From: Acidovorax sp. Leaf191
GTDB taxonomy: Bacteria > Pseudomonadota > Gammaproteobacteria > Burkholderiales > Burkholderiaceae_C
Direction: 5' to 3'
DNA: 64,000 nucleotides
NCBI RefSeq assembly: GCF_001424425.1
Contig: NZ_LMPT01000023.1
Location: 64,170-128,169, forward strand
Positions 1-64,000 of the stretch are shown in pieces. Position 1 is the first letter of the stretch. Each line of letters begins with the position of its first letter. A model generated the notes under the pieces. It was not told the DNA's origin. It worked only from the letters and a program-made list of their open reading frames with translations, and did not search any database. Made by a program: the position numbers and the translations under genes.

Positions 1-1
1 G

Positions 2-52
2 GACAGCTTTTACTCTGAAGAACTGGCGGAAATGACAAAGAACCGGTTTTAG
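2..52 (+). CDS. C-terminal fragment of an unidentified protein
   Basis: An open frame runs from the window edge to a TAG at 50-52 and gives a 16-residue tail, DSFYSEELAEMTKNRF. The acidic and hydroxyl-rich composition is plausible for a protein C-terminus, but the fragment is too short to assign. The gene body lies outside the window. Its position beyond the island-like genes makes a mobile-element gene possible, which is inference only. Confidence 0.3.
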   Translation, partial: DSFYSEELAEMTKNRF

Positions 53-153
53 AGGCGCGCAATCGGTCCCAGTGATGCCTAACCCCGTGCCCCAGCGGAG
101 CGCCGCTTTCATTTAAATTGACCGGCTGCTCTTGGCGGATTGCTGACCAACGC

Positions 154-187
154 AAAAAGGCCCCGACATCACTGCCGGGGCCTTTTG
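154..187 (-). terminator. Rho-independent terminator of the left-edge operon
   Basis: A perfect 7-bp stem (GGCCCCG at 159-165 with CGGGGCC at 176-182) is flanked by A-rich sequence on the left and T-rich sequence on the right. On the minus strand it ends in five T residues, about 45 nt past the stop codon of the 230-946 gene. It could also act weakly on the plus strand. Confidence 0.7.
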
Positions 188-229
188 CTTTCAGCGCCAG
201 GCGCACGCCTGGCAGGACCACCGCGACGC

Positions 230-946
230 TCACGCCGCCGCAGCATCCTCCGCGCGCTGCAACTGCAGCGCCTGCACCGGCGTCAGGTACGCACGCCCCG
301 TAAACGCCCCCAGCTCCAGCACGCCCAGCGCCTCCACCTCGGGCTGTTCCAGAGCCTCAGGCCGCTCCAGCGCCACGGCCGTCAGGCGATCCCCGACGAA
401 CTTCATGCGGTAGGCCCGCATGTCCTCAGCGCGCTGATCAAAGCCCAAAGGGTCGGGAACGTGCGCCAGCAGCGCCATAGCCTTCGAGAGGGCCTCTTCG
501 CACTCTGCCAGGGCCTTGTAGGCCTCCAGGCGCGCATAGGCCCCATAGGCGGCATCGTGGGCGGTTGCGTAGTGCTCCGCGGCCCGTGACGCACTGGCCC
601 GAATGGGCAGCGCGGTGCGCTCCGAATCGGCCAGCGCCTCGCGCAGCTCTTCGGCAATCGACTGGGCATCGTTCTTCGTGAACAGCGCATCCTTGACCGC
701 CTTGGTCTTCTCGTAGTTCGAGGCCGCTAACAGACGCTTGAATTCCTGCGTTGCGGACTCGGCCGCGGCCTCATGCGCGGCGATCTTCTTGCGCAGCTCC
801 GCATGGCGCTCCAGCAACTCGGCGTAGGTTTTACCCGCGCCGTTGTTGAACTCCGCGCACGCCTGTGCGAGCGCCCGCAGCGCAGCGTGATAGGTGGCTT
901 CGGCTTGGGTCAGTTCAGCCTGAATGGGGGTGGTCTTGGTGGTCAT
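230..946 (-). CDS. Hypothetical coiled-coil protein (238 aa), accessory region
   Basis: I do not recognise a family. The start is the ATG at 946, with AGGA about ten bases upstream. The protein is rich in Ala, Glu, Lys and Leu, with long helical, probably coiled-coil stretches over roughly residues 5-160. It has no membrane segment, signal peptide or cysteine motif. The C-terminal 60 residues look less helical and end in an Ala run. It follows the 51-codon gene by 14 nt, so the two are likely co-transcribed, with the terminator at 154-187 closing the unit. The location between the window edge and the 3' side of a tRNA gene, and the lack of any housekeeping match, suggest a gene of an integrated element. 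A cytoplasmic structural or accessory role is possible but not shown. Confidence 0.6.
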   Translation of the reverse strand: MTTKTTPIQAELTQAEATYHAALRALAQACAEFNNGAGKTYAELLERHAELRKKIAAHEAAAESATQEFKRLLAASNYEKTKAVKDALFTKNDAQSIAEELREALADSERTALPIRASASRAAEHYATAHDAAYGAYARLEAYKALAECEEALSKAMALLAHVPDPLGFDQRAEDMRAYRMKFVGDRLTAVALERPEALEQPEVEALGVLELGAFTGRAYLTPVQALQLQRAEDAAAA

Positions 947-960
947 GGTGATGGTTCCTA

Positions 961-1116
961 TCAGCAGTCGGTCAGCTGGATTTCTGCGGTGTGGGTCTGG
1001 CCCGTGCGGGTGCTGAACTGCAGGGACACCTTCTTGTCGACAGTGGAGACTCGCCGGCGATCTGTCTTCTGCAGGTGACGGCGCGCCGCACGCCCGGCCT
1101 TGCGAGAACTTGCCAA
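961..1116 (-). CDS. Small hypothetical protein (51 aa) with a TTG start
   Basis: This frame opens with TTG at 1116, preceded by AAGGGA at suitable spacing, and ends in TGA at 961-963, 14 nt before the next gene. The product is basic at the N-terminus (Arg/Lys-rich residues 5-22) and ends in a beta-like stretch, VDKKVSLQFSTRTGQTHTAE. No ATG exists in frame, so a search limited to ATG starts would miss it. The spacing and codon pattern favour a real cistron upstream of the coiled-coil gene. Its function is unknown. The alternative is that the stretch is only leader sequence. Confidence 0.45.
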   Translation of the reverse strand: MASSRKAGRAARRHLQKTDRRRVSTVDKKVSLQFSTRTGQTHTAEIQLTDC

Positions 1117-1640
1117 TGAGTCCCTTCAACACTGCGCGCAGGACCACCGGCGGGCCGCTGCGCCTCGCTGCGTCTGCGGGCTGCACTGAGCTGCGTGCGC
1201 AGCGACTGGGCGTCCTCGCGCAGGGCCGGCGCCGGGGCAATAGCGGGGCGGGTCCGTCGGGCGTTGAGAAATTAAGGGGGCCGTGTGAGAAGGGTGACCG
1301 TGCAAGGCGAGCGGCACAAATCCGAGCGGCTGGGGGCACTACCGGCGGGCGGTTCGTGAATTCGGTGGGTTTCGGTGAGTTGTGGGACCTGACCGAGAGC
1401 GCGAAAAAATGTGCCTAGCAGCAGATTCGGACGCTCTGTATGACGGAAATAGTATGGAAAGACGTTGGGCTGACGTCTGCTGTCACAAGAGTCCGCTTCA
1501 GGGCGCTTTCCAGGGTGCGATACGACCCCGCAGTGGGGGCACAAGCTGTAGACCTGGCACATGTAAATATGCCCTAGTTTTCTCGGATGGGCGGCTGGTC
1601 TCGACGGGTACGGACAGCCAAGCTGCTGATCCCAAAGGAC
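1117..1640. other. Gene-poor stretch between the accessory operon and the tRNA terminator
   Basis: I find no convincing gene here. The open frames on both strands are Arg/Ala/Gly-rich shadows without ribosome binding sites. GC content falls somewhat between about 1390 and 1640 (runs such as GTAAATATGCC near 1563). There is no copy of the tRNA 3' end within this stretch that would define an attachment repeat. If an island ends at the tRNA, the junction should fall between here and 1690. Confidence 0.4.
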
Positions 1641-1680
1641 AAATAAAAAAAAGTCCAGAAGAGCATGGACTCTTCTGGAC
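1641..1680 (-). terminator. Terminator of the tRNA-Leu gene
   Basis: An 11-bp perfect stem (GTCCAGAAGAG at 1653-1663 with its complement at 1670-1680) and a 6-nt loop are followed on the minus strand by eight T residues. It sits 8 nt past the CCA end of the tRNA, so it ends the tRNA transcript. Confidence 0.9.
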
Positions 1681-1687
1681 TCGTTCG

Positions 1688-1772
1688 TGGTGCCCGGGGC
1701 CGGAATCGAACCGGCACGCCTTGCGGCGGGGGATTTTGAGTCCCCTGCGTCTACCAATTTCACCACCCGGGC
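1688..1772 (-). tRNA. tRNA-Leu (anticodon CAA)
   Basis: The minus strand reads as an 85-nt leucine-type tRNA with encoded CCA. The acceptor arms are GCCCGGG and CCCGGGC with discriminator A. The anticodon loop CTCAAAA sits on a GGGGA/TCCCC stem, giving anticodon CAA for TTG codons. The T loop is TTCGATTC, and the long variable arm typical of leucine tRNAs is present. It is divergent from cysM with only 40 bp between them. A CATAAT at 1793-1798 (minus strand) could be its -10 box. tRNA-Leu 3' ends are frequent integrase targets, which fits the accessory character of the sequence on that side. Confidence 0.95.
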
Positions 1773-1812
1773 TGGAATTCGTGAAGCCGCAAATTATGGC
1801 ACAGTAGGGCGC

Positions 1813-2715
1813 ATGAAATATCCGACGATTGAAGATGCGGTTGGCAACACGCCGCTGGTCGCGCTGCAGCGCATTGGGGCTCAGGACAACGCCGCGCGCG
1901 GCAACGTGGTGCTGGGCAAGCTGGAGGGCAACAACCCGGCGGGCTCGGTCAAGGACCGGCCGGCCCTGTCGATGATCCGCCGGGCCGAAGAACGCGGCGA
2001 CATTCGGCCCGGTGACACGCTGATCGAGGCCACGTCGGGCAATACTGGCATCGCGCTGGCGATGGCGGCGGCGATCAAGGGCTACCGCATGGTGCTGGTG
2101 ATGCCCGAGGACCTGTCCATCGAGCGCGCGCAGACGATGAAGGCCTTTGGCGCAGAGCTGGTGCTCACCCCCAAGAGCGGCGGCATGGAGCATGCGCGCG
2201 ATCTGGCCGAGGCGATGCAAAAGCGGGGCGAGGGCAAGGTGCTCGACCAGTTCGGCAACCCGGACAACCCGCGCATCCACTACGAAACCACCGGCCCCGA
2301 GATCTGGGAGCAGACCGGCGGGCGCATCACGCACTTCGTGAGCGCGATGGGCACCACGGGCACCATCACCGGTGTGTCGCGGTTCCTCAAAGAGAAGAAC
2401 CCGGCCATCCAGATCATCGGCGCGCAGCCGGAAGAGGGCTCGCGCATCCCCGGCATCCGCAAGTGGCCGCAGGAGTACCTGCCCAAGATCTACGACGCGA
2501 GCACGGTGGACGAGCTGGTGTACGTGAACCAGGACAACGCCGAAGACATGTGCCGCCGCCTGGCGCGCGAAGAGGGCATCTTTGCGGGCATCTCTGCCGC
2601 TGGTGCCTGCTGGGTGGCCCAGCAGATCGCCGCGCGCGACAGCAACGCCACGATTGTCTTCGTGGTGTGCGACCGGGGCGACCGTTACCTGTCCACCGGC
2701 GTATTCCCCGCGTGA
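1813..2715 (+). CDS. cysM: Cysteine synthase B (O-acetylserine sulfhydrylase, CysM type)
   Basis: Makes L-cysteine from O-acetylserine and sulfide or thiosulfate, using pyridoxal phosphate, in the cytoplasm. The 300-residue length fits CysM. The PLP lysine is K47 in SVKDRP, the phosphate-binding loop TSGNTG is at 74-79, and a second glycine loop, GTTGT, lies further on. The segment EEGSRIPGI, which lines the active site in CysM rather than CysK, supports the B isozyme. I chose the ATG at 1813 because the upstream extension would read through the tRNA gene. The gene stands alone. A family B repeat follows it before the Nudix gene. Confidence 0.93.
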   Translation: MKYPTIEDAVGNTPLVALQRIGAQDNAARGNVVLGKLEGNNPAGSVKDRPALSMIRRAEERGDIRPGDTLIEATSGNTGIALAMAAAIKGYRMVLVMPEDLSIERAQTMKAFGAELVLTPKSGGMEHARDLAEAMQKRGEGKVLDQFGNPDNPRIHYETTGPEIWEQTGGRITHFVSAMGTTGTITGVSRFLKEKNPAIQIIGAQPEEGSRIPGIRKWPQEYLPKIYDASTVDELVYVNQDNAEDMCRRLAREEGIFAGISAAGACWVAQQIAARDSNATIVFVVCDRGDRYLSTGVFPA

Positions 2716-2753
2716 TCTGGAAGAAGGCCGGCTGCGTGCCCTTCTTTTTTAAT

Positions 2754-2806
2754 GAAAATGGCCGCTACCGCTGGATGAGCGTGCGCAAGCAGCTATCAAA
2801 ATAAGA
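2754..2806 (+). repeat. Family B hairpin repeat, copy 1
   Basis: Left arm GGCCGCTACCGCT and right arm AAGCAGCTATCAAAA are followed by AAGAGCAT, 4 nt before the Nudix start codon at 2811. Same orientation as that gene. Confidence 0.75.
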
Positions 2807-2810
2807 GCAT

Positions 2811-3377
2811 ATGCACTACGAAACCCGCTACTGCACCCACTGCGGCACCGCGCTGCAGCCGATCACCCTGGCCGAGGATGGTGGCGACAAGGAGCGTCTG
2901 CGCTGCCCCGCCTGCGGCTGGACGCACTGGAACAACCCCACCCCGGTGCTGGCCGCCATCGTGGAGGTGGACGGCCGGGTGCTGCTGGCGCGCAACGCGG
3001 CCTGGCCGGCCAAGATGTTTGCGCTGATCACCGGCTTCATGGAAGCGGGCGAGTCGCCGCAGGAAGGCATTGCGCGCGAGGTGAAGGAAGAGACCAACCT
3101 CGACGTCCTGTCCACCACCATGGTGGGGGCGTACGAGTTTCTGCGCATGAACCAGGTCATCATTGCCTACCATGTGGTGGCGCAGGGCGAGGTGCGGCTG
3201 TCGCCCGAACTGGTGGATTACCGGTTCTATGACCTGGGCGAGCTCAAATGCTGGCCCGCCGGCACCGGCTATGCGCTGGCCGACTGGCTGCGTACGCGCG
3301 GGCACGAGCCGGTGTTCTTCACGGCCGAAGAAAATGAAGAACGCCGCCGGGGCCTGAACCTGCCGCCCAAAGACTGA
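2811..3377 (+). CDS. Nudix hydrolase with N-terminal zinc ribbon
   Basis: Predicted to hydrolyse a nucleoside diphosphate linked to another moiety; the substrate is unknown. Residues 8-35 hold two CxxC pairs (C8, C11, C32, C35), a zinc ribbon like that of NudC-type and related Nudix proteins. The Nudix box starts at G75 (GFMEAGE), has REVKEE at 89-94 carrying the metal-binding glutamates, and ends in NL where the consensus has Gly plus a hydrophobic residue. At 188 aa it is shorter than NADH pyrophosphatase NudC and lacks its N-terminal domain, so NudC is not claimed. The start codon lies directly behind a family B repeat, which probably forms its leader. Confidence 0.85.
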   Translation: MHYETRYCTHCGTALQPITLAEDGGDKERLRCPACGWTHWNNPTPVLAAIVEVDGRVLLARNAAWPAKMFALITGFMEAGESPQEGIAREVKEETNLDVLSTTMVGAYEFLRMNQVIIAYHVVAQGEVRLSPELVDYRFYDLGELKCWPAGTGYALADWLRTRGHEPVFFTAEENEERRRGLNLPPKD

Positions 3378-3380
3378 AGC

Positions 3381-3400
3381 ACAAGACAAGACAAGACAAG
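3381..3400 (+). repeat. Pentanucleotide tandem repeat ACAAG x4
   Basis: Four perfect ACAAG units lie 17 nt before the tusA-like start codon, in the 39-nt gap after the Nudix gene. Confidence 0.9.
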
Positions 3401-3416
3401 ATACGGACACAACACC

Positions 3417-3644
3417 ATGGACATCCACAAAGAAGTCGACACGCGCGGCCTGAACTGCCCCCTGCCCATCCTCAAGGCCAAGAAGGCGCTGGCCGACATG
3501 GCCAGCGGCCAGTTGCTCAAGGTGGTGGCGACGGACAGCGGCTCGCTGCGGGACTTCCAGGCGTTTGCCAAGCAGACAGGCAATGAGCTGGTGGAGCAGC
3601 AGACGGTGGGCGAGGAATACATCCACGTGCTGCGTCGGCGTTGA
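3417..3644 (+). CDS. TusA/SirA-family sulfur carrier protein
   Basis: A 75-residue protein of the TusA fold, which passes persulfide sulfur between proteins in the cytoplasm, for tRNA thiolation or molybdenum cofactor work in related bacteria. The signature CPLP motif with the sulfur-carrying cysteine is at residues 14-17 (GLNCPLP). The length is usual for the family. Several paralogues normally exist per genome, so calling this one tusA is not safe. It follows the Nudix gene by 39 nt containing the ACAAG repeat and may be co-transcribed with it. A terminator stands about 100 nt downstream. Confidence 0.88.
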   Translation: MDIHKEVDTRGLNCPLPILKAKKALADMASGQLLKVVATDSGSLRDFQAFAKQTGNELVEQQTVGEEYIHVLRRR

Positions 3645-3745
3645 CGACCTGACGGGTACACGCACGGAGGCACCGCAGGCGGTTCACGACGCGGGGCGTC
3701 CTGTGCAGGGCTGGGGGCCACGGGCGCACGCCCGGCCATTCAAAA

Positions 3746-3785
3746 GAAACCCTCTCGCAGCGTTTGCTGGAAGAGGGTTTTTTGT
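3746..3785 (+). terminator. Terminator downstream of the tusA-like gene
   Basis: Stem AACCCTCT (3748-3755) pairs with AGAGGGTT (3772-3779) and runs into seven T residues on the plus strand. The minus side also has a shorter T-rich tail, so it may serve galU as well. Confidence 0.85.
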
Positions 3786-3850
3786 TGTGCAGGCACGGTG
3801 TTGTGACTGGGCGCCGGTCAGCTTTATCCGCGCGGGCCAGGCGCGGCACC

Positions 3851-3877
3851 TGGCTTCGACAGGCTCAGCCCGAACGG
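3851..3877 (+). repeat. Family C repeat, single arm
   Basis: The sequence GCTTCGACAGGCTCAGC followed by CCGAACGG recurs at 61680-61706 and 63069-63093. Here only one arm is present. Confidence 0.65.
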
Positions 3878-3989
3878 GCGGGGGGGATGGTGCGCCGGTG
3901 GGCGATCTCTGGCCCCCGAGTCCTGATCCCCGGAGAACGATCCCTGGAGAACGATCCTCGGGGCCTGATCCCCGCGGTCGCGCTTACGC

Positions 3990-4877
3990 TTACAGCTCCA
4001 GCGCCTTCAGGTATTCACGGAAGTGCGCACCCACCTGCGGGTGGCGCAGCGCCAGTTCCACCGTGGCTTCCAGAAAGCCTTCCTTGCTGCCGCAGTCATA
4101 ACGCTTGCCCTGGTACTGGAACGCGTACACGGCCTCGTTCTGCATCAGGCGGGCGATGCCGTCGGTGAGCTGGATCTCGCCGCCCACGCCGCGTGGCTGG
4201 TTGCGGATCTCGTCGAACACGCCGGGCGTGAGGATGTAGCGGCCGGCCACGCCCATGCGGGACGGGGCCACGTCGGCCTTGGGCTTTTCGACGATGCGCT
4301 CGATGCGGATCAGCGGGCCCCCGGCGGATTCACCGGCCACGATGCCGTACTTGTGCACCTGGTCTTCCGGCACTTCCTGCACGGCGATGACCGAGCGGCC
4401 CTGCTGGCGAAAAGCCGTGGCCATCTGCGCCAGCACGGGCTGGCCGCCCTGGGGGCCGACCATCAGGTCATCGGCCAGCAACACGGCGAAGGGCTCCTTG
4501 CCCACCAGCGGTTCGGCGCACAGCACGGCGTGGCCCAGGCCCAGCGAGCGGGGCTGGCGCACGAAGGCGCAGTCCATGTCGTCGGGCTGGATGGAGCGCA
4601 CCAGGTCCAGCAGTTCCTTCTTGCCGGCGGCTTCGAGTTCGGCTTCCAGCTCGTACGCGGTGTCGAAATGGTCTTCGATGGCGCGCTTGCTGCGGCCCGT
4701 GACGAAGATCATGTGGCGGATGCCGGCGGCGTAGGCTTCTTCCACCGCGTACTGGATCAGCGGCTTGTCGACCACGGGCAGCATCTCTTTCGGAGACGCC
4801 TTGGTGGCGGGCAGAAAACGGGTGCCCAGGCCGGCAACGGGGAACACGGCTTTGCGGACGGTGGTGGCAACGGTCAT
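3990..4877 (-). CDS. galU: UTP-glucose-1-phosphate uridylyltransferase
   Basis: Forms UDP-glucose from UTP and glucose-1-phosphate, feeding envelope polysaccharide and galactose metabolism. The 295-aa protein has the nucleotidyltransferase loop [19 protein letters not shown] at residues 16-34 and VDKPLIQY just after it. Near the C-terminus it has [10 protein letters not shown] and [11 protein letters not shown], typical of GalU. The ATG at 4877 was chosen over longer forms because family homology begins there and AGGA precedes it by about twelve bases. It lies 98 nt downstream of valS on the same strand and may share its transcript. Confidence 0.95.
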
Positions 4878-4975
4878 GGAGAAGGTTCCTTCGGGGATGT
4901 GAAGCAGTGAAATCGGGCGGTGGTGGGGGCGCCGCCAGGGCGGGCCCGCCAGCCCGACGAGTATGGCGTCGGTGG

Positions 4976-7873
4976 TCAGCCCAGTCGTGTCAGTTGATCG
5001 CGCAACCGGCCCAGCGTGGCGCCGAAGTCGGCGATGCGCTTCTTTTCCTGGTCGATCACGGCAGGGGGGGCCTTGGCCACGAACGCTTCGTTGGAGAGCT
5101 TGTTGTGGGCCTTGGCGACCTCGCCCTCGATGCGGGCGATTTCCTTGGACAGACGGGCCTTCTCGGCCGCCACGTCGATCTCCATGTACAGGCACATGCG
5201 GGCATCGCCCACCACAGCCACGGGCGCGGCCTGCGCGGCGGCGGCCCAGGCGGCTTCGTCGTCGAACACCTTGACCTCGCTGAGCTTGGCCAGCGCCTGC
5301 AGCACCGGCGCCACGCCGCGCATGAACTCGGTGTCGCCCACCACGAACATGGGCAGGCGGGTGGAGGGCGAGACGTTCATCTCGCCACGCAGGGCGCGGC
5401 AGGCGTCCACGAGGCCCTTCACGCGGCCCATGTGGGCGATGGAGGCCTCATCGATCTTGGCGGGTTGGGCCTCTGGGTAGCGGGCGATGCTGACCGACTC
5501 GCCGGGGATACCGGCCACGGGCGCCACCACTTGCCACAGGGCTTCGGTGATGAACGGGATGATCGGGTGGGCCAGGCGCAGGATGGCTTCCAGCGTGCGG
5601 ATCAGCGTGCGGCGCGTGGCGCGCTGCTCGGCCTCGGTGCCGTTCTGGATCTGCACCTTGGCGATCTCCAGGTACCAGTCGCAGTATTCGTTCCAGACAA
5701 AGTCGTAGATCGTGTTGGCCACGTTGTCCAGGCGGTACTCGGCAAAACCCTTGGCCACCTCGGCCTCGGTCTTTTGCAGCAGCGACGTGATCCAGCGGTC
5801 GGCCTGGCTGAAGTGCATGTAGCCGTGGGCGGGGCCGCCGGGCTGGCATTCTTCCTTGGTGTGCTCTTTCAGGCCGCAGTCCTGGCCTTCGCAGTTCATC
5901 AGCACGAAGCGGCTGGCGTTCCAGAGCTTGTTGCAGAAGTTGCGGTAGCCCTCGCAGCGCTTGCTGTCGAAGTTGATGCTGCGCCCCAGGCTGGCCAGCG
6001 CCGCAAAGGTAAAGCGCAGCGCATCGGCGCCGTAGGCCGGGATGCCCTCGGGGAATTCCTTTTGCGTGTTCTTGCGCACGGTGGGTGCGGTCTCGGGCTT
6101 GCGCAGGCCGGTGGTGCGCTTGTCCAGCAGCGGGTCGAGCGCAATGCCGTCGATCAGGTCCACCGGGTCGAGCACGTTGCCTTCGGACTTGGACATTTTC
6201 TTGCCCTGCGCGTCGCGCACCAGGCCGTGGATGTACACATGCTTGAACGGCACGCGGCCGGTGAAGTGCGTGGTCATCATGATCATCCGGGCGACCCAGA
6301 AGAAGATGATGTCGTAGCCCGTCACCAGCACGGTGCTGGGCAGGTACAGGTTGAAGTCGTCGGTGGGTGCGTCGCCTTGTTCAGGCCAGCCCATGGTGCT
6401 GAAAGGCACGAGCGCGGACGAGTACCAGGTGTCGAGCACGTCCTCGTCGCGGCGCAGCGTCTTGCCGGGCGCCTTGGCCTGCGCCTCGGCTTCGCTCCGG
6501 GCCACGATCACGGTGCCGTCCTCGTCGTACCACGCCGGGATCTGGTGGCCCCACCACAGCTGGCGGCTGATGCACCAGTCCTGGATGTTGTTCATCCACT
6601 GGTTGTAGGTGTTGACCCAGTTCTCGGGCACGAACGTCACCTCGCCCGTGGCCACCGCGTCGATGGCCTTTTGCGCGATGCTCTTGCCCGTGGGGTCCTG
6701 GTCGCTCACCTTGCTCATGGCCACGAACCATTGGTCGGTCAGCATGGGCTCGATGACCTGGCCGGTGCGGGTGCAGATGGGCACCATGAGCTTGTGCTTC
6801 TTCACCTCGATCAGCGCGCCGAGGGCTTCGAGGTCTGCGACCACGGCCTTGCGGGCCACGAAGCGGTCCATGCCCTGGTATTTGGCCGGGGCGTTCTCGT
6901 TGATGGTGGCCTGCAGCGTGAGGACCACGATCATGGGCAGCTTGTGGCGCTGGCCCACGGCGTAGTCGTTCTGGTCGTGCGCGGGGGTGACCTTCACCAC
7001 GCCCGTGCCGAATTCCTTGTCCACGTAGTCGTCGGCGATCACCGGGATCTGGCGGTCGCACAGCGGCAGGTTCACCATCTTGCCGATGAGGTGGGTGTAA
7101 CGCGCGTCCTCCGGGTGCACCATCAGGGCCACGTCGCCCAGCATGGTCTCGGGGCGGGTGGTGGCCACCGTCAGGCTGCCCGAGCCATCGGCCAGCGGGT
7201 AGGCAATGTGCCACAGCGAGCCGTCTTTTTCTTCGCTCTCGACTTCCAGGTCGGACACGGCCGACTGCAGCTTCGGGTCCCAGTTCACCAGGCGCTTGCC
7301 GCGGTAGATCAGGCCCTGTTCGTACAGCTTCACGAAGGTGTCTGTCACCACCGTGGAGAGCTTGTCGTCCATGGTGAAGTATTCACGGCTCCAGTCCACG
7401 CTGTCGCCCATGCGGCGCATCTGCGTGGTGATGGTGTTGCCCGACTTTTCCTTCCACTCCCACACTTTGCTCACGAAGTTCTTGCGCGCCTCGGGCGGGG
7501 TCGGGCCCATGTCGTAGCGGCTGATGCCTTGTTCCTGCAGCTGGCGCTCCACCACGATCTGCGTGGCGATGCCCGCATGGTCGGTGCCCGGCACCCACGC
7601 CGTGTTGAAGCCGCGCATGCGGTGGTAGCGCGTCAGGCTGTCCATGATCGTCTGGTTGAACGCATGGCCCATGTGCAGCGTGCCTGTCACGTTGGGTGGC
7701 GGCAACTGGATGGAGAACGCCGGTTCGCCCGCCTGGGCGGCGCCGGTGCCCCGGAACCCGGCGACGCCGTAGCCACGGCGCTCCCACTCGGGGCCCCAGT
7801 GGGCTTCCAGGGCGGCGGGTTCAAAAGACTTGGACAGGCTGTCGAGGCCGGTTTGTTGCAGGGGCGAGCTCAT
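4976..7873 (-). CDS. valS: Valyl-tRNA synthetase
   Basis: Charges tRNA-Val. The 965-residue class I synthetase has the HIGH-type motif HMGH at 67-70, inside [15 protein letters not shown], and KMSKS at 559-563. The editing (CP1) domain lies between them and the anticodon-binding domain follows. Roughly the last 65 residues form the C-terminal coiled-coil arm ([19 protein letters not shown]). The start at 7873 gives the standard N-terminus; longer frames would read into the upstream region. No T-box or other leader is evident. It is divergent from the M48 protease gene across 364 bp. Confidence 0.97.
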
Positions 7874-8237
7874 GGGGTATGGGGCGGTGGGACCCGGCGG
7901 CCACGCTGTGCGGCGCCGGGTCGGACAAGATGGACCGGGCATTTTACGGGAGCGCAGCCACTGCCCCGGCGCCGTGGGGCTGCGGGCTGTCCGACCGTTC
8001 ATCCAGCGTTTCTATCCAATTGTTACCTTGTGCCTGCACCTTCAGCCACAGCGGTGCCGATAATCGCCGCCCATGGAGCGAGGGAAGGCCGCAGCGAAGC
8101 AGGCCGGGCTCCATGCAAGAGAGCACGCGCGTGCTCTTCGGATCACTACATACAACACGGTGGACTACCGGCCCGAAAGGCGGCGCGCAAAAGCGCCGGT
8201 TTCGGGCATTGGGCCGCCATAACACACGTCCGAACCC
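7874..8237. other. Divergent promoter region between valS and the M48 gene
   Basis: No gene is seen. The half nearest valS is GC-rich. The half nearest the protease carries a strong nested stem-loop (8171-8207) within the likely 5' leader of that gene. Confidence 0.5.
8171..8207 (+). promoter_or_regulatory. Structured leader hairpin upstream of the M48 protease
   Basis: An outer stem, GCCCGAAA (8171-8178) with TTTCGGGC (8200-8207), encloses an inner stem GGCGC/GCGCC with an A-rich loop. It ends 30 nt before the start codon and lacks a T run, so it is more likely a leader structure than a terminator. Function unknown. Confidence 0.4.
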
Positions 8238-10094
8238 ATGACAGCAGTTCCATCTTCTTTCCGCACGGCCCTGGCCAAGGTCTTCGTGTACGCGCTGCTC
8301 GCGCTGTTTCTGGTGCCGGCGGGTACGTACTTCTTCAGCGGCTACGCGCAGCGCGACCAGGATGCGGGTTTCGTGGCCGGCATCAGCCAGCGCATCGACG
8401 CCGAAAAGGGCATGCCCGCGGCCGAGAAGCTGGCGCGCAAGGACTACTACCGCCTGAACCCGCCGTCCACCATCTGCGGCAGCACCGACCCGGAGGCGCA
8501 GGACTACCGCGCGGCGCTGTGCGAGCGGTACTCGGACGTCTGGCAGTTCAACATGGCGCGCAAGGTGTCGTTCTGGACCCTGGTGGCCAGTGCCCTGCTG
8601 CTGGTGAGCGTGCTGGGCCTGGGCGCGCTGGCCTTTGCGGACCGCACGCTGCAGTACACCAGCTTCGTCACCGGCTGGCGCCTGACCACCTGGGCCAGTG
8701 CGGCGGCGCTGGTCGTGCAGGGGGCCATGGCGGTCTGGCTGTCTTTCTGGGTCACTGCCTTTTTCTTTCACAAGTACTCGCCCAAGCTCATCATCGTCGT
8801 CGGCCTGGCCGTGGCGGCCGGTGTGTTCCTGGCGGTGGCGGGCATCTTCAAGCGGGTGCATTCCGAAAGCCGCGCCGTGGGCGAGCTGGTGTCCGAAGAG
8901 GATGCACCGTTGCTGTGGAAGCGCATCCGCCACATGGCCGAGCGCCTGAAGACCGAGCCGCCGCAGCACATCGTGGCCGGCATCGACGCCAACTTCTTCG
9001 TCACCGAAGCCCCGCTGGCCGTGGGCGACAAGCTCCTGACGGGCCGCACGCTGTTCGTCAGCCTGCCGCTGCTGCGCATCCTCGACCAGTCCGAGGCCGA
9101 CGCGGTCTTCGGCCATGAGCTGGCCCACCTGCGCGGCGGCGACACCAAGAGCAGTGCGCTGCTGGGCCCCAAGCTCGTGCAGTACGACCACTACCGCCAC
9201 GCGATGCGCACCGGGGGGCTCACCGCCATCGTCTCGCCCGTGCTCGACCTGTACCGCATGATCTTCGAGATCGCGCTCGCCCGCGACAGCCGCGAGCGCG
9301 AGTTCAAGGCCGACCGCATCGCCGCCAAGCTCATCACCCCCGCGGCGATCGCGCAGTCGCTCGTCAAGATCGCGGCGTACGCGCAGTACCGCCACAAGAT
9401 CGAGGACGAGCTCTTCGGCCGCAACGAGCGGCACGACCAGGCCACGCTGGGCATCGCCAGCTTCGTGGCCCAGGGCCTCGCGCCGTACGCCGCGTCGGAC
9501 GACTTCCTGGCCGCGATGAAGACCGCCAACGTGCCCCACCCCTACGACTCGCACCCCGCCATGCCCGAGCGGCTGCGCAACGTGGGCATGGCCCTGAAGG
9601 AGCAGGACTGGGGCAGCATCGCCGTGCGCGTGCCTGCGGCCACCTGGGTGCAGCAGATCCTCACGGCCGACGCCATCGAGCAGCGCCTGTGGAGCGACTA
9701 CGAGCAGCAGTTCGCGCAAGACCACGAGCGCAGCCTGGCCTACCGCTACGAGCCGGCCAATGACGCAGAGCGCGCCGTGGTGCTGAAGTACTTCCCGCCG
9801 GTGGTGTTCCAGCTCAAGGGTGATGACACCGTGGAGATCAGCATCGACGGCATCCGCACCAGCGCCGACGAAACCACCGTGTTCTGGGACGCGGTGAAGG
9901 CGCTGGAGTACAAGGAAAGCAGCTTCGGCAATGCGCTCATCGTGACCCACCCCGACAAGGGCGCGCTGGGCACGGCCAAGACCACGAAGATCAAGCTCGG
10001 CGGCCTGGCCAAGCAAAAGGACGAGTTCAACGCCGCGGTGGGCCATTACTGGCAGCGGCACCAGATCATGCGGGCGCACCAGCAGGGCGGCTGA
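8238..10094 (+). CDS. M48-family membrane metalloprotease
   Basis: A 618-residue integral membrane zinc protease. The zinc motif HELAH is at 293-297, and a downstream REFKADR (near 354) supplies the acidic third ligand, as in HtpX/Ste24-type M48 peptidases. Hydrophobic segments are at about residues 12-34, 108-130, 145-165 and 176-200, all before the catalytic domain. The C-terminal third (about 420-618) has no motif I recognise. It is longer than HtpX, so it is not HtpX. A role in membrane or secreted protein quality control is inferred from the family. It stands alone with its own structured leader. Confidence 0.85.
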   Translation: MTAVPSSFRTALAKVFVYALLALFLVPAGTYFFSGYAQRDQDAGFVAGISQRIDAEKGMPAAEKLARKDYYRLNPPSTICGSTDPEAQDYRAALCERYSDVWQFNMARKVSFWTLVASALLLVSVLGLGALAFADRTLQYTSFVTGWRLTTWASAAALVVQGAMAVWLSFWVTAFFFHKYSPKLIIVVGLAVAAGVFLAVAGIFKRVHSESRAVGELVSEEDAPLLWKRIRHMAERLKTEPPQHIVAGIDANFFVTEAPLAVGDKLLTGRTLFVSLPLLRILDQSEADAVFGHELAHLRGGDTKSSALLGPKLVQYDHYRHAMRTGGLTAIVSPVLDLYRMIFEIALARDSREREFKADRIAAKLITPAAIAQSLVKIAAYAQYRHKIEDELFGRNERHDQATLGIASFVAQGLAPYAASDDFLAAMKTANVPHPYDSHPAMPERLRNVGMALKEQDWGSIAVRVPAATWVQQILTADAIEQRLWSDYEQQFAQDHERSLAYRYEPANDAERAVVLKYFPPVVFQLKGDDTVEISIDGIRTSADETTVFWDAVKALEYKESSFGNALIVTHPDKGALGTAKTTKIKLGGLAKQKDEFNAAVGHYWQRHQIMRAHQQGG

Positions 10095-10245
10095 GGCACC
10101 AGGGAGCGCCTGCGGGAGCGCTCATTGCCGGTCGGGAGGCGTGCTGTTGGACGCCTGGGGATGTGCTGGCGAGCGCGGGCTGTCGGTGCAACTCGTGCTT
10201 TGTCTGTAGCCGCCAGTGCCCGGCCTGCGCCAGGTGTTGGCTTTT

Positions 10246-10303
10246 TGCTACTTTTTTTATAGCTGCTGGCGCTTTTCTATCAAGCGGTGGAGCACTTTTT
10301 CAT
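10246..10303 (-). repeat. Family B hairpin repeat, copy 2
   Basis: Read on the minus strand: CACCGCTTGATAGAAAAGCG followed by CCAGCAGCTAT and an A-rich tail ending in GTAGCA. It lies between the convergent M48 and VOC genes, with no start codon next to it. Confidence 0.7.
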
Positions 10304-10342
10304 CACGAGCGAGTGCCAGCCGGGCGCCCCCGGGCCACCGCA

Positions 10343-10963
10343 TCAGCCTTGTGCGTACTCCGGCCGGTCGTTCTGCTGCGGCTTCAGGGGCTGGGCTGCC
10401 GTGCCTTCGGCGCGCTCCTTGCGCCACTGCTCCTTGCGTGCCGTCCACTCCTTCAGTCGTGCATGCGCCACCGTACTGTCCTTTTCCATGGCTTCCTCAT
10501 TGGCCAGCTGGGCCGACAGCTCCAGGCGGATGCCGTTGGGGTCGAAGAAATAGATGCTCTTGAAGATGTGGTGGTCCGTCACGCCCAGCACCTCGATGCC
10601 GTGGGCCTGCAGGCGCTGCTTGGTGTTCTCCAGCTCTTCGATGGTGTTCACGCGGAAGGCGATGTGGTTGACCCACAGCGGCGTGTTGGGCGAAGGCTCG
10701 GCCTTCACGTCGTCGCCCAGGTCGAAGAAGGCGATGAACGAGCCGTCCTTCAGGCGAAAGAAGAAGTGCGTGTACGGGCAGTACTCGCCGGTGCTGGGCA
10801 CGTGGTCGCTCTGGATGATGTGGTACAGCGGCAGGCCCAGGATGTCTTCGTAGAAGTGGCGCGTTTCCTCGGCGTCGCGCGCCTTGTAGGCGTAGTGGTG
10901 CAGTTGCTGGATGGCAGCGGGCGCGGGCAGGGTGGCCAGGTCGGGCTTCAGGACGGCATTCAT
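10343..10963 (-). CDS. VOC-superfamily metalloprotein (glyoxalase/extradiol dioxygenase fold)
   Basis: A 206-residue single-module VOC protein. Likely metal ligands are a histidine at 22-23 (HHYAYKARD), H100 (VNHIAFRV) and E148 (GIRLEL), as in extradiol dioxygenase-type members. The C-terminal 45 residues are charged and extend beyond the fold. The ATG at 10963 has GGAG eight bases upstream. The reaction is not predictable; cleavage or isomerisation of a small organic substrate is typical of the superfamily. It has its own promoter in an AT-rich spot shared divergently with the ABC-F gene. Confidence 0.8.
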   Translation of the reverse strand: MNAVLKPDLATLPAPAAIQQLHHYAYKARDAEETRHFYEDILGLPLYHIIQSDHVPSTGEYCPYTHFFFRLKDGSFIAFFDLGDDVKAEPSPNTPLWVNHIAFRVNTIEELENTKQRLQAHGIEVLGVTDHHIFKSIYFFDPNGIRLELSAQLANEEAMEKDSTVAHARLKEWTARKEQWRKERAEGTAAQPLKPQQNDRPEYAQG

Positions 10964-10991
10964 GCGGTGTCTCCTCAGATGGATGGTTGCA

Positions 10992-11021
10992 ATTCTACTA
11001 TTCGTAATCAATTTACGTTAA
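10992..11021 (-). promoter_or_regulatory. Candidate sigma-70 promoter of the VOC gene
   Basis: On the minus strand a -35 box TTAACG (11016-11021) and -10 box TAGAAT (10992-10997) are separated by 18 bp, in a strikingly AT-rich patch of an otherwise GC-rich region. The predicted start lies about 20 nt before the start codon. Confidence 0.55.
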
Positions 11022-11182
11022 GTTAATTTTTGGGGGCGACGAGTTTGCGGTACAGTCCGCATCCGTCCATTGCCACCCACCGAGGCCCGACTCCCATGCG
11101 CCTGTAAGCCCCCTTCAAGCCGTTCCCCCGCTTGCCTTTGCGAAGGCCAGGGGGCTCTCTGTCTTGTCTGGAGTGCTTTGGC

Positions 11183-13015
11183 ATGGCGACACCTTCACGG
11201 GGCACATCCGTCCCCGGCAGCCGCAGCGCTGCCACAGCTTCGGCTGCTCATCCTTCTTCGGGTTTTTCATCGTCTGCCGTCTTGACGGCTTCTTACGCAG
11301 CTGACGGCGGCGCGCCGCCGCACCCGCGTGCCGGTGCGGGCGCCAGCGTGCTGCAGTTTCACGACGTCACCTGGGGCCCGCCCGGCGGGCATGCGCTGTG
11401 GGCGCGCCCCCTGACCGTGGCCGTGGGCCGCGGCGTGACGGGCATCGTGGGTGCCAATGGCAGTGGCAAGAGCGTCTTCCTGCAACTGGCGGCGCGTGCG
11501 CTGCAGCCGGCCAGCGGCGTCGTGTTGGGCCAGCCCTCGGTGCACGCGGTGGCGCAGGATGTGGACGCCGCGCCGCAGGCCACAGTGGCAGACATCGCCG
11601 GCCTGGGGCCGGTGCTGGGCGCGCTGGCGCGGCTCGCGGCCGGGGAGGGGTCTGCCGACGATGTGCTGGCCGCCGATGGGCGGTGGGACCTGCCCGCGCG
11701 CTGGCAACAGGCGCTGCAGGCACTGGGCCTGGCCCACCTGCAACCGGGGCATGCGGCCCGGCAGCTGAGCGGCGGTGAGCGCATGCGCGTGGCGCTGGCG
11801 GGCGCTTTCTTGTCGGGTGCGGACCTGCTGGTGCTGGACGAGCCCACCAACCACCTGGACCGCCCCGGCCGCCGCTGGCTCTTGGAGTCGCTCGGCCAGT
11901 GGACCGGCAGCGTACTCGTGGCCAGCCACGACCGCGAGTTGCTGGGGACGGTGGGCAGCATCGTGGCGCTGTCCCCGGCCGGGCTGCAGCGCTATGGCGG
12001 CAACTGGGCCCTGTACCAGGCGCAGCGCCAGGCCGAAGCCGCAGCCGCCCAGGCAGACCTGGACCACGCGCGCACCGAGCGCGAGCGGGCCCTGCGCACG
12101 CTGCAGCGGGACCACGATGCACAACTGCGCCGCGCGGCCCGGGGCCGCGAAGTGGGGCGCACGGCCAACCAGGCGTCCGTGCTGCTGGACCGCCAGAAGA
12201 ACAACGCCCAGGCCCACGCCGGCCGCGAGCACGAGCGCCAGCAGCAGGAGCGGATGCGCCTGAACGACGCGGTGCGCGAGGCGGCCTCGCGCCTTCCCGC
12301 ACAGGCACCGGCCACGCTGGTGCTGCCGCAAAGCGCTGTGCCCGCGGGCAAGCAGGTGCTGGCGTTCGAACAGGTGGTGGTGCCCCATGCCGCGCCCGGC
12401 CAGCCGCCGCTGGACGGCGTGTGGAGCGGGCCGGTGCGCATCGCGGTCATGGGGCCGAACGGCTGCGGCAAGAGCAGCCTGCTGCGGCTGATCGCGGGGC
12501 CGGGCGATGTCTCGGGCAATGTTTCGGGGGCTGTGTCGGGCAACGTGTCGGGCCACGTGTATGGGGGCCGCGTGCTGCGCAGCGTGCGGGCCGCCTGGCT
12601 GGACCAGCACAACACCGACATGCTGCCGCCCGGGCGCAGCGTGCTCGCGCAACTGCAGGCGCTGGGCTCGCCCTTGCCCGAGGCTGCGTTGCGCACGCAC
12701 CTGGCGCAGATGGGGCTGGGGGCGGACAAGGTGCGGCAGCCTTCGGGGCAGCTCAGCGGTGGCGAGCGCATCAAGGCCGCGCTGGCCTGCGCGCTGTGGG
12801 CGGGCGAGCCGGCGCAGATGCTGCTGCTCGACGAGCCCACGAACCACCTGGACATGGCCGCCGTGGATGCCCTGCAGTCTGCGCTGCAGGCCTTCACCGG
12901 CGCCTGGATCGTGGTGTCCCACGACCATGCCTTTTTGCGTGCCCTGCAGCCGGATGTGGTGTGGGCGTGGCGGCACCAGGGCTGGGATCTGGATGCGTCG
13001 CTGGACACAGCCTGA
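11183..13015 (+). CDS. ABC-F family ATPase
   Basis: A soluble protein of 610 residues with two ABC modules and no membrane domain, the layout of ABC-F proteins that act on ribosomes in translation or antibiotic protection. Walker A motifs are GANGSGKS at 90-97 and GPNGCGKS in the second half. Signatures are LSGGERMR and LSGGERIK, and both Walker B strands read LDEPTNHLD. The linker between modules is basic and helical. I prefer the ATG at 11183 (GGAG upstream); an in-frame ATG at 11132 would add 17 residues. The N-terminal 50 residues are Ser/Ala-rich and probably disordered. A run of VSGx repeats interrupts the second module. Confidence 0.88.
12509..12556 (+). repeat. In-frame 12-bp tandem repeat (VSGx x4) in the ABC-F gene
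   Basis: Four 12-nt units encode [12 protein letters not shown] and VSGH at residues 443-458, just after the Walker A helix of the second ABC module. The units differ at synonymous positions, so the array is not very recent. Confidence 0.9.
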
Positions 13016-13062
13016 GCGCACACCGGGCAGCTTGCGCCCCAGATGCCCACGGTGGTGCCCAG

Positions 13063-13100
13063 GAAAAAAGCCACCCGCTGCGCTGAGGCTGCGGGTGGCT
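13063..13100 (-). terminator. Terminator of the yceI-type gene
   Basis: A 10-bp perfect stem, AGCCACCCGC (13069-13078) with GCGGGTGGCT (13091-13100), is followed by T residues on the minus strand, about 50 nt past the yceI stop codon. Confidence 0.9.
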
Positions 13101-13147
13101 TCTGGGCCAAGACGCCAGCGGCGCCTTGGGGGCAGTGACGACCGTGA

Positions 13148-13726
13148 TTACTGCTTCACGGCTTCGATCTGGACCACGAGGCGCACGTTCTTGGGGAAGC
13201 CCCATTCCACGCCGTAATTCATGCCCCACTGGGTGCGGTCGATGGTGGTCTCGAAGTCGCCGCCGCACACTTCGCGCTTGAGCATCGGGCTGTCGTAGCA
13301 GTTGAACTGCGTGGCCTTCAGGGTCACGGGGGCGGTCTTGCCCAGCAGCGTGAGCTGGCCGGTCACTTCGCTGACCTTGTCGCCGTTGAAGGTGAACTTG
13401 TCCGACACGAACTTGATGGTGGGGTGCTTGGCCGCATCGAACAGGTCAGGGCTTTGCAGGTGCTTGTCGAACGGAGGCGTGCCCGAGTTCACCGAGGTGG
13501 TGTCGATGGTGATGTCCACCTTGCCGGTCTTGGCCGCGCGGTCGAACTCCACGGTGCCTTGCTTCTTGTCGAAGCGGGCGCGGTTCGTGGTCGTGCCGAA
13601 GTGGCCGATCTCGAACGTCACGAAGGTGTGCGTCGGGTCGATGGCGTAGTTGGCGGCCTGGGCGGCGCCAGCGGTCAGGGTGGTGGCAGCAGCCACGGCC
13701 AGCAGGGAGAACAGGGACTTGCGCAT
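13148..13726 (-). CDS. YceI-family periplasmic lipid-binding-type protein
   Basis: A secreted 192-residue protein of the YceI lipocalin-like fold, whose members bind polyprenoid lipids or quinones. A Sec signal peptide occupies residues 1-24 (MRKSLFSLLAV to GAAQA). The mature part begins ANYAIDPTHTFVTFEIGHFG, a typical YceI opening. Two cysteines flank the segment YDSPMLKREV and could form a disulfide. AAGGAG precedes the ATG at 13726. It is the last gene of a run with a second YceI-like gene and cytochrome b561, a set often seen together and thought to act on isoprenoid quinones. Its own terminator closes the unit. Confidence 0.92.
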   Translation of the reverse strand: MRKSLFSLLAVAAATTLTAGAAQAANYAIDPTHTFVTFEIGHFGTTTNRARFDKKQGTVEFDRAAKTGKVDITIDTTSVNSGTPPFDKHLQSPDLFDAAKHPTIKFVSDKFTFNGDKVSEVTGQLTLLGKTAPVTLKATQFNCYDSPMLKREVCGGDFETTIDRTQWGMNYGVEWGFPKNVRLVVQIEAVKQ

Positions 13727-13816
13727 GCGAAAACTCCTTAAAAGGAAAGGTTCAGGGACGAAGGAACACGAAAAAGTTTGAGTTGTCAGCCCAGGCCCGA
13801 AACAGGCATGGCCGAG

Positions 13817-13927
13817 GCCAGCGCTCCCGCGCAAGGGCCGCCCCGCCGCGCTGGGAGCGTCCCCATCCCGCATTGCGCAGCAATGCGAGAGAGAGAGGAA
13901 GGCGCGGAGCGACTCAGGGGGAGCTTC
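13817..13927 (-). repeat. Family A stop-codon-linked repeat, copy 1
   Basis: On the minus strand CTCCCCCTGAGTCGC begins a few bases after the TGA of the upstream YceI-like gene and is followed by the second motif GCGGCGGGGCGGCCCTTGCG. In this copy the pyrimidine-rich hairpin is altered to a TCTCTCTC run. Confidence 0.75.
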
Positions 13928-13929
13928 AT

Positions 13930-14505
13930 TCAGATCTTGCCCACGCCGGTGAGAGCGAGCTTGAACTTGACGGTCACGTCATCGGCCACCATCGACGTGT
14001 CGGCCCACTCGTTCTCGCCGATCTTGAACGCCAGGCGCTTGATGGGCAGGGTGCCGGTGGCCGTGGTGGTGGGGCCGCTTTGCGTGAGCGTCACGGGCAC
14101 GACCACGTTCTGGGCATTGCCCTTGATGGTGAGCTTGCCGGCCACTTCGAACTTGCCGCCGCCCAGCGCCTTGATGGCGGTGGACTCGAACTGCGCCTGC
14201 GGGAACTTGGCCACGTTGAACCAGACGGGCTTGGGCAGCTCGGCATCGGTTTCCTTGGAGCCCAGCGTGGCGCTGCCGGTGTCCACGGTGAGCGCGATCT
14301 TGCTGGTAGCCAGCTTGGCGGGGTCGAACGCCACCTGGGCGCTGAACTTCTTGAAATGCCCGTCGAGCGGCACACCCATCTGGCGCGCGGTGAACTGCAC
14401 TTCGCTCTGGGCGGGCACAAGCTGTTGCTGGGCCATGGCAGCCTGGGCGCTCACGACGAAGGCGGCGCCCAGCACGATGCGGGAGAAGGCGGAAGACAAG
14501 TTCAT
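13930..14505 (-). CDS. YceI-like periplasmic protein (second copy)
   Basis: A secreted 191-residue protein with the YceI beta-barrel pattern, distinct in sequence from its neighbour at 13148. The signal peptide is residues 1-27 (MNLSSAFSRIV to AQAAMA). The mature chain begins QQQLVPAQSEVQFTARQMGV and has the family's closing elements IKRLAFKIGENEW and VTVKFKLAL. It lacks the cysteine pair of the first YceI protein. The ATG at 14505 was chosen because the signal peptide starts there. It lies between cytochrome b561 and yceI on the same strand with 165-200 nt gaps filled partly by family A repeats. Confidence 0.88.
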   Translation of the reverse strand: MNLSSAFSRIVLGAAFVVSAQAAMAQQQLVPAQSEVQFTARQMGVPLDGHFKKFSAQVAFDPAKLATSKIALTVDTGSATLGSKETDAELPKPVWFNVAKFPQAQFESTAIKALGGGKFEVAGKLTIKGNAQNVVVPVTLTQSGPTTTATGTLPIKRLAFKIGENEWADTSMVADDVTVKFKLALTGVGKI

Positions 14506-14585
14506 TCGGAAACTCCGATCAAAGATTGTTGGAAAAGAGAGCAGTGCCGAGATGTGCCACTGAGGTATGACTGGGGCGAGCACTC

Positions 14586-14670
14586 GCCAGCGCACCCGTG
14601 GATCCGGCTTTGCCGGTCCACCGGGTGCGTCCCCCTTCGGAGGAAGACGCGAAGCGGCTCAGGGGGGCCT
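14586..14670 (-). repeat. Family A stop-codon-linked repeat, copy 2
   Basis: On the minus strand GGCCCCCCTGAGCCGC directly follows the TGA of the cytochrome b561 gene. The distal half is the hairpin variant with CCGGCAAAGCCGG flanked by GGTGGA and TCCACGG-like arms. Confidence 0.8.
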
Positions 14671-15252
14671 TCATCCTCCACCAGGCAGCATGCGTCGGAG
14701 CAGGCCATCGCGGTCGATGATCTGGTGCTTCAGCGCTGCCGCCACATGCAGCACCACCAGGCCCGCCATCGCGAACGCGGTGTACTGGTGCCACGGCTTG
14801 ATGGCCTCGGCCAGCTCCTTGCTCACCGGCACGAAGTCGGGAAGCTGCCACAGGCCCAGGAACACGATGGGAAAGCCCGCCGCAGAGCTGTACGCCCAGC
14901 CGATCAGCGGCACGGCGAAGAACAGCAGGTACAGCAGGTGGTGCGTGCCGTGGTGCGCCAGTTTTTGCCACCGCGGCATGGCGTTGTCGACAGCGGCAGG
15001 CAATGCTGGGGGGCGGTGCGTCAAGCGCCACAGCAGGCGCAGCACCGACAGCACCAGGATGGTCACGCCCGCCCACTTGTGCCAGTTGTAGAACTTGAGC
15101 CGCTGGGGCGAGAACGGCAGGCCGGTCATGTACAGGCCGAAGCCGAACAGTCCGATCAGCGCCAGACCCAGCACCCAGTGCAGGAGGATGGCGGTGCGCG
15201 TGTAGCGGCGTGGTGGTGCTGCGGCAGCAGGGGCTTGGGCGGTTGCAGTCAT
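14671..15252 (-). CDS. Cytochrome b561 (dihaem membrane electron carrier)
   Basis: A 193-residue inner-membrane protein with four hydrophobic helices and four candidate haem histidines: H25 (LLHWVLG), H58 (WHKWAG), H155 (PWHQY) and H169 (VLHVAAALKH). This matches the bacterial cytochrome b561 family, which passes electrons between quinol and periplasmic acceptors. The start could be the TTG at 15255 or the ATG at 15252; I use the ATG. The two downstream YceI-type genes make a quinone-linked periplasmic unit likely. Confidence 0.92.
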   Translation of the reverse strand: MTATAQAPAAAAPPRRYTRTAILLHWVLGLALIGLFGFGLYMTGLPFSPQRLKFYNWHKWAGVTILVLSVLRLLWRLTHRPPALPAAVDNAMPRWQKLAHHGTHHLLYLLFFAVPLIGWAYSSAAGFPIVFLGLWQLPDFVPVSKELAEAIKPWHQYTAFAMAGLVVLHVAAALKHQIIDRDGLLRRMLPGGG

Positions 15253-15647
15253 CAAAAAGGTGGCTCAGGAATGTGGGCGCCGGCGCGCTGCAGCGGGTGC
15301 TGGTGCGCGTCCGTGATAGGGCAGTGTAGGAAGCCAGGGGCGAGCCCGGCTTCAGGCAGATTGACCACTCAGTTCAAAAAAAATGAATTGAGGGGGCCTG
15401 AGCAATCAAAGTTCCCCAATGCTTGGGGTAACCCTGCGCGGTCAGGGGGCATCAGGTGAGGCGATGGATGAAGAGCGCCCGGGGTCTGGCCGGACCGCGC
15501 CGGTCGGACTGTGAAGCGGCGGCATGGCGGCAGGTCGCTCTGTCATGCAGCGCGTCCTGGCGGCTCTTTCAAACGGCGTGCTCGGGCAGCTAGCTCAAGC
15601 CGCCGGTGCGCGGGTTGCGCGGGTTGCGCGGATTGCGCGGCGCAGGG
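15253..15647. other. Intergenic region upstream of cytochrome b561
   Basis: No gene is seen. It contains an inverted repeat, CTCAGTTC (15368-15375) with GAATTGAG (15385-15392), around a poly-A run, a possible operator about 115 nt upstream of cytochrome b561. At 15607-15642 there are 9-bp tandem units. Confidence 0.5.
15607..15642. repeat. 9-bp tandem repeat (TGCGCGGGT type), four units
   Basis: Units TGCGCGGGT, TGCGCGGGT, TGCGCGGAT and TGCGCGGCG end 5 nt from the hemY stop codon. Confidence 0.85.
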
Positions 15648-16925
15648 TTACCGGCCCAGCGCGGCTTTCTTCCACGCCTCGGCCGCGACGGCATCGTCGC
15701 CCCGCTGCTCGGCGAGTTCGGCCAGGTGGCGCCACGCACTGGCGCGCAGGCCGGCGTCGGCCAGCTGCTGCGCGGCCTGCGTGAGCAACTGCTGGGACTT
15801 GCCCCACAGTTGCCGCTTGAGGCAGGCCATGCCGGCCAGGTACTGCAGGCGCGCGTCGCGCGGGTTCGCCTGGTGGGCGGATTCGATGCGGGCGAGCCAG
15901 GGCGCGTCCAGCGCGTCCAGGCCCGCTTCCAGCGCGCGCACCAGCTTCAGCGCATGGTGTTCGGCCAGCGCGTCGGGCAGGCCGACCATGCGCTCCCACA
16001 CCGGCAGCAGCCAGGCGCGCACCTGCGTGGCGTCACCACCCAGCGATGCGAGGCGCTGCGCGGCCTGAATCGCCAGCTCGGGCATGTTGCGTTCGGACGA
16101 TTCCAGCGACAGCCAGATCTGCTGCAGCTGCGCGGTGTCGTGCGCGCTGTGGATGAGCTCAGTGGCCAGGCCGCGCACGATGCTCTGTGCCGCGCTGGGC
16201 GAGAAAGCGCGGTGCTTGCCCAGCAGGCGCGCGGTGTCGAGTGCCTCTTGCGTCTGCCGTGCCAGGCGCGTGGCCTTGAGCTTGATGCGCAGGGCCAGCG
16301 TGCGACGCGCCGCGCCCTGGGGCAGGGCCGCCAGGCGTTCGAGCGCTGCGCTCGGGTCGCGGTCGTCCAGCGACCAGCGGGCGGCGCGCATCTGCGTGCC
16401 TTCGCGCATTTCCTGCTCGTTCACGGAGCCGCGGGCCGGGGCCTCCTGCAGCGCGTCCTGCAGATGGCTTTCGCGCGTCGCACGGTCTTGCAGGGCATGC
16501 GATGCCTCGGCCGCAATCATGTGCGCCAGGGCGCGCAGCTGGCCGCCGTGCGGCACGCCTTCGCCGGACGCTGCCAGCGCGCTCTCTTGCGACAGCGCCG
16601 CCACCGCCGCCTTGCGCGAGCGGATGAAACGGCCGCCCAGCATGTGGGTCAGCGCATCGAGCAAGGCCGCGTGCATGGCGCGCTCCTTTTGCTGCACGCG
16701 CCAGCGGCGGGCCTGGTGCGGCAGCTCCAGCAGCGCAGCCAGGGCGCGCAGCGCGGCGTAGACGGTGACGAACCCGCCCACCAGCAGCAGCACCACCATG
16801 TTCAGCGACAGGTCGATGCGGTACGGCGGCCAGTACAGGGTGACAGTGCCCTGGTTGTTGCCCGCGAACAGCGCAGCCGCCACGGCCACGCCAAACAATG
16901 CCAAAAGCCAAAGTGCTGCGCGCAT
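15648..16925 (-). CDS. hemY: HemY, membrane-anchored TPR protein of haem biosynthesis
   Basis: A 425-residue inner-membrane protein with two N-terminal helices (about residues 2-21 and 40-65), then a cytoplasmic helical region of tetratricopeptide type (for example NPRDARLQYLAGMACLKRQL). This is the proteobacterial HemY of the hemCDXY operon, not the protoporphyrinogen oxidase of the same name. Its role is thought to be organising late haem enzymes. The signature WPPYRIDLSLNMV lies between the two helices. It is the last gene of the operon, 160 nt after hemX, with a family A repeat in the gap. Confidence 0.9.
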   Translation of the reverse strand: MRAALWLLALFGVAVAAALFAGNNQGTVTLYWPPYRIDLSLNMVVLLLVGGFVTVYAALRALAALLELPHQARRWRVQQKERAMHAALLDALTHMLGGRFIRSRKAAVAALSQESALAASGEGVPHGGQLRALAHMIAAEASHALQDRATRESHLQDALQEAPARGSVNEQEMREGTQMRAARWSLDDRDPSAALERLAALPQGAARRTLALRIKLKATRLARQTQEALDTARLLGKHRAFSPSAAQSIVRGLATELIHSAHDTAQLQQIWLSLESSERNMPELAIQAAQRLASLGGDATQVRAWLLPVWERMVGLPDALAEHHALKLVRALEAGLDALDAPWLARIESAHQANPRDARLQYLAGMACLKRQLWGKSQQLLTQAAQQLADAGLRASAWRHLAELAEQRGDDAVAAEAWKKAALGR

Positions 16926-16974
16926 TTCAATATTGCTCAGTGATCCGCTGCACTGCGCGCCTGCCCGTGAAACT

Positions 16975-17082
16975 GGCGCGGCCAGAGGCGAGTGCCACCG
17001 TGGAACTGGCTTCGCCAGGCCACCGGTGGCGTCCCCCTCCCGCAGGAGAGGGGGAAGGCGCGAAGCGACTCAGGGGGTGATT
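16975..17082 (-). repeat. Family A stop-codon-linked repeat, copy 3
   Basis: It starts four bases after the hemX TAA with CACCCCCTGAGTCGC, then a CCTCTCC/GGAGAGG-type hairpin and a TGGCGAAGCCA hairpin variant. Confidence 0.8.
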
Positions 17083-17085
17083 CAT

Positions 17086-18201
17086 TTACCTTCCGGCTGC
17101 TGCGGTGGCCAGGGCGGACAAGGTTTCGTCCAGCCGCGGCTGCTCGGCCGCCTTCATGCTGGCCTGCGCGGTCTGCAGCGTGTTGGCCGCGTTCTGGGTA
17201 CGCCGCGATGCGGGGTCGAAGTATTTGTTCAAGGCCACGGTGGCGGCGGTCAGGTCGGCGCGGGCCGACTCGAACTGCCGCGCGAGCACGCCCAGCCGCG
17301 CGTTGAGCAGCTTGAGCTTGAGGTTCTCGCGCAGAAAGAAGGTCTGCTCGGGCGCCAGCAAGATCGCCTCGGGCTGGTCGATACGGCTCACGCGCACCAG
17401 GCCCCGGGCTTCGTCGCGCACCACTTCCCAACTGCGCTGCAGGGTGGCTTGCCACCACGCCATGCCCTCGGTGGGGGCGGGCGGGCTGCCGACAGCGGCC
17501 GGGCCGGTGGACAGGCGCTTGGTCGACGCTGCCTGCGCCACCGCGTTCAGCACGGGCAGCTCGTCCACCTGGCGCACCAGGTCGTCCAGGCGGGCCAGCA
17601 GGCCGGCGGTGTCGGTGACGGCCGCACGGGTCAGGCGGTCCAGGTCACGGCCGATGGCGCGCTGCACGGGGGCCAGGCGGGGTTGCGCTGCGCGCTCGAT
17701 GCGCTGGTTGGCGCTCTTGAGGGCCGCCACCAGCGGCTCCAGGCTGCCGGTGAGCTGGGCCTGCTGCTGGGCCAGGCGGATAGCGGACTCGATGTCCACC
17801 ACCAGGTTTTCATCGCGCGACCGCGACAGGCTTTGCATGAGCTCTTCGAGCTGGCTGCGCTGCAGGGCCACTTCGCTCACGCGCGCCTCGGCCACCGACA
17901 GGCGGGCGGCGGTGTCGCGCACCAGTTCTTCGGCTTGGCGGGCCATGGTGCGGGCCTCGATGGCCTGCGCGCCGGAGTCGGCGGACTGCCGGGCCAGTTG
18001 TTCCTGGATGGCGCTCAGGCGTTGCCACAACAGGCCGCTGCTGATCAGCGCGGCGGCGGCCACCGTGCCGAGCAGCAGCGTCACGGCGCCGCCGCGGCCT
18101 GTGGCGGCGGGTGCCGGTGCAGGTACGGGGATGGCCGCCGGTGCGGCCACGGGCGCGCCGGCGTGGGCTGGAGGCAGGTCGTGGGAAGGCGCGGAACTCA
18201 T
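17086..18201 (-). CDS. hemX: HemX, uroporphyrinogen-III C-methyltransferase-annotated membrane protein
   Basis: A 371-residue protein with a Pro/Ala-rich N-terminal tail, one transmembrane helix near residues 45-65 and a long helical periplasmic domain. Coiled-coil character is strong over about residues 65-150 (LSAIQEQLARQSADS onward), and a conserved domain follows with MAWWQATLQRSWEVVRDEARGL. This is the HemX of hemCDXY operons. It lacks methyltransferase motifs despite the name used in databases. Its ATG overlaps the hemD stop as ATGA, indicating translational coupling. Confidence 0.9.
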   Translation of the reverse strand: MSSAPSHDLPPAHAGAPVAAPAAIPVPAPAPAATGRGGAVTLLLGTVAAAALISSGLLWQRLSAIQEQLARQSADSGAQAIEARTMARQAEELVRDTAARLSVAEARVSEVALQRSQLEELMQSLSRSRDENLVVDIESAIRLAQQQAQLTGSLEPLVAALKSANQRIERAAQPRLAPVQRAIGRDLDRLTRAAVTDTAGLLARLDDLVRQVDELPVLNAVAQAASTKRLSTGPAAVGSPPAPTEGMAWWQATLQRSWEVVRDEARGLVRVSRIDQPEAILLAPEQTFFLRENLKLKLLNARLGVLARQFESARADLTAATVALNKYFDPASRRTQNAANTLQTAQASMKAAEQPRLDETLSALATAAAGR

Positions 18202-19019
18202 GCGCCCGATTCTATCGACGCCACCACGTCGGCCAGCGCTGGCCGGCATTCCCGCACCGTGCCAAAGCCCACTGCGTGGGCCGCCTGGGCGATGCGAGGG
18301 TGGGTGGTCAGCGCCTGCGCCGCCGCCCAGGTTTGGCCCGGCAGCGCCTGTGCCAAGTGGGCCAGGGCCTCGGAGCTGCTCAGCAGCCACACCGAACCGT
18401 CCTGCGCGGCCTGTTGCGCCAGCGCCATCTCCGCCGCACTGAAAGTGGGTGCGCCGCGTTGGTATGCCACCACAAAGTCCACCTGCCCGCCGGCGGCAGT
18501 GATCTGCTGTGCTAGCCAGTCGCGCCCCGTGCCCTGCACCGATTCGTGCGCGCCGTCGGGCGTGGCCGAGCGCCCGCGCACGATGAGCACACGGTCACCG
18601 GCTCCGATCTGGCCGTGCACCTGTTGCCACAGCGATTCGGAGTCGAACTGCGCGGCATCGGGCGCCGGGCCGTCGATCTGGCTGGGTGGCACGCCCGCCT
18701 GCACCAGCGCGGCTGCTGTGCCCGGGCCGGGTGCCCATGCTCTTGTTTTGATAGCTGGTAGCGCTTGCCTATCCAGCGGTAGGGGCTGTTTTGATGCAAA
18801 AAAGTAGGTGGCGGCATTGCCGCTCACGAACATCAGCGCGCGGTACCCGGCCAGCCGTGCGCGCGCCTGCGCCAGCGCCTGCTGGGCTGCGGGGTCGGTG
18901 CAGGGGCCGATGCCGATCAACGGCAGTGCGACGGCATCAAGGCCGTGCGCCGAAAGTTGCTCCACCCAGTGCGCGGCCTCGCGGGCCGGCCGCGTGACGA
19001 TCACCCGGGGCAGGGGCAT
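18198..19019 (-). CDS. hemD: Uroporphyrinogen-III synthase
   Basis: Closes hydroxymethylbilane to uroporphyrinogen III. The 273 residues match the weakly conserved HemD pattern: VIVTRPAREA near the N-terminus, LIGIGPC, LMFVSGNAATYFF, VLIVRGRSATPDG and VWLLSSSEAL. Residues of roughly 74-95 (SKQPLPLDRQALPAIKTRA) are encoded by an in-frame family B repeat, an insertion between two conserved strands that probably forms a surface loop. The start ATG is 12 nt after the hemC stop and the end overlaps hemX by 4 nt. The frame is intact through the repeat, so the enzyme is likely functional. Confidence 0.9.
   Translation of the reverse strand: MPLPRVIVTRPAREAAHWVEQLSAHGLDAVALPLIGIGPCTDPAAQQALAQARARLAGYRALMFVSGNAATYFFASKQPLPLDRQALPAIKTRAWAPGPGTAAALVQAGVPPSQIDGPAPDAAQFDSESLWQQVHGQIGAGDRVLIVRGRSATPDGAHESVQGTGRDWLAQQITAAGGQVDFVVAYQRGAPTFSAAEMALAQQAAQDGSVWLLSSSEALAHLAQALPGQTWAAAQALTTHPRIAQAAHAVGFGTVRECRPALADVVASIESGA
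18738..18797 (-). repeat. Family B hairpin repeat, copy 3, inside hemD
   Basis: On the minus strand: CAGCCCCTACCGCTGGAT, then AAGCGCTACCAGCTATCAAA and ACAAGAGCAT. It is read through as coding sequence in the hemD frame. Confidence 0.8.
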
Positions 19020-19031
19020 GGCCGCCTCGGC

Positions 19032-20063
19032 TCAGTCTTGTGGGCGGAACGCGGGGTCCACGCCGCGCGCGCCGCCAGCGCGCAGGCGCTCGGCCACCGC
19101 GGTGCCCAGTGCTTCTGCTTGAACCAGCGTGGCCACGGGCCCGTGGGCCTGTGCGCGCACCAGCGGGGCCTGGCCGTCCGGGTCGCCCCAGGCCGCATGG
19201 ATCTGCAGCACATCGCCATTCATTGTGGCGTGCGCCGCCAGCGGCATGGAGCAGCTGCCGCCCATCGCACGGCTGACCGCGCGTTCGGCCGCCACGGTGA
19301 GCCAGGTGGCCTGGTGCGCCAGCGGTGCCAGCGCGTCCACCAGGTCCTGCCGCTCGCCGCGCACCTCGATGCCCAGCGCGCCCTGGCCCGCTGCGGGCAG
19401 CATGGTGTCGGGGTCGAACGCGGTGCGGATGCGGGACTCCAGCCCCAGGCGCTTCAAGCCTGCGGCCGCCAGCACGATGCCGTCGTACTGGCCTTCGTCC
19501 AGCTTGCGCAGGCGGGTGTCGAGGTTGCCGCGCAGCGGCTCGATTTTCAGGTCCGGCCGCAGGGCCTGCAGCAGCACCTGGCGGCGCAGGCTGGAGGTGC
19601 CCACCACCGCGCCCTGGGGCAATTCATCCAGCGACGCATAGCGGGGCGAGACGAACGCGTCGCGCGGGTCTTCGCGTTCCATCACGCAGGCCAGCACGAA
19701 GCCTTCGGGCAGCTCCATGGGCACGTCTTTCAGCGAGTGCACGGCGATGTGCGCGCGGCCTTCTTCCAGCGCCACCTCCAGCTCCTTCACGAACAGACCC
19801 TTGCCGCCCACCTTGGACAGCGAGCGGTCCAGGATCTGGTCGCCCTTGGTGGTCATGCCCAGCAGCTCCACCGTGTGGCCCTGCGCGCGCAGCAGGGCCT
19901 GCACATGCTCGGCCTGCCACAGCGCCAGACGGCTCTCGCGCGTGGCGATCACGATGGACAGCGGCGGGGTTGCCGCGGGGCTGTGCCCTTGCGGCAAGCG
20001 AGACTCCTGGGGGGGCAGCGACCCGGTCGGCGAAGCGTGGGGGGCGTCTTTGGGGGTGCTCAA
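19032..20063 (-). CDS. hemC: Porphobilinogen deaminase (hydroxymethylbilane synthase)
   Basis: Polymerises four porphobilinogens. The 343-residue protein has [14 protein letters not shown] after an unusually long N-terminal extension, HSLKDVP, GTSSLRR and the cofactor cysteine C271 in GGSCSMPL. The start appears to be TTG at 20063 with AGG upstream; no ATG is available before the conserved domain, so the roughly 35-residue Pro/Ser-rich extension is either real or the true start is another rare codon. It opens the hemCDXY operon and is divergent from ppc across 131 bp. Confidence 0.93.
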
Positions 20064-20076
20064 GTTCGTAACCTGT

Positions 20077-20106
20077 TTGTAATCTTTCAGGGGCGGGCGA
20101 TGCTAG
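20077..20106 (+). promoter_or_regulatory. Candidate ppc promoter with overlapping palindrome
   Basis: TTGTAA (20077-20082), an 18-bp spacer and TGCTAG (20101-20106) form a sigma-70-like pair. The -10 box lies inside an interrupted palindrome (20093-20117) with GCGGGCG and CGCCCGC arms around ATGCTAGCAT, suggesting a repressor site. Confidence 0.4.
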
Positions 20107-20194
20107 CATGCGCCCGCACCGGGGCTGTGGTGTGGCCTGGCGCAGACCGGGCGGGCGGCCCCCGGCCATCCCATCCATTCCCGGAGACACCTGC

Positions 20195-22984
20195 ATGAAA
20201 CGATCCGACAAGGACCAGCCCCTGATCGACGACATCCGCCTGCTCGGCCGCATCCTGGGCGACGTGATCCGCGACCAGGAAGGCGTGGCCGCCTATGAGC
20301 TGGTCGAGCAGGTGCGCAAGCTCTCCGTGGCCTTCCGGCGCGATGCCGACCAGGAGGCCGACCGGGCGCTCAAGAAGCTGCTCAAGTCCCTGTCGGGCGA
20401 CCAGACGGTGAGCGTGATCCGCGCCTTCACCTACTTCAGCCACCTGGCCAACCTGGCCGAGGACCGCCACCACATCCGCCGCCGCGCCGTGCACGAGCGC
20501 GCCGGCGACACGCAAGAGGGCAGCATCGAGGTCGCCCTGTCGCGCCTGCGCTGGGCCGGCATTGCGCCCAAGACCATCTCGCAGACGCTGGCCGGCAGCT
20601 ACGTGGCGCCGGTGCTCACGGCCCACCCCACCGAAGTGCAACGCAAGAGCATTCTGGATGCCGAGCGCGACATCGCCCAGCTGCTGGCCACGCGCGACGA
20701 CATCCAGGTGCGCGCCCAGCTGTACAACACCGCCAAGGACGCGCTCACCCCGCGCGAGCTGGCCGCCAACGAGGCCCAGCTGCGCGCCCGCGTGGCCCAG
20801 TTGTGGCAGACGCGCCTGCTGCGCTACAGCAAGCTCACCGTGGCCGACGAGATCGAGAACGCGCTGTCGTACTACGAAGCCACCTTTCTGCGCGAGATCC
20901 CCAAGATCTATGCCGACCTGGAAGCCGAGCTGGGCCAGTACCCCGTGCACAGCTTCCTGCGCATGGGCCAGTGGATCGGCGGGGACCGCGACGGCAATCC
21001 CAACGTCACCGCGCAAACTTTGCAGTACGCCCTGGGCCGCCAGGCCGAGGTGGCACTGCGCCACTACCTGACCGAGGTGCACTACCTGGGCGGCGAGTTG
21101 TCGCTGTCGGCACGCCTGGTGCAGGTGTCGGCCGAGATGGAGGCGCTGGCTGCGCGCTCGCCCGACACCAACGAGCACCGGGTGGACGAGCCGTACCGCC
21201 GGGCGTTGACGGGCGTCTATGCGCGCCTGGCCGCTTCGCTCAAGGAGCTGACCGGCGGCGAGGCGGCGCGCCATGCGGTCGCCCCGCAGAACCCGTACGT
21301 GAGTGCCGAGGCCTTTTTGGCCGACTTGCGCGTGATCGAGGCGTCGCTCAAGTCCCACCACGGCGAAGCCCTGGCCGCCGAGCGCCTGCACCCGCTGATC
21401 CGTGCGGTGCAGGTCTTCGGCTTTCACCTGGCCACGGTGGACCTGCGCCAAAGCTCCGACAAGCACGAAGAGGTGGTGGCCGAGCTGCTGTCCACGGCAC
21501 GCATCGAGACCGCGTATTCCACGCTGTCCGAGACCGACAAGCGCGCGCTGCTGCTGCGCCTGCTCAACGACGCGCGCCCGCTGCGTGTGGTGGGCGCCAG
21601 CTACTCGGACCATGCCCGGGGTGAGCTCGCCATCTTCGAGGCGGCCCTGGTTATGCGCCAGCGCTACGGCCACCAGGCCATTCGCCACTACATCATCAGC
21701 CACACCGAAACCGTGAGCGACCTGCTGGAGGTGCTGCTGCTGCAAAAGGAAGTGGGGCTGATGCGCGGCACGCTGGACGGCGATGCCCGCAACGACCTCA
21801 TCGTGGTGCCGCTGTTCGAGACCATCGAAGACCTGCGCAATGCCGCGCCCATCATGCGCGAGTTCTATGCCCTGCCGGGTGTGGCAGGCCTGGTGCACCG
21901 AAGCGGCAGCGAGCAGGACATCATGCTCGGCTACAGCGACAGCAACAAGGACGGCGGCATCTTCACCAGCAACTGGGAGCTGTACCGCGCCGAGATCGCG
22001 CTGGTGGAGCTGTTCGACGAACTGGCCACCAGCCACGGCATCCAGCTGCGCATGTTCCACGGCCGCGGCGGTACCGTGGGACGTGGCGGTGGCCCGAGCT
22101 ACCAGGCCATCCTGGCCCAGCCCCCCGGCACCGTGCGCGGCCAGATCCGCCTGACGGAGCAGGGCGAAGTCATCGCCTCCAAGTACGCCAACCCCGAGAT
22201 CGGCCGGCGCAACCTGGAGACCCTGGTCGCCGCCACGCTCGAAGCCACGCTGCTGCAGCCCACCAAGCCTGCGACCAAGGCCTTCCTCGACGCTGCGGCC
22301 CAACTGTCGCTGGCGAGCATGGGCAGCTACCGCGCACTGGTGTACGAGACGCCCGGCTTCACCGAATACTTCTTCAACTCCACCCCCATCCGCGAGATCG
22401 CCGAGCTCAACATCGGCTCGCGCCCCGCGAGCCGCAAGGCCAGCCAGAAGATCGAAGACCTGCGCGCCATCCCCTGGGGCTTCAGCTGGGGCCAGTGCCG
22501 CCTCACGCTGCCCGGATGGTTCGGCTTCGGTTCCGCGGTCGATGCCTTCGTCAACGCCGAAGGCAAGGACCCCAAGAGCCAGCTGGCACTGCTGCAAAAG
22601 ATGTACCGCCAGTGGCCGTTCTTCCGCACCTTGCTGTCCAACATGGACATGGTGCTCGCCAAAAGCGACCTGGCCCTGGCCTCACGCTACAGCGAACTGG
22701 TGACCGACGCGCGGCTGCGCAAGAAGGTCTTCACCGCCATCGAAGCCGAATGGCTGCGCACGGCAGACGCCCTGACCCGCATCACCGGCGACAAGCACCG
22801 CCTGATGCACAACGCGGCGCTGGCCCGGTCCATCAAGCACCGGTTTCCGTACATCGACCCGCTGCACCATTTGCAGGTCGAACTCGTGCGTCGCTGGCGC
22901 GCGGGGCAGGGGGATGAGCGGGTGCAGACCGGGATTCACATCTCCATCAACGGGATCGCGGCGGGGTTGCGCAATACCGGCTGA
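20195..22984 (+). CDS. ppc: Phosphoenolpyruvate carboxylase
   Basis: Carboxylates PEP to oxaloacetate to refill the TCA cycle. The 929-residue enzyme has the catalytic histidine H144 in [32 protein letters not shown] near 578, the glycine-rich loop [13 protein letters not shown] near 620 and the C-terminal [13 protein letters not shown]. The ATG at 20195 has GGAG upstream; a longer frame exists but has no binding site. It is monocistronic and divergent from hemC. Confidence 0.97.
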
Positions 22985-23019
22985 CGAGGGCCGGGAAGGG
23001 GCGCGGCTGCCCCTGCATG

Positions 23020-23047
23020 TGGCGTATGGCGTATGGCGTATGGCGTC
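23020..23047. repeat. 7-bp tandem repeat (TGGCGTA), four units
   Basis: Three perfect TGGCGTA units and a fourth TGGCGTC. The last overlaps the stop codon of the minus-strand membrane protein gene. Confidence 0.9.
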
Positions 23048-23339
23048 AATCGCGCAGCAACTGGGAGTGCCGCAAGCATCCCCACGCCACGCCCAACGCG
23101 ATGCCGATGCCCAGCCCCCAGGCCACCGGCAGGCCGATGCCGAAGATGAGCAGGGCCGTCACCCCCAGGCTCGCCAGCGCGATCCAGAACATCGTGACGA
23201 GGTCGAAGTGGGCGACTGCCATGGCATCCTCGTCCGCGCTGCGCTTTGAGCTGCCGCGCGTTTCGCGTTGGCGCCTGAATACGAAGACGTCCGCGATGAA
23301 CTCCGCGATGCCGGAGAGAAGATCGGTCACGATGCTCAT
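23046..23339 (-). CDS. Small inner-membrane protein (97 aa), unknown
   Basis: Not recognised. The start is ATG 23339. An amphipathic N-terminus (MSIVTDLLSGIAEFIADVFVF) is followed by a charged stretch with Arg, Glu and Lys, then two hydrophobic helices (about residues 48-63 and 66-88) and a short basic tail. It stands alone, convergent with ppc. The 7-bp repeat overlaps its stop codon, so unit changes there could alter the C-terminus. Confidence 0.6.
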   Translation of the reverse strand: MSIVTDLLSGIAEFIADVFVFRRQRETRGSSKRSADEDAMAVAHFDLVTMFWIALASLGVTALLIFGIGLPVAWGLGIGIALGVAWGCLRHSQLLRD

Positions 23340-23746
23340 GGCAAGTTCACACCTTTGCTGCAGTGGTCGTTCTTGAAGTGGCAAGTGGCTGCCGCCGCGC
23401 CCGTACGGGATGTGCAGGTGCGGGGCAGATCCAAGCGGAATGTAGTGCCAACCGCGAACGCCAGCATTTCATCAGCGGTCAGTGCGTCAAATCCACACCT
23501 TGGTTGGTATCGCAGCTTCAGTCCGGCATGAACCCCGGCAGCCCTCCACTACCATTTCCTCGGTCGTGGGCCTTCGGTTTTGTGTGGCTTGCAAGGCAGG
23601 CCGTCACGGCTGGCTGGTGTGCTGCATTCTGTGGCAGCGTGGATGGCTCCGGCGGGGGGCTTGCCTGCGGCGGAAGGCACCGTCCACACGAACGTCGCGT
23701 CCGGCTCGGGGGGAGCCGGCGGGACGCAATCATTCAGTAGATATCT
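23340..23746. other. Intergenic region between two small membrane-protein genes
   Basis: I see no gene, terminator or repeat. The open frames lack binding sites and are Arg/Gly-rich. GC content is ordinary. An AT-rich TAGATATCT just before 23747 may be the -10 region of the next gene. Confidence 0.4.
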
Positions 23747-24073
23747 ATGGCGAGTTCTTCACAAATAAGAAACTACATGCTCAGGCGCGTGGCCTGTTGG
23801 CTGTTTGCGTTGGCCGGGTGGTTCGCCGTCGGGGCGCCAGTGGTCCATTGGGTGACCTGGAACTCGGCCGAACAGGAAATTGCGATTCTGGAGACGGCCG
23901 GCGAGCGCGACGAAAGAATATCGCCCGTGGTGCTCTACAGCACCATTCGCCGGTGGGAGGCGCAAGCCGCCCAGCTGGAAATTTGGCTGACGGCCGCCGG
24001 GATCGCGACCCTGTGCTTCATCGCCAACGCAATCGAATGGGCCTGGGCGCGGCGCACCCAGCGCAGCCCATAA
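23747..24073 (+). CDS. Hypothetical membrane protein (108 aa)
   Basis: Not recognised. Two hydrophobic helices (about residues 13-36 and 80-97) enclose a periplasmic or cytoplasmic loop rich in Glu, Arg and Ala (AEQEIAILETAGERDER). The C-terminus is basic (WAWARRTQRSP). The ATG at 23747 lacks a clear binding site; M11 at 23777 is an alternative start. The composition is that of a real protein and differs from frame shadows. It is convergent with the AI-2E-type gene, separated by 45 nt. Confidence 0.55.
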   Translation: MASSSQIRNYMLRRVACWLFALAGWFAVGAPVVHWVTWNSAEQEIAILETAGERDERISPVVLYSTIRRWEAQAAQLEIWLTAAGIATLCFIANAIEWAWARRTQRSP

Positions 24074-24118
24074 CGGGCGTGACCCGTGGCCAAGCCCGGG
24101 CCGGGCGACAGCGCTGAC

Positions 24119-25489
24119 TCAATCGCCCAGCAACTCCCCCACCGCCTTCAAATCCTCCACCCGGTCACAAATGGCCTTCACCGCCATCATCACCGGGATG
24201 CCCAGCAGCAGGCCCCACAGGCCCCACAGCCAGCCCCAGGCGAGCACGCTCACGAACACGGCGACGGGACTCATGCTGCTGGTGCGGCTTGTGAGCCAGG
24301 GGGTCAGCAGGTTGCCGATGAGGGTGTGGATGACCAGCGACGCACCGCCGATGGCCAGGGCCATGTCGATGGTGCCGAACTGCAGGAAGGCGACCAGCGC
24401 CGATGAACCCGTGACCAAGGCCGAGCCGATGTACGGCGCCAGGTTGAGCACCCCGGCCACCACGCCCCACACGGCAGCGTTCTGCAGGCCCAGCGCCCAG
24501 TACGCCAGGCCCGTGGCCACGCCCACGAGCACGCTGGTGAACACCTGCACCAGCAGGTAGCGCTGGATCTGGTTGGTGATGTCTTCCAGCACGTGGATGG
24601 TCACCTTGCGCCGCTCCAGGCTGGTGCCCGCGATGCGCAGCAGCTTGTTGCGAAACAGGTTGCCGGAGGCCAGCGCGAAGAAGGTGAGGAAGATCACCAC
24701 CGTCAGTTGCCCGAGCGCCGACATCAGGCCCATGGTGCCGCTCCACAGGTAGTCGCGCACGTTGAAGGGCGGGCGCTCCACGATCACGCGCTGCACGCCG
24801 CGCCGGGCGGGGGCGGCGGCCGTGTTCTCGTTGGCGGCCTGTTCGATCTGGGCTGCGGCCTGTTGCACGGTGTCCAGCGGACTGGCGGAGGTGGCGCGCG
24901 AACGGATGTTGTCGCGCACCTTCTTGGCGGCTACGGGCAGGGAGTCGACCAGCTGTGCAGCGCCGTCGCTCAGCGACCAGGCGGCGGTGGCCAGGCTGCC
25001 GACGATGGCGATCAGCAGCACGCCCGCGCCCAGCCAGCGCGGAACGCGGGCGCGGTGCAGCATCTCCACGGCGGGCCGCAGCGCCGTGGTGAGCAGCAGG
25101 CTCAGCATGATGGGGATGAACACCGCGCTGGCCCAGTGCAGCAGGGCCACGCTCGCGAACAGGGCGAGCAGGGCGAGCGACAGGTTGCGCACGTCCACGG
25201 GCATGTGGAGCATGAGCGGGCCGTTCAAGGCAGAGGGGGAAGCTGAAGACAGCGCGGCTCCTGACAGGGAGGGGGCCGCAGTGCCGGACTCTGCGGCTGC
25301 AGCTGCGGCTTGGGGGGTGGGGGTGGGGCTGATGAGGCTGTCTGCGGTCGTGGCGAATGCGGGGGCTTGCGCCGGGGGGGCTGCTGCGTGCGGCGTTTCC
25401 TGCGTTTCGCTGCCTGCCGGTTCGGCGGGAATGGCGTCCGCAGGGGTTGCGGGGGCAGGGGGCAGAGGGTCGGCAGTGAGCGCAGTCAT
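24119..25489 (-). CDS. AI-2E-family transporter (TqsA/YdiK type permease)
   Basis: A 456-residue polytopic membrane protein. Residues 1-90 are Ala/Pro-rich and probably disordered. Two or three helices follow, then a soluble loop (about 180-245), then five more helices including FGTIDMALAIGGASLVIHTLIGNLLTPWLTSR, typical of the AI-2E exporter superfamily. The substrate is unknown: AI-2 in some members, Na+/H+ or other solutes in others. The ATG at 25489 gives the usual N-terminus. It is a single-gene unit, divergent from the lipoprotein pair. Confidence 0.88.
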   Translation of the reverse strand: MTALTADPLPPAPATPADAIPAEPAGSETQETPHAAAPPAQAPAFATTADSLISPTPTPQAAAAAAESGTAAPSLSGAALSSASPSALNGPLMLHMPVDVRNLSLALLALFASVALLHWASAVFIPIMLSLLLTTALRPAVEMLHRARVPRWLGAGVLLIAIVGSLATAAWSLSDGAAQLVDSLPVAAKKVRDNIRSRATSASPLDTVQQAAAQIEQAANENTAAAPARRGVQRVIVERPPFNVRDYLWSGTMGLMSALGQLTVVIFLTFFALASGNLFRNKLLRIAGTSLERRKVTIHVLEDITNQIQRYLLVQVFTSVLVGVATGLAYWALGLQNAAVWGVVAGVLNLAPYIGSALVTGSSALVAFLQFGTIDMALAIGGASLVIHTLIGNLLTPWLTSRTSSMSPVAVFVSVLAWGWLWGLWGLLLGIPVMMAVKAICDRVEDLKAVGELLGD

Positions 25490-25682
25490 GCGCAGATTGT
25501 GCTGCAGCCACCGGGCTCCCTGTGTAGGCGGCCACGCCAGCGCTGGGATGGTGCGCAGGGAAGAGCGGCGCAAAACCCGCGCTTATTGCCCGATGGCCGC
25601 ACCCCGCTCATCGCTAGGATGACGCGATGCCATTGCATTGCCTGCATTTCCACCACCACACGGCGACAAAGGGGTCGTGCGC

Positions 25683-26429
25683 ATGAAAAACCAACGACAT
25701 CCAGCGGTAGGGGGCGTGCTCTGGCGCGCCGCGGCGGCCTCGATCGTCCTGCTGTTGGCGGGCTGCTCGTCACTGGATGTGCCCCGTGCCGACAACTACC
25801 CCGCCACCGACCAGAAGAAGGCCCGCGCCGTGCACCACTGGGACGTGCTGGCCGACGATGTGGCCAGCCGGGTCGCGGGCAAGATCAGCGCCTGGCCGCC
25901 GGGCGAGTACCCCATCTACGTGGCACCGTCTGCGGGCGACACCAGCTTCAACAACGGGTTTCGCAAGCTCCTCATCACGCGCCTGCTGGACCGGGGCGTG
26001 ACGCTGTCCACCCAGCCTACGGCCGTGACGCTGACGTTCGAGACGCAACTGGTGCAGCACGAGGCGCGGGTCGTCAGCATGGGCCCGATGCCCTGGACCC
26101 GCCTCGCGCTGGGCGTGGGTGTGGCGCGGGACTGGCACCTGTACCACCAGAGCGCGGGCTCGATGCTCGGCGGGATCGTGGCCCTGGGCGCGATCACCGA
26201 CCTGACGCAGTACGCCATCAGCGGCGCCGCCGCGGGCGGGCCCACGCGCACCGAAGTGCTGATCACCACCTCGCTGGAGAGCGCCGACCGCTATCTGGCG
26301 CGCACGGCCGACGTGTACTACATCGAACAAGATGACTCGGGCCTGTACAAGGCCAAGGCGCCGGAGCCGCCACCGCCGATGCCGCCGCCCCCCACGCCCA
26401 TGAAGACCTGGCGGGTGGTGGCGCCATGA
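25683..26429 (+). CDS. Lipoprotein of unknown function, partner of the FlgO-like gene
   Basis: A lipoprotein signal with lipobox LLAGC ends at C28. The mature 220-residue chain has a beta-rich domain (TAVTLTFETQLVQHEARVVSM), a Gly/Ala-rich segment (LGGIVALGAITDL) that could insert in or lie along a membrane, and a Pro-rich tail (PEPPPPMPPPPTP). I use ATG 25683, where the signal begins; ATG 25638 would put a polar extension before it. The stop overlaps the next start as ATGA, so the two lipoproteins are made together. The family was not recognised. Confidence 0.7.
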   Translation: MKNQRHPAVGGVLWRAAAASIVLLLAGCSSLDVPRADNYPATDQKKARAVHHWDVLADDVASRVAGKISAWPPGEYPIYVAPSAGDTSFNNGFRKLLITRLLDRGVTLSTQPTAVTLTFETQLVQHEARVVSMGPMPWTRLALGVGVARDWHLYHQSAGSMLGGIVALGAITDLTQYAISGAAAGGPTRTEVLITTSLESADRYLARTADVYYIEQDDSGLYKAKAPEPPPPMPPPPTPMKTWRVVAP

Positions 26430-27004
26430 GGCCCCGTCTGCTTGGCGCCCCAACCCGCGCCGTGCACGCGCTGGCCGCAGCCTGCCTGGCCCTGGGCCTG
26501 CAGGGCTGCGCAACCAGCCCCATGCACAGCTACTACTACGGCGACCGCGCCGGTGGCATCTCTCGCAGCGACCTGATCGAGACCAACGAACGCGCTGCCG
26601 ACGCGCTGCTGCAGTACGCACCGCTGGATGCGAGCCAGCCCGTGCTCGTGGCCACGTTGGTGAATGTGGACCGCCTGACCGAATCGTCCCGCCTGGGCCG
26701 CATCTTCTCCGAGCAGATCGCCGGCCGCCTGGTGCACCGCGGGCTGCGGGTGACCGAGGTGAAGCTGCGCGACAACCTGCTGCTGCAGCGCGACCAGGGC
26801 GAGTTGCTGCTGTCGCGCGAGGTGCGCGAGGTGAGCCAGGCGCAGGATGCGCAGGCCGTGGTGGTGGGCACATACGCGGTGTCGACGACGGTGGTCTACA
26901 TCAGCCTGAAGCTGGTGAACCCCGTGGGCAACACGGTGGTGGCGGCGTACAACTATGCGGTGCCGATGGACGAGAACGTGCGGGTGTTGCTGGCTGGAAG
27001 GTAG
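26426..27004 (+). CDS. FlgO-like outer-membrane lipoprotein
   Basis: A 192-residue lipoprotein with lipobox LQGC at 25-28. The mature part resembles FlgO, an outer-membrane protein needed for flagellar stability in Vibrio: two alternating beta-alpha units, including QPVLVATLVNVDRLTESS, a GRIFSEQIAGRLVHRG helix and AQAVVVGTYAVSTTVVYI. Co-translation with the upstream lipoprotein and closeness to flhDC (convergent, 186 nt away) fit a motility role, but similar FlgO-domain proteins also occur outside flagellar loci. A family A repeat and a terminator follow. Confidence 0.72.
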   Translation: MRPRLLGAPTRAVHALAAACLALGLQGCATSPMHSYYYGDRAGGISRSDLIETNERAADALLQYAPLDASQPVLVATLVNVDRLTESSRLGRIFSEQIAGRLVHRGLRVTEVKLRDNLLLQRDQGELLLSREVREVSQAQDAQAVVVGTYAVSTTVVYISLKLVNPVGNTVVAAYNYAVPMDENVRVLLAGR

Positions 27005-27093
27005 TGAAGCCCCCCTGAGCCGCTTCGCGCCTTCCCCCGAGGGGGACGGACGCCCCCAGCGCGGCGGGGCGGCCCTTGCGCGGGGGCACTGGC
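27005..27093 (+). repeat. Family A stop-codon-linked repeat, copy 4
   Basis: Directly after the TAG of the FlgO-like gene: AGCCCCCCTGAGCCGC, CCCCCGAGGGGGAC, then the GCGGCGGGGCGGCCCTTGCG motif. Confidence 0.85.
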
Positions 27094-27144
27094 TTGGTCC
27101 ATGCGAGTTCATAGACCAGTGGACTGTTGTCTCCTCCAGAAACA

Positions 27145-27180
27145 CCAAAGCCCCGCCGGTAGTCCGTGCGGGGCTTTTTG
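27145..27180 (+). terminator. Bidirectional terminator between the FlgO-like gene and flhC
   Basis: Stem AAAGCCCCGC (27147-27156) with GCGGGGC and five T residues (27168-27179). The left arm begins with AAA, so the minus strand also ends in Ts, serving flhC, whose stop is 10 nt away. Confidence 0.85.
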
Positions 27181-27189
27181 CTGGAAAGG

Positions 27190-27756
27190 TCAATGCAGCA
27201 TCAGCGCGCCGGCGGTCTTGCTCTTGCCAGCGCGTGCGGGTGGGTTGCACAGGCCGCAGGTGAAGTGGCGGTTTTCGTACAGCTCGGTCACGAACTGGCC
27301 GCTGCACTGCGAGCACTTGGTGCGGGTGAGCATGCCGGCGTCCACGAACTTCACCAGGCGCCACGCGCGGGTGAAGGACAGCAGGGGTTCGATCTCGGCG
27401 GTGGCGACCTGTTCGTTGTACAGGCGGTAGGCCTTGGTCAGCAGTTCCACCGAATCCAGGTCCACGCCTTTGGACAGGTATTCGTAGATGTTCAAGAACA
27501 GCGAGCTGTGGATGTTTTCCTGCCAGGTCAGGAACCAGTCGGTCGAGAAGGGCAGTTGGCCCTTGGACGGCGACTTGCCCGCGATCTCCTTGTACAGGCG
27601 GATCAGCCGCTCGTACGACAGCGTGGTTTCCGACTCCAGCACCTGCATGCGGGCGCCCATCTGGATCAGCATGGCGGCGCGTTCGATCTGCTTGGATTCG
27701 TTCAGAACGCTCTTGGCTGGGGCTTTGGCGGCGGCGGCAGGGGTGGTGGACGACAT
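27190..27756 (-). CDS. flhC: Flagellar transcriptional activator FlhC
   Basis: With FlhD forms the FlhD4C2 master activator of class II flagellar genes. The 188 residues include the four zinc-binding cysteines C148, C151, C167 and C170 (TKCSQCSGQF and FTCGLC) and conserved helices such as FSTDWFLTWQENIHSSLFLNI. The N-terminal 15 residues are an Ala/Pro-rich extension. It lies 55 nt after flhD. Confidence 0.95.
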   Translation of the reverse strand: MSSTTPAAAAKAPAKSVLNESKQIERAAMLIQMGARMQVLESETTLSYERLIRLYKEIAGKSPSKGQLPFSTDWFLTWQENIHSSLFLNIYEYLSKGVDLDSVELLTKAYRLYNEQVATAEIEPLLSFTRAWRLVKFVDAGMLTRTKCSQCSGQFVTELYENRHFTCGLCNPPARAGKSKTAGALMLH

Positions 27757-27811
27757 GGCGGGCTTTCGGCGGGGTGGGCGGTGGGGGCGGGGCGGGTGAA
27801 GCGCTGCTGCG

Positions 27812-28138
27812 TCAGAGCACTTCAGACACGCGGCTGGCCATCAGGATGTTGGCGTGCAGCGTGTTGGTGGCTTCGTTGCCCACCTTCTTGGCCGAGTGGT
27901 TGGTCAGCAAGCTCCACACCAGGTTGTCGTCCACGCGGAAGCTGCACAGCAGCGTGTTGCGGGAGGCCAGCTTCATCACTTGCGCTGCGGACAGCGAAGC
28001 GAGAATATCGGCAGACTCCTCGTTCATGCCCAAGCGGAACACGGCTTCCGCCTTGTCCTGGCGAATCAGGGTCTGGGCCAGCATCAGGTAAGTGAGGTTG
28101 GCTTCGCGGATTTCAGCGAGGAGTTGTTCGTTGGTCAT
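27812..28138 (-). CDS. flhD: Flagellar transcriptional activator FlhD
   Basis: The 108-residue partner of FlhC. LAEIREANLTYLMLAQTLIRQDKAEAVFRLGM is the family-defining helical dimerisation region at about residues 7-38. First gene of the flhDC operon. The 319 bp upstream have no gene and probably hold the control region of the motility cascade. Confidence 0.94.
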   Translation of the reverse strand: MTNEQLLAEIREANLTYLMLAQTLIRQDKAEAVFRLGMNEESADILASLSAAQVMKLASRNTLLCSFRVDDNLVWSLLTNHSAKKVGNEATNTLHANILMASRVSEVL

Positions 28139-28457
28139 GGCGGCTTCCTTTGTTCCATTGCCCGGATCCTGCGTTGTCTGCTGGTTGCAGGGTTTGCGTG
28201 ATCCGTTGAAATGGATTGTGAAACCGCCCCAATCAGAAATTAAGTCGGGGTTTGGATGTGCCGCGTGTCTGGTTGTGCGGTGGGCCGTGTAGGAATTTGC
28301 CTTACAAGAACCTCAGGCGCTGTCCCGCATTTCCATTGGTGCAGGGGTGCTGTACCTTGGCGCACACCCTGCCCGGTTCTGCTCATGGTTTTGATAGCGC
28401 CTGCAAAACCATCTTTTTTGCGGTTTTACATGTCGCGTCGGCACGTTGTGGCGCGGA
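28139..28457. other. flhDC upstream control region
   Basis: No gene is seen. It lies between the sseA-like stop codon and flhD. It includes relatively AT-rich sequence near 28235-28245 and a truncated family B-like piece at about 28385-28415 (minus strand GCGCTATCAAAACCATGAGC). Operator sites for flhDC regulators cannot be assigned by eye. Confidence 0.45.
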
Positions 28458-29363
28458 TCAGCCTTTTTCGACGGGGCGGGCGGGGTCTGCGCACCACTCG
28501 CTCCAGCTGCCGGCAAACAGTGCGGTAGGGCCCAGGCCGGCGACTTCCATGGCCAGCAGGTTGGGCACGGCGCTCACGCCGCTGCCGCACTGGTGCACCA
28601 CCGTGGCGGGGTCACGGCCTGCGAGCAGGGTGTCGAACTCCGCGCGCAGCGTGGCGGCGGGCTTGAAGCGGCCGTCCGCGCCGATGTTCTCGGCGAACGG
28701 GCGGTTCAGCGCGCCGGGGATGTGGCCCGCCACCGGGTCCAGCGGCTCCACCTCACCGCGAAAGCGGGCGCCGGCACGGGCGTCGATCACGTTCTGCGCA
28801 GGGCTGCCCAGACCGGCCAGCACCTCGTCGGCCGTGGCCAGGCGGCGCAGGGGCTCGCCCAGCTCGAAGTTGGACTGGAAGTGCGCGGGCTCTTCGCCGC
28901 TGGCCACCGCGCCACCGGCCGCCTGCCAGGCCTGGAGGCCGCCGTCGAGCACGGCCACCGCATCGTGGCCCGCCCACTTGAGCATCCACCACAGGCGACC
29001 GCAGTAGTTGGCACCCTGGCGGTCGTACACCACCGCCTGCATGGGGTTGGCAAAGCCCACGCCGGAGAGCCACATCGAAAATCGTTCGCGGCTGGGCAGC
29101 GGGTGGCGGCCGCCGGACGCGGGCTTGCCGGCCTCTTGCGCGGTCAGGGTGCCGCCCGCACCGGGCGCGCCGTGCTTGGCGCTCAGGTCGTGGTCCAGGT
29201 CGGCGTAGACGGCGCCGGGGATGTGGGCCTGGTCGTACTGCTGTGCACCGGCCGAGGGCTGCATCAGCTCGAAGCTGCAGTCGAACACCATCAGCGGCGC
29301 GCCGCCGTCGATCAGGGCCTGCAGTTCAGAAGCGGAAATGAGGGTGGTGTAGGAGGTGGTCAT
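28458..29363 (-). CDS. sseA: 3-Mercaptopyruvate/thiosulfate sulfurtransferase (two rhodanese domains)
   Basis: A 301-residue tandem rhodanese. The first domain (about 5-150) lacks a catalytic cysteine. The second carries C259 in QCGSGVSA; the loop CGSGV(S/T)A is that of mercaptopyruvate sulfurtransferases. It moves sulfur from mercaptopyruvate to thiols or cyanide in the cytoplasm. A single gene; the EamA transporter follows 70 nt upstream on the same strand. Confidence 0.9.
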   Translation of the reverse strand: MTTSYTTLISASELQALIDGGAPLMVFDCSFELMQPSAGAQQYDQAHIPGAVYADLDHDLSAKHGAPGAGGTLTAQEAGKPASGGRHPLPSRERFSMWLSGVGFANPMQAVVYDRQGANYCGRLWWMLKWAGHDAVAVLDGGLQAWQAAGGAVASGEEPAHFQSNFELGEPLRRLATADEVLAGLGSPAQNVIDARAGARFRGEVEPLDPVAGHIPGALNRPFAENIGADGRFKPAATLRAEFDTLLAGRDPATVVHQCGSGVSAVPNLLAMEVAGLGPTALFAGSWSEWCADPARPVEKG

Positions 29364-29433
29364 CGGAGTGGGATGTCAAAACAACGGGCTCCATTGTGTC
29401 CAGTTGCGCGCGGTCCCGCGCATCCACTTCGTA

Positions 29434-30345
29434 TCAATGTTCTTCGGCGGGCGCGCCGGGTGCGGCGCGGGCGCGCAGGATGGTGGCGGCGATGCCGCTG
29501 CCCACGATGAGCGCCATGCCCGCCCAGGCGATGGGCGGCAGCTGGTCGCCGAACAGGGCCACGCTGTAGATCGCCGCGAACACGATGCCCGAGTACTGCA
29601 GGTTGGCCACGACCAGCGTGCCGCGCTGGGTCTTGGCGCTGGCATACGCCTTGGTCATGCACAGCTGGCCGCCCGCCGCCAGGATGCCGATGGGCAGCAG
29701 CCAGAGGGCCTGCCAGCCCGGCCACACCGACGTGCCGGTGAACAGCATCGCTGCGCCGCCCGCCACCGCCGAGCCCAGTGCAAAGTAGAACACCGTGCGC
29801 GACTCCGGTTCGCCCAGGCGCGACAGCGCCACGACCTGCATGTAGGCAAACGCGGCCGACAGGCCCGACATCAGGCCGATCATGCCGGCGAAGGCCTGGT
29901 GCGCATCCAGGCTGGGGCGCAGCATCATCACGACGCCCACGAAGCCGGTGAGCACGGTGGCGATCAGCGTGCCCTGCAGCGCGGGACGCGGGGTGGTGGC
30001 CGACGGGCGCCAGGCCAGCAGCGTGCCGCCGATGAGGAAGGCCGCGATCCACACGCTGCTCATGTAGTTGAGCGTCATGGCCGTGGCCAGGGGGAGGTGG
30101 GCGATGGCGTAGAACCAGGCCCCGAGGGACACCACACCCACCGAGCTGCGCCAGGCGTGCATGCCCGGGTACTGCGTGGCCAGGCTCACCTTTTGCGAGC
30201 GCGCCAGCAGCCACAGGATGGCCATGCCGATGATGCCGCGGTAGCACACCAGCTCGGCCGAGTTGAAGAAGCTGGAGGCGAGCTTCACGCACACGCCCAT
30301 GCTGGCAAACAGGAACGCGGCCAACACCATCCAGAGGGCTTGCAT
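29434..30345 (-). CDS. EamA/DMT-family transporter
   Basis: A 303-residue membrane protein with ten predicted helices in two EamA repeats. It opens MQALWMVLAAFLFASMGVCV and the second repeat starts near residue 150. Members export amino acids, metabolites or other small molecules; the substrate is not predictable. The ATG at 30345 is chosen because upstream codons derive from a family B repeat. Possibly co-transcribed with the sulfurtransferase gene. Confidence 0.88.
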   Translation of the reverse strand: MQALWMVLAAFLFASMGVCVKLASSFFNSAELVCYRGIIGMAILWLLARSQKVSLATQYPGMHAWRSSVGVVSLGAWFYAIAHLPLATAMTLNYMSSVWIAAFLIGGTLLAWRPSATTPRPALQGTLIATVLTGFVGVVMMLRPSLDAHQAFAGMIGLMSGLSAAFAYMQVVALSRLGEPESRTVFYFALGSAVAGGAAMLFTGTSVWPGWQALWLLPIGILAAGGQLCMTKAYASAKTQRGTLVVANLQYSGIVFAAIYSVALFGDQLPPIAWAGMALIVGSGIAATILRARAAPGAPAEEH

Positions 30346-30363
30346 GGGGAATGAGTCTCGAAA

Positions 30364-30420
30364 GTAAAAATAGCTGCCGCGCTGGATTACCAAGCGCTTG
30401 CAGCTATTGTAATGAGAGCG
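30364..30420 (+). repeat. Family B hairpin repeat, copy 4
   Basis: AATAGCTGCCGCGCTGG and AAGCGCTTGCAGCTATTG form a nearly symmetric hairpin with an ATTACC loop, 18 nt upstream of the EamA start but in the opposite orientation. Confidence 0.75.
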
Positions 30421-30533
30421 GTTTCAGCAATTGCCGCTACTCGACAGCATTTACCTCGCTGTTCGGGTGTTCGGGTATTCGGTCGCGGCGGCAAGGGGAG
30501 TGCGTCCACGTCGTGCGAAACCGTCGCGGCCTG

Positions 30534-30620
30534 ATCCAGCGTCCCCGCGCAAGGGCCGCCCCGCCGCGCTGGGGGCGTCCCCCCACCGTGGGGGAAGGCG
30601 CGAAGCGACTCAGGGTGGGC
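30534..30620 (-). repeat. Family A stop-codon-linked repeat, copy 5 (contains the stop codon)
   Basis: On the minus strand CCCACCCTGAGTCGC contains the TGA of the Rieske gene (30610-30612), followed by CCCCCACGGTGGGGGGAC and the GGCGGGGCGGCCCTTGCGCG motif. Confidence 0.85.
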
Positions 30621-31740
30621 TTCCCATGGCTTGGCGGTACCACTCGTGGAAGTGCTGCATGCCGTCTTCCATCGGGCTTTGGTAGGGGCCGACCTCGTTG
30701 TCGCCGCGCGCCAGCAGCGCCTTGCGGCCGGCGTCCATGCGTTCGCCGATCTCGTCGTCCTCGACGCAGGTCTCCATGTAGGCAGCCTTCTGCGCCTCGA
30801 CGAATTCGCGCTCGAACGCAGCGATCTCTTCGGGGTAGTAGAACTCCACCATGTTCATGGTCTTGGTCGGGCTGATGGGGTGCAGCGTGGACACGGTCAG
30901 CACGTGCGGGTACCACTCCACCATGATGTGCGGGTACAGCGTGAGCCAGATCGCGCCGTGCTTGGGCGGCTTGCCCTCGCGGAAGGCGAGCAGTGCCTCA
31001 TGCCAGCGCTCGTACACGGGGCTGCCGGCCTTGCCCAGGCGGTTGGCCACGCCCACGGTCTGCACCGAGTAGTTGTTGCCGAATTCCCAGCGCAGGTCGT
31101 CGCACGTGACAAAGCTGCCGAGGCCCGGGTGGAAGGGGCCGACGTGGTAGTCCTCCAGGTAGACCTCGATGAAGGTCTTCCAGTTGTAGTTGCACTCGTG
31201 CAGTTCCACATGGTCGAGCACGTAGCCGTCGAAGCTGAGGTCGGCGCGCGGGCCCATCTGGGCCAGGTCGGCGGCCACGTCGTAGCCGTTGTCTTCGAAG
31301 AGGAGCCCGTTCCACTCCCGCAGCTTGTAGTTGTTCAGATCCAGGCAGGGGTCGTGCGAGAAGTGGGGCGCGCCCAGCAGTTCGCCCTTCGGGCTGTACG
31401 TCCAGCGGTGCAGGGGGCACACGATGTTGCCGCCCGCATGGCCCTTGCCCTGGCCTTGCAGCGAGCCCTTGCCCTTGAGCATGACGGCCTGGCGGTGGCG
31501 GCAGACGTTGGAGACCAGCTCGATGCCCCCCTGGGCGTTGCGCACCAGCGCTCGGCCCTCGCCCTCCTGAGGCAGGGCGTAGTAGTCGCCGGCATTCGGC
31601 ACGCTCAGTTGGTGCCCCACATAGCGGGGCCCGCGCTGGAAGATGGTGGCTAGCTCGCGCTGGAACAGCGCCTCGTCAAAGTAGCTTGAAACTGGTAGTT
31701 GGCTTGCGGCCTGCTGCAGTTGAAGACTTAAATCAGACAT
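30610..31740 (-). CDS. Rieske non-haem iron oxygenase, alpha-subunit type
   Basis: A 376-residue ring-hydroxylating-type oxygenase. The Rieske cluster ligands are C80, H82, C108 and H111 (VCRHRQ and VCPLHRW). The mononuclear iron site has H199 and H204 in EDYHVGPFHPG, with an aspartate later. The protein resembles choline/carnitine or aromatic oxygenase subunits, but the substrate is not assignable. No reductase gene is adjacent. The C-terminal residues (MGSPP) and the stop codon come from a family A repeat, suggesting the original end was replaced. The leader carries a terminator-like hairpin. Confidence 0.88.
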   Translation of the reverse strand: MSDLSLQLQQAASQLPVSSYFDEALFQRELATIFQRGPRYVGHQLSVPNAGDYYALPQEGEGRALVRNAQGGIELVSNVCRHRQAVMLKGKGSLQGQGKGHAGGNIVCPLHRWTYSPKGELLGAPHFSHDPCLDLNNYKLREWNGLLFEDNGYDVAADLAQMGPRADLSFDGYVLDHVELHECNYNWKTFIEVYLEDYHVGPFHPGLGSFVTCDDLRWEFGNNYSVQTVGVANRLGKAGSPVYERWHEALLAFREGKPPKHGAIWLTLYPHIMVEWYPHVLTVSTLHPISPTKTMNMVEFYYPEEIAAFEREFVEAQKAAYMETCVEDDEIGERMDAGRKALLARGDNEVGPYQSPMEDGMQHFHEWYRQAMGSPP

Positions 31741-32073
31741 GGGTGACCTGACCTAAAGACTCCCCACAGGGAAGTGCGGGAGGTGCGCCGAAGCGCATCC
31801 AGAAAAAAGAAACCGGCTAGGGAAGCTGAGCCGGTGTGCGGGAATGGGATTATAGGCGGTGGGGTTATTCCCGCATCCCAGCTACGTGTATTGAAAAGCT
31901 TCGTTCTAGATGCAGATCAAAATCAAACCTCCCGCAGTGTCCGGGCCCATGGGCGGGTTGGCTGGCCAGCTGGCGCGGTCCGCGGCGCACCCGTTCCCGT
32001 GGCCGAGGTCCCCTGCGCCGCAGTGGTGCGCCTAAAATGACCGGTTTTTTCACCCGCGCTCTGCGCCCCCTCC
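31741..32073. other. Divergent control region between the Rieske gene and xseB
   Basis: No gene. It holds, on the minus strand, a perfect TATAAT (31849-31854) bracketed by an inverted repeat, TGCGGGAAT (31837-31845) with ATTCCCGCA (31867-31875), and a terminator-like stem (31806-31834) between that promoter and the Rieske start. Confidence 0.5.
31803..31834 (-). terminator. Leader terminator/attenuator upstream of the Rieske gene
   Basis: Stem ACCGGCT with AGCCGGT (7 bp) is followed on the minus strand by TTCTTTTTTC. It lies about 15-45 nt past a TATAAT and about 65 nt before the Rieske start codon, so it may attenuate that gene. Confidence 0.55.
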
Positions 32074-32316
32074 ATGCCCAAGGCCCCCGCCACCCCCGCG
32101 CCTCCTTCCGAACCCGCCAGCTACGAAGCGGCGCTGGAAGAACTGGAGCAGCTTGTGGCCCGCATCGAGTCGGGCCAGTTGCCGCTGGACCAGATGCTGG
32201 CCGGCTACCAGCGCGGCGCCACGCTGCTGGCCTTTTGCCGGCAGCGGCTCGAAGCCGTGCAGGACCAGATCAAGGTGCTGGACGACGGCCAGCTGCAACC
32301 ATGGAGCCAGGAATGA
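32074..32316 (+). CDS. xseB: Exonuclease VII small subunit
   Basis: An 80-residue coiled-coil subunit. [27 protein letters not shown] is the XseB signature, at about residues 16-42. It pairs with XseA (not in this window) in single-strand DNA degradation. First gene of the xseB-ispA-dxs unit; its TGA overlaps the ispA ATG. Confidence 0.95.
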
Positions 32317-33287
32317 GTGCAGTGCCCGCGCCGACATCCGCAGCAACGAATCCCGTGCCTTTTGAATTTGAAGCCGGCCCCTGGAGCCACCACCACCTCG
32401 CCCGCGTGGAACAGGCCCTGTCCCTCTGGGTGGGCGACGGTGCGCCGGCCGGCCTGGGCGATGCGATGCGCTACGCGGTGCTCGATGGCGGCAAGCGGCT
32501 GCGGCCCCTGTTGGTACTGGCCGCGTACGAGGCCGTGTGCAGCGGCCAACCCGCAGCGGCAGCGGCTGCACCGGCCACTGCGGCCGACGACGCCGCCTTG
32601 CGGGCCGCGTGCGCGGTCGAGCTGATCCACGCGTACTCGCTGGTGCACGACGACATGCCCTGCATGGACAACGACGTGCTGCGCCGGGGCAAGCCCACGG
32701 TGCACGTGCAGTTCGGCGAGGCGCAGGCCCTGCTGGCGGGCGACGCGCTGCAGGCGTTTGCGTTCGAGCTGCTCACGCCCGACGGCAGTGCCATACCGCC
32801 TGCCACGCAGGCCACGCTGTGCCGCCTGCTGGCGCGCGCGGCGGGCTCGGCCGGCATGGCGGGCGGGCAGGCGATCGACCTGGCCAGCGTGGGCCTGGCA
32901 TTGACCGAAGACCAGTTGCGCCAGATGCACCGCCTCAAGACCGGCGCGCTGCTGCAGGGCAGCGTGCTCATGGGCGCCGTGTGCGGCCACGCCGCGCAGC
33001 CGGCGTACCAGGCGCTGTCCGACTACGGCGCCGCCATGGGCCTGGCGTTCCAGGTGGTGGACGACATCCTGGACGTGGTGGCCGATTCGGCCACGCTCGG
33101 CAAGACCGCCGGCAAGGATGCCGCGGCCGACAAGCCCACCTATGTGTCGCTGCTGGGCCTTGCGCGTGCGCAGGCCTATGCGCAAGAGCTGCTGCGGGAG
33201 TCGCAGGCGGCGCTTGAGCGCAGCGGCCTGCCCGACACCCGTGCCCTGGGGGCGCTGGCCGACATGGTCGTGCGCCGCTCCCACTGA
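32313..33287 (+). CDS. ispA: Farnesyl diphosphate synthase (short-chain polyprenyl synthase)
   Basis: Condenses IPP with DMAPP and GPP to FPP in the isoprenoid pathway. The 324 residues include the first Asp-rich motif DDMPCMD at 113-119 ([11 protein letters not shown]) and the second DDILD at 250-254, plus GGKRLRPLL at 59-67. An Ala run near 80-92 interrupts a surface loop. The ATG at 32313 overlaps the xseB stop; ATG 32301 would add four residues. Confidence 0.95.
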
Positions 33288-33320
33288 CTCCCGTTCTTGC
33301 ACCGCTGGCGCAGATCACGA

Positions 33321-33378
33321 TGAAAACCAGCCCCTGCCGCTTGTCCAGCAAGCGCTGGCAGCTATCAAAAGAATAGTA
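33321..33378 (+). repeat. Family B hairpin repeat, copy 5
   Basis: CAGCCCCTGCCGCTTGTC, then AAGCGCTGGCAGCTATCAAA and AGAATAGTA, joins the dxs ATG at 33379 with no gap. Confidence 0.85.
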
Positions 33379-35268
33379 ATGTCAACCACGTCCTTTCCCC
33401 TGCTGCAGACCATCAACGACCCGGCAGACCTGCGCCAGCTCTCCCGCGCAGACCTCAAGGCGCTGGCCACCGAACTGCGCGAGTTCGTGCTGCAAAGCGT
33501 CTCGCAGACCGGTGGGCACCTGAGCTCCAACCTGGGCACGGTCGAGTTGACGGTGGCCCTGCACCACGTCTTCAACACCCCCGAAGACCGGCTGGTGTGG
33601 GACGTGGGCCACCAGACCTATCCGCACAAGATCCTGACCGGCCGGCGCGACCGCATGCAGACGCTGCGGCAGATGGGCGGCATCTCGGGCTTTCCGCAGC
33701 GGGCCGAGAGCCCGTACGACACCTTCGGCACCGCGCATTCCAGCACCAGCATCTCGGCCGCGCTGGGCATGGCCCTGGCGGCCAAGCTCAAGGGCGAAAA
33801 CCGCCACGCGGTGGCCATCATCGGCGACGGCGCCATGACGGCCGGCATGGCCTTCGAGGCGCTGAACAACGCCGGCGTGGCCGATGCCAACCTGCTCGTG
33901 GTGCTCAACGACAACGACATGTCGATCAGCCCGCCCGTGGGTGCGCTCAACCGGTACCTGGCGCAGCTCATGAGCGGCCAGTTCTACGCGGCCGCCAAGA
34001 ACGTGGGCAAGACCGTGCTCAAGCCCGTGCCGCCGCTGCTGGAGCTGGCCAAGCGCTTCGAGCAGCAGGCCAAGGGCATGGTGGTGCCCGCCACGCTGTT
34101 CGAAAAATTCGGCTTCAACTACATCGGCCCCATCGACGGGCACGACCTCGACTCGCTCATCCCCACGCTTGAGAACATCAAGAGCCTCAAGGGCCCGCAG
34201 TTCCTGCACGTGGTGACCAAAAAGGGCCAGGGCTACAAGCTGGCCGAGGCCGACCCCGTGGCCTACCACGGCCCGGGCAAGTTCGACCCCAGCGTGGGCC
34301 TGACCAAGCCTGCCACACCGCCCAAGCCCACGTTCACGCAGGTGTTCGGCCAGTGGCTGTGCGACATGGCCGCGCACGACACGCGCCTGGTGGGCATCAC
34401 GCCCGCCATGCGCGAAGGCTCGGGCATGGTCGAGTTCGAAAAGCGCTTCCCGGACCGCTACTACGACGTCGGCATTGCCGAGCAGCACGCGGTGACCTTT
34501 GCGGGCGGCATGGCCTGCGAGGGCGTCAAGCCCGTGGTGGCGATCTACTCCACGTTCTTGCAGCGCGGCTACGACCAGCTGATCCACGACGTGGCGCTGC
34601 AGAACCTGCCGGTGGTCTTTGCGCTTGACCGCGCGGGCCTGGTGGGGGCCGACGGCGCCACGCACGCGGGGGCGTACGACATCCCCTTCGTGCGCTGCAT
34701 TCCCAACATGAGCATGGCGTGCCCGGCCGACGAGCGCGAATGCCGCCAGTTGCTGTCCACCGCGTTCGCGCAGAACCACCCCGTGGCCGTGCGCTACCCG
34801 CGCGGCAGCGGCGCTGGCGTGGCGCCCCTGCCGGGGCTGGAAGGCCTGCCGTTCGGCAAGGGCGAGATCCGCCGCGAGCGCCAGGGCACTGCTGCGCCCG
34901 GCAGCACCCCGCGCATCGCCATCCTCGCCTTCGGCACGCTGCTGTACCCGGCCCTGCAGGCCGGTGAGGCGCTGGACGCCACCGTGGTCAACATGCGCTG
35001 GGCCAAGCCCATCGACGAGGCCCTGCTGCGCGACGTGGCCGAGCGCCACGATGTGCTGGTGACGCTGGAAGAGGGCGCCATCCAGGGCGGCGCAGGCAGC
35101 GCCGTGACCGAGGCGCTCAACGCCATGGGCATCGTGCGCCCCATGCTGCAATTGGGCCTGCCCGATGCCTTCATCGAGCATGGCGACCCGGCCAAGCTGC
35201 TGGCGCTGCAGGGCCTGGATGCCGCGGGCATCGAGCGGGCGATCCGCCAACGCTTTCTGGCGTCCTGA
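33379..35268 (+). CDS. dxs: 1-Deoxy-D-xylulose-5-phosphate synthase
   Basis: The first step of the MEP isoprenoid pathway: pyruvate plus glyceraldehyde-3-phosphate to DXP, using thiamine diphosphate. The 629-residue protein has [28 protein letters not shown], the ThDP motif [15 protein letters not shown] near 150 and [12 protein letters not shown] in the pyrimidine domain. All expected regions are present. It lies 91 nt after ispA, and the gap is mostly a family B repeat that abuts its start codon, so its leader is repeat-derived. Confidence 0.97.
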
Positions 35269-35622
35269 TCGGCACACCGCCAGGGGGCGGTGGTGCGGCA
35301 ATGGCTACTGGCATGGGCGGCCCGCACAGGCCGTGCACTGATGGCCGGCCGCGTTCGGAGCGTCGCCGCGTGCGGTGCCATCGCTTCGGCGTCACCCTGA
35401 CCTGCGATCGGCCAGAGCGGGGCAGTTGCCGCTGCGCCCCTGGACGGCTTCGGCCGGGCGCAGAGATACCTCGCCCGGCGCCCGGGAAAACCTAGAGGGC
35501 AGTCCGCACCCCTGCCTTCTACAATTGCGTCAAAAAGCAACGGGCCACCAGCCCGTGCGGGCGCTGCAAGGGCGCCCTGGCTGCTCCCTTCCGGCACTAC
35601 CACCCCTCTGGAGACTTTTTGT
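35269..35622. other. Intergenic region between dxs and the first TRAP binding protein
   Basis: No gene. A GC hairpin without a T run (CACCGCC/GGGCGGTG at about 35276-35293) follows dxs. GGGAAAACC (35484-35492) and TACAAT (35520-35525) form the probable promoter of the TRAP gene. 35531-35615 holds the leader, with an SRP-RNA-like motif on the opposite strand. Confidence 0.5.
35531..35615 (-). ncRNA. Possible SRP-like small RNA (low confidence)
   Basis: The minus strand carries GTGCCGGAAGGGAGCAGCC (35579-35597), which resembles the GGAA tetraloop and AGCAGCC strand of 4.5S RNA domain IV, and ends in a GGGC/GCCC stem with a T run near 35532. Against it, the invariant CAGG on the 5' side of the loop reads TAGT here and the flanking arms pair poorly. 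It overlaps the TRAP gene leader. Confidence 0.25.
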
Positions 35623-36705
35623 ATGGATCGCCGTTCGCTCATCAAGCACTCCGGTCTGGCGGGTGTACTGGCCACAGGCGTTGCGCCGGCCGTGCATGCC
35701 CAGCCCACGCTGCGGTGGCGCATAGCATCCAGTTTCCCGCGCTCCTCGGACAACATCTTCGGCGGCGCCGAGGTGTTCGCGAAGGCCGTGCGCACCCTGT
35801 CCAACGGCAAGTTCGAGATCTCGGTCCACCCCGGCGGAGAACTCATGCCCCCGTTCGACGTGGTGGATGGCGTGCAGAGCGGCGCGGTGGAGATGTGCCA
35901 CGCCGTGCCGTATTACTTCTACGCCAAGAACCCGGCGTTCGCGCTGGGTTGTGCGGTGCCTTTCGGCTTCAATGCCCGCCAGATGAGTGCGTGGATGCTG
36001 CATGGCAACGGGCGCAAGCTCATGAACGAGTTCTACGCCGGCTACAACATCGTGAGTTTTGCCTGCGGCAACACAGGCACGCAGATGGGCGGCTGGTTCC
36101 TGCGCGAGATCAAGACGCCTGCGGACTTCAAAGGACTGAAGATCCGGGTGGGTGGCGGCTTGGTGGCCGAGGTCATGCAGAGGCTGGGCGCCATTCCGCA
36201 GAGCCTGCCGGGCGGCGAGATCTACCAGGCGCTGCAAAAGGGCGTGATCGATGCGGCCGAGTGGATCGGCCCTTACGATGACCAGAAGCTGGGCTTCAAC
36301 AAGGTGGCGCCTTACTACTATTATCCCGGCTGGTGGGAGGGCGGCCCCGAGGTCGACCTCTATGTGAACAAGAAGGCCTACGAGTCGCTCACGCCAGACT
36401 ACCGCTTCATCATCGAGGCTGCGGCATCGATAGCGCACACGGACATGCTCGCCCGGTACGACGCGCTCAATCCCAACGCGCTCAAGCAACTGGTGGCCGC
36501 CAAGACCAAGGTGCTCCCGTTCTCGCAGACCGTGATGGACGCTGCGTTCAAGGCATCGATGGAAGTCTTTGCGCAGAACGACTCCAGGAGCCCCGAGTGG
36601 AAAAAGATCTACGGCGACATGCGCAACTTCCAGCGCGACCAGATCCTGTGGTTCCGGTTTGCGGAAGCGCGGTATGACACGTTCATGTCGGCGCAAAAGA
36701 TTTAG
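35623..36705 (+). CDS. TRAP transporter substrate-binding protein (DctP type), paralogue 1
   Basis: A 360-residue periplasmic binding protein. The N-terminus MDRRSLIKHSG to AVHA (residues 1-26) is a Tat-like signal with RR at 3-4. The mature part starts QPTLRWRIASSFP and contains GGNxGTQMGGWF-type and WIGPYDDQKLGF motifs of the TakP/DctP family that binds 2-oxo or carboxylic acids. It is very similar to the next gene along its whole length, a tandem duplication. The membrane subunits DctQM are 4 kb away on the other strand and may serve both. Confidence 0.92.
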   Translation: MDRRSLIKHSGLAGVLATGVAPAVHAQPTLRWRIASSFPRSSDNIFGGAEVFAKAVRTLSNGKFEISVHPGGELMPPFDVVDGVQSGAVEMCHAVPYYFYAKNPAFALGCAVPFGFNARQMSAWMLHGNGRKLMNEFYAGYNIVSFACGNTGTQMGGWFLREIKTPADFKGLKIRVGGGLVAEVMQRLGAIPQSLPGGEIYQALQKGVIDAAEWIGPYDDQKLGFNKVAPYYYYPGWWEGGPEVDLYVNKKAYESLTPDYRFIIEAAASIAHTDMLARYDALNPNALKQLVAAKTKVLPFSQTVMDAAFKASMEVFAQNDSRSPEWKKIYGDMRNFQRDQILWFRFAEARYDTFMSAQKI

Positions 36706-36795
36706 CTCCCCCTGAGTCGCCTGCGGCGCCTTCCCCCTGAGGGGGACGCACCCAGCGGCCTGGCAAAGCCAGTTCCGCGGGTGCACTCGCATGGG
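36706..36795 (+). repeat. Family A stop-codon-linked repeat, copy 6
   Basis: Directly after the TAG of TRAP paralogue 1: CTCCCCCTGAGTCGCCTGC, then CCCCCTGAGGGGGACGCAC and a CTGGCAAAGCCAG hairpin. Confidence 0.85.
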
Positions 36796-37042
36796 GCGCG
36801 CCAGTTTCTGCGGCTGGTGATGGCGCTTGCGCGCTGTGACTCCGCAGAGCCATCGTTGGCGCTCTGAATCGCGATGCTTGCAGAACCCTGAAGCCCGTAT
36901 GCGCGCGCCGGGCTTTCACGGGAAAACCCCCAAATCCGCGGGGGGGCATGTTCCTACAATCAATCGGGCTAGAAGGTCCTTGGCTGCGGGCGACCCGCTT
37001 GCGTGCCAGGGTGTGCAATCACAAGTATTTCGGAGAGAACTC
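36796..37042. promoter_or_regulatory. Upstream region of TRAP paralogue 2
   Basis: GGGAAAACC (36920-36928) and TACAAT (36955-36960) recur at nearly the same spacing as upstream of paralogue 1, so the promoter was probably duplicated with the gene. CGGAGAGAAC supplies the ribosome binding site before ATG 37043. Confidence 0.45.
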
Positions 37043-38125
37043 ATGGATCGTCGTTCAATCATCAAGCAGGCAGGTATTGCCGGTGTGCTGGCCGCCGGAG
37101 TGGCACCAGCAGTGCACGCGCAAGCCGCAGTGCGCTGGCGCCTGGCATCGAGCTTCCCCAAGCCCCTGGACACCATCTACGGTGGCGCTGAAGTGTTCGC
37201 CAACGCCGTCAAGGCGATGTCCGGCGGCAAGTTCGAGATCTCGGTCCACGCGGGTGGCGAGCTGATGCCTCCCTTCGGCGTGGTCGACGGCGTGCAGCAG
37301 GGCTCCGTCGAAATGGCGCACACCGTGCCTTACTACTTCTACGGCAAGAACCCCGCGTTCGCCATCGGTTCGGCCATTCCTTTCGGCATGAACGCCCGCC
37401 AGATGAACGCCTGGATGCTGCACGGCAATGGCCGCAAGCTGATGGACGAGTTCTACGGCGGCTACGGCATGCTCAGCTTTGCGGGCGGCAACACCGGCAC
37501 GCAGATGGGCGGCTGGTTCCGCAAGGAAATCAAGACCGCAGCCGACCTGAAGGGCCTGAAGATGCGCCTGGGCGGCGGCTTGGTGGGCGACGTGATGACC
37601 AAGATGGGCGTGGTGCCCCAGAGCATCCCTGGCGGCGAAATCTATCAAGCGCTGGAAAAGGGCACGATCGACGCGGCCGAGTGGGTGGGCCCGTACGACG
37701 ACCAGAAGCTGGGCTTCAACAAGGTCGCTCCGAACTACTACTACCCCGGTTGGTGGGAAGGCGGTCCTGAAGTGGACTTCTTCGTCAACAAGAAGGCCTT
37801 CGATGCCCTGTCGTCCGAAAACAAGGCCATCATCGCCGCCGCTTCGGCACAGGCTTCGGTGGACATGCTGGCCAAGTACGACGCCCGCAACCCCGTCGCC
37901 TTGAAGCAACTGATCGGCGCCAAGACCAAGCTGCTGCCTTTCAGCAAGGAAATCCTGGACGCATCGTTCAAGGCCTCGCTGGCCGTGTACGAAGAAAACA
38001 GCGCCAAGAGCCCCGAGTGGAAGAAGATCTACACCGACTTCGCCGCATTCCAGAAGGACCAGGTGGCATGGTTCCGCGTGGCCGAAGGCCGGTTCGACAG
38101 CTACATGCAGACCATCAAGCTCTGA
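37043..38125 (+). CDS. TRAP transporter substrate-binding protein (DctP type), paralogue 2
   Basis: 360 residues, the same length as its upstream twin, with signal MDRRSIIKQAGIAG to AVHA and the same landmarks (GGELMPPFGVVDGV, GNTGTQMGGWF, EWVGPYDDQKLGFNKVAP). Differences are scattered, including a more Lys-rich surface, so the pair may have diverged in ligand. A strong terminator follows. Its codon choice (more AAG, CCT and TCC) looks like that of a highly expressed gene. Confidence 0.92.
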   Translation: MDRRSIIKQAGIAGVLAAGVAPAVHAQAAVRWRLASSFPKPLDTIYGGAEVFANAVKAMSGGKFEISVHAGGELMPPFGVVDGVQQGSVEMAHTVPYYFYGKNPAFAIGSAIPFGMNARQMNAWMLHGNGRKLMDEFYGGYGMLSFAGGNTGTQMGGWFRKEIKTAADLKGLKMRLGGGLVGDVMTKMGVVPQSIPGGEIYQALEKGTIDAAEWVGPYDDQKLGFNKVAPNYYYPGWWEGGPEVDFFVNKKAFDALSSENKAIIAAASAQASVDMLAKYDARNPVALKQLIGAKTKLLPFSKEILDASFKASLAVYEENSAKSPEWKKIYTDFAAFQKDQVAWFRVAEGRFDSYMQTIKL

Positions 38126-38151
38126 TCTGGCGCTGCGTCAGACATTGCAAC

Positions 38152-38180
38152 AAAAAACCGCGCTTCGGCGCGGTTTTTTT
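38152..38180 (+). terminator. Terminator of TRAP paralogue 2
   Basis: A CCGCGC/GCGCGG stem with a TTCG tetraloop, flanked by six A and seven T residues: a textbook bidirectional terminator 27 nt past the stop codon. Confidence 0.95.
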
Positions 38181-38214
38181 ATGGGTGGCGTGAAGAAGCT
38201 TCCCCATTTCGCAC

Positions 38215-38781
38215 TCAGTCACGCGCTCGCCGGTAGTGCAGGGCGACGGCGCCGTTGCGCATAGGCGCCGCAGCAATCAACGCCAGCCGTCGCGTGCCAG
38301 GCAGCCCGCTGGCGTACAGCGTCGGTCCGTGGCCCGCGATGCGGGGATGCACCAGAAATCGGTACTCGTCGATCAGGTCCAGCGCATCCAGCGCCGCCGC
38401 GAGCTGGCCGCTGCCGAGCAGCACGCCAGCAGCTGTCGCGTCCTTCAGCGCCTGCACCTGCTCTGGCAAGTCAGCACCGCCAGCGATGTGGTGGCTTTGG
38501 GTCCACGGGAAATCTTTGCGTGTGGACGAGACCACGTACTTCGGCTTGGCCTCCAGCTTCACCGCCCACTCGCGCACGGCCGGCGGCGCCTGCACATCGC
38601 CACGCGCGACGCCCGGCCAGTAGCCCTCCATCATCTCGTAGGTGACGCGGCCCCAGAGCATTGCGCCGTGCTCGTCCATGAGCTGGGTGAAGAAGGCGTG
38701 TGTCTCGTCGTCGGCAATGCCCTCTTGGTGGTCGGCACAGCCGTCCAGGGTGAGGTTGAGGCTGAAGGTGAGAAGTCCCAT
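38215..38781 (-). CDS. Dihydrofolate reductase-fold (RibD C-terminal domain) protein
   Basis: A 188-residue protein of the DHFR/RibD-C superfamily. It has SLNLTLDGCADHQEG at the N-terminus, MLWGRVTYEMMEGYWP near residue 41, KYVVSSTRKDFPW in the middle and VHPRIAGHGPTLY near 143. Members are NADPH-dependent reductases of unknown substrate, common as stand-alone genes. The ATG at 38781 sits behind a GGAG-type site. It stands alone. Confidence 0.85.
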   Translation of the reverse strand: MGLLTFSLNLTLDGCADHQEGIADDETHAFFTQLMDEHGAMLWGRVTYEMMEGYWPGVARGDVQAPPAVREWAVKLEAKPKYVVSSTRKDFPWTQSHHIAGGADLPEQVQALKDATAAGVLLGSGQLAAALDALDLIDEYRFLVHPRIAGHGPTLYASGLPGTRRLALIAAAPMRNGAVALHYRRARD

Positions 38782-38933
38782 GGGATGTCTCCGCGTTGGG
38801 TGATCAGGTGTTCAGAGCCGCTGTCTAGCAATTGCGGCCACTGCTGCGCTCTTGTGTCTTTTCCCTCGTTGCTGCACACACCACTTGTGGGTGCTGACCC
38901 ATCGCTGGTGCCGGGCCGCAGGTTCGGCTGCAC

Positions 38934-39143
38934 TCATTCCTTGAGGCTCACCCCCAGGTTGTCCAGTTTTTTCGCATACGAGTCTCTGCGTTTTACCGCC
39001 TTTGCAGCGGTTTCGACCGCAGCTTGGATGGCCCTGGGGCCCTTGTTCTCCGCAGCTTTGATCAATCCGAGCTTGTGAGCGGCATCTGCCTGAGCCCGTC
39101 TGAACGTGGCAATGAGTTCGGAATGTGCAACGGATGAATTCAC
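38934..39143 (-). CDS. Hypothetical protein (69 aa), islet gene 2
   Basis: Not recognised. The start is GTG 39143, preceded at ideal spacing by GGGAG; a longer frame upstream has no comparable site. The product is a highly charged helical protein (FRRAQADAAHKLGLIKAAE, AAKAVKRRDSYAKKLDN), possibly a helical hairpin. It follows the 137-aa gene by 32 nt in the same direction, so they form a unit. GC content is visibly lower than in neighbours, which suggests recent acquisition. Confidence 0.6.
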   Translation of the reverse strand: MNSSVAHSELIATFRRAQADAAHKLGLIKAAENKGPRAIQAAVETAAKAVKRRDSYAKKLDNLGVSLKE

Positions 39144-39175
39144 AGGTACTCCCACATCAATCGGCGCAGTTGGCC

Positions 39176-39589
39176 TCAAAGCTTGACGCTGGTGCGCAGC
39201 AAGGCTGTCCTCAACTCGCGAGTCGCAGACTTCGACACATCCACCTGTTGAACGGCCAGGTCGAACGGTGAGCCTGGCTTGATATTCGAAGGCAGTATCT
39301 TTTTTGCTGGAAGCTTGGAGGGGTAGGTGCCCTGGCCCGGACACATGCGAACGGAAAACCCGAATTCTTCGAGTGCACCCTTCGCATACAGCTCTGCCAA
39401 TTGTTGGAACGTCACGAAAGTTGAACGTTTGACGTCCCTGTGTCCAGGCTCCTGGATGTCACGAACGATCTCGAATTTACCCAGCGAATCTCGCTGCGTA
39501 TCGGTGAACGGGTGCAGCAAGAACGTCTGACGAACGCCATCCTTCTTGGACACCAGCGTGTGCTCCACGGCTATATCTGTTAACAGCAT
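39176..39589 (-). CDS. Hypothetical protein (137 aa), islet gene 1
   Basis: Not recognised. The ATG at 39589 has AAGGA upstream. The soluble chain has a beta-rich N-terminal half (VEHTLVSKKDGVRQTFLLH) and a helical middle (VTFQQLAELYAKGALEEFG); no membrane segment or signal. Codon use (many AAA, GAA, TTG and ACG) and lower GC differ from the flanks. A 9-bp tandem repeat lies 26 nt upstream. With the following 69-aa gene it looks like a small acquired cassette; toxin-antitoxin or defence roles are possible but unsupported. Confidence 0.65.
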   Translation of the reverse strand: MLLTDIAVEHTLVSKKDGVRQTFLLHPFTDTQRDSLGKFEIVRDIQEPGHRDVKRSTFVTFQQLAELYAKGALEEFGFSVRMCPGQGTYPSKLPAKKILPSNIKPGSPFDLAVQQVDVSKSATRELRTALLRTSVKL

Positions 39590-39614
39590 TTATTTCCTTG
39601 CAAAGCGCCATCTG

Positions 39615-39659
39615 TCGCCATGGTTGCCATGGTTGCCTTGGTTGCCTTGGTTGCCAAAG
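39615..39659. repeat. 9-bp tandem repeat upstream of the islet genes
   Basis: Units TCGCCATGG, TTGCCATGG, TTGCCTTGG, TTGCCTTGG and TTGCCAAAG, five in register, in the promoter-proximal region of the 137-aa gene. Confidence 0.9.
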
Positions 39660-39819
39660 TCGCAGACCCTGTTGAATCAGATCAGCTTGGAGCAGTCTTC
39701 GACGCCCAGTCTTTGGCGGACCGCATGGGGCCGATGCGGGAAGTCTACCCACTCACTGTGGCGTTGAGTCAAGACGCAACGGTCCAGCGTGCACCGGCAT
39801 GCCGCGATCACCCGGCAAG

Positions 39820-39843
39820 AAAAAACCGCGCCTCAGCGCGGTT
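39820..39843 (-). terminator. Terminator of the 39886-40377 gene
   Basis: A CCGCGC/GCGCGG stem with a 4-nt loop and six Ts on the minus strand, 43 nt past the stop codon. Confidence 0.85.
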
Positions 39844-39885
39844 CTGGTGTTTCTGAGCCCGGCGCAATGTCCAGTGCTGTTGCGG

Positions 39886-40377
39886 TCAAAACTGCCGAAA
39901 CGCCTTCAGTTCCGCCCCGATCCGCTCGAACTCCGCCATGAGCTGCGGTGTCGCGCCGTAGAACACCGTGAACTTGCCCGCCAGCGTCCGCACATACAGC
40001 CGCGGCGCAATCAACCAGCTCAAGCCCGGCACGCGGATCAGGCGCACGTAGGCCAGGTCGTCGAAAGCCATGGACTTGTCCCACACCCAGCGCTGGTGCA
40101 GGCCGCTGGGGGTGATACGGGTGCGGCTGACCATGATGCTCCACCAGGTCCAGGCCATCAGCAACAGGCCGGCGATGAACCACCCCGTGCCGTTGCTCAC
40201 GCCGCTGCCCAGGGCGCCGCGCGACCACAGCTGGTAGAACCACAGGGTGCAGCCGCCCACGATCAGCGTGGCAAACGCCCGGAAGGTGGGCGAGAACGCC
40301 GCGCCGTTCACTTCACCGTCTTTCGGGGCAAAGCGAAACGGCTCCATCAGGGGCTGCGGCGTGATGTTCATCAGCAT
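39886..40377 (-). CDS. Membrane protein with PH-like domain features (163 aa)
   Basis: Not assigned to a named family. Two hydrophobic helices (about residues 32-50 and 62-80) are followed by a soluble domain with a beta pattern like bacterial PH domains (SRTRITPSGLHQRWVWDKSMAFDDLAYVRLI and YVRTLAGKFTVFYG). ATG 40377 is preferred (AAGGTG upstream); ATG 40371 is two codons on. It follows dctM by 37 nt, so it may be transcribed with the TRAP operon although unrelated in function. Confidence 0.65.
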   Translation of the reverse strand: MLMNITPQPLMEPFRFAPKDGEVNGAAFSPTFRAFATLIVGGCTLWFYQLWSRGALGSGVSNGTGWFIAGLLLMAWTWWSIMVSRTRITPSGLHQRWVWDKSMAFDDLAYVRLIRVPGLSWLIAPRLYVRTLAGKFTVFYGATPQLMAEFERIGAELKAFRQF

Positions 40378-40414
40378 GCGCAGGCCACCTTGGTTCGTGC
40401 GATCACGGATGCCA

Positions 40415-41953
40415 TCACTTGGCAGGCTCGGCCGGCGCTGCCGCGGGGTCTGCCGGCGTGGCAGGCTCGGCGGGTGGGGTGGCGGAGTCGCCAAAGGGGT
40501 TCTCGCCGCCCGACGATGACTCTTCGCTGCGCATGTCGTCCACCGGCACTTCGATCTGCACCTTGTCGGTGTCGATCACCTCGGCCTTGGGCAGGAACAT
40601 CGTCACGGTCTGGGGCACGAAGATCACGATGGCCACCAGCAGCAGCTGCATGATCACCCAGGGGATCGCGCCCATGTAGATGTCGCTGGACAGCACGGGC
40701 TTGGGAATGCGGCCTTCCTTGAACAGCGTGTTGGCAATGCCGCGCAGGTAGAACAGCGCAAAGCCGAAGGGCGGGTGCATGAAGCTCGTTTGCATGTTCA
40801 CGCACAGCAGCACGCCGAACCAGATCAGGTCGATGCCGAGCTTGTCGGCCACCGGGCCCAGCATGGGCAGGATGATGAAGGCGATCTCGAAGAAGTCGAG
40901 GAAGAACGCCAGGAAGAAGATGAACAGGTTGACGGCGATCAGGAAGCCGACCTGGCCGCCGGGCAGGCCCGAGAGCATGTGCTCGACCCACTTGGCACCG
41001 TCCACGCCCTGGAACACCATCGAGAACACCCGGGCACCGATCAGGATGAAGACGACCATGGCCGTGAGCCGCATCGTGCCTTGCATGGCCTCCCACATCA
41101 GCGACAAGGTCAGGCGCTTGTGGATGGCCGCCAGCAGCATGGCGCCGACCACGCCCATGGCACCGGCTTCGGTGGGGGTGGCGATGGCGGTGTCGATACC
41201 GGGCAGGCCGCCCATGGAGCCCAGCACCGCAAAGATCAGCAGCGCCGACGGGATGATGCCGCGCAGGCACTTGAGCCAGAGCTTGGCGCCCGACATGGTG
41301 CGCGCTTCCTTCGGAATGCCCGGCAGGTAGTGCGGCTTGAACACGCCCAGGAAGAACGTGTAGCCCGCGAAGATCAGCACCTGCAGGATGGAAGGGCCCC
41401 AGGCGCCGCGGTACATGTCGCCCACCGAGCGGCCGAGCTGGTCGGCCATGACGATCAGCACGAGCGACGGCGGCACCAGCTGCGTGATGGTGCCCGAGGC
41501 GGCCAGCACGCCGGTGGCGTAGCGCATGTTGTAGCCGTAGCGGATCATCACCGGCAGCGAGATCAGCGCCATGGCGATCACCTGGCCGGCCACGGTGCCG
41601 GTGATGGCGCCGAGGATGAAGCCCACGATGATGACCGAGTAGCCCAGGCCGCCGCGCACGGTGCCGAAGAGCTGGCCCATCGAGTCGAGCATGTCTTCGG
41701 CCAGGCCGCACTTCTCCAGGATCGCGCCCATGAAGGTGAAGAACGGGATCGCCAGCAGCAGCTCGTTGGACAGGATGCCGAAGATGTTGATGGGCAGGTT
41801 GGCCATGAAGACGGGCGGGAACCACCCCATCTCGATGGCGAAGAAGCCCGACGCCAGCCCCAGGGCCGCGAGTGAGAAGGCGACCGGGAAGCCGATCAGC
41901 ATCACCACCACCAGCCCCGCGAACATGATCGGGGCGAAGTTTTCCATGTGCAT
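40415..41953 (-). CDS. TRAP transporter large permease (DctM)
   Basis: A 512-residue membrane protein with about twelve helices; the opening FAPIMFAGLVVVMLIGFPVAF and inner motifs TGTVAGQVIAMALISLP and IATPTEAGAMGVVGA fit DctM of the TRAP family, which imports organic acids using a sodium gradient. The last about 45 residues are a charged then Pro/Ala-rich cytoplasmic tail, longer than usual. It lies 122 nt after dctQ. The most likely binding proteins are the DctP paralogues at 35623 and 37043. Confidence 0.92.
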   Translation of the reverse strand: MHMENFAPIMFAGLVVVMLIGFPVAFSLAALGLASGFFAIEMGWFPPVFMANLPINIFGILSNELLLAIPFFTFMGAILEKCGLAEDMLDSMGQLFGTVRGGLGYSVIIVGFILGAITGTVAGQVIAMALISLPVMIRYGYNMRYATGVLAASGTITQLVPPSLVLIVMADQLGRSVGDMYRGAWGPSILQVLIFAGYTFFLGVFKPHYLPGIPKEARTMSGAKLWLKCLRGIIPSALLIFAVLGSMGGLPGIDTAIATPTEAGAMGVVGAMLLAAIHKRLTLSLMWEAMQGTMRLTAMVVFILIGARVFSMVFQGVDGAKWVEHMLSGLPGGQVGFLIAVNLFIFFLAFFLDFFEIAFIILPMLGPVADKLGIDLIWFGVLLCVNMQTSFMHPPFGFALFYLRGIANTLFKEGRIPKPVLSSDIYMGAIPWVIMQLLLVAIVIFVPQTVTMFLPKAEVIDTDKVQIEVPVDDMRSEESSSGGENPFGDSATPPAEPATPADPAAAPAEPAK

Positions 41954-42075
41954 TTTGTTGTTCCTGAAATTCCGGGAGTGAGAGCGCGGCAGGCCGTCCT
42001 AGCAAGCGGGGCCGGGGTGCCGCGGGGTCTTCTTCATGGCGCGTCCTGGAGGGGGCGGCCCAAGGAGCGGGATGC

Positions 42076-42615
42076 TTACTGCACCGGCTTTTCGTAGTGG
42101 GTGTTCATCTGGTAGATGCCGCGCAGGTAGGCCACGCGCTTGATGATCTCGGCCAGGCCCTGCAGGACCATCAGGGTGAAGCCGACGGGCATCAGGATGA
42201 TGGCGGGCCAGCGGATCAGGCCGCCGGAGTTGCCCGACATCTCGCCTGACAGGAAGGCGCGCTCGAACAGGGGCCAGCTCAGGTAGGCGATGAGCGCCAT
42301 GGCAGGCAGCAGGAACAGCGCCAGGCCCATGATGTCCACATACACCTGCTTGTTGCCGCGCAGCTTGCCGTAGATGATGTCCACGCGCACATGCTCGTTG
42401 AGCATCAGCACGAAGGGCGCGCCCAGCATGACGGTGGCGGCAAACAGGTACCACTGGATCTCGAGCCAGGCGTTGGAGCTCATGTCGATGCCGTAGCGCA
42501 CGAAGGCGTTGCCGGCAGAGATGAGGGCGGCGGCGAGGACGGTCCAGGTGGCGATCTTGCTGAGCTTGCTGGAAATCCAGTCCATGCCCAAGGCCAATTT
42601 GAGAAGTGCTGACAC
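42076..42615 (-). CDS. TRAP transporter small permease (DctQ)
   Basis: A 179-residue, four-helix membrane subunit. WLEIQWYLFAATVMLGAPFVLMLNEHVRVDI is the DctQ hallmark, at about residues 50-80. The start is GTG 42615 with GGAG eight bases upstream. Expressed with dctM. A GC hairpin (CGGGCCC/GGGCCCG at 42644-42668) lies in the leader. Confidence 0.92.
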   Translation of the reverse strand: MSALLKLALGMDWISSKLSKIATWTVLAAALISAGNAFVRYGIDMSSNAWLEIQWYLFAATVMLGAPFVLMLNEHVRVDIIYGKLRGNKQVYVDIMGLALFLLPAMALIAYLSWPLFERAFLSGEMSGNSGGLIRWPAIILMPVGFTLMVLQGLAEIIKRVAYLRGIYQMNTHYEKPVQ

Positions 42616-42868
42616 GTTGTGTCTCCTGAGTATGAAAATGGGGCGGGCCCAATGCGCTGCCGGGCCCGAGGGTGTCTGAAAGTAACGCGCATCCTACTCC
42701 CCAAGCGCTGAAGAAAGCCTGACGCGCCGACATGGGGTTTTCCTCAGGGTCGGGCCCCTTCATCGGCGCTTTCCGAGGCTTTGCGCGCCGGTATCCCCAC
42801 ACCATTTTCCCTCTTGGCACCACCCCCGCAGCATGCGCTTGTGCGGCATGCGCTGCCTGTATGCGTTC

Positions 42869-43993
42869 TCAGGCCGCCTGGGCGCGGGAGGCGCGCTTGG
42901 GCTTGGCAAAGCGCCACCAGGGCAGCACCCGGCTCATCGCCAGCACCTCGCCGCAGCGCAGCGGCGTGTAGCCCGGCAGCCCGGCCATCTGCTGCAGCCA
43001 GTCGGGCGTCTGCAGCAGGGTGCGCAGGGCCAGGGTGGCGGGCTGGTCCAGGCTCGCCTTGAGGCAGGCCAGGTGGTAGCGCTCGCGCACCAGCGGCACA
43101 AAGCCCAGGCCGCGCGCCCGCGCCGCCAGCTCGATGCCCACGCCCACATCGGCCGCGCCGGCGGCCACGGCCTGCGCCACCGCGGTGTGCGATGGCTCGT
43201 CGGACGCATAGCCGGTCAGCGCGCCCGGTGCCAGCCCGTCCTGCGCCAGCAGCTCGTCGATGAGCACGCGCGTGCCGGAGCCCAGCGGCCGGTTCACGAA
43301 CCGTGCCCCGGTGCGGGCCACGTCGGCCAGGGTGTTCAACTGCAGCGGGTTGCCCGGCGCGACGATGAGGCCCTGCGTGCGCTGGGCAAAGCCGATGACC
43401 TTGTGCAGGCCCGGCTGCAGCAGGGGCTGGTAGGTGCGCGCGGTCAGCGACTCGGCCTGGGCGTTCTCCACCGTGTGGAAACCCGCCAGCGTGCAGCGCC
43501 CTTCATTGAGCGCGCGGATCGCATCCACGCTGCCCGTGAAGCGGATGTCCAGGTGCAGCCCGCCGGTGCGCCCCGGTGTGGCCGCATGCGCCCGCAGTGC
43601 GGCCAGCGCGTCGTCGTGGCTGGCGTACAGCGTGAGCACGTGGGCCTGCGGGTCGAAGGCCACGGCGAACGCGCGCTCCAGGTCCGCATGCAGTGCCGCG
43701 ATCTGCGGCGCCAGGCGGGCCTGGGCCTGCCGCTCGGCCCACAGCAGCTTGGTGCCGAACTCGCTGAGCTGGGCGGACTGCCCCTTGCCCCAGATGATCA
43801 GCTCGCCGCCCAACTGCTCTTCCCAGCGCTTGAGCGCACCCCAGACATGGCGGTAGGACAGGTCGAGCGCACGCGCCGCGCCCGAGATGGAGCCGTGCTC
43901 CGCCACGGCCTGCAGCAGTTCCGGCAAGGGGTTGCGAATGAGTGCGGTGCCCGCGTCGCGGCTCAGCGTGTAGTGGAGTTGGACCCTATGCAC
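42869..43993 (-). CDS. ModE-like regulator with PBP-like ligand domain (tungstate/molybdate control)
   Basis: A 374-residue regulator. Residues about 20-85 form a winged helix of the LysR/ModE type (AVAEHGSISGAARALDLSYRHVWGALKRWE). Residues about 110-345 resemble the PBP-like domain found fused to ModE-type HTHs, with segments such as GLIVAPGNPLQLNTLADVA and FVNRPLGSGTRVLIDELL. It starts with GTG at 43993, divergent from tupB by 55 bp, and probably represses tup according to tungstate or molybdate level. The last 25 residues are basic. Confidence 0.85.
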   Translation of the reverse strand: MHRVQLHYTLSRDAGTALIRNPLPELLQAVAEHGSISGAARALDLSYRHVWGALKRWEEQLGGELIIWGKGQSAQLSEFGTKLLWAERQAQARLAPQIAALHADLERAFAVAFDPQAHVLTLYASHDDALAALRAHAATPGRTGGLHLDIRFTGSVDAIRALNEGRCTLAGFHTVENAQAESLTARTYQPLLQPGLHKVIGFAQRTQGLIVAPGNPLQLNTLADVARTGARFVNRPLGSGTRVLIDELLAQDGLAPGALTGYASDEPSHTAVAQAVAAGAADVGVGIELAARARGLGFVPLVRERYHLACLKASLDQPATLALRTLLQTPDWLQQMAGLPGYTPLRCGEVLAMSRVLPWWRFAKPKRASRAQAA

Positions 43994-44011
43994 AGGATTT
44001 CATATGGCTGG

Positions 44012-44048
44012 ATATTGGCAGGGTGCCTACGATAGCCCAATTCAATAT
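44012..44048. promoter_or_regulatory. Candidate tup operator
   Basis: ATATTGG (44012-44018) and CCAAT...CAATAT (44037-44048) form spaced inverted half-sites in the AT-rich gap between the divergent regulator and tupB. ModE-type sites often contain TATAT halves, so this is plausible but weak. Confidence 0.3.
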
Positions 44049-44786
44049 ATGTCCACGCTGACCGAAAGCGCGAGCACAGCGCTGCAACTCACCCTCTCCT
44101 TCGACCCGGTCCTGTGGGCCATCGTGGGCCGCTCCCTGTCGGTCAGCGCCACCGCCTGCCTGCTGGCCTGCGGCCTGGGGCTGGTGCTGGGGGCATGGCT
44201 CGGGGTGGCGCGGTTTGCGGGGCGCGGCGCGGTCCTGGCCGTGCTCAACACCCTGCTGGCCGTGCCGTCCGTGGTGGTGGGGCTGGTGGTGTATCTGCTG
44301 CTGTCGCGCAGCGGGCCGCTCGGGTCCCTGGGCTGGCTGTTCAGCTTCAAGGCCATGGTGCTGGCCCAGGCCATCCTGGTGCTGCCGGTGGTCACCGCGC
44401 TCACGCGGCAGGCGGTGGAAGACGCCGAGCGCGCGCACGGCGAGCAGCTGCGCTCCCTGGGCGCGGGCACGCTACTGCGCAGCCTGCTGCTGGCGTGGGA
44501 CGAGCGCTACGCGCTGCTCACCGTGCTGATCGCATCGTTCGGGCGCGCCATCTCGGAGGTGGGCGCCGTGATGATCGTTGGCGGCAACATCGACGGCTTC
44601 ACCCGCGTCATGACCACCGCCATCGCGCTCGAGACCAGCAAGGGCGACCTGCCGCTGGCGCTGGCGCTGGGCATGCTCCTGCTGGCCGTGGTGCTGGCGC
44701 TCAACGTGGTCATCGCCCTGGTGCGCCGATGGCGCGAGCGGGTGGACGGTGCGGCCTCCGGCATGCCGGTGGGGGTGGCCGCATGA
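44049..44786 (+). CDS. tupB: Tungstate ABC transporter permease (TupB)
   Basis: A 245-residue inner-membrane permease with six helices. SLSVSATACLLACGLGLVLG opens the membrane part, and SFGRAISEVGAVMIVGGNIDG near 160 is the conserved loop of molybdate/tungstate permeases that meets the ATPase. ATG 44049 fits family N-termini. ATG 44004 has a better ribosome site but would add 15 odd residues and cover the putative operator. Its stop overlaps tupC as ATGA. Confidence 0.92.
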   Translation: MSTLTESASTALQLTLSFDPVLWAIVGRSLSVSATACLLACGLGLVLGAWLGVARFAGRGAVLAVLNTLLAVPSVVVGLVVYLLLSRSGPLGSLGWLFSFKAMVLAQAILVLPVVTALTRQAVEDAERAHGEQLRSLGAGTLLRSLLLAWDERYALLTVLIASFGRAISEVGAVMIVGGNIDGFTRVMTTAIALETSKGDLPLALALGMLLLAVVLALNVVIALVRRWRERVDGAASGMPVGVAA

Positions 44787-45568
44787 GCGCAGTGCACACC
44801 ACCCAAGGCGTGGAGATGGCCGGCGCGCCAGGCCAGCCAGCCGCCAACGACGGCGCCCCGTGGGTGGACCTGCGCCACGTCTCGGTGCGCTATGGCGCCG
44901 TGGTGGCGCTGGCGAATGTCAGCCTGTGCATCGTGCCCGGCGAGCGCGTGGCCCTGGTGGGCGCCAACGGCAGCGGCAAGAGCACGCTGCTGCGCGTGCT
45001 GCACGGCCTGGCCGATGCCAACGGCGGCGGAGGCCTGCACTGCAACCGCACGCTGCGCCAGGCCATGCTGTTCCAGCGGCCGCACATGCTGCGCACCAGC
45101 GCCCTGAACAACGTGGCGCTGGCCCTGTGGCTGCGCGGCACGCGCTGGCGCGATGCCCGGTTGGCCGCGCTCACGGCGCTGCAGCGCGTGGGTCTGCAGG
45201 GCATCGCCGCGCAGAACGCGCGCACCCTGTCGGGCGGGCAGCAGCAGCGGCTGGCGCTGGCCCGCGCCTGGGCGCTGCGGCCGGATGTGCTGCTGCTCGA
45301 CGAGCCCACCGCCAGCCTGGACCCGCACGCCAAGCGCGAGGTCGAGGCCCTGATGGCCGACTTCGCCGCCAGCCACGGCGCTGGCGGTCCCGCCCACCCG
45401 GTGACCATGGTGTTCAGCAGCCACAACCTGGGCCAGGTCAAGCGCCTGGCCAGCCGCGTGATCTACATGGAACACGGCCGCCTGGTGGCCGACCTGCCGG
45501 TGCACGACTTCTTCAACGGCCCCCTGCCCGAGGCCGCCCGTCTGTTTGTCAAAGGAGAACTGGTATGA
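44783..45568 (+). CDS. tupC: Tungstate ABC transporter ATP-binding protein (TupC)
   Basis: A 261-residue ATPase. Walker [10 protein letters not shown] at 60-68, signature LSGGQQQR at 149-156, Walker B VLLLDEP at 169-175. A Q-loop region with QAMLFQRPHML is present. It energises TupB. The start overlaps tupB and the stop overlaps tupA, so all three are translationally coupled. Confidence 0.93.
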   Translation: MSAVHTTQGVEMAGAPGQPAANDGAPWVDLRHVSVRYGAVVALANVSLCIVPGERVALVGANGSGKSTLLRVLHGLADANGGGGLHCNRTLRQAMLFQRPHMLRTSALNNVALALWLRGTRWRDARLAALTALQRVGLQGIAAQNARTLSGGQQQRLALARAWALRPDVLLLDEPTASLDPHAKREVEALMADFAASHGAGGPAHPVTMVFSSHNLGQVKRLASRVIYMEHGRLVADLPVHDFFNGPLPEAARLFVKGELV

Positions 45569-46479
45569 AAAGAACTGCCCCCCACGCTCGCCACCCCGTG
45601 CCGTCGCTGTCGCCCGAGGGCTCCGCTTTCTCGTCCCGGGGTGGCCCGGTGATGAAGAATTTCAAGCTTTTGGGCCCTGTACCGCGCATTCAGCAAGCGC
45701 TGGTAGCTATTATTTTTGTAGCGTCTGGCGCGGCTGCTGCGCAGAGCATCACGATGGCGTCCACCACATCTACCGAGCAGTCGGGGCTGTTCGGCCACCT
45801 GCTGCCCGAGTTCAAGAAGACCAGCGGCATCGACCTGAAGGTGGTGGCCCTGGGCACGGGCCAGGCGCTGGACATGGCGCGCCGGGGCGACGCCGACGTG
45901 CTGTTCGTGCACGACCAGGCAGCCGAGGAGAAATTCGTGGCCGATGGCTGGGGCGTGAAGCGCTACCCCGTCATGTACAACGACTTCATCCTCGTCGGCC
46001 CCAAGGACGACCCGGCAGGCACGCGCGGCAAGGACATCGTGCAGGCGCTGCAAAAGCTCGCGGCGGGCAACGGCAACTTCGTCTCGCGCGGCGACAAGAG
46101 CGGCACGCACGCTGCCGAGCTGCGCTACTGGAAGCTTGCGGGCGCCGATGCCGCCAAGGGCAGCGGCTACAAGGAATGCGGCTGCGGTATGGGTCCCGCG
46201 CTCAACATCGCGGCGTCGAGCAACGCCTACGTGCTGGCCGACCGCGGCACCTGGCTCAACTTCAAGAACCGCGCCGACCTGGCCATCCTGGTCGAGGGCG
46301 ACACCAAGCTCTTCAACCAGTACGGCGTGATGGTGGTCAACCCTGCCAAGCACCCGCACGTCAAGGCGCAGGACGCGCAGAAATTCGTCGACTGGGTCGT
46401 GTCGCCCGCGGGCCAGCAGGTCATCGCCAGCTACAAGATCGGCGGCGAGCAACTGTTCTTCCCGAACGCGAGCAAGTGA
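45565..46479 (+). CDS. tupA: Tungstate-binding periplasmic protein (TupA)
   Basis: A 304-residue binding protein whose oxyanion motif TTST (67-70, in MASTTSTEQSG) and DVLFVHDQAAEEKF region mark TupA rather than ModA. AAAGGAG precedes ATG 45565, which overlaps the tupC stop. The N-terminus is unusual: about 30 polar residues precede M30, and residues 34-53, the hydrophobic core of the signal peptide (LLGPVPRIQQALVAIIFVAS), are encoded by a family B repeat. Cleavage is likely before Q60. A second start at ATG 45652 (M30) would give a normal signal length. Confidence 0.92.
   Translation: MKRTAPHARHPVPSLSPEGSAFSSRGGPVMKNFKLLGPVPRIQQALVAIIFVASGAAAAQSITMASTTSTEQSGLFGHLLPEFKKTSGIDLKVVALGTGQALDMARRGDADVLFVHDQAAEEKFVADGWGVKRYPVMYNDFILVGPKDDPAGTRGKDIVQALQKLAAGNGNFVSRGDKSGTHAAELRYWKLAGADAAKGSGYKECGCGMGPALNIAASSNAYVLADRGTWLNFKNRADLAILVEGDTKLFNQYGVMVVNPAKHPHVKAQDAQKFVDWVVSPAGQQVIASYKIGGEQLFFPNASK
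45664..45723 (+). repeat. Family B hairpin repeat, copy 6, inside tupA
   Basis: GCTTTTGGGCCCTGTACCGC, then AAGCGCTGGTAGCTATTATT and TTTGTAGC, read in frame as the signal peptide. Confidence 0.8.
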
Positions 46480-46562
46480 ACCCCCCTGAGGCGCTGCGCG
46501 CCATCCCGCCAGGGGGACGCCACCCGTGGCCCGGTGAAGCCGGCTCCACGGGGGCGCTGGCC
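46480..46562 (+). repeat. Family A stop-codon-linked repeat, copy 7
   Basis: Directly after the tupA TGA: ACCCCCCTGAGGCGC, CCCGCCAGGGGGACGCCACC and a CCGGTGAAGCCGG hairpin with CCCGTGG/CCACGGG flanks. Confidence 0.85.
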
Positions 46563-46615
46563 TGCGGCGCGCCGCTCTGCTAACCCCCCGGGTGAAGGCA
46601 TCGTCCGGTGGGGAC

Positions 46616-47092
46616 TCAGCCCCACAGGCCGGGCTTGTTCACCATCAGGTAGAACACCACGACCATCGCGATGAACGCGGGGTAGCCCAGCGCTTCCCAC
46701 CAGCGGGCGCAGCGCCAGTACTGCGGGGGCAGGGCGCTGCCTGTGCACGCAGCCTCTGCCGCCATGTCGCGCATGCGCAGCTGCAGCCACACCACCGGAA
46801 GCCAGCAGGCGCCCGCCAGCACATACAGCCCCAGTGACAGCGCCAGCCACGGCGTTGTCAAAGGCAGGCCCAGCATGTACGCCATGCCCAGCCCTGTGGC
46901 GGGCTGTACGAACACCGTGGGCGTGGTGAACCACCAGTCCGCCCGCACCACCAGCCGCGTGACCACGGCCTGCGCCTGCACGTTGCCGCTGCGGTTGGTG
47001 AAGAACATGTAGAACGCCGAGCCCAGGCCCGTGCCCACCAGCAGCATGCTGGAGACGATGTGGATCCACTTGAGGGTGAGGTACAGGCTCAT
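46616..47092 (-). CDS. DUF2269-family membrane protein
   Basis: A 158-residue protein with four helices, opening MSLYLTLKWIHIVSSMLLVGTGLG, a typical DUF2269 start, and ending in MVNKPGLWG. The function of the family is unknown; histidine and tryptophan positions hint at cofactor or quinone contact. Its ATG overlaps the DoxX-like stop. Last gene of the five-gene overlapping operon. Confidence 0.85.
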   Translation of the reverse strand: MSLYLTLKWIHIVSSMLLVGTGLGSAFYMFFTNRSGNVQAQAVVTRLVVRADWWFTTPTVFVQPATGLGMAYMLGLPLTTPWLALSLGLYVLAGACWLPVVWLQLRMRDMAAEAACTGSALPPQYWRCARWWEALGYPAFIAMVVVFYLMVNKPGLWG

Positions 47093-47487
47093 GGTCGGCT
47101 TGTTGGCGCAGCGTGCGGCGTGGCCTGCAGCAGCACCCACAGGATGGCGGCGATGGGCAGGTTCTTGGTCAAGGGCCCCAGCGGGTGCAGCCACAGGTCG
47201 GGCTGGATCACCGTGGCCAGCACCGTCACGGTGGCCATCAGCGCCAGCGCGGCGGCATACGCGGCGCGGCCCGGGCGTAGCGCCATCCACACGCCCAGCA
47301 CCGCATCGGCAGCGGCGCCGCCCAGGATGAGTGCAGCGGTCCAGCGGGGCGTCTTCAGCGCGGCCGGCAGGCCGGCCAGCAGGTCGCGGCTTTGGCCGTG
47401 CAGCTCCCACACGCTGACGACAGCCGTGATGAGCCACACGGCCACGAGGCTGTAGCGCAGCAGGCGCAAGGTTGCTTGCGGGAACAT
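47089..47487 (-). CDS. DoxX-like membrane protein
   Basis: A 132-residue protein with four helices: LRYSLVAVWLITAVVSVWELHGQSRDLLAGL and LGVWMALRPGR, followed by a LPIAAILWVLLQ end. This pattern matches the DoxX-like domain often fused behind an NAD(P)-binding domain in other bacteria; here the oxidoreductase is a separate gene two positions upstream. ATG 47487 overlaps the SRPBCC stop as ATGA, which fixes the start. Confidence 0.8.
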   Translation of the reverse strand: MFPQATLRLLRYSLVAVWLITAVVSVWELHGQSRDLLAGLPAALKTPRWTAALILGGAAADAVLGVWMALRPGRAAYAAALALMATVTVLATVIQPDLWLHPLGPLTKNLPIAAILWVLLQATPHAAPTSRP

Positions 47488-48029
47488 CAGCGGGCTGGGG
47501 GCGTTGTGGCAGCAGCGTGTACCGGCACCACGGGCAGTTCGTACCGACTTTGCTGCCACGTGTGGATATCGTTCGAATGGTGCTGCAAGAATTTCTCCAG
47601 GCGCTGGAAGCGATCACGTGTTTTGCGGACGAACACCCAGTTCACCAGGGGTTCCATGAACCACCGCAAGAGCCTTGGACCGGTGCGGAATGTGTAGGTG
47701 TATACCAGCTGCGAGTTGCCGGAGCCCACGGGTTCGTGGCGCATCGATGCAGCCCAGTGCACAAACGGGAAAGAACGTCCGACCATGGTTGCCGCTGCCA
47801 GTAGGGGGCGGTCGTACTGTATGAAGCGGGTACGCATCGACAACGTGCGCAGAGCGCCTGCACCGGCGTTCTCCGTCATTGCGCCCACGCTGGGGCAGCT
47901 CGAACCATCCAGTACCTGCGTATCACGCACCAGAGAATCCCACTGAACTTTCCACTCATGGTAGTGAAATGCATCGAACACGATGTCTGCGCGTGCAGGC
48001 ATAGGGAACGTCAACTTTCCGTGGGCCAT
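47487..48029 (-). CDS. SRPBCC-family protein
   Basis: A 180-residue soluble protein with the START/SRPBCC pattern: HGKLTFPMPARADIVFDAF at the N-terminus, then alternating strands and a long C-terminal helix (MEPLVNWVFVRKTRDRFQRLEKFLQHH). It may bind a hydrophobic ligand. Its GC content is slightly below its neighbours. ATG 48029 overlaps the TAA of the oxidoreductase gene (TAATG). Confidence 0.78.
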   Translation of the reverse strand: MAHGKLTFPMPARADIVFDAFHYHEWKVQWDSLVRDTQVLDGSSCPSVGAMTENAGAGALRTLSMRTRFIQYDRPLLAAATMVGRSFPFVHWAASMRHEPVGSGNSQLVYTYTFRTGPRLLRWFMEPLVNWVFVRKTRDRFQRLEKFLQHHSNDIHTWQQSRYELPVVPVHAAATTPPAR

Positions 48030-49156
48030 TAGGCTTCTTCCACCACATCGGTCACCATGCCCCAGCGTTCGAATTCAGGCGCGAAGGATTCGAGTGCGAG
48101 CAGGCCCGTGCTGGTGTGCGCACCCAGCGGCAAGGGGTTGCCGGCCGCCAGGCGCCGCGCGAGCAGGATGGCGGCCATGCACGGGATCTCCGGGCCGTGG
48201 TCGTGGTCGGCCGCGATGTGCCAGGCGCGGCGGCGCGTGTGGCCGTGGGCATCCGTGCCGGCCACGCGCACCACCATGCCGCCCAGCGGCGTGCCCAGCA
48301 CGTCCAGCACGCCGCCCGCGCGGTGCAGCAGCCCGGCCAGGCGCTCGGGGTGCGGCAGCAGGCCCCAGTGGCGCAGCGCGGCGATGGCGGCGAAGCTGCG
48401 CTGCGCCAGGCCCACCTCCAGCGCGGCTCGGAACACCACGCGGTCGCGCACCTGGTAGCGCTGTGGGAACAGCTCCAGGTCCGGGATGTCGCACACCGCG
48501 GCCAGGCGGGGCCGCAGCCGCTGGAAGTGCACCGGCACTGGGTCGGCCCACCCGCGTCGGGGCTGCCACCGGCCGCCGTCCCACACCGGGATGGGCACGC
48601 CGCAATAGCTCAGCACCGCCGCCAGCGTGGCCTGCCCGCGCGGTGCGCGCTGGGCGGGGGCGATGCAGATGTCGATGCTGTCGATGTGCTGCCAGCCGGC
48701 GCACAGGTGGTCGATGACGGCGGACGACAGCGCGGGCACGGTGCTCGCGCCCGTGACGGCGGTGCGCTGCGCCGCAGCGAAGGTGCCGTGCACCGCCGCC
48801 GGGAAGTCGCACACGAAGCGGCGCCCGTCGGCCAGGTCGATGTAGTGCGCCCCGGCCTCGGCCGCTGCCTGCGCCACGGCATAGGCCTGCGCCTGGAACG
48901 GGCCGGCCGTGTGGATGACCAGGCCCACGTCCCAGGCGCGCAGCTGGTCGGCCAGGCCCGGGGCCTGGTGGTCCAGCGCCACGCCGCGTGCGCCGTGGTG
49001 CAGCGTGTCTGCCAGCGCTTGCGCGCGGGCTGCATCGCGGCCTGCCACCAGCAGGGTCATGTGGTGGTGCTGGGACGGGTCGCCTGCCAGGGCGCGGCAG
49101 ATGCGCGCGCCGAAGTTGCCATAGCCGCCCAGGACCAGTGTGGTGAGTGTTTTCAC
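48029..49156 (-). CDS. Saccharopine dehydrogenase-like NAD(P)-binding oxidoreductase
   Basis: A 375-residue protein. A Rossmann motif, VLGGYGNFGARICRAL, lies at residues 8-23, followed by VIHTAGPFQAQAYAVAQAAAEAGAHYIDLADG, the core of the saccharopine dehydrogenase family. The remainder is a substrate domain I cannot place. The start is GTG 49156, overlapping the TGA of the EAL gene as GTGA. The substrate may be a lipid or quinone given the membrane partners; inference only. Confidence 0.85.
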   Translation of the reverse strand: MKTLTTLVLGGYGNFGARICRALAGDPSQHHHMTLLVAGRDAARAQALADTLHHGARGVALDHQAPGLADQLRAWDVGLVIHTAGPFQAQAYAVAQAAAEAGAHYIDLADGRRFVCDFPAAVHGTFAAAQRTAVTGASTVPALSSAVIDHLCAGWQHIDSIDICIAPAQRAPRGQATLAAVLSYCGVPIPVWDGGRWQPRRGWADPVPVHFQRLRPRLAAVCDIPDLELFPQRYQVRDRVVFRAALEVGLAQRSFAAIAALRHWGLLPHPERLAGLLHRAGGVLDVLGTPLGGMVVRVAGTDAHGHTRRRAWHIAADHDHGPEIPCMAAILLARRLAAGNPLPLGAHTSTGLLALESFAPEFERWGMVTDVVEEA

Positions 49157-50886
49157 GAATGAGAGGGATGAACGGAGTGCAGAAAGTCGGGCCCGGAGGC
49201 GCGCGACGCGGACAGCACCGGCGCCGCCGCAGCGCTGCCAGCGGCCGCCCGGGTGGTGTGGGAGAGCAGGGCCTGCAGTGCCTTGCGGCGCGGCTGCATC
49301 TCGTTGGCGTACCAGGCCGGCACGCTGGCCGATGCCATGGGCTTGCTGTACAGGTAGCCCTGGATGGCGTGCAGGCCCGCGGCCGCCACGGCTTGCAGTT
49401 CGTCCGCGGTCTCCACGCCCTCCACCACCACCGACAGGCCGAACTCGCGGGTCAGCGCCCCGATGTGCCGCAGCAGCGACTGCCTGCGCGCATCGCTGGC
49501 CAATTGCTGCACGAACAACCGGTCGCACTTGACGCCCGCGATCGGCAGGTCCGCCAGCATGCCCAGCGACGAGTAGCCGGTGCCGAAGTCGTCCATCACC
49601 ACCGCGATGCCCAGCGTGCCCAGCGCCTGCAGCGCATCCACCATGGGTGCACCCAGCGCGATCACGGCGTGCTCGGTCATCTCCAGCCGCAGCGCGTGGT
49701 GCGGCAGGGCGCGCTGCGCGAGTTCTGCGCGCAGCCAGTCGCAAAATCCGGGCGCCAGCAGCGTGCTGGGTGCCACGTTCACGCTGATGGTGATCTGAAG
49801 CAGCCCTTGTTCGCGCCAGGCGGCCAGGCAGTCCAGCGCGTTGCGCAGGATCATGCGGTCCACATCGGCAGTGCGGCCCTGCAGCTCGCAGGCCAGCAGA
49901 AAGATCTCGGGGTTGAGCGGGCCCAGGGCCGGGTCTTTCACGCGCAGCAGCGCCTCGAACTGCACGCCGGGCTGGCGCAGGTCCACGATGGGCTGAAAGT
50001 GCAGTGCCAGCCGGTCGGGCTGCAGCAGGTCGTGCAGCCGGTCGGCGATGAGCGACAGCTGCATGTCGCGCTCGGGGTTGTGCGCCATGTTGGACGCCCG
50101 CATCATCGACAGCCCGCGGCGCAGCAGCTGCTGGCGGCCTGCATCGAAGTGCATGTTGCGCAGCTGCTCCACGGCCAGCGCCGTGCCGAACACCAGCACG
50201 CAGACCAGCAGCGCGCTGTTGTGCGCCGTGTCGCCAGCCGGGACGCTGAGCAGGCCGAACGTGTTGACCAGCAGCCAGTGCAGCAGCAGGATGGCCGCGC
50301 CGCACACGGCTTTTTCTTCCCACGACCGGCGCAGCAGATGGGGTGTGAGGACGCTCATCTTCACCGCCCGGTGGCGGATGGATGTCCAGGTGGCCAGGCA
50401 CAGCGCAATGGCAGCCGCCAGCACGATCGCCGTCCAGTTCACCGTGGCAAAGCTGCGCACCAAGTCCTGCGTGATGGTGAAGTGCGCCAGCAGCATGCCC
50501 GCCGCCAGGCAGGCCCCCGCCATCGCGATGTGCAGTTTTCGGGCGCTGGTGCTCAGCGTCGGTATGGTCAGGCGCGTGCTCACCGCCATGATGATGAGCC
50601 CGCTGAGGGCGGGCACCAGGTCGAGTGCCACCGCGTGGTGCGCCAGCTCTTCATACAGAAAGAGGCCCACCACATCCAGCGCCCACACGATGCAGCCGAT
50701 GCCCAGCGATGCGTGCGATGCACTCACGCGCCGGCTGGGCGGGTCGGCCGAGAACGCCGTGTGCTCCACCAGGCGCTGGCACACGTGCACCACCAAAGAC
50801 GCAGTCACCCAGAACAGCAGGCCCTGCAGCGGCGCAGGAAAACCCACCCCGAACGCCTGCGCGGCGTCATGCCAGATTGAAACCAT
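49153..50886 (-). CDS. Membrane-bound EAL-domain cyclic-di-GMP phosphodiesterase
   Basis: A 577-residue protein. The N-terminal about 230 residues contain seven or eight hydrophobic helices (a sensor module I do not recognise). The C-terminal EAL domain has EALLR at 311-315, DDFGTGYSS at 431-439, the catalytic lysine in GVKCDRLFV and EGVET; the residues for hydrolysis appear intact. There is no GGDEF domain. It is the first gene of the overlapping operon, ending in a GTGA overlap with the oxidoreductase. The Ala-rich tail is probably disordered. Confidence 0.88.
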   Translation of the reverse strand: MVSIWHDAAQAFGVGFPAPLQGLLFWVTASLVVHVCQRLVEHTAFSADPPSRRVSASHASLGIGCIVWALDVVGLFLYEELAHHAVALDLVPALSGLIIMAVSTRLTIPTLSTSARKLHIAMAGACLAAGMLLAHFTITQDLVRSFATVNWTAIVLAAAIALCLATWTSIRHRAVKMSVLTPHLLRRSWEEKAVCGAAILLLHWLLVNTFGLLSVPAGDTAHNSALLVCVLVFGTALAVEQLRNMHFDAGRQQLLRRGLSMMRASNMAHNPERDMQLSLIADRLHDLLQPDRLALHFQPIVDLRQPGVQFEALLRVKDPALGPLNPEIFLLACELQGRTADVDRMILRNALDCLAAWREQGLLQITISVNVAPSTLLAPGFCDWLRAELAQRALPHHALRLEMTEHAVIALGAPMVDALQALGTLGIAVVMDDFGTGYSSLGMLADLPIAGVKCDRLFVQQLASDARRQSLLRHIGALTREFGLSVVVEGVETADELQAVAAAGLHAIQGYLYSKPMASASVPAWYANEMQPRRKALQALLSHTTRAAAGSAAAAPVLSASRASGPDFLHSVHPSHS

Positions 50887-50947
50887 GTTGCCCCACCCCC
50901 GTTGTAGGCGGTCATCATACGACCCGGGGACGGGCCCACTGTTGCGC

Positions 50948-52048
50948 TCAGTTGACGATGGCCACGCCCTTGATCTGTGCATACACCGGCTTGCCCGCCA
51001 CCAGGCCGAGCGCCTGGGCCGAACGCTCGGTGACCCGCGCCAACAGCCGCGTGGGCCCGGCGTCCAGCGCCACCATCAGCTGGCCCGGGCTGTCGTGCGC
51101 CACGTGGGCCACCGTGGCAGGCAGGATGTTGAGGATGCTCGTGCCTGCAGGCGGAGTGAGCGCAATGCTCACGTCCCGCGCCTGGATGCGCAGGCGGATC
51201 GGCGCGCCCACCGCATGCGCACCGGGGCTCACCAGCAGCAGCTGTCCGCCCGCGAAAGCCACCGTGGTGACCAGGTCGTGGTCGTCGTGCTGCATGACCT
51301 GGCCTTCGATCACCGTGGCGGCGGCGTCGCCATGGGCCAGGGGCAGGTCGAGCCGCACGAGCAGTTCGGCGGTGGGGCCGTGGGCGCGCACGCGGCCATC
51401 GTCCAGCAGCACCATGTGGGCGGCCAGGCGGGCCACTTCATCGATGGCGTGGCTCACGTACAGCACCGGGATGTCGAGTGTGCGGTGCAGTGTGTCGAGG
51501 TAAGGCAGGACCTCGGCCTTGCGCTGCGCATCCAGCGCGGCCAGGGGCTCGTCCATGAGCAGCAGGCGCGGGCTGGTGGTGAGGGCCCGCGCAATCGCCA
51601 CGCGCTGGCGCTCGCCGCCCGACAGGGCCTGGGGCTTGCGGTCCATGAGGTGGTGGATGCCCAGCAGATCCACCGCTTGCTCCAGCGCCACCTGGCGGCG
51701 CGCCGGCGGCGTGCGCTTTTGGCCGTAGCCGATGTTGCCCTGCACCGTGAGGTGGTCGAACAGGCTCGCTTCCTGGAACACATAGCCCAGAGCGCGCTCG
51801 TGCGTGGCCCGCCAGATGTGCTGTGCGTCGTCCTGCCAGGTCTCGCCGTTGACCTGCACGTGCCCCGGCTGCGCACGCTCCAGGCCCGCGATGGCGCGCA
51901 GGCAGGTGGTCTTGCCGCAGCCCGAGGGGCCGAACAGCGCGGTCACCCCGCGCCCGGGCAGGCGCAGGTCCACATCCAGCGTGAAGCCGGGGCGTGCCAG
52001 GTGCAGGCGCGCCTCGATCTGCTGAGAACTCGGTGGGTTGGCGCTCAT
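50948..52048 (-). CDS. modC: Molybdate ABC transporter ATP-binding protein (ModC)
   Basis: A 366-residue ATPase with Walker A GPSGCGKTT at 40-48, signature LSGGERQR near 140, MDEPLAALD after it and a C-terminal TOBE/Mop domain (about 295-366; SALGLVAGKP-type end). The TOBE domain marks ModC and allows oxyanion feedback. ATG 52048 overlaps the modB stop as ATGA; the codon before it is a GTG. Confidence 0.94.
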   Translation of the reverse strand: MSANPPSSQQIEARLHLARPGFTLDVDLRLPGRGVTALFGPSGCGKTTCLRAIAGLERAQPGHVQVNGETWQDDAQHIWRATHERALGYVFQEASLFDHLTVQGNIGYGQKRTPPARRQVALEQAVDLLGIHHLMDRKPQALSGGERQRVAIARALTTSPRLLLMDEPLAALDAQRKAEVLPYLDTLHRTLDIPVLYVSHAIDEVARLAAHMVLLDDGRVRAHGPTAELLVRLDLPLAHGDAAATVIEGQVMQHDDHDLVTTVAFAGGQLLLVSPGAHAVGAPIRLRIQARDVSIALTPPAGTSILNILPATVAHVAHDSPGQLMVALDAGPTRLLARVTERSAQALGLVAGKPVYAQIKGVAIVN

Positions 52049-52728
52049 CACGACACCATCGACGCCCGGCGCCGCGTGAGGTTCAGGCCCAGCAGCACCA
52101 GGAAGGAAAACACGACCATGCCCCCGGCCAGCCAGTGCGCCTGCGTGTACTCCAGCGCTTCCACATGGTCATAGATCTGTACCGACACCACGCGCGTCAC
52201 GCCGGGGATGTTGCCGCCCAGCATCAGCACCACGCCGAACTCGCCCACCGTGTGCGCAAAGCTCAGGATCGCCGCGGTGATGAAGCCTGGGCGGGCCAGC
52301 GGCAGCGCCACGGTGAAGAACCGGTCCAGCGGCCCGGCGCCCAGCGTGGCAGCGGCTTCGAGCGGCCGCCGGCCGATGCTCTCGAACGCATGCTGCAGCG
52401 GCTGCACCGCGAACGGCAGCGAATAGATGAGCGAGCCCGCCACCAGCCCCCAGAAGGTGAAGGGCAGGGTGCCCAGCCCCAGGCTCTGCGTGAACTGCCC
52501 GATGGGCCCATGCGGCCCCATCGTGACCAGCAGGTAAAAGCCGATCACCGTGGGCGGCAGCACCAGCGGCAGCGCCACCACGGCGGACACCGGCCCGCGC
52601 CAGCGCGACGGCGTGTGCGCCAGCCACCAGGCCAACGGCGTGCACAGCACCAGCAGCAGCGCCATGGTGGTGCCGGCCAGGCGCAGCGTCAGGCCGATGG
52701 CCGCCAGATCGGCGCTGGAAAAGGGCAT
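52048..52728 (-). CDS. modB: Molybdate ABC transporter permease (ModB)
   Basis: A 226-residue permease with five or six helices. [21 protein letters not shown] and [18 protein letters not shown] motifs are the ModB signatures, the latter being the loop that docks ModC. I use ATG 52728; a GTG at 52785 would add 19 residues and has a poorly spaced site. Confidence 0.93.
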
Positions 52729-52790
52729 GGAGCGTCGGAAAGTGTCTTGGAAGTCGGGAAGGGGTGCCAGGCGATTTGCGCACACGCCCT

Positions 52791-53632
<842 letters not shown>

Positions 53633-53746
53633 TGCAGATCGCTGTGGTGTGCTGGTGGGGCCAGGGGGGCCGGCTGCGCCGGGTCAGGCCAATGGAGGCA
53701 GCCGCACCGGCCAGGCCGCAGTCGGCTGCGCTGTAAGCTTTGGCGG

Positions 53747-54451
53747 ATGCAAGAGCAAGAATTTCAGGTGCTGTGCAAAGGCAGGGCGCTGCATGGAACA
53801 GCTTTTCACGGCATTTCGCCACAACCCCCGCGCACGCTGGCCCTGCACGGTGGCGGGCGCTCGTCGCGCCAGGGCTACCGGCCTCTGCTGACCTACTTGG
53901 CGGGCCAGGATCAATCTGCGGCGGCGTTCGATTTCGCGGGCCAGGGCGACAGCCCGGGGCCGATGTCCGACTCCAGCCTGGACGACCGTGTGGCGCAGGC
54001 GCTGGCGGTGGTGGAGAGGCTCGGCCTGCAGCCGCCGGTGTCGCTCATCGCCAGCAGCATGGGCGGCCACATCGCGTGCAGCCTCATCCCGCGCCTGATG
54101 CCTGCGGCCATCGTGCTGTTCTGCCCGGCCGCGTACGAGGCCGCGGCGCAGCCGGTGGCTTTCGGGCCGGCATTCCAGCAGCTCATTCGCACCACCACGG
54201 CCTTTGCGGCATCGCCCGCGTTCAGCGCGCTGGAGCAATTCGAAGGCCGGCTGTTGCTGGTGCTGGGCGAGCACGACGCAGTGATCCCCCGGGAGGTCGA
54301 GCACGGGTACATCACCCGGGCCACGCGGGCGCGCAGCGTGGAGGTGATCCGCCTGGCAGGGTCGGGCCACGCGCTGCATGCCTGGCTGCAGGACCACCCC
54401 GCGGACCGTGGGCACGTGTTTGGCCGCGTCCTGGCCACGCTGCGCGGCTAG
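53747..54451 (+). CDS. Alpha/beta-fold hydrolase
   Basis: A 234-residue hydrolase. The oxyanion region is LHGGGRSSRQGY near residue 33, the nucleophile S104 lies in ASSMGGH, the acid is probably in LGEHDAVIP and the base is the histidine in GSGHALH. The substrate is unknown. It lies directly upstream of modE by 60 nt and is divergent from modA; whether it shares molybdate control is not clear. Confidence 0.82.
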   Translation: MQEQEFQVLCKGRALHGTAFHGISPQPPRTLALHGGGRSSRQGYRPLLTYLAGQDQSAAAFDFAGQGDSPGPMSDSSLDDRVAQALAVVERLGLQPPVSLIASSMGGHIACSLIPRLMPAAIVLFCPAAYEAAAQPVAFGPAFQQLIRTTTAFAASPAFSALEQFEGRLLLVLGEHDAVIPREVEHGYITRATRARSVEVIRLAGSGHALHAWLQDHPADRGHVFGRVLATLRG

Positions 54452-54511
54452 GTGTGGTGCGACACTTGTGCTTGGCCGCCCGCGCCGCCTGGCCATCATC
54501 CTGAATCTTCC

Positions 54512-55318
54512 ATGTCCTCATCGCTGTCCATCTCGTCCGCACTGACCCACGCGCTCACCGACAAGCGCATCGACATCCTGCGGCAGATCGGTGACACCGG
54601 CTCCATCTCGCAGGCGGCGCGGGTGGTGGGCGTGAGCTACAAGGCGGCGTGGCAGGCGGTGGACACGCTCACCAACCTGGCCGGTGCGGCGCTGGTCGCA
54701 CGGGCCGTGGGCGGCGCGGGTGGGGGGGGCGCGCGGCTGACGGAGGCGGGGCAGCAGTTGCTGGCGGCTGCGGATGCGATGGCCCAGGCGCGGGGCGCCG
54801 TGCTCTCGCGCTGGCAGGCCACGCCGCATGCGGGCCCCGCGCTGGCGAGGCTGGCGGTGCGCACCAGCATGCGCAACCAGTGGCCCTGCGTGGTGCAGCG
54901 GCTCGAAGTGCTGGGGCAGATCGTGCGCGTGCACCTGGTGTTCGAGGCCGAGCTGGGCGATCTCGCGGGTGCGACGGTGCTCGCATCGCGCATCACCCGC
55001 GAGAGTGCGGAACTCCTGGGCCTGCAACCGGGGCTGGTGGTGCAGGCGCTGTGCAAGGCGACCGCGGTGCGGGTGGAGCGCCGGGCGGTTTCGCGCACCG
55101 ATGCGGGCGCGCAGAGCGCCGCCACGGGCAGCTTTCGCCTGCCGGCCAAAGCCGTGCGCGTGGTGCGCGGCGAGTCAGGCGACGAAGTGTCGGCCCAGCT
55201 CGCTGCCGGCGTGCAGATGGTAGGCTTTGCCGCGGCGGGCAGCGGGCTGCGCGCAGGCAGCCAGGTGGAGCTGATCGTGGACGACAACGCGGTGGTGCTG
55301 GCGCTGGCCGAAGTCTGA
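54512..55318 (+). CDS. modE: Molybdate-responsive regulator ModE with two Mop domains
   Basis: A 268-residue regulator. Residues about 18-80 form the winged helix (ILRQIGDTGSISQAARVVGVSYKAAWQAVDTL). Two Mop/TOBE domains follow (about 120-195 and 205-268); the first has RTSMRNQ, close to the T-S-A-R-N-Q oxyanion motif. A Gly-rich loop (GGAGGGGAR) joins them to the HTH. It represses modABC with molybdate bound. I chose ATG 54512, where homology begins. Confidence 0.93.
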   Translation: MSSSLSISSALTHALTDKRIDILRQIGDTGSISQAARVVGVSYKAAWQAVDTLTNLAGAALVARAVGGAGGGGARLTEAGQQLLAAADAMAQARGAVLSRWQATPHAGPALARLAVRTSMRNQWPCVVQRLEVLGQIVRVHLVFEAELGDLAGATVLASRITRESAELLGLQPGLVVQALCKATAVRVERRAVSRTDAGAQSAATGSFRLPAKAVRVVRGESGDEVSAQLAAGVQMVGFAAAGSGLRAGSQVELIVDDNAVVLALAEV

Positions 55319-55366
55319 AGGGACCGCAGTCGGCTGTCTGCGCCGTGCGGCGCAATCTATGCAGAT

Positions 55367-55425
55367 GCTATGGATTTGATAGCTGGTAGCGCTTGTCTAC
55401 CCAGCGGCAGACCACGTTTTTATTC
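55367..55425 (-). repeat. Family B hairpin repeat, copy 7
   Basis: On the minus strand CGTGGTCTGCCGCTGGGTAG, then AAGCGCTACCAGCTATCAAA and TCCATAGCAT, between convergent modE and the GAF/Fis regulator. Confidence 0.75.
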
Positions 55426-55493
55426 AAGAAATTTGAGTCCTTGCGGGCGTGGGCGCACCGCGCATGCCCGTAGCGTGTGCCCGCCGTCTGCGC

Positions 55494-56654
55494 TCAATGC
55501 CCCTTGGGCACGCCCAGCTTGCGGTACACCGTGGCGCGGCTGATGCCCAGGGCGCGTGCGGCTTCGGCGACATTGCCGCGGGCGTCCTGCACGGCCCGGC
55601 GGATGAGGGCGGTTTCGGCCTCGCGCAGCGGGGCGGGTGATGTGGCGATGGGGGCCATCGGCGCCATGGTCGCAGGGCCCGCAGTCCAGGCGCTGCCGGA
55701 CGCCGCCTGGTGCGGGGCCAGGGCCAGGCCCGACAGCCGCAGCCCCGACCACAGCGGCAGGTCCAGCGGCGCGGGCGTGCCGCGCGAGCGGGCGGCATCG
55801 AAGAGCTGAGGCCAGGGCAGGGCCATCAGGTCGCTGCAGTGCCGCAGGCTGCCGGGCGGGCACAGCGGCAGGGGCAGCAGTTGCCGGGCCATGCTGTTGC
55901 AGCCCAGAACGTAGCCGTCGGCATCCAGCACCAGCAGCCCGTCGGCTTCGCTGCCCAGCGTGCTGCCGGGCCAGTTCACGCGCAGCAGCAGCGCGTGGGG
56001 CAGTTGCAGCAGCAGCGCGTCTTCCATGGCGCGGGCGGACCGGGCCACCAGGTGGCGCAGTTCGGGGCGTTCGGGCACATCCACGCCGGTCAGGTCCAGC
56101 ATGCCGATGCACTGCCCGTCGGGGCCGAAGAGCGGCGCGCCCGCGCAGCTGTAGCTGCCGTTGTCGTCAAAGAAATGCTCGCCCCGGTGCAGCCACACCG
56201 GCTGCAGCTCGGACAGCGCCGCGCCGATGGCGGTGGTGCCCACTGCGGCTTCCGACAGGTCGATGCCCACGCGGCCGATGGCGCTGGCGCGCGGGTCGTG
56301 GCGGTCGCACGGGCCCTGCACGTCCACCACGATGCCGAGCGCGTTGGTCAGGATGGCGAAGTACCGCATGCCGGCAATCGCGCGGGTGAGCTGGTCCAGC
56401 ACCGGGCGCGCCGCGCGCAGCAGGGCGTGGCTTTGCTCGCGGCTGCGGCGCTGGGCGGGCGCGCTCACCATGTCGAAGGCCACGCGCTGCGCGGGCTGCA
56501 GGCCCCGGTCCAGGCAGCGCTGCCACGACCGCGTGATCCACGGCTCCACCGCCGTGCGGGTGGCCAGCGCACCGTCGTCCAGCAGTGCGCGGCGTGCCTG
56601 TGCGATCAGGGCGTGGCGGTCCTCGGCGGGTGATGGCGGTGCGGTGGCGAGCAT
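55494..56654 (-). CDS. GAF/Fis-type transcriptional regulator (AcoR-like, no AAA+ domain)
   Basis: A 386-residue regulator. A GAF-type sensory region lies over about residues 60-200 (FAILTNALGIVVDVQGPCD and LTGVDVPERPE), and a Fis-type HTH closes the C-terminus (NVAEAARALGISRATVYRKLGVPKGH). The sigma-54 activator AAA+ module normally between them is absent: no Walker motifs exist. So it is unlikely to work with sigma-54. ATG 56654 has GGGA at good spacing; ATG 56753 would add a Cys/Arg-rich stretch and place the palindrome at its ribosome site. Divergent from the coxSLM operon, which it probably controls. Confidence 0.8.
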   Translation of the reverse strand: MLATAPPSPAEDRHALIAQARRALLDDGALATRTAVEPWITRSWQRCLDRGLQPAQRVAFDMVSAPAQRRSREQSHALLRAARPVLDQLTRAIAGMRYFAILTNALGIVVDVQGPCDRHDPRASAIGRVGIDLSEAAVGTTAIGAALSELQPVWLHRGEHFFDDNGSYSCAGAPLFGPDGQCIGMLDLTGVDVPERPELRHLVARSARAMEDALLLQLPHALLLRVNWPGSTLGSEADGLLVLDADGYVLGCNSMARQLLPLPLCPPGSLRHCSDLMALPWPQLFDAARSRGTPAPLDLPLWSGLRLSGLALAPHQAASGSAWTAGPATMAPMAPIATSPAPLREAETALIRRAVQDARGNVAEAARALGISRATVYRKLGVPKGH

Positions 56655-56758
56655 CGGTATCCCGGATGGATGGCGGGTGGCGGCGCCGCAGCAGGGGCGG
56701 TAGCAGCGGCGTGCTTCGCATGATGCGCCGGTGTGCGGCGCAACATGTTTCATTTTGA

Positions 56759-56787
56759 GAATTTCCGGCGCGCGCTGCCGGAAATTC
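56759..56787. promoter_or_regulatory. 11-bp palindromic operator between the regulator and coxS
   Basis: GAATTTCCGGC (56759-56769) and its exact complement (56777-56787) with a 7-bp GC spacer. It is the only strong palindrome in the divergent gap, so it is the likely site for the adjacent regulator. Confidence 0.6.
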
Positions 56788-56879
56788 AGGGTTCTCCCTA
56801 GGGATGGGGCCGGGGGGCGGGCAGAAGATGCAGCGGCTTAGGACAGGTTCACAGCCAAACTCTTCGAGGAGACAGCCAG

Positions 56880-57350
56880 ATGCAAGTCCAGTTCACGGTC
56901 AACGGGCGCGCGGCCCGTGTTGACGTTCCACCCAACACCCTGCTGGTCCATGCGCTGCGAGAGCACCTGCTGCTTACCGGCACCCACGTGGGCTGCGACA
57001 CCAGCCAGTGCGGCGCGTGCACGGTGCACGTCAACGGCCGCGCGGTCAAATCCTGCGCCATGCTGGCCGTGCAGGCCCAGGGCGCCGACGTGCAGACCAT
57101 CGAGGGCCTGGCCGCGCCGGACGGCACCATGCACCCCATGCAGGCGGCCTTCAAGGAATGCCACGGCCTGCAGTGCGGCTTCTGCACCCCGGGCATGGTG
57201 ATGAGCGCGGTGGACCTGTGCAACAGCCACCCGCACGCGAGCGAAGGCGAGATCCGCGAGCTGCTCGAAGGCAACATCTGCCGCTGCACGGGTTACCAGA
57301 ACATCGTGCGCGCAGTGCAGGTCGGCCAAAAAGCCATGGCCTCGGCATAA
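56880..57350 (+). CDS. coxS: Molybdenum hydroxylase [2Fe-2S] small subunit (CoxS-like)
   Basis: A 156-residue iron-sulfur subunit. Plant-type cluster ligands are C39, C44, C47 and C59; the second cluster uses C99, C102, C134 and C136 (GLQCGFCTPGM and CRCTGY). It passes electrons from the molybdenum site to FAD. GAGGAGAC precedes the ATG. First gene of the S-L-M operon. Confidence 0.95.
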   Translation: MQVQFTVNGRAARVDVPPNTLLVHALREHLLLTGTHVGCDTSQCGACTVHVNGRAVKSCAMLAVQAQGADVQTIEGLAAPDGTMHPMQAAFKECHGLQCGFCTPGMVMSAVDLCNSHPHASEGEIRELLEGNICRCTGYQNIVRAVQVGQKAMASA

Positions 57351-57371
57351 CGGAAAACAAGGAGACAGACC

Positions 57372-59759
57372 ATGGGTGCATCCGACTTCTCCAAGCTGCC
57401 GCACATCGGCGAGTCGCTCAAGCGCAAGGAGGACTACCGCTTCCTCACCGGCGCGGGCCAGTACACCGACGACGTGGTGCTGGCTGCGCAAAGCCACGCC
57501 GTGTTCGTGCGGTCGCCGCATGCGCATGCGCGCATCAACAGCATCCACACCGACGCCGCCAAGGCCGCGCCGGGCGTGCTGGGCATCTTTGTGGGCACCG
57601 ACGTGGCGGCCGACAACATCAACGGCCTGCCCTGCGGCTGGCTCATCACCAGCACTGATGGGCAACCGATGAAGGAGCCACCGCACCCCATCCTGGCGCA
57701 GGGCAAGGTGCGCTATGTGGGCGACCATGTGGCCATGGTGGTAGCCCTCACGCAGCAGCAGGCGCGCGACGCGGCCGAGCTGGTGGAGGTGGACTACGAC
57801 GTACTGCCCGCGGTGGTCAGCGTGGCCGATGCCGCCGCAGGCACGGTGGCCGGCGCAGGCCTGCACGACGCGGCGCCGGACAACCACTGCTACAAGTGGG
57901 CCATCGGCGACAAGGGCGCGGTGGATGCGGCCTTTGCCAACGCGGCGCATGTGACGCAGCTCGATCTGGTCAACAACCGGCTGATCCCCAACGCCATGGA
58001 GCCGCGCACGGCCATCGGCAGCTACAGCCGCGCCAACGACGAGTACACGCTGTACGTGAGCAACCAGAACCCGCACGTGGAACGGCTGCTCATGACGGCC
58101 TTCGTGATGGGCCTGCCCGAGCACAAGGTGCGCGTGATCGCGCCCGACGTGGGTGGCGGCTTCGGCTCCAAGATATTTTTGTATGCCGAGGACGTCTGCC
58201 TGACCTGGGCGGCCAAGAAGCTCAACCGCAACATCAAGTGGGTGGCCGACCGCAGCGAGTCGTTCCTGTCCGACGCGCATGGCCGCGACCACGTGAGCCA
58301 TGCCGAGATGGCGATGGACAAGGACGGCAAGTTTCTGGCCATGCGCGTGCACACCGACGCCAACATGGGTGCGTACCTCAGCACCTTTGCCAGTGCGGTA
58401 CCCACCATCCTGTACGCCACGCTGCTGGCGGGCCAGTACACCACGCCGCAGATCTATGTGGAGGTGGACGCCTGGTTCACCAACACCGCGCCGGTCGATG
58501 CCTACCGCGGCGCGGGCCGGCCCGAGGCCACCTACCTGCTCGAGCGCCTGGTCAGCCGCTGCGGCTGGGAGATGAACCTGCCGCAGGACGAGATCCGCAA
58601 GCGCAACTTCATCACCAGCTGGCCCTACCAGACGCCCGTGGCGCTGCAGTACGACGTGGGCGACTACCACGCGTGCATGACGCAGGCGCAAGAGCTGGCC
58701 GACGTGGCCGGCTTTGCGGCGCGCAAGGCGGCCAGCGAGGCCCAGGGCCTCCAGCGCGGCATCGGCTACAGCAGCTACATCGAGGCCTGCGGCATCGCGC
58801 CGTCCAACATCGCAGGCGCCCTGGGTGCGCGCGCGGGCCTGTTCGAATGCGGCGAGGTGCGCGTGCACCCCACCGGCAGCGTGACGGTGTTCACCGGCTC
58901 GCACAGCCATGGCCAGGGGCACGAGACCACCTTTGCGCAGGTGGTGGCCGCGCGCCTCGGCATTCCGGTGGAGAACGTGGACATCGTGCACGGCGACACG
59001 GGCCGTGTGCCGTTCGGCATGGGCACCTACGGGTCGCGCTCCATCAGCGTGGGCGGCGCGGCCATCATGAAGGCGCTGGACAAGATCGAGGCCAAGGCCA
59101 AGAAAATCGCGGCGCATTTGATGGAGGCGAGCGACGCCGACATCGACTTCAGCGGCGGCGAATTCACCGTGCGCGGCACGGACAAGAAGATCCCGTTCGG
59201 CCAGGTGGCGCTCACGGCCTACGTGCCGCACAACTACCCGCTCGACAAGCTCGAACCCGGGCTCAACGAAACAGCGTTCTACGACCCGACCAACTTCACC
59301 TTCCCCGCTGGCACCTACATCTGCGAGGTCGAGGTAGACCCCGCCACCGGCAGCACGCGGGTGGACAGGTTCACCGCCGTGGACGACTTCGGCACCATCA
59401 TCAACCCGATGATCGTGGAAGGCCAGGTGCACGGCGGCCTGGTGCAGGGCATCGGCCAGGCTCTGATGGAAAACTGCGTGTACGACCGCGAGACGGGCCA
59501 GCTGCTGACGGGCAGCTTCATGGACTACGCCATGCCGCGCGCCGATGACTTCCCCGAGTTCAAGCTGGGCCATGTCTGCACACCCTGCACGCACAACCCG
59601 CTCGGTACCAAGGGCTGTGGCGAGGCGGGGGCCATCGGCTCGCCACCGGCGGTGATCAACGCCGTGCTCGACGCGCTGCACCCGCTGGGCGTGAAGGAGT
59701 TCGACATGCCCGCATCGCCGCACCGCGTGTGGGAAGCCATTCAGTCGGCCAAGGCATAA
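57372..59759 (+). CDS. coxL: Molybdenum hydroxylase large subunit (form II CoxL-like)
   Basis: The 795-residue catalytic subunit of the xanthine oxidase family, holding the molybdopterin cytosine dinucleotide. The active-site loop is AYRGAGR at 377-383, the form II signature; true CO dehydrogenase (form I) has AYRCSFR with the copper-binding cysteine, which is missing here. The catalytic glutamate is E751 in [15 protein letters not shown] and [11 protein letters not shown] motifs are present. So CO oxidation is not expected; an aldehyde, purine or other aromatic substrate is possible. Confidence 0.93.
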
Positions 59760-59774
59760 GGAAGGAGATCGACC

Positions 59775-60566
59775 ATGTACGCATTCACCTTTGAAGCGCC
59801 TTCTTCCACCGCAGCCGCCGCACAGCTCATCGCCCAGGGCGGCAAGCTGCTCGCGGGCGGGCAGAGCCTGCTGCCGTCGATGCGCCTGCGGCTGGCCAAT
59901 CCCGAGAAGATCGTCGACCTGAACAGCATCGCCGAGCTGGCCGGCATCCGCCGCGAGGGCAACGCGCTGGTCATCGGTGCCATGACGCGCCACATGGACG
60001 TGGCGAACAGTGCAGAGGTTAAAAGCGCCATCCCGGCGCTGGCCGACCTGGCCGCGCACATCGGCGACCGGCAGGTGCGCGCGCGGGGCACGCTGGGCGG
60101 GTCGGTGGCCAACAACGACCCGGCGGCGTGCTACCCCAGCGCGGTGCTGGGCCTGGGGGCGACGGTCATCACGAACCAGCGCGAGGTCGCGGCCGACGAC
60201 TTCTTCGTGGGCATGTACACCACCGCGCTGGAGGAGGGCGAGATCATCACCGCCATTCGCTTTCCGATTCCGAAGCGCGCGGTGTACCTCAAGTTCAAGC
60301 AGGCCGCGTCGCGCTTTTCGCTGGTGGGCGTGTTCGTGGCGCAGACGGACGGCGGTGTGCGCGTGGCCATCACCGGCGCGGCCAGCAGCGTGTTCCGCCA
60401 CGCGGGGCTGGAGGCAGCGCTCAACCAGAGCTTCACGCCTGCGTCGGCCGCTGCCGTGAAGATCGATGCGAGCGACCTGAACAGCGACATCCACGCCAGC
60501 GCGGCTTACAGGGCGAATCTCATCAGTGTGCAAACCCAACGGGCCGTGGCCCAGTTGGTGGGATAA
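59775..60566 (+). CDS. coxM: Molybdenum hydroxylase FAD-binding medium subunit (CoxM-like)
   Basis: A 263-residue flavoprotein subunit. AGGQSLLPSM at 27-36 and GTLGGSVANNDPAA near 105 bind FAD as in CoxM; the C-terminal domain is the usual CO-dehydrogenase flavoprotein C-terminal fold. It lies 15 nt after coxL with a GGAG site. The order S-L-M is that of form II clusters (form I is M-S-L). Confidence 0.94.
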   Translation: MYAFTFEAPSSTAAAAQLIAQGGKLLAGGQSLLPSMRLRLANPEKIVDLNSIAELAGIRREGNALVIGAMTRHMDVANSAEVKSAIPALADLAAHIGDRQVRARGTLGGSVANNDPAACYPSAVLGLGATVITNQREVAADDFFVGMYTTALEEGEIITAIRFPIPKRAVYLKFKQAASRFSLVGVFVAQTDGGVRVAITGAASSVFRHAGLEAALNQSFTPASAAAVKIDASDLNSDIHASAAYRANLISVQTQRAVAQLVG

Positions 60567-60630
60567 GCGGGGAGGGGAGATCGGCGACCCACCACGGCGC
60601 CGGGTGCTCCGTGGTGGGTAGGTATTGAAT

Positions 60631-60686
60631 AAAAATGGCCGCTACCGCTTGATGGGAAAGCGCTAGCAGCTATCAATTAAATAGCA
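60631..60686 (+). repeat. Family B hairpin repeat, copy 8
   Basis: ATGGCCGCTACCGCTTGATG, then AAGCGCTAGCAGCTATCAAT and TAAATAGCA, runs directly into the MoxR start codon at 60687. Confidence 0.85.
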
Positions 60687-61619
60687 ATGAATCCACAAGC
60701 CCCTCACGTTGCACACCACCCGGCATCCGCCTCCGTGGACGCGCTGCTGCAGGCCCTGCAGGGCGTGGGCTACTTCGCCGACCGGCGCCTCGCCACGTCG
60801 GTGTTCCTGGCCCTGCAACTGCAGCGCCCCCTGCTGCTGGAGGGCGAGCCCGGCGTGGGCAAGACTGCGCTGGCCCGGGCCCTGAGCGCCGTGCTCTCGC
60901 GCAGCCTGATCCGCCTGCAGTGCTACGACGGGCTGGAGCAGCGCGAGGCACTGTACGAGTGGAACTATGCCGCCCAGTTGCTGCACATGCGCCTGGCGGA
61001 AGGCAAGGCCAACGCCGACATGGCGCAGGTCGAGCGCGAGGTCTACCAGGACCGCTACCTCATCCGCCGCCCCCTGCTACAGGCCTTGCAGGCCCCCGCG
61101 CCCGGTGCCGTACTGCTCATCGACGAAGTGGACCGCGCCGATGAGCCCTTCGAGGCCTTCCTGCTCGAATACCTGGGCGAGTACCAGGTCAGCATCCCCG
61201 AGATCGGCACGGTGCGCGCCAGCGCCACGCCCGTCACCCTGCTCACCAGCAACCGCACGCGCGACCTGCACGACGCCGTCAAGCGCCGCTGCCTGTACCA
61301 CTGGCTCGACTACCCCGACCGCGACCGCGAACTGGCCATCGTGCGCGCGCAGGTGCCGGGCGCGAGCGCGGACCTCGCGCAGCAGGTGGCCGACTTCGTG
61401 GGCCGCCTGCGCAGCCAGCCGTTCGCCAACGCCTTCCAGCGCGCGCCCGGCATTGCCGAAAGCGTGGAATGGGCCAAGGCGCTGGTCGCGCTCGACACCA
61501 TCGTGGTGGACCCCGAAGTGGTGTCCGACACGGCGGGCATCTTGTTCAAACAGCGCGAGGATGTGGCGGCACTCACGCGCGACATGTCGCAGCAGCTGTT
61601 GCTGCCTGCCGACGCGTGA
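60687..61619 (+). CDS. coxD: MoxR-family AAA+ ATPase (CoxD-like)
   Basis: A 310-residue ATPase. Walker A GEPGVGKT at 53-60, Walker B VLLIDEVD at 142-149, and an arginine-finger region LTSNRTRDLHDAVKRRC. CoxD-type proteins help insert sulfur or copper into the active site of Cox enzymes. With CoxE it forms the usual MoxR-VWA pair. Its leader is a family B repeat, separating it transcriptionally from coxM by about 120 nt. Confidence 0.92.
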   Translation: MNPQAPHVAHHPASASVDALLQALQGVGYFADRRLATSVFLALQLQRPLLLEGEPGVGKTALARALSAVLSRSLIRLQCYDGLEQREALYEWNYAAQLLHMRLAEGKANADMAQVEREVYQDRYLIRRPLLQALQAPAPGAVLLIDEVDRADEPFEAFLLEYLGEYQVSIPEIGTVRASATPVTLLTSNRTRDLHDAVKRRCLYHWLDYPDRDRELAIVRAQVPGASADLAQQVADFVGRLRSQPFANAFQRAPGIAESVEWAKALVALDTIVVDPEVVSDTAGILFKQREDVAALTRDMSQQLLLPADA

Positions 61620-61647
61620 TGCCAAGCGGCCCTCCAAAACACGCAGC

Positions 61648-61706
61648 CGTTCACGCTGAGCTTGTCCAAGCGCTGCGCGAGGCTTCGACAGGCTCAGCCC
61701 GAATGG
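61648..61706. repeat. Family C inverted repeat between coxD and coxE
   Basis: CGTTCACGCTGAGCTTGTCC and GGCTTCGACAGGCTCAGCCC form imperfect complementary arms around GCGCTGCGCG. Confidence 0.75.
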
Positions 61707-61763
61707 TCTGGAGCGATCGAATGCGCATCCGTCACCTGTGTGGGAACCTGTGAGGGTGCGACC

Positions 61764-62978
61764 ATGGCGGGAGGCACACCCATCTCTCAACTTGGCGACG
61801 CCCGCACCGGCAAGCTGGCCGACAACCTCACGGGCTTTGGCCGCACCCTGCGCCGCGCCGGCGTGCCGGTGGATGCCGCCCGCATGGCGCTGGCGCAGCA
61901 GGCCGTGATGCTGGTGGGCGTGGAGCGCGCCGACTTCGGCGCGGCGCTGGAGTCGGTGCTGATCAGCCGCGAGCAGGACCGGCTGGTGTTCCGCGAGCTG
62001 TTCGATGCGTACTTCAAGAACCCCGCCATCGCGCAAAAGCTGCTGGCCCAGATGCTGCCCAGTGCCGAAGCGAAGGCAGACCCGGTCAAACGCCGCCCGC
62101 GCGTGAGCGAGGCCCTGGCCCCGGTGCAGGCCGCGCGCAACGCCCCGCCGGTGCGGGAGGACGAAAAAATCGATCTCGACGCCGCCATGACCGCCAGCGA
62201 CCGGCAGCGCCTGCACCACGCAGACTTCCACCAGCTGTCGGCCAGCGAATACCTGCTGGTCGAACGCCTGGCCCGGGACATCGCACTGCCCTTGCCGCAC
62301 TATGCCGCCCGCCGCACCCGCCCCGGCGTGCGCGGCAGCCGCCCGCACTGGCCCGGCGCCATGCAGCAGGCCGCGCGCACCGGCGGCGAGCTGCTGACCC
62401 TGCCGCGCCTGCAGCGCCGCCAGCAGCCGCTGCCCTTGCTGGTGCTGGTGGACGTGTCGGGCTCCATGGAGCGCTACGCGCGGCTGCTGCTTGCCTTTTT
62501 GCACGCGGCCACCGCACCGCGCCATGCAGGGCCCGGTCTGCGGCGCGACGTGTTCGCGTTCGGCACGGGCCTGACCGACCTGACGCCTGCGTTCCGGCTG
62601 GCCGACACCGACGCCATGCTGCAGGTGGCCGGCCAAACGATTGCCGACTTTGCCGGCGGCACGCGCATGGGCGACAGCCTGGCCGCGCTGCGCCTGCAGC
62701 ACGCGCGGCGCCTGGTGGGGCGGCGCACGCTGGTGCTGCTCATCAGCGACGGCCTGGACACCGGCGCGCCCGAATTGCTGGAGCGCGAGCTGGGCTGGCT
62801 GCGCCGCCACAGCGGCCGCCTGCTGTGGCTCAACCCCTTGCTGCGCTTTGGCGGCTATGCGCCCACCGCGCGGGGCGCGGCGGCGCTGCACCGCCAGGCG
62901 CACGGCATGCTGGCGGTGCACAACCTCGCGCGGCTGCAGGACCTGGCGGGCAGCCTGGCGGCGCTGCTGCGGCAGTGA
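61764..62978 (+). CDS. coxE: VWA-domain protein (CoxE-like)
   Basis: A 404-residue protein. The C-terminal von Willebrand A domain has the MIDAS motif DVSGSM at 230-235 and GGTRMGDSL near 300. The N-terminal half is helical. CoxE works with CoxD on active-site maturation. ATG 61764 was chosen; the longer frame upstream runs through the family C repeat. Confidence 0.9.
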   Translation: MAGGTPISQLGDARTGKLADNLTGFGRTLRRAGVPVDAARMALAQQAVMLVGVERADFGAALESVLISREQDRLVFRELFDAYFKNPAIAQKLLAQMLPSAEAKADPVKRRPRVSEALAPVQAARNAPPVREDEKIDLDAAMTASDRQRLHHADFHQLSASEYLLVERLARDIALPLPHYAARRTRPGVRGSRPHWPGAMQQAARTGGELLTLPRLQRRQQPLPLLVLVDVSGSMERYARLLLAFLHAATAPRHAGPGLRRDVFAFGTGLTDLTPAFRLADTDAMLQVAGQTIADFAGGTRMGDSLAALRLQHARRLVGRRTLVLLISDGLDTGAPELLERELGWLRRHSGRLLWLNPLLRFGGYAPTARGAAALHRQAHGMLAVHNLARLQDLAGSLAALLRQ

Positions 62979-63033
62979 GGACTTGGAGCGGGACGCGGAT
63001 GCGGTGGCGGTTTGCCGACGAATGCCATCACCA

Positions 63034-63093
63034 CCGTTCACGCTGAGCCCGCCGAAGCGCCGCGCAGGGCTTCGACAGGCTCAGCACGAACGG
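63034..63093. repeat. Family C inverted repeat between coxE and coxG
   Basis: CCGTTCACGCTGAGCCCGCC and GGCTTCGACAGGCTCAGCAC with CGAACGG form long complementary arms: an imperfect hairpin of about 60 nt. Confidence 0.8.
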
Positions 63094-63160
63094 TGAAGGG
63101 GCTGCGCTGTATCGAATGCAATGGATTTCTGAGACCTGTGAACACTGAGAGGACCCCACC

Positions 63161-63907
63161 ATGGAAATGCAAGCCAGCCGTACCCTTGCCGTGAGCCAGC
63201 AGCAGGCCTGGGACGCACTCAACGACCCCGAGGTGCTCAAGCTGTGCATCCCCGGCTGCGACAAGGTCGAGCCCACCGCCGAGCACCAGTACAGCGTGGC
63301 CATGGCGCTCAAGATCGGGCCGGTGTCGGCCAAGTTCGCCGGCAAGATCACGCTGTCGGACATCGTGCCGCCCGAGAGCTACACCATCGCCTTCGACGGA
63401 TCGGGCGGCGTGGCCGGCTTTGGCAAGGGCAGCGCGCAGGTCCGGCTGGTGCCGCTGCCTGCCGATGCGGCAGGGCAGGACAGCTGCGAGCTGCACTACA
63501 CCGTGCAGGCCACGGTGGGCGGCAAGATCGCGCAGCTGGGCCAGCGGCTGATCGACGGCGCGGCCAAGTCGATGGCCGAGGATTTCTTCAAGCGCTTTGA
63601 CAACGAGATGCAGCGCCGCCACCCGCGCGCTGCGGCGGACGACGCAGCGGGTGCAGCGGTGCCGCCCGAAGAGCCCGAGCCTGCGGTGGCGGCCCTGGCA
63701 GCGGCGACTGGGATGCAGGCAGGCAGCGGGCCCGGTGCGCCCACTGCCGCCGCCACCGTGTCTGCAGCCTCGGGGGCGACTGCCGCCGCAGAGCACAGCG
63801 CATTGGCCGCCACAGCGGGTGATGACAATCCCCCCAGCGGCATACCGGTTTGGGTGTGGGCGGCCGGCGCAGGCGCGCTGGTGCTGTTAGCGTGGTGGTG
63901 GAACTGA
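63161..63907 (+). CDS. coxG: CoxG-like SRPBCC membrane-anchored protein
   Basis: A 248-residue protein. Residues 1-150 form the CoxG/SRPBCC domain (MEMQASRTLAVSQQQAWDALNDPEVLKLCIPGC start, KIGPVSAKFAGKI, GFGKGSAQV). An Ala/Pro-rich linker (150-225) and a single C-terminal helix (about 226-246, WVWAAGAGALVLLAWWW) anchor it in the membrane, as shown for CoxG that recruits CO dehydrogenase. Last gene here; a family A repeat follows its stop. Confidence 0.92.
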   Translation: MEMQASRTLAVSQQQAWDALNDPEVLKLCIPGCDKVEPTAEHQYSVAMALKIGPVSAKFAGKITLSDIVPPESYTIAFDGSGGVAGFGKGSAQVRLVPLPADAAGQDSCELHYTVQATVGGKIAQLGQRLIDGAAKSMAEDFFKRFDNEMQRRHPRAAADDAAGAAVPPEEPEPAVAALAAATGMQAGSGPGAPTAAATVSAASGATAAAEHSALAATAGDDNPPSGIPVWVWAAGAGALVLLAWWWN

Positions 63908-64000
63908 CTCCCCCTGAGTCGCTTTGCGCCTTCCCCCTGAGGGGGACGCCTCCGGTGGACCGGCGAAGCCGGATCCACGGTGGCGCTGGCGGGGGCACCG
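63908..64000 (+). repeat. Family A stop-codon-linked repeat, copy 8
   Basis: Directly after the coxG TGA: CTCCCCCTGAGTCGC, CCCCCTGAGGGGGACGCC, then CCGGTGGACCGGCGAAGCCG with its complementary arm. Runs to the window edge. Confidence 0.85.

What the first reader, a model, noticed from the sequence alone, without database searches (positions are those of the whole stretch)
45664..45723. A dispersed repeat encodes the TupA signal peptide core
Family B copy 6 lies in frame and supplies residues 34-53 of TupA, the hydrophobic stretch needed for export. An about 30-residue polar extension precedes it. This looks like exaptation of an intergenic repeat into a secretion signal.
Basis: partly seen in the sequence, partly recalled or inferred. 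Interest (0 to 1): 0.75.

Follow-up and report, generated by a model that had tools for sequence, protein, structure and literature searches.

The report
Dispersed DNA repeat encodes signal peptides
A short DNA repeat scattered hundreds of times through an Acidovorax genome is read as protein inside the likely export signal of a tungstate-type binding protein, and the same repeat plays the same part in several unrelated exported proteins.

Summary
Family B is a ~55-nt dispersed repeat (427 pattern matches in the own genome, 2 in the control). A profile trained without tupA finds the tupA copy at 45676-45722 (30.2 bits, E 2.5e-7). It is in frame, covers the most hydrophobic stretch of TupA, and ends before homology to solved binding proteins begins.

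The exaptation reading is supported with changes. (1) The state is old: tupA loci of Acidovorax, Simplicispira, Diaphorobacter, Ottowia, Curvibacter and Rhodoferax carry it. (2) It recurs: a TPM-domain protein and an amidohydrolase use the same repeat in the same frame across the genus; a cupredoxin and a SIMPL protein use it reversed. (3) The polar extension is a second repeat, 87 nt, inserted separately. (4) Simple insertion is not shown: sites are shared between species, no clean empty site was seen, one base changed across the copies of this lineage, and repeat-free SIMPL orthologues keep nearly the same residues.

Export and the start codon are untested. I rate it a new variant of a known kind: in-frame repeats (RPE) and a Yersinia repeat that partly forms a signal peptide are in print.

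The parts
45664..45723 (+).
   Evidence: 30.2 bits, E 2.5e-7, profile trained with tupA masked
45697..45729 (+). Codons 45-55, ALVAIIFVASG, hydrophobic core of the likely signal peptide
   Evidence: hydropathy maximum of the protein, mean 2.56
45565..45651 (+). Polar extension, 87 nt; copy of a second dispersed repeat (X)
   Evidence: 8 other places in 2.06 Mb at E<1e-3, 4 of them at E<1e-7; exactly +87 nt in G000, G008, G016 against G007 and G001
45551..45557 (+). Shine-Dalgarno-like AAAGGAG before the ATG at 45565
   Evidence: read; the same site precedes tupA in orthologues without the extension
45652..45654 (+). Inner ATG, start of MKNFKLLGPVPRIQQ
   Evidence: corresponds to the only start in orthologues without X
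45565..46479 (+). tupA-like gene for a solute-binding protein
   Evidence: PF12849 144.5 bits; NCBIfam TupA 243.7 bits, below cut-off 400; 3lr1 E 1.7e-73
44004..44786 (+). tupB-like permease
   Evidence: NCBIfam TupB 173.9 bits, below cut-off 320; ABC_perm1 above cut-off
44783..45568 (+). tupC-like ATPase of the transporter
   Evidence: PF00005 97.2 bits
42869..43993 (-). Divergent regulator with HTH and PBP-like domains
   Evidence: PF00126 and PF12727
2755..2809 (+). family-B copy
   Evidence: 49.7 bits
10246..10299 (-). family-B copy
   Evidence: 42.0 bits
18738..18792 (-). family-B copy
   Evidence: 47.6 bits
30367..30419 (+). family-B copy
   Evidence: 31.0 bits
33325..33376 (+). family-B copy just before an ATG
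   Evidence: 46.3 bits
55366..55419 (-). family-B copy
   Evidence: 42.0 bits
60632..60686 (+). family-B copy
   Evidence: 59.7 bits

Best explanation
A dispersed ~55-nt repeat of Comamonadaceae has an open frame that reads roughly K-W-P-L-P-L-x-x-x-A-L-A-A-I-x-x-I-A. Where it lies near the 5' end of a gene for an exported protein and in that frame, it serves as a ready-made hydrophobic core of a Sec signal peptide. In tupA this state is older than the genus and is inherited vertically. The signal should work in the ordinary way: basic start MKNFK, repeat-encoded core, cleavage near AAA-AQS, mature binding domain from about residue 58-60, so that nothing of the repeat stays in the working protein. 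The polar extension is a separate 87-nt repeat put between the Shine-Dalgarno/ATG and the old start. Shown: the repeat, its frame and place, the pattern in orthologues, and use of the same repeat in other genes. Inferred: export, cleavage, and that the repeat came before the signal peptide.
For: Profile match well above controls. Of 110 tupA loci, 57 score above the highest control of 12.7 bits, 4 at 8.3-12.7, 8 below 8.3, 41 have no match; carriers lie in several genera. Of 74 distinct rows with known copy number, 48 of 53 from genomes with at least 20 copies exceed 8.3 bits and 0 of 21 from genomes with at most 7 copies have a match. The same repeat in the same frame scores above 12.7 bits before the mature part in 28 of 30 TPM-protein loci and 24 of 28 amidohydrolase loci; genomes poor in the repeat (G005 and G031 counted) or without it there (G112) have ordinary GC-rich signal peptides in the loci seen. 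Reversed copies lie in signal peptides of a cupredoxin (49 bits) and a SIMPL protein (33 bits). A protein profile still recognises the core in L108, L104, L067, L087 and L109, which have no DNA match (16.3-29.5 bits, shuffled maximum 8.6).
Against: Co-occurrence may be shared ancestry: only 2 independent pairs on supported branches. Direction is not shown: no clean empty site was found. Repeat-free SIMPL orthologues, 8 of 30, have nearly the same residues without an indel, also in repeat-rich genomes such as G010, G014 and G015. Residues of the repeat part are only weakly constrained: pN/pS 0.74, against 0.12 in the mature part (27 loci). Five tupA rows from repeat-rich genomes do not exceed the shuffled maximum. 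No signal-peptide predictor or experiment.
Confidence: 0.68

Rival explanations
1. The repeat is a DNA motif kept or copied in place at fixed chromosomal sites (a protein-binding site, an uptake-type signal or a target of gene conversion). Existing signal peptides were rewritten at DNA level because they tolerate the encoded residues; the motif acts on the signal peptide and no mobile element was exapted.
For: All 23 of 23 pairings of the eight window copies with alignable sites in four relatives are occupied. At model column 13 orthologous copies agree less (0.48) than paralogous copies in one genome (0.76), and C:G at that column is 129:32 in G000 and 150:23 in G008 while G outnumbers C in the other 31 genomes with a G match. 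SIMPL: nearly the same residues with and without repeat-like DNA. Synonymous difference is lower in the repeat part of tupA (0.33) than in the mature part (0.41).
Against: Elsewhere the repeat adds length: DapF has ten more residues than 5ha4 at the copy. Orthologous copies as a whole are more alike (0.79) than paralogous ones (0.66), as vertical descent predicts. A ~55-nt element with ~21 strongly conserved columns is hard to build by point change at hundreds of sites (inference).
Confidence: 0.25
2. The repeat family descends from a signal peptide, tupA or another, that was copied around the chromosome.
For: One frame stays open in many copies and tupA carries it in several genera.
Against: Many copies have stops or charged residues in that frame; reversed copies also lie in signal peptides; the tupA copies are not closest to the consensus (19-44 bits in Acidovorax with the extremes lower, against 59.7 for the copy at 60632).
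Confidence: 0.05
3. Likeness by chance: AT-rich hydrophobic codons that happen to resemble the repeat.
For: Hydrophobic residues use T-rich codons, which bring a few shuffles up to 8.3 bits.
Against: 30.2 bits in tupA, up to 44.1 in an orthologue, against at most 8.3 in 2200 codon shuffles and 12.7 in mature parts; three unrelated proteins share it.
Confidence: 0.02
4. On the start codon: TupA starts at the inner ATG 45652 and the polar extension is only an untranslated or separately read leader.
For: In L017 and L033 (same species) a tandem copy of X puts the first ATG out of frame, so the inner ATG must start TupA there. The inner start gives a signal peptide of usual length.
Against: The Shine-Dalgarno site precedes 45565. 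All 8 distinct single-insert loci keep the frame (84 or 87 nt) without a stop, and pN/pS is 0.48 in frame against 0.94 and 0.96 in the other frames. G006, the genome of L017, is 89% complete with 8% contamination and has two tupA copies on one contig.
Confidence: 0.4

Closest known systems
YPAL/RU-2 repeat of Yersinia at locus YPO1552 (Delihas 2007, PMC2759123; review PMC2229807; passages of both seen)
   Different: There 168 nt and one putative exported protein without known function, with residues 1-30 from the repeat; here ~55 nt, conserved genes with repeat-free orthologues to compare, several unrelated genes, and both orientations.
Rickettsia palindromic elements, RPE (known here through passages of PMC2229807; original not read)
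   Same: Repeats between genes and in frame inside conserved protein genes; here DapF, NDH-2, AroE, TilS, CobU, EarP and others.
   Different: RPE are reported inside coding regions of enzymes; use as a signal-peptide core over a genus is not in the passages seen. No sequence comparison with RPE was made.
BRE, Betaproteobacterial repeat element (PMC3110155, passages seen)
   Same: Betaproteobacterial short repeat, also reported in Acidovorax, Polaromonas and Rhodoferax, mostly between genes, some inside coding sequence.
   Different: ~90 bp and 69% GC in Bordetella, at most 29 copies; family B is ~55 nt, AT-richer, hundreds of copies. BRE letters were not in the passages, so repeat X or the GC-rich window repeats may still be BRE.
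REP sequences with RAYT transposases, and DNA uptake sequences (recalled)
   Same: Hundreds of short palindrome-like copies per genome; uptake sequences also sit in coding frames.
   Different: Y1 transposase genes (PF01797) occur in repeat-poor Acidovorax genomes too (G002, G005, G030, G031) and are missing from two repeat-rich ones (G019, G025). Uptake was not tested.

Membership tests
RPE/MITE-type in-frame repeats | dispersed copies, some in frame inside conserved protein genes | tested here: met
   174 copies in 2.06 Mb; 19 of 20 tested open frames across copies had a Pfam match
RPE/MITE-type in-frame repeats | mobility: empty sites and target-site duplications | tested here: not met
   no clean empty site for family B among five genomes; two sites differ in occupancy without a simple 55-nt length change
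RPE/MITE-type in-frame repeats | stem-loop kept by paired changes | tested here: not met
   top mutual-information column pairs in 165 copies are not complementary
Sec signal peptide | basic start, hydrophobic core, small residues before the mature part | tested here: met
   MKNFK..ALVAIIFVASGAAAAQ, core hydropathy 2.56
Sec signal peptide | export and cleavage | not testable with these tools
   needs an experiment
TupA | NCBIfam TupA score at or above cut-off | tested here: not met
   243.7 bits against 400; hence called TupA-like
REP/RAYT system | RAYT present where the repeat is present and absent where it is not | tested here: not met
   PF01797 does not follow the repeat; the model does not separate RAYT from IS200-type genes
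Rfam RNA families | match at gathering score | tested here: not met
   only a tRNA at 1691-1772 in the window
BRE | sequence match to the BRE consensus | not tested
   consensus not in the passages seen

The most novel reading that the evidence does not exclude
A DNA repeat evolves in concert across hundreds of sites and in doing so writes and rewrites signal peptides. Unrelated exported proteins share one DNA-encoded hydrophobic core; and when the repeat changed one base over most copies in the lineage of G000 and G008, the signal peptides of TupA, the TPM protein and the amidohydrolase changed Ala to Pro at the matching place in parallel.
Probability: 0.4. Interest if true: 0.87.

Novelty: new variant of a known kind. 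Interest (0 to 1): 0.7.

Why it matters
Signal peptides are loose in sequence, and where new ones come from is mostly open. Here one repeat supplies the core in several conserved proteins, with repeat-free orthologues as natural controls, so that origin and replacement of signal peptides can be tested directly. A parallel residue change in unrelated proteins, driven by a DNA repeat, would be a clear case of protein evolution steered at DNA level in bacteria.

Tried and rejected
Chance likeness: rejected by 2200 codon shuffles. Known structural RNA: none in the window but a tRNA. Stem-loop kept by paired changes: not supported, so no hairpin mechanism is claimed. RAYT as driver: no association. 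A protein search with ten translated segments gave 3 proteins, relatives of the amidohydrolase and the TPM protein already in hand; only the 8000 best candidates were scored. A first profile iterated over tupA orthologues was dropped because it trained on the thing to be tested; one search replaced it. The first N-terminus table was in a wrong frame; one search replaced it, and the identities printed are void. The independent-pairs test had too little support. A Fisher test used typed, rounded numbers and takes G000 and G008 as independent; it is not used.

Literature: six pieces of the repeat of 16-20 letters occur in none of the held papers. Searches gave the Delihas papers and BRE as nearest. 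Papers were seen as listings, except passages of PMC3110155, PMC2229807 and PMC2759123. Most subscription journals are not held.

Rows left out: 12 of 98 rows were set aside as ambiguous in the two-state count; from the 45 open-frame rows, 20 protein frames were chosen for Pfam besides the amidohydrolase; and only the 28-30 fetched loci were scored, not every match.

Full report
The gene. Bases 44004-46479 hold an ABC transporter operon, permease, ATPase and solute-binding protein, which are TupB-, TupC- and TupA-like, beside a divergent regulator with HTH and PBP-like domains. TupA scores 243.7 bits on the NCBIfam model, under its cut-off of 400. Its closest solved relative is the tungstate-binding protein 3lr1, with homology from residue 58. 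Named relatives place the genome in Acidovorax.

The repeat. A profile of 55 columns was built from five window copies and iterated over 864 kb with tupA masked. It finds eight copies in the window at E<=2.5e-7; tupA is the sixth, 30.2 bits, 45676-45722. A pattern of its core with up to 3 mismatches has 427 matches in the own genome and 2 in the reversed control. In 2.06 Mb (window and 2.0 Mb of stretches) the profile has 174 copies at E<0.05, 165 at E<1e-3 and 146 at E<1e-6. With up to 2 mismatches the pattern is frequent (38-413) in 32 of 36 Acidovorax genomes and rare (1-5) in G002, G005, G030 and G031; of 24 genomes of other families 22 have none and 2 have one.

The repeat in tupA. Residues 45-55 are the most hydrophobic stretch of the protein and nearly all repeat-encoded. 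Two searches gave 110 tupA loci. Of these, 57 score above the highest control of 12.7 bits, 4 score 8.3-12.7, 8 score less and 41 have no match; as 98 distinct loci the numbers are 47, 4, 6 and 41. In most of them the match ends at the same distance from the mature part. Named carriers above 12.7 bits are found in Acidovorax, Simplicispira, Diaphorobacter, Paracidovorax, Ottowia, Curvibacter and Rhodoferax. Three Acidovorax with 3, 5 and 5 copies in the genome (L051, L052, L059) and the Limnohabitans loci have other signal peptides. Of 74 distinct rows with a known copy number, 48 of 53 from genomes with at least 20 copies exceed the shuffled maximum of 8.3 bits (not L004, L028, L058, L063, L071), and 0 of 21 from genomes with at most 7 copies have a match. 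On a tree of the mature protein the carrier label needs 16 changes against 32.6 in shuffles. Only two independent pairs lie on supported branches, so common descent may explain the association. A protein profile trained on 22 repeat-bearing cores recognises L108, L104, L067, L087 and L109, which have no DNA match (29.5, 23.8, 22.9, 21.6 and 16.3 bits; shuffled maximum 8.6). The signal peptide thus seems able to outlast the repeat; L104 and L067 lie in genomes with 6 and 2 copies, the other three were not counted. In 27 Acidovorax loci the repeat part has pN 0.247 and pS 0.334, the mature part 0.050 and 0.409: weak constraint on residues, and somewhat fewer silent changes than in the mature part.

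The extension. Bases 45565-45651 resemble 8 other places in 2.06 Mb at E<1e-3, 4 of them at E<1e-7, and are exactly 87 nt extra in G000, G008 and G016 against G007 and G001. Eight distinct tupA loci carry one copy, all in frame (84 or 87 nt), with pN/pS 0.48 in frame and 0.94 and 0.96 in the other frames. L017 has a tandem form in which only the inner ATG can start TupA. The start is open, with a lean towards 45565 in this strain because of its Shine-Dalgarno site.

The same in other genes. Two more likely exported proteins of the own genome carry the repeat in the same frame: an amidohydrolase (C1:14651) and a TPM-domain protein (C9:69459). Of 30 TPM loci from the genus, 28 score above 12.7 bits, L209 10.3 and L210 has no match. 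Of 28 amidohydrolase loci, 24 do, L235 scores 5.6 and L236, L237 and L241 (G112, G031, G005) have none and show GC-rich signal peptides. Reversed copies lie at the signal peptides of a cupredoxin (49 bits), a SIMPL protein (33) and, weakly, a secretin (20); a weak forward copy lies in a cyclophilin (21). Copies also lie in frame in other proteins: DapF, NDH-2, a MacB-like protein, AroE, TilS, CobU, CobD, a DAO oxidoreductase, EarP (two), NAD synthase and more; 19 of 20 tested frames had a Pfam match, L250 none. DapF has ten residues more than 5ha4 at its copy.

How it spreads. Where flanks could be paired among five genomes, the eight window copies are occupied in relatives in 23 of 23 pairings. 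Two other sites differ in occupancy, one lacking in G000 and one seen only in G007, without a clean 55-nt length change. Orthologous copies share 79% and paralogous copies in one genome 66% (56 and 164 pairs). Column 13 runs the other way, 48% against 76%. Genome-wide C:G at that column is 129:32 in G000, 150:23 in G008 and 33:61 in G016; G outnumbers C in the other 30 genomes with a G match. In the three signal peptides (whose printed 'c13' index is shifted for tupA and the amidohydrolase; I read the letter from the printed strings) G000 and G008 have C in 6 of 6. G016 has T, C and G. The other counted genomes have C in 3 of 66: 0 of 23 tupA, 0 of 23 TPM, 3 of 20 amidohydrolase (G010, G024, G034). 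The change turns an Ala codon (GCG) into Pro (CCG). These genomes are close relatives, so this is one lineage seen at several loci, and the three amidohydrolase exceptions speak against a strict rule. In SIMPL, 19 of 30 loci score above 12.7 bits and 8 have no match; several of the latter have nearly the same residues with GC-rich codons, also in repeat-rich genomes. Either repeat DNA decayed while the protein was kept, or the DNA was rewritten in place; the data do not decide.

Verdict. What goes beyond YPO1552 of Yersinia and RPE is the set of conserved, comparable genes, the recurrence in unrelated proteins and both orientations, and the lineage-wide change that reaches into signal peptides.

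Noticed in passing
G000, G008, G016 genome-wide; profile column 13 of family B: Most copies have C (CTACCGC) where the other Acidovorax genomes have G (CTAGCGC), also at orthologous sites: a sign of concerted evolution.
   Followed up: partly
amidohydrolase loci of G010, G024, G034 (L223, L218, L217): These signal peptides have the C-type repeat although their genomes are G-type; gene transfer is one possible reason.
   Followed up: no
L268:5210-6175, L162:10568-12043, L295:6078-6923, L257:6757-7752, L249:13088-14368, L244:14738-15925: Family-B copies in frame in DapF, NDH-2, AroE, TilS, CobU and (two copies) EarP.
   Followed up: partly
L017 / L033, 5' end of tupA: Tandem copy of repeat X; the upstream frame ends just after the inner tupA ATG, as in coupled translation. 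G006 also has two tupA copies on one contig.
   Followed up: partly
window 13798-14675, 16981-17086, 27009-27109, 30516-30626, 36726-36795, 46482-46568, 63910-63996: A GC-rich repeat group with CCCCCTGAG and AGGGGGACGCC motifs, unlike family B; could be compared with BRE.
   Followed up: no
window 35623-37942: Two neighbouring stretches 1420 nt apart with 75-85% likeness over several blocks, probably a tandem gene duplication.
   Followed up: no
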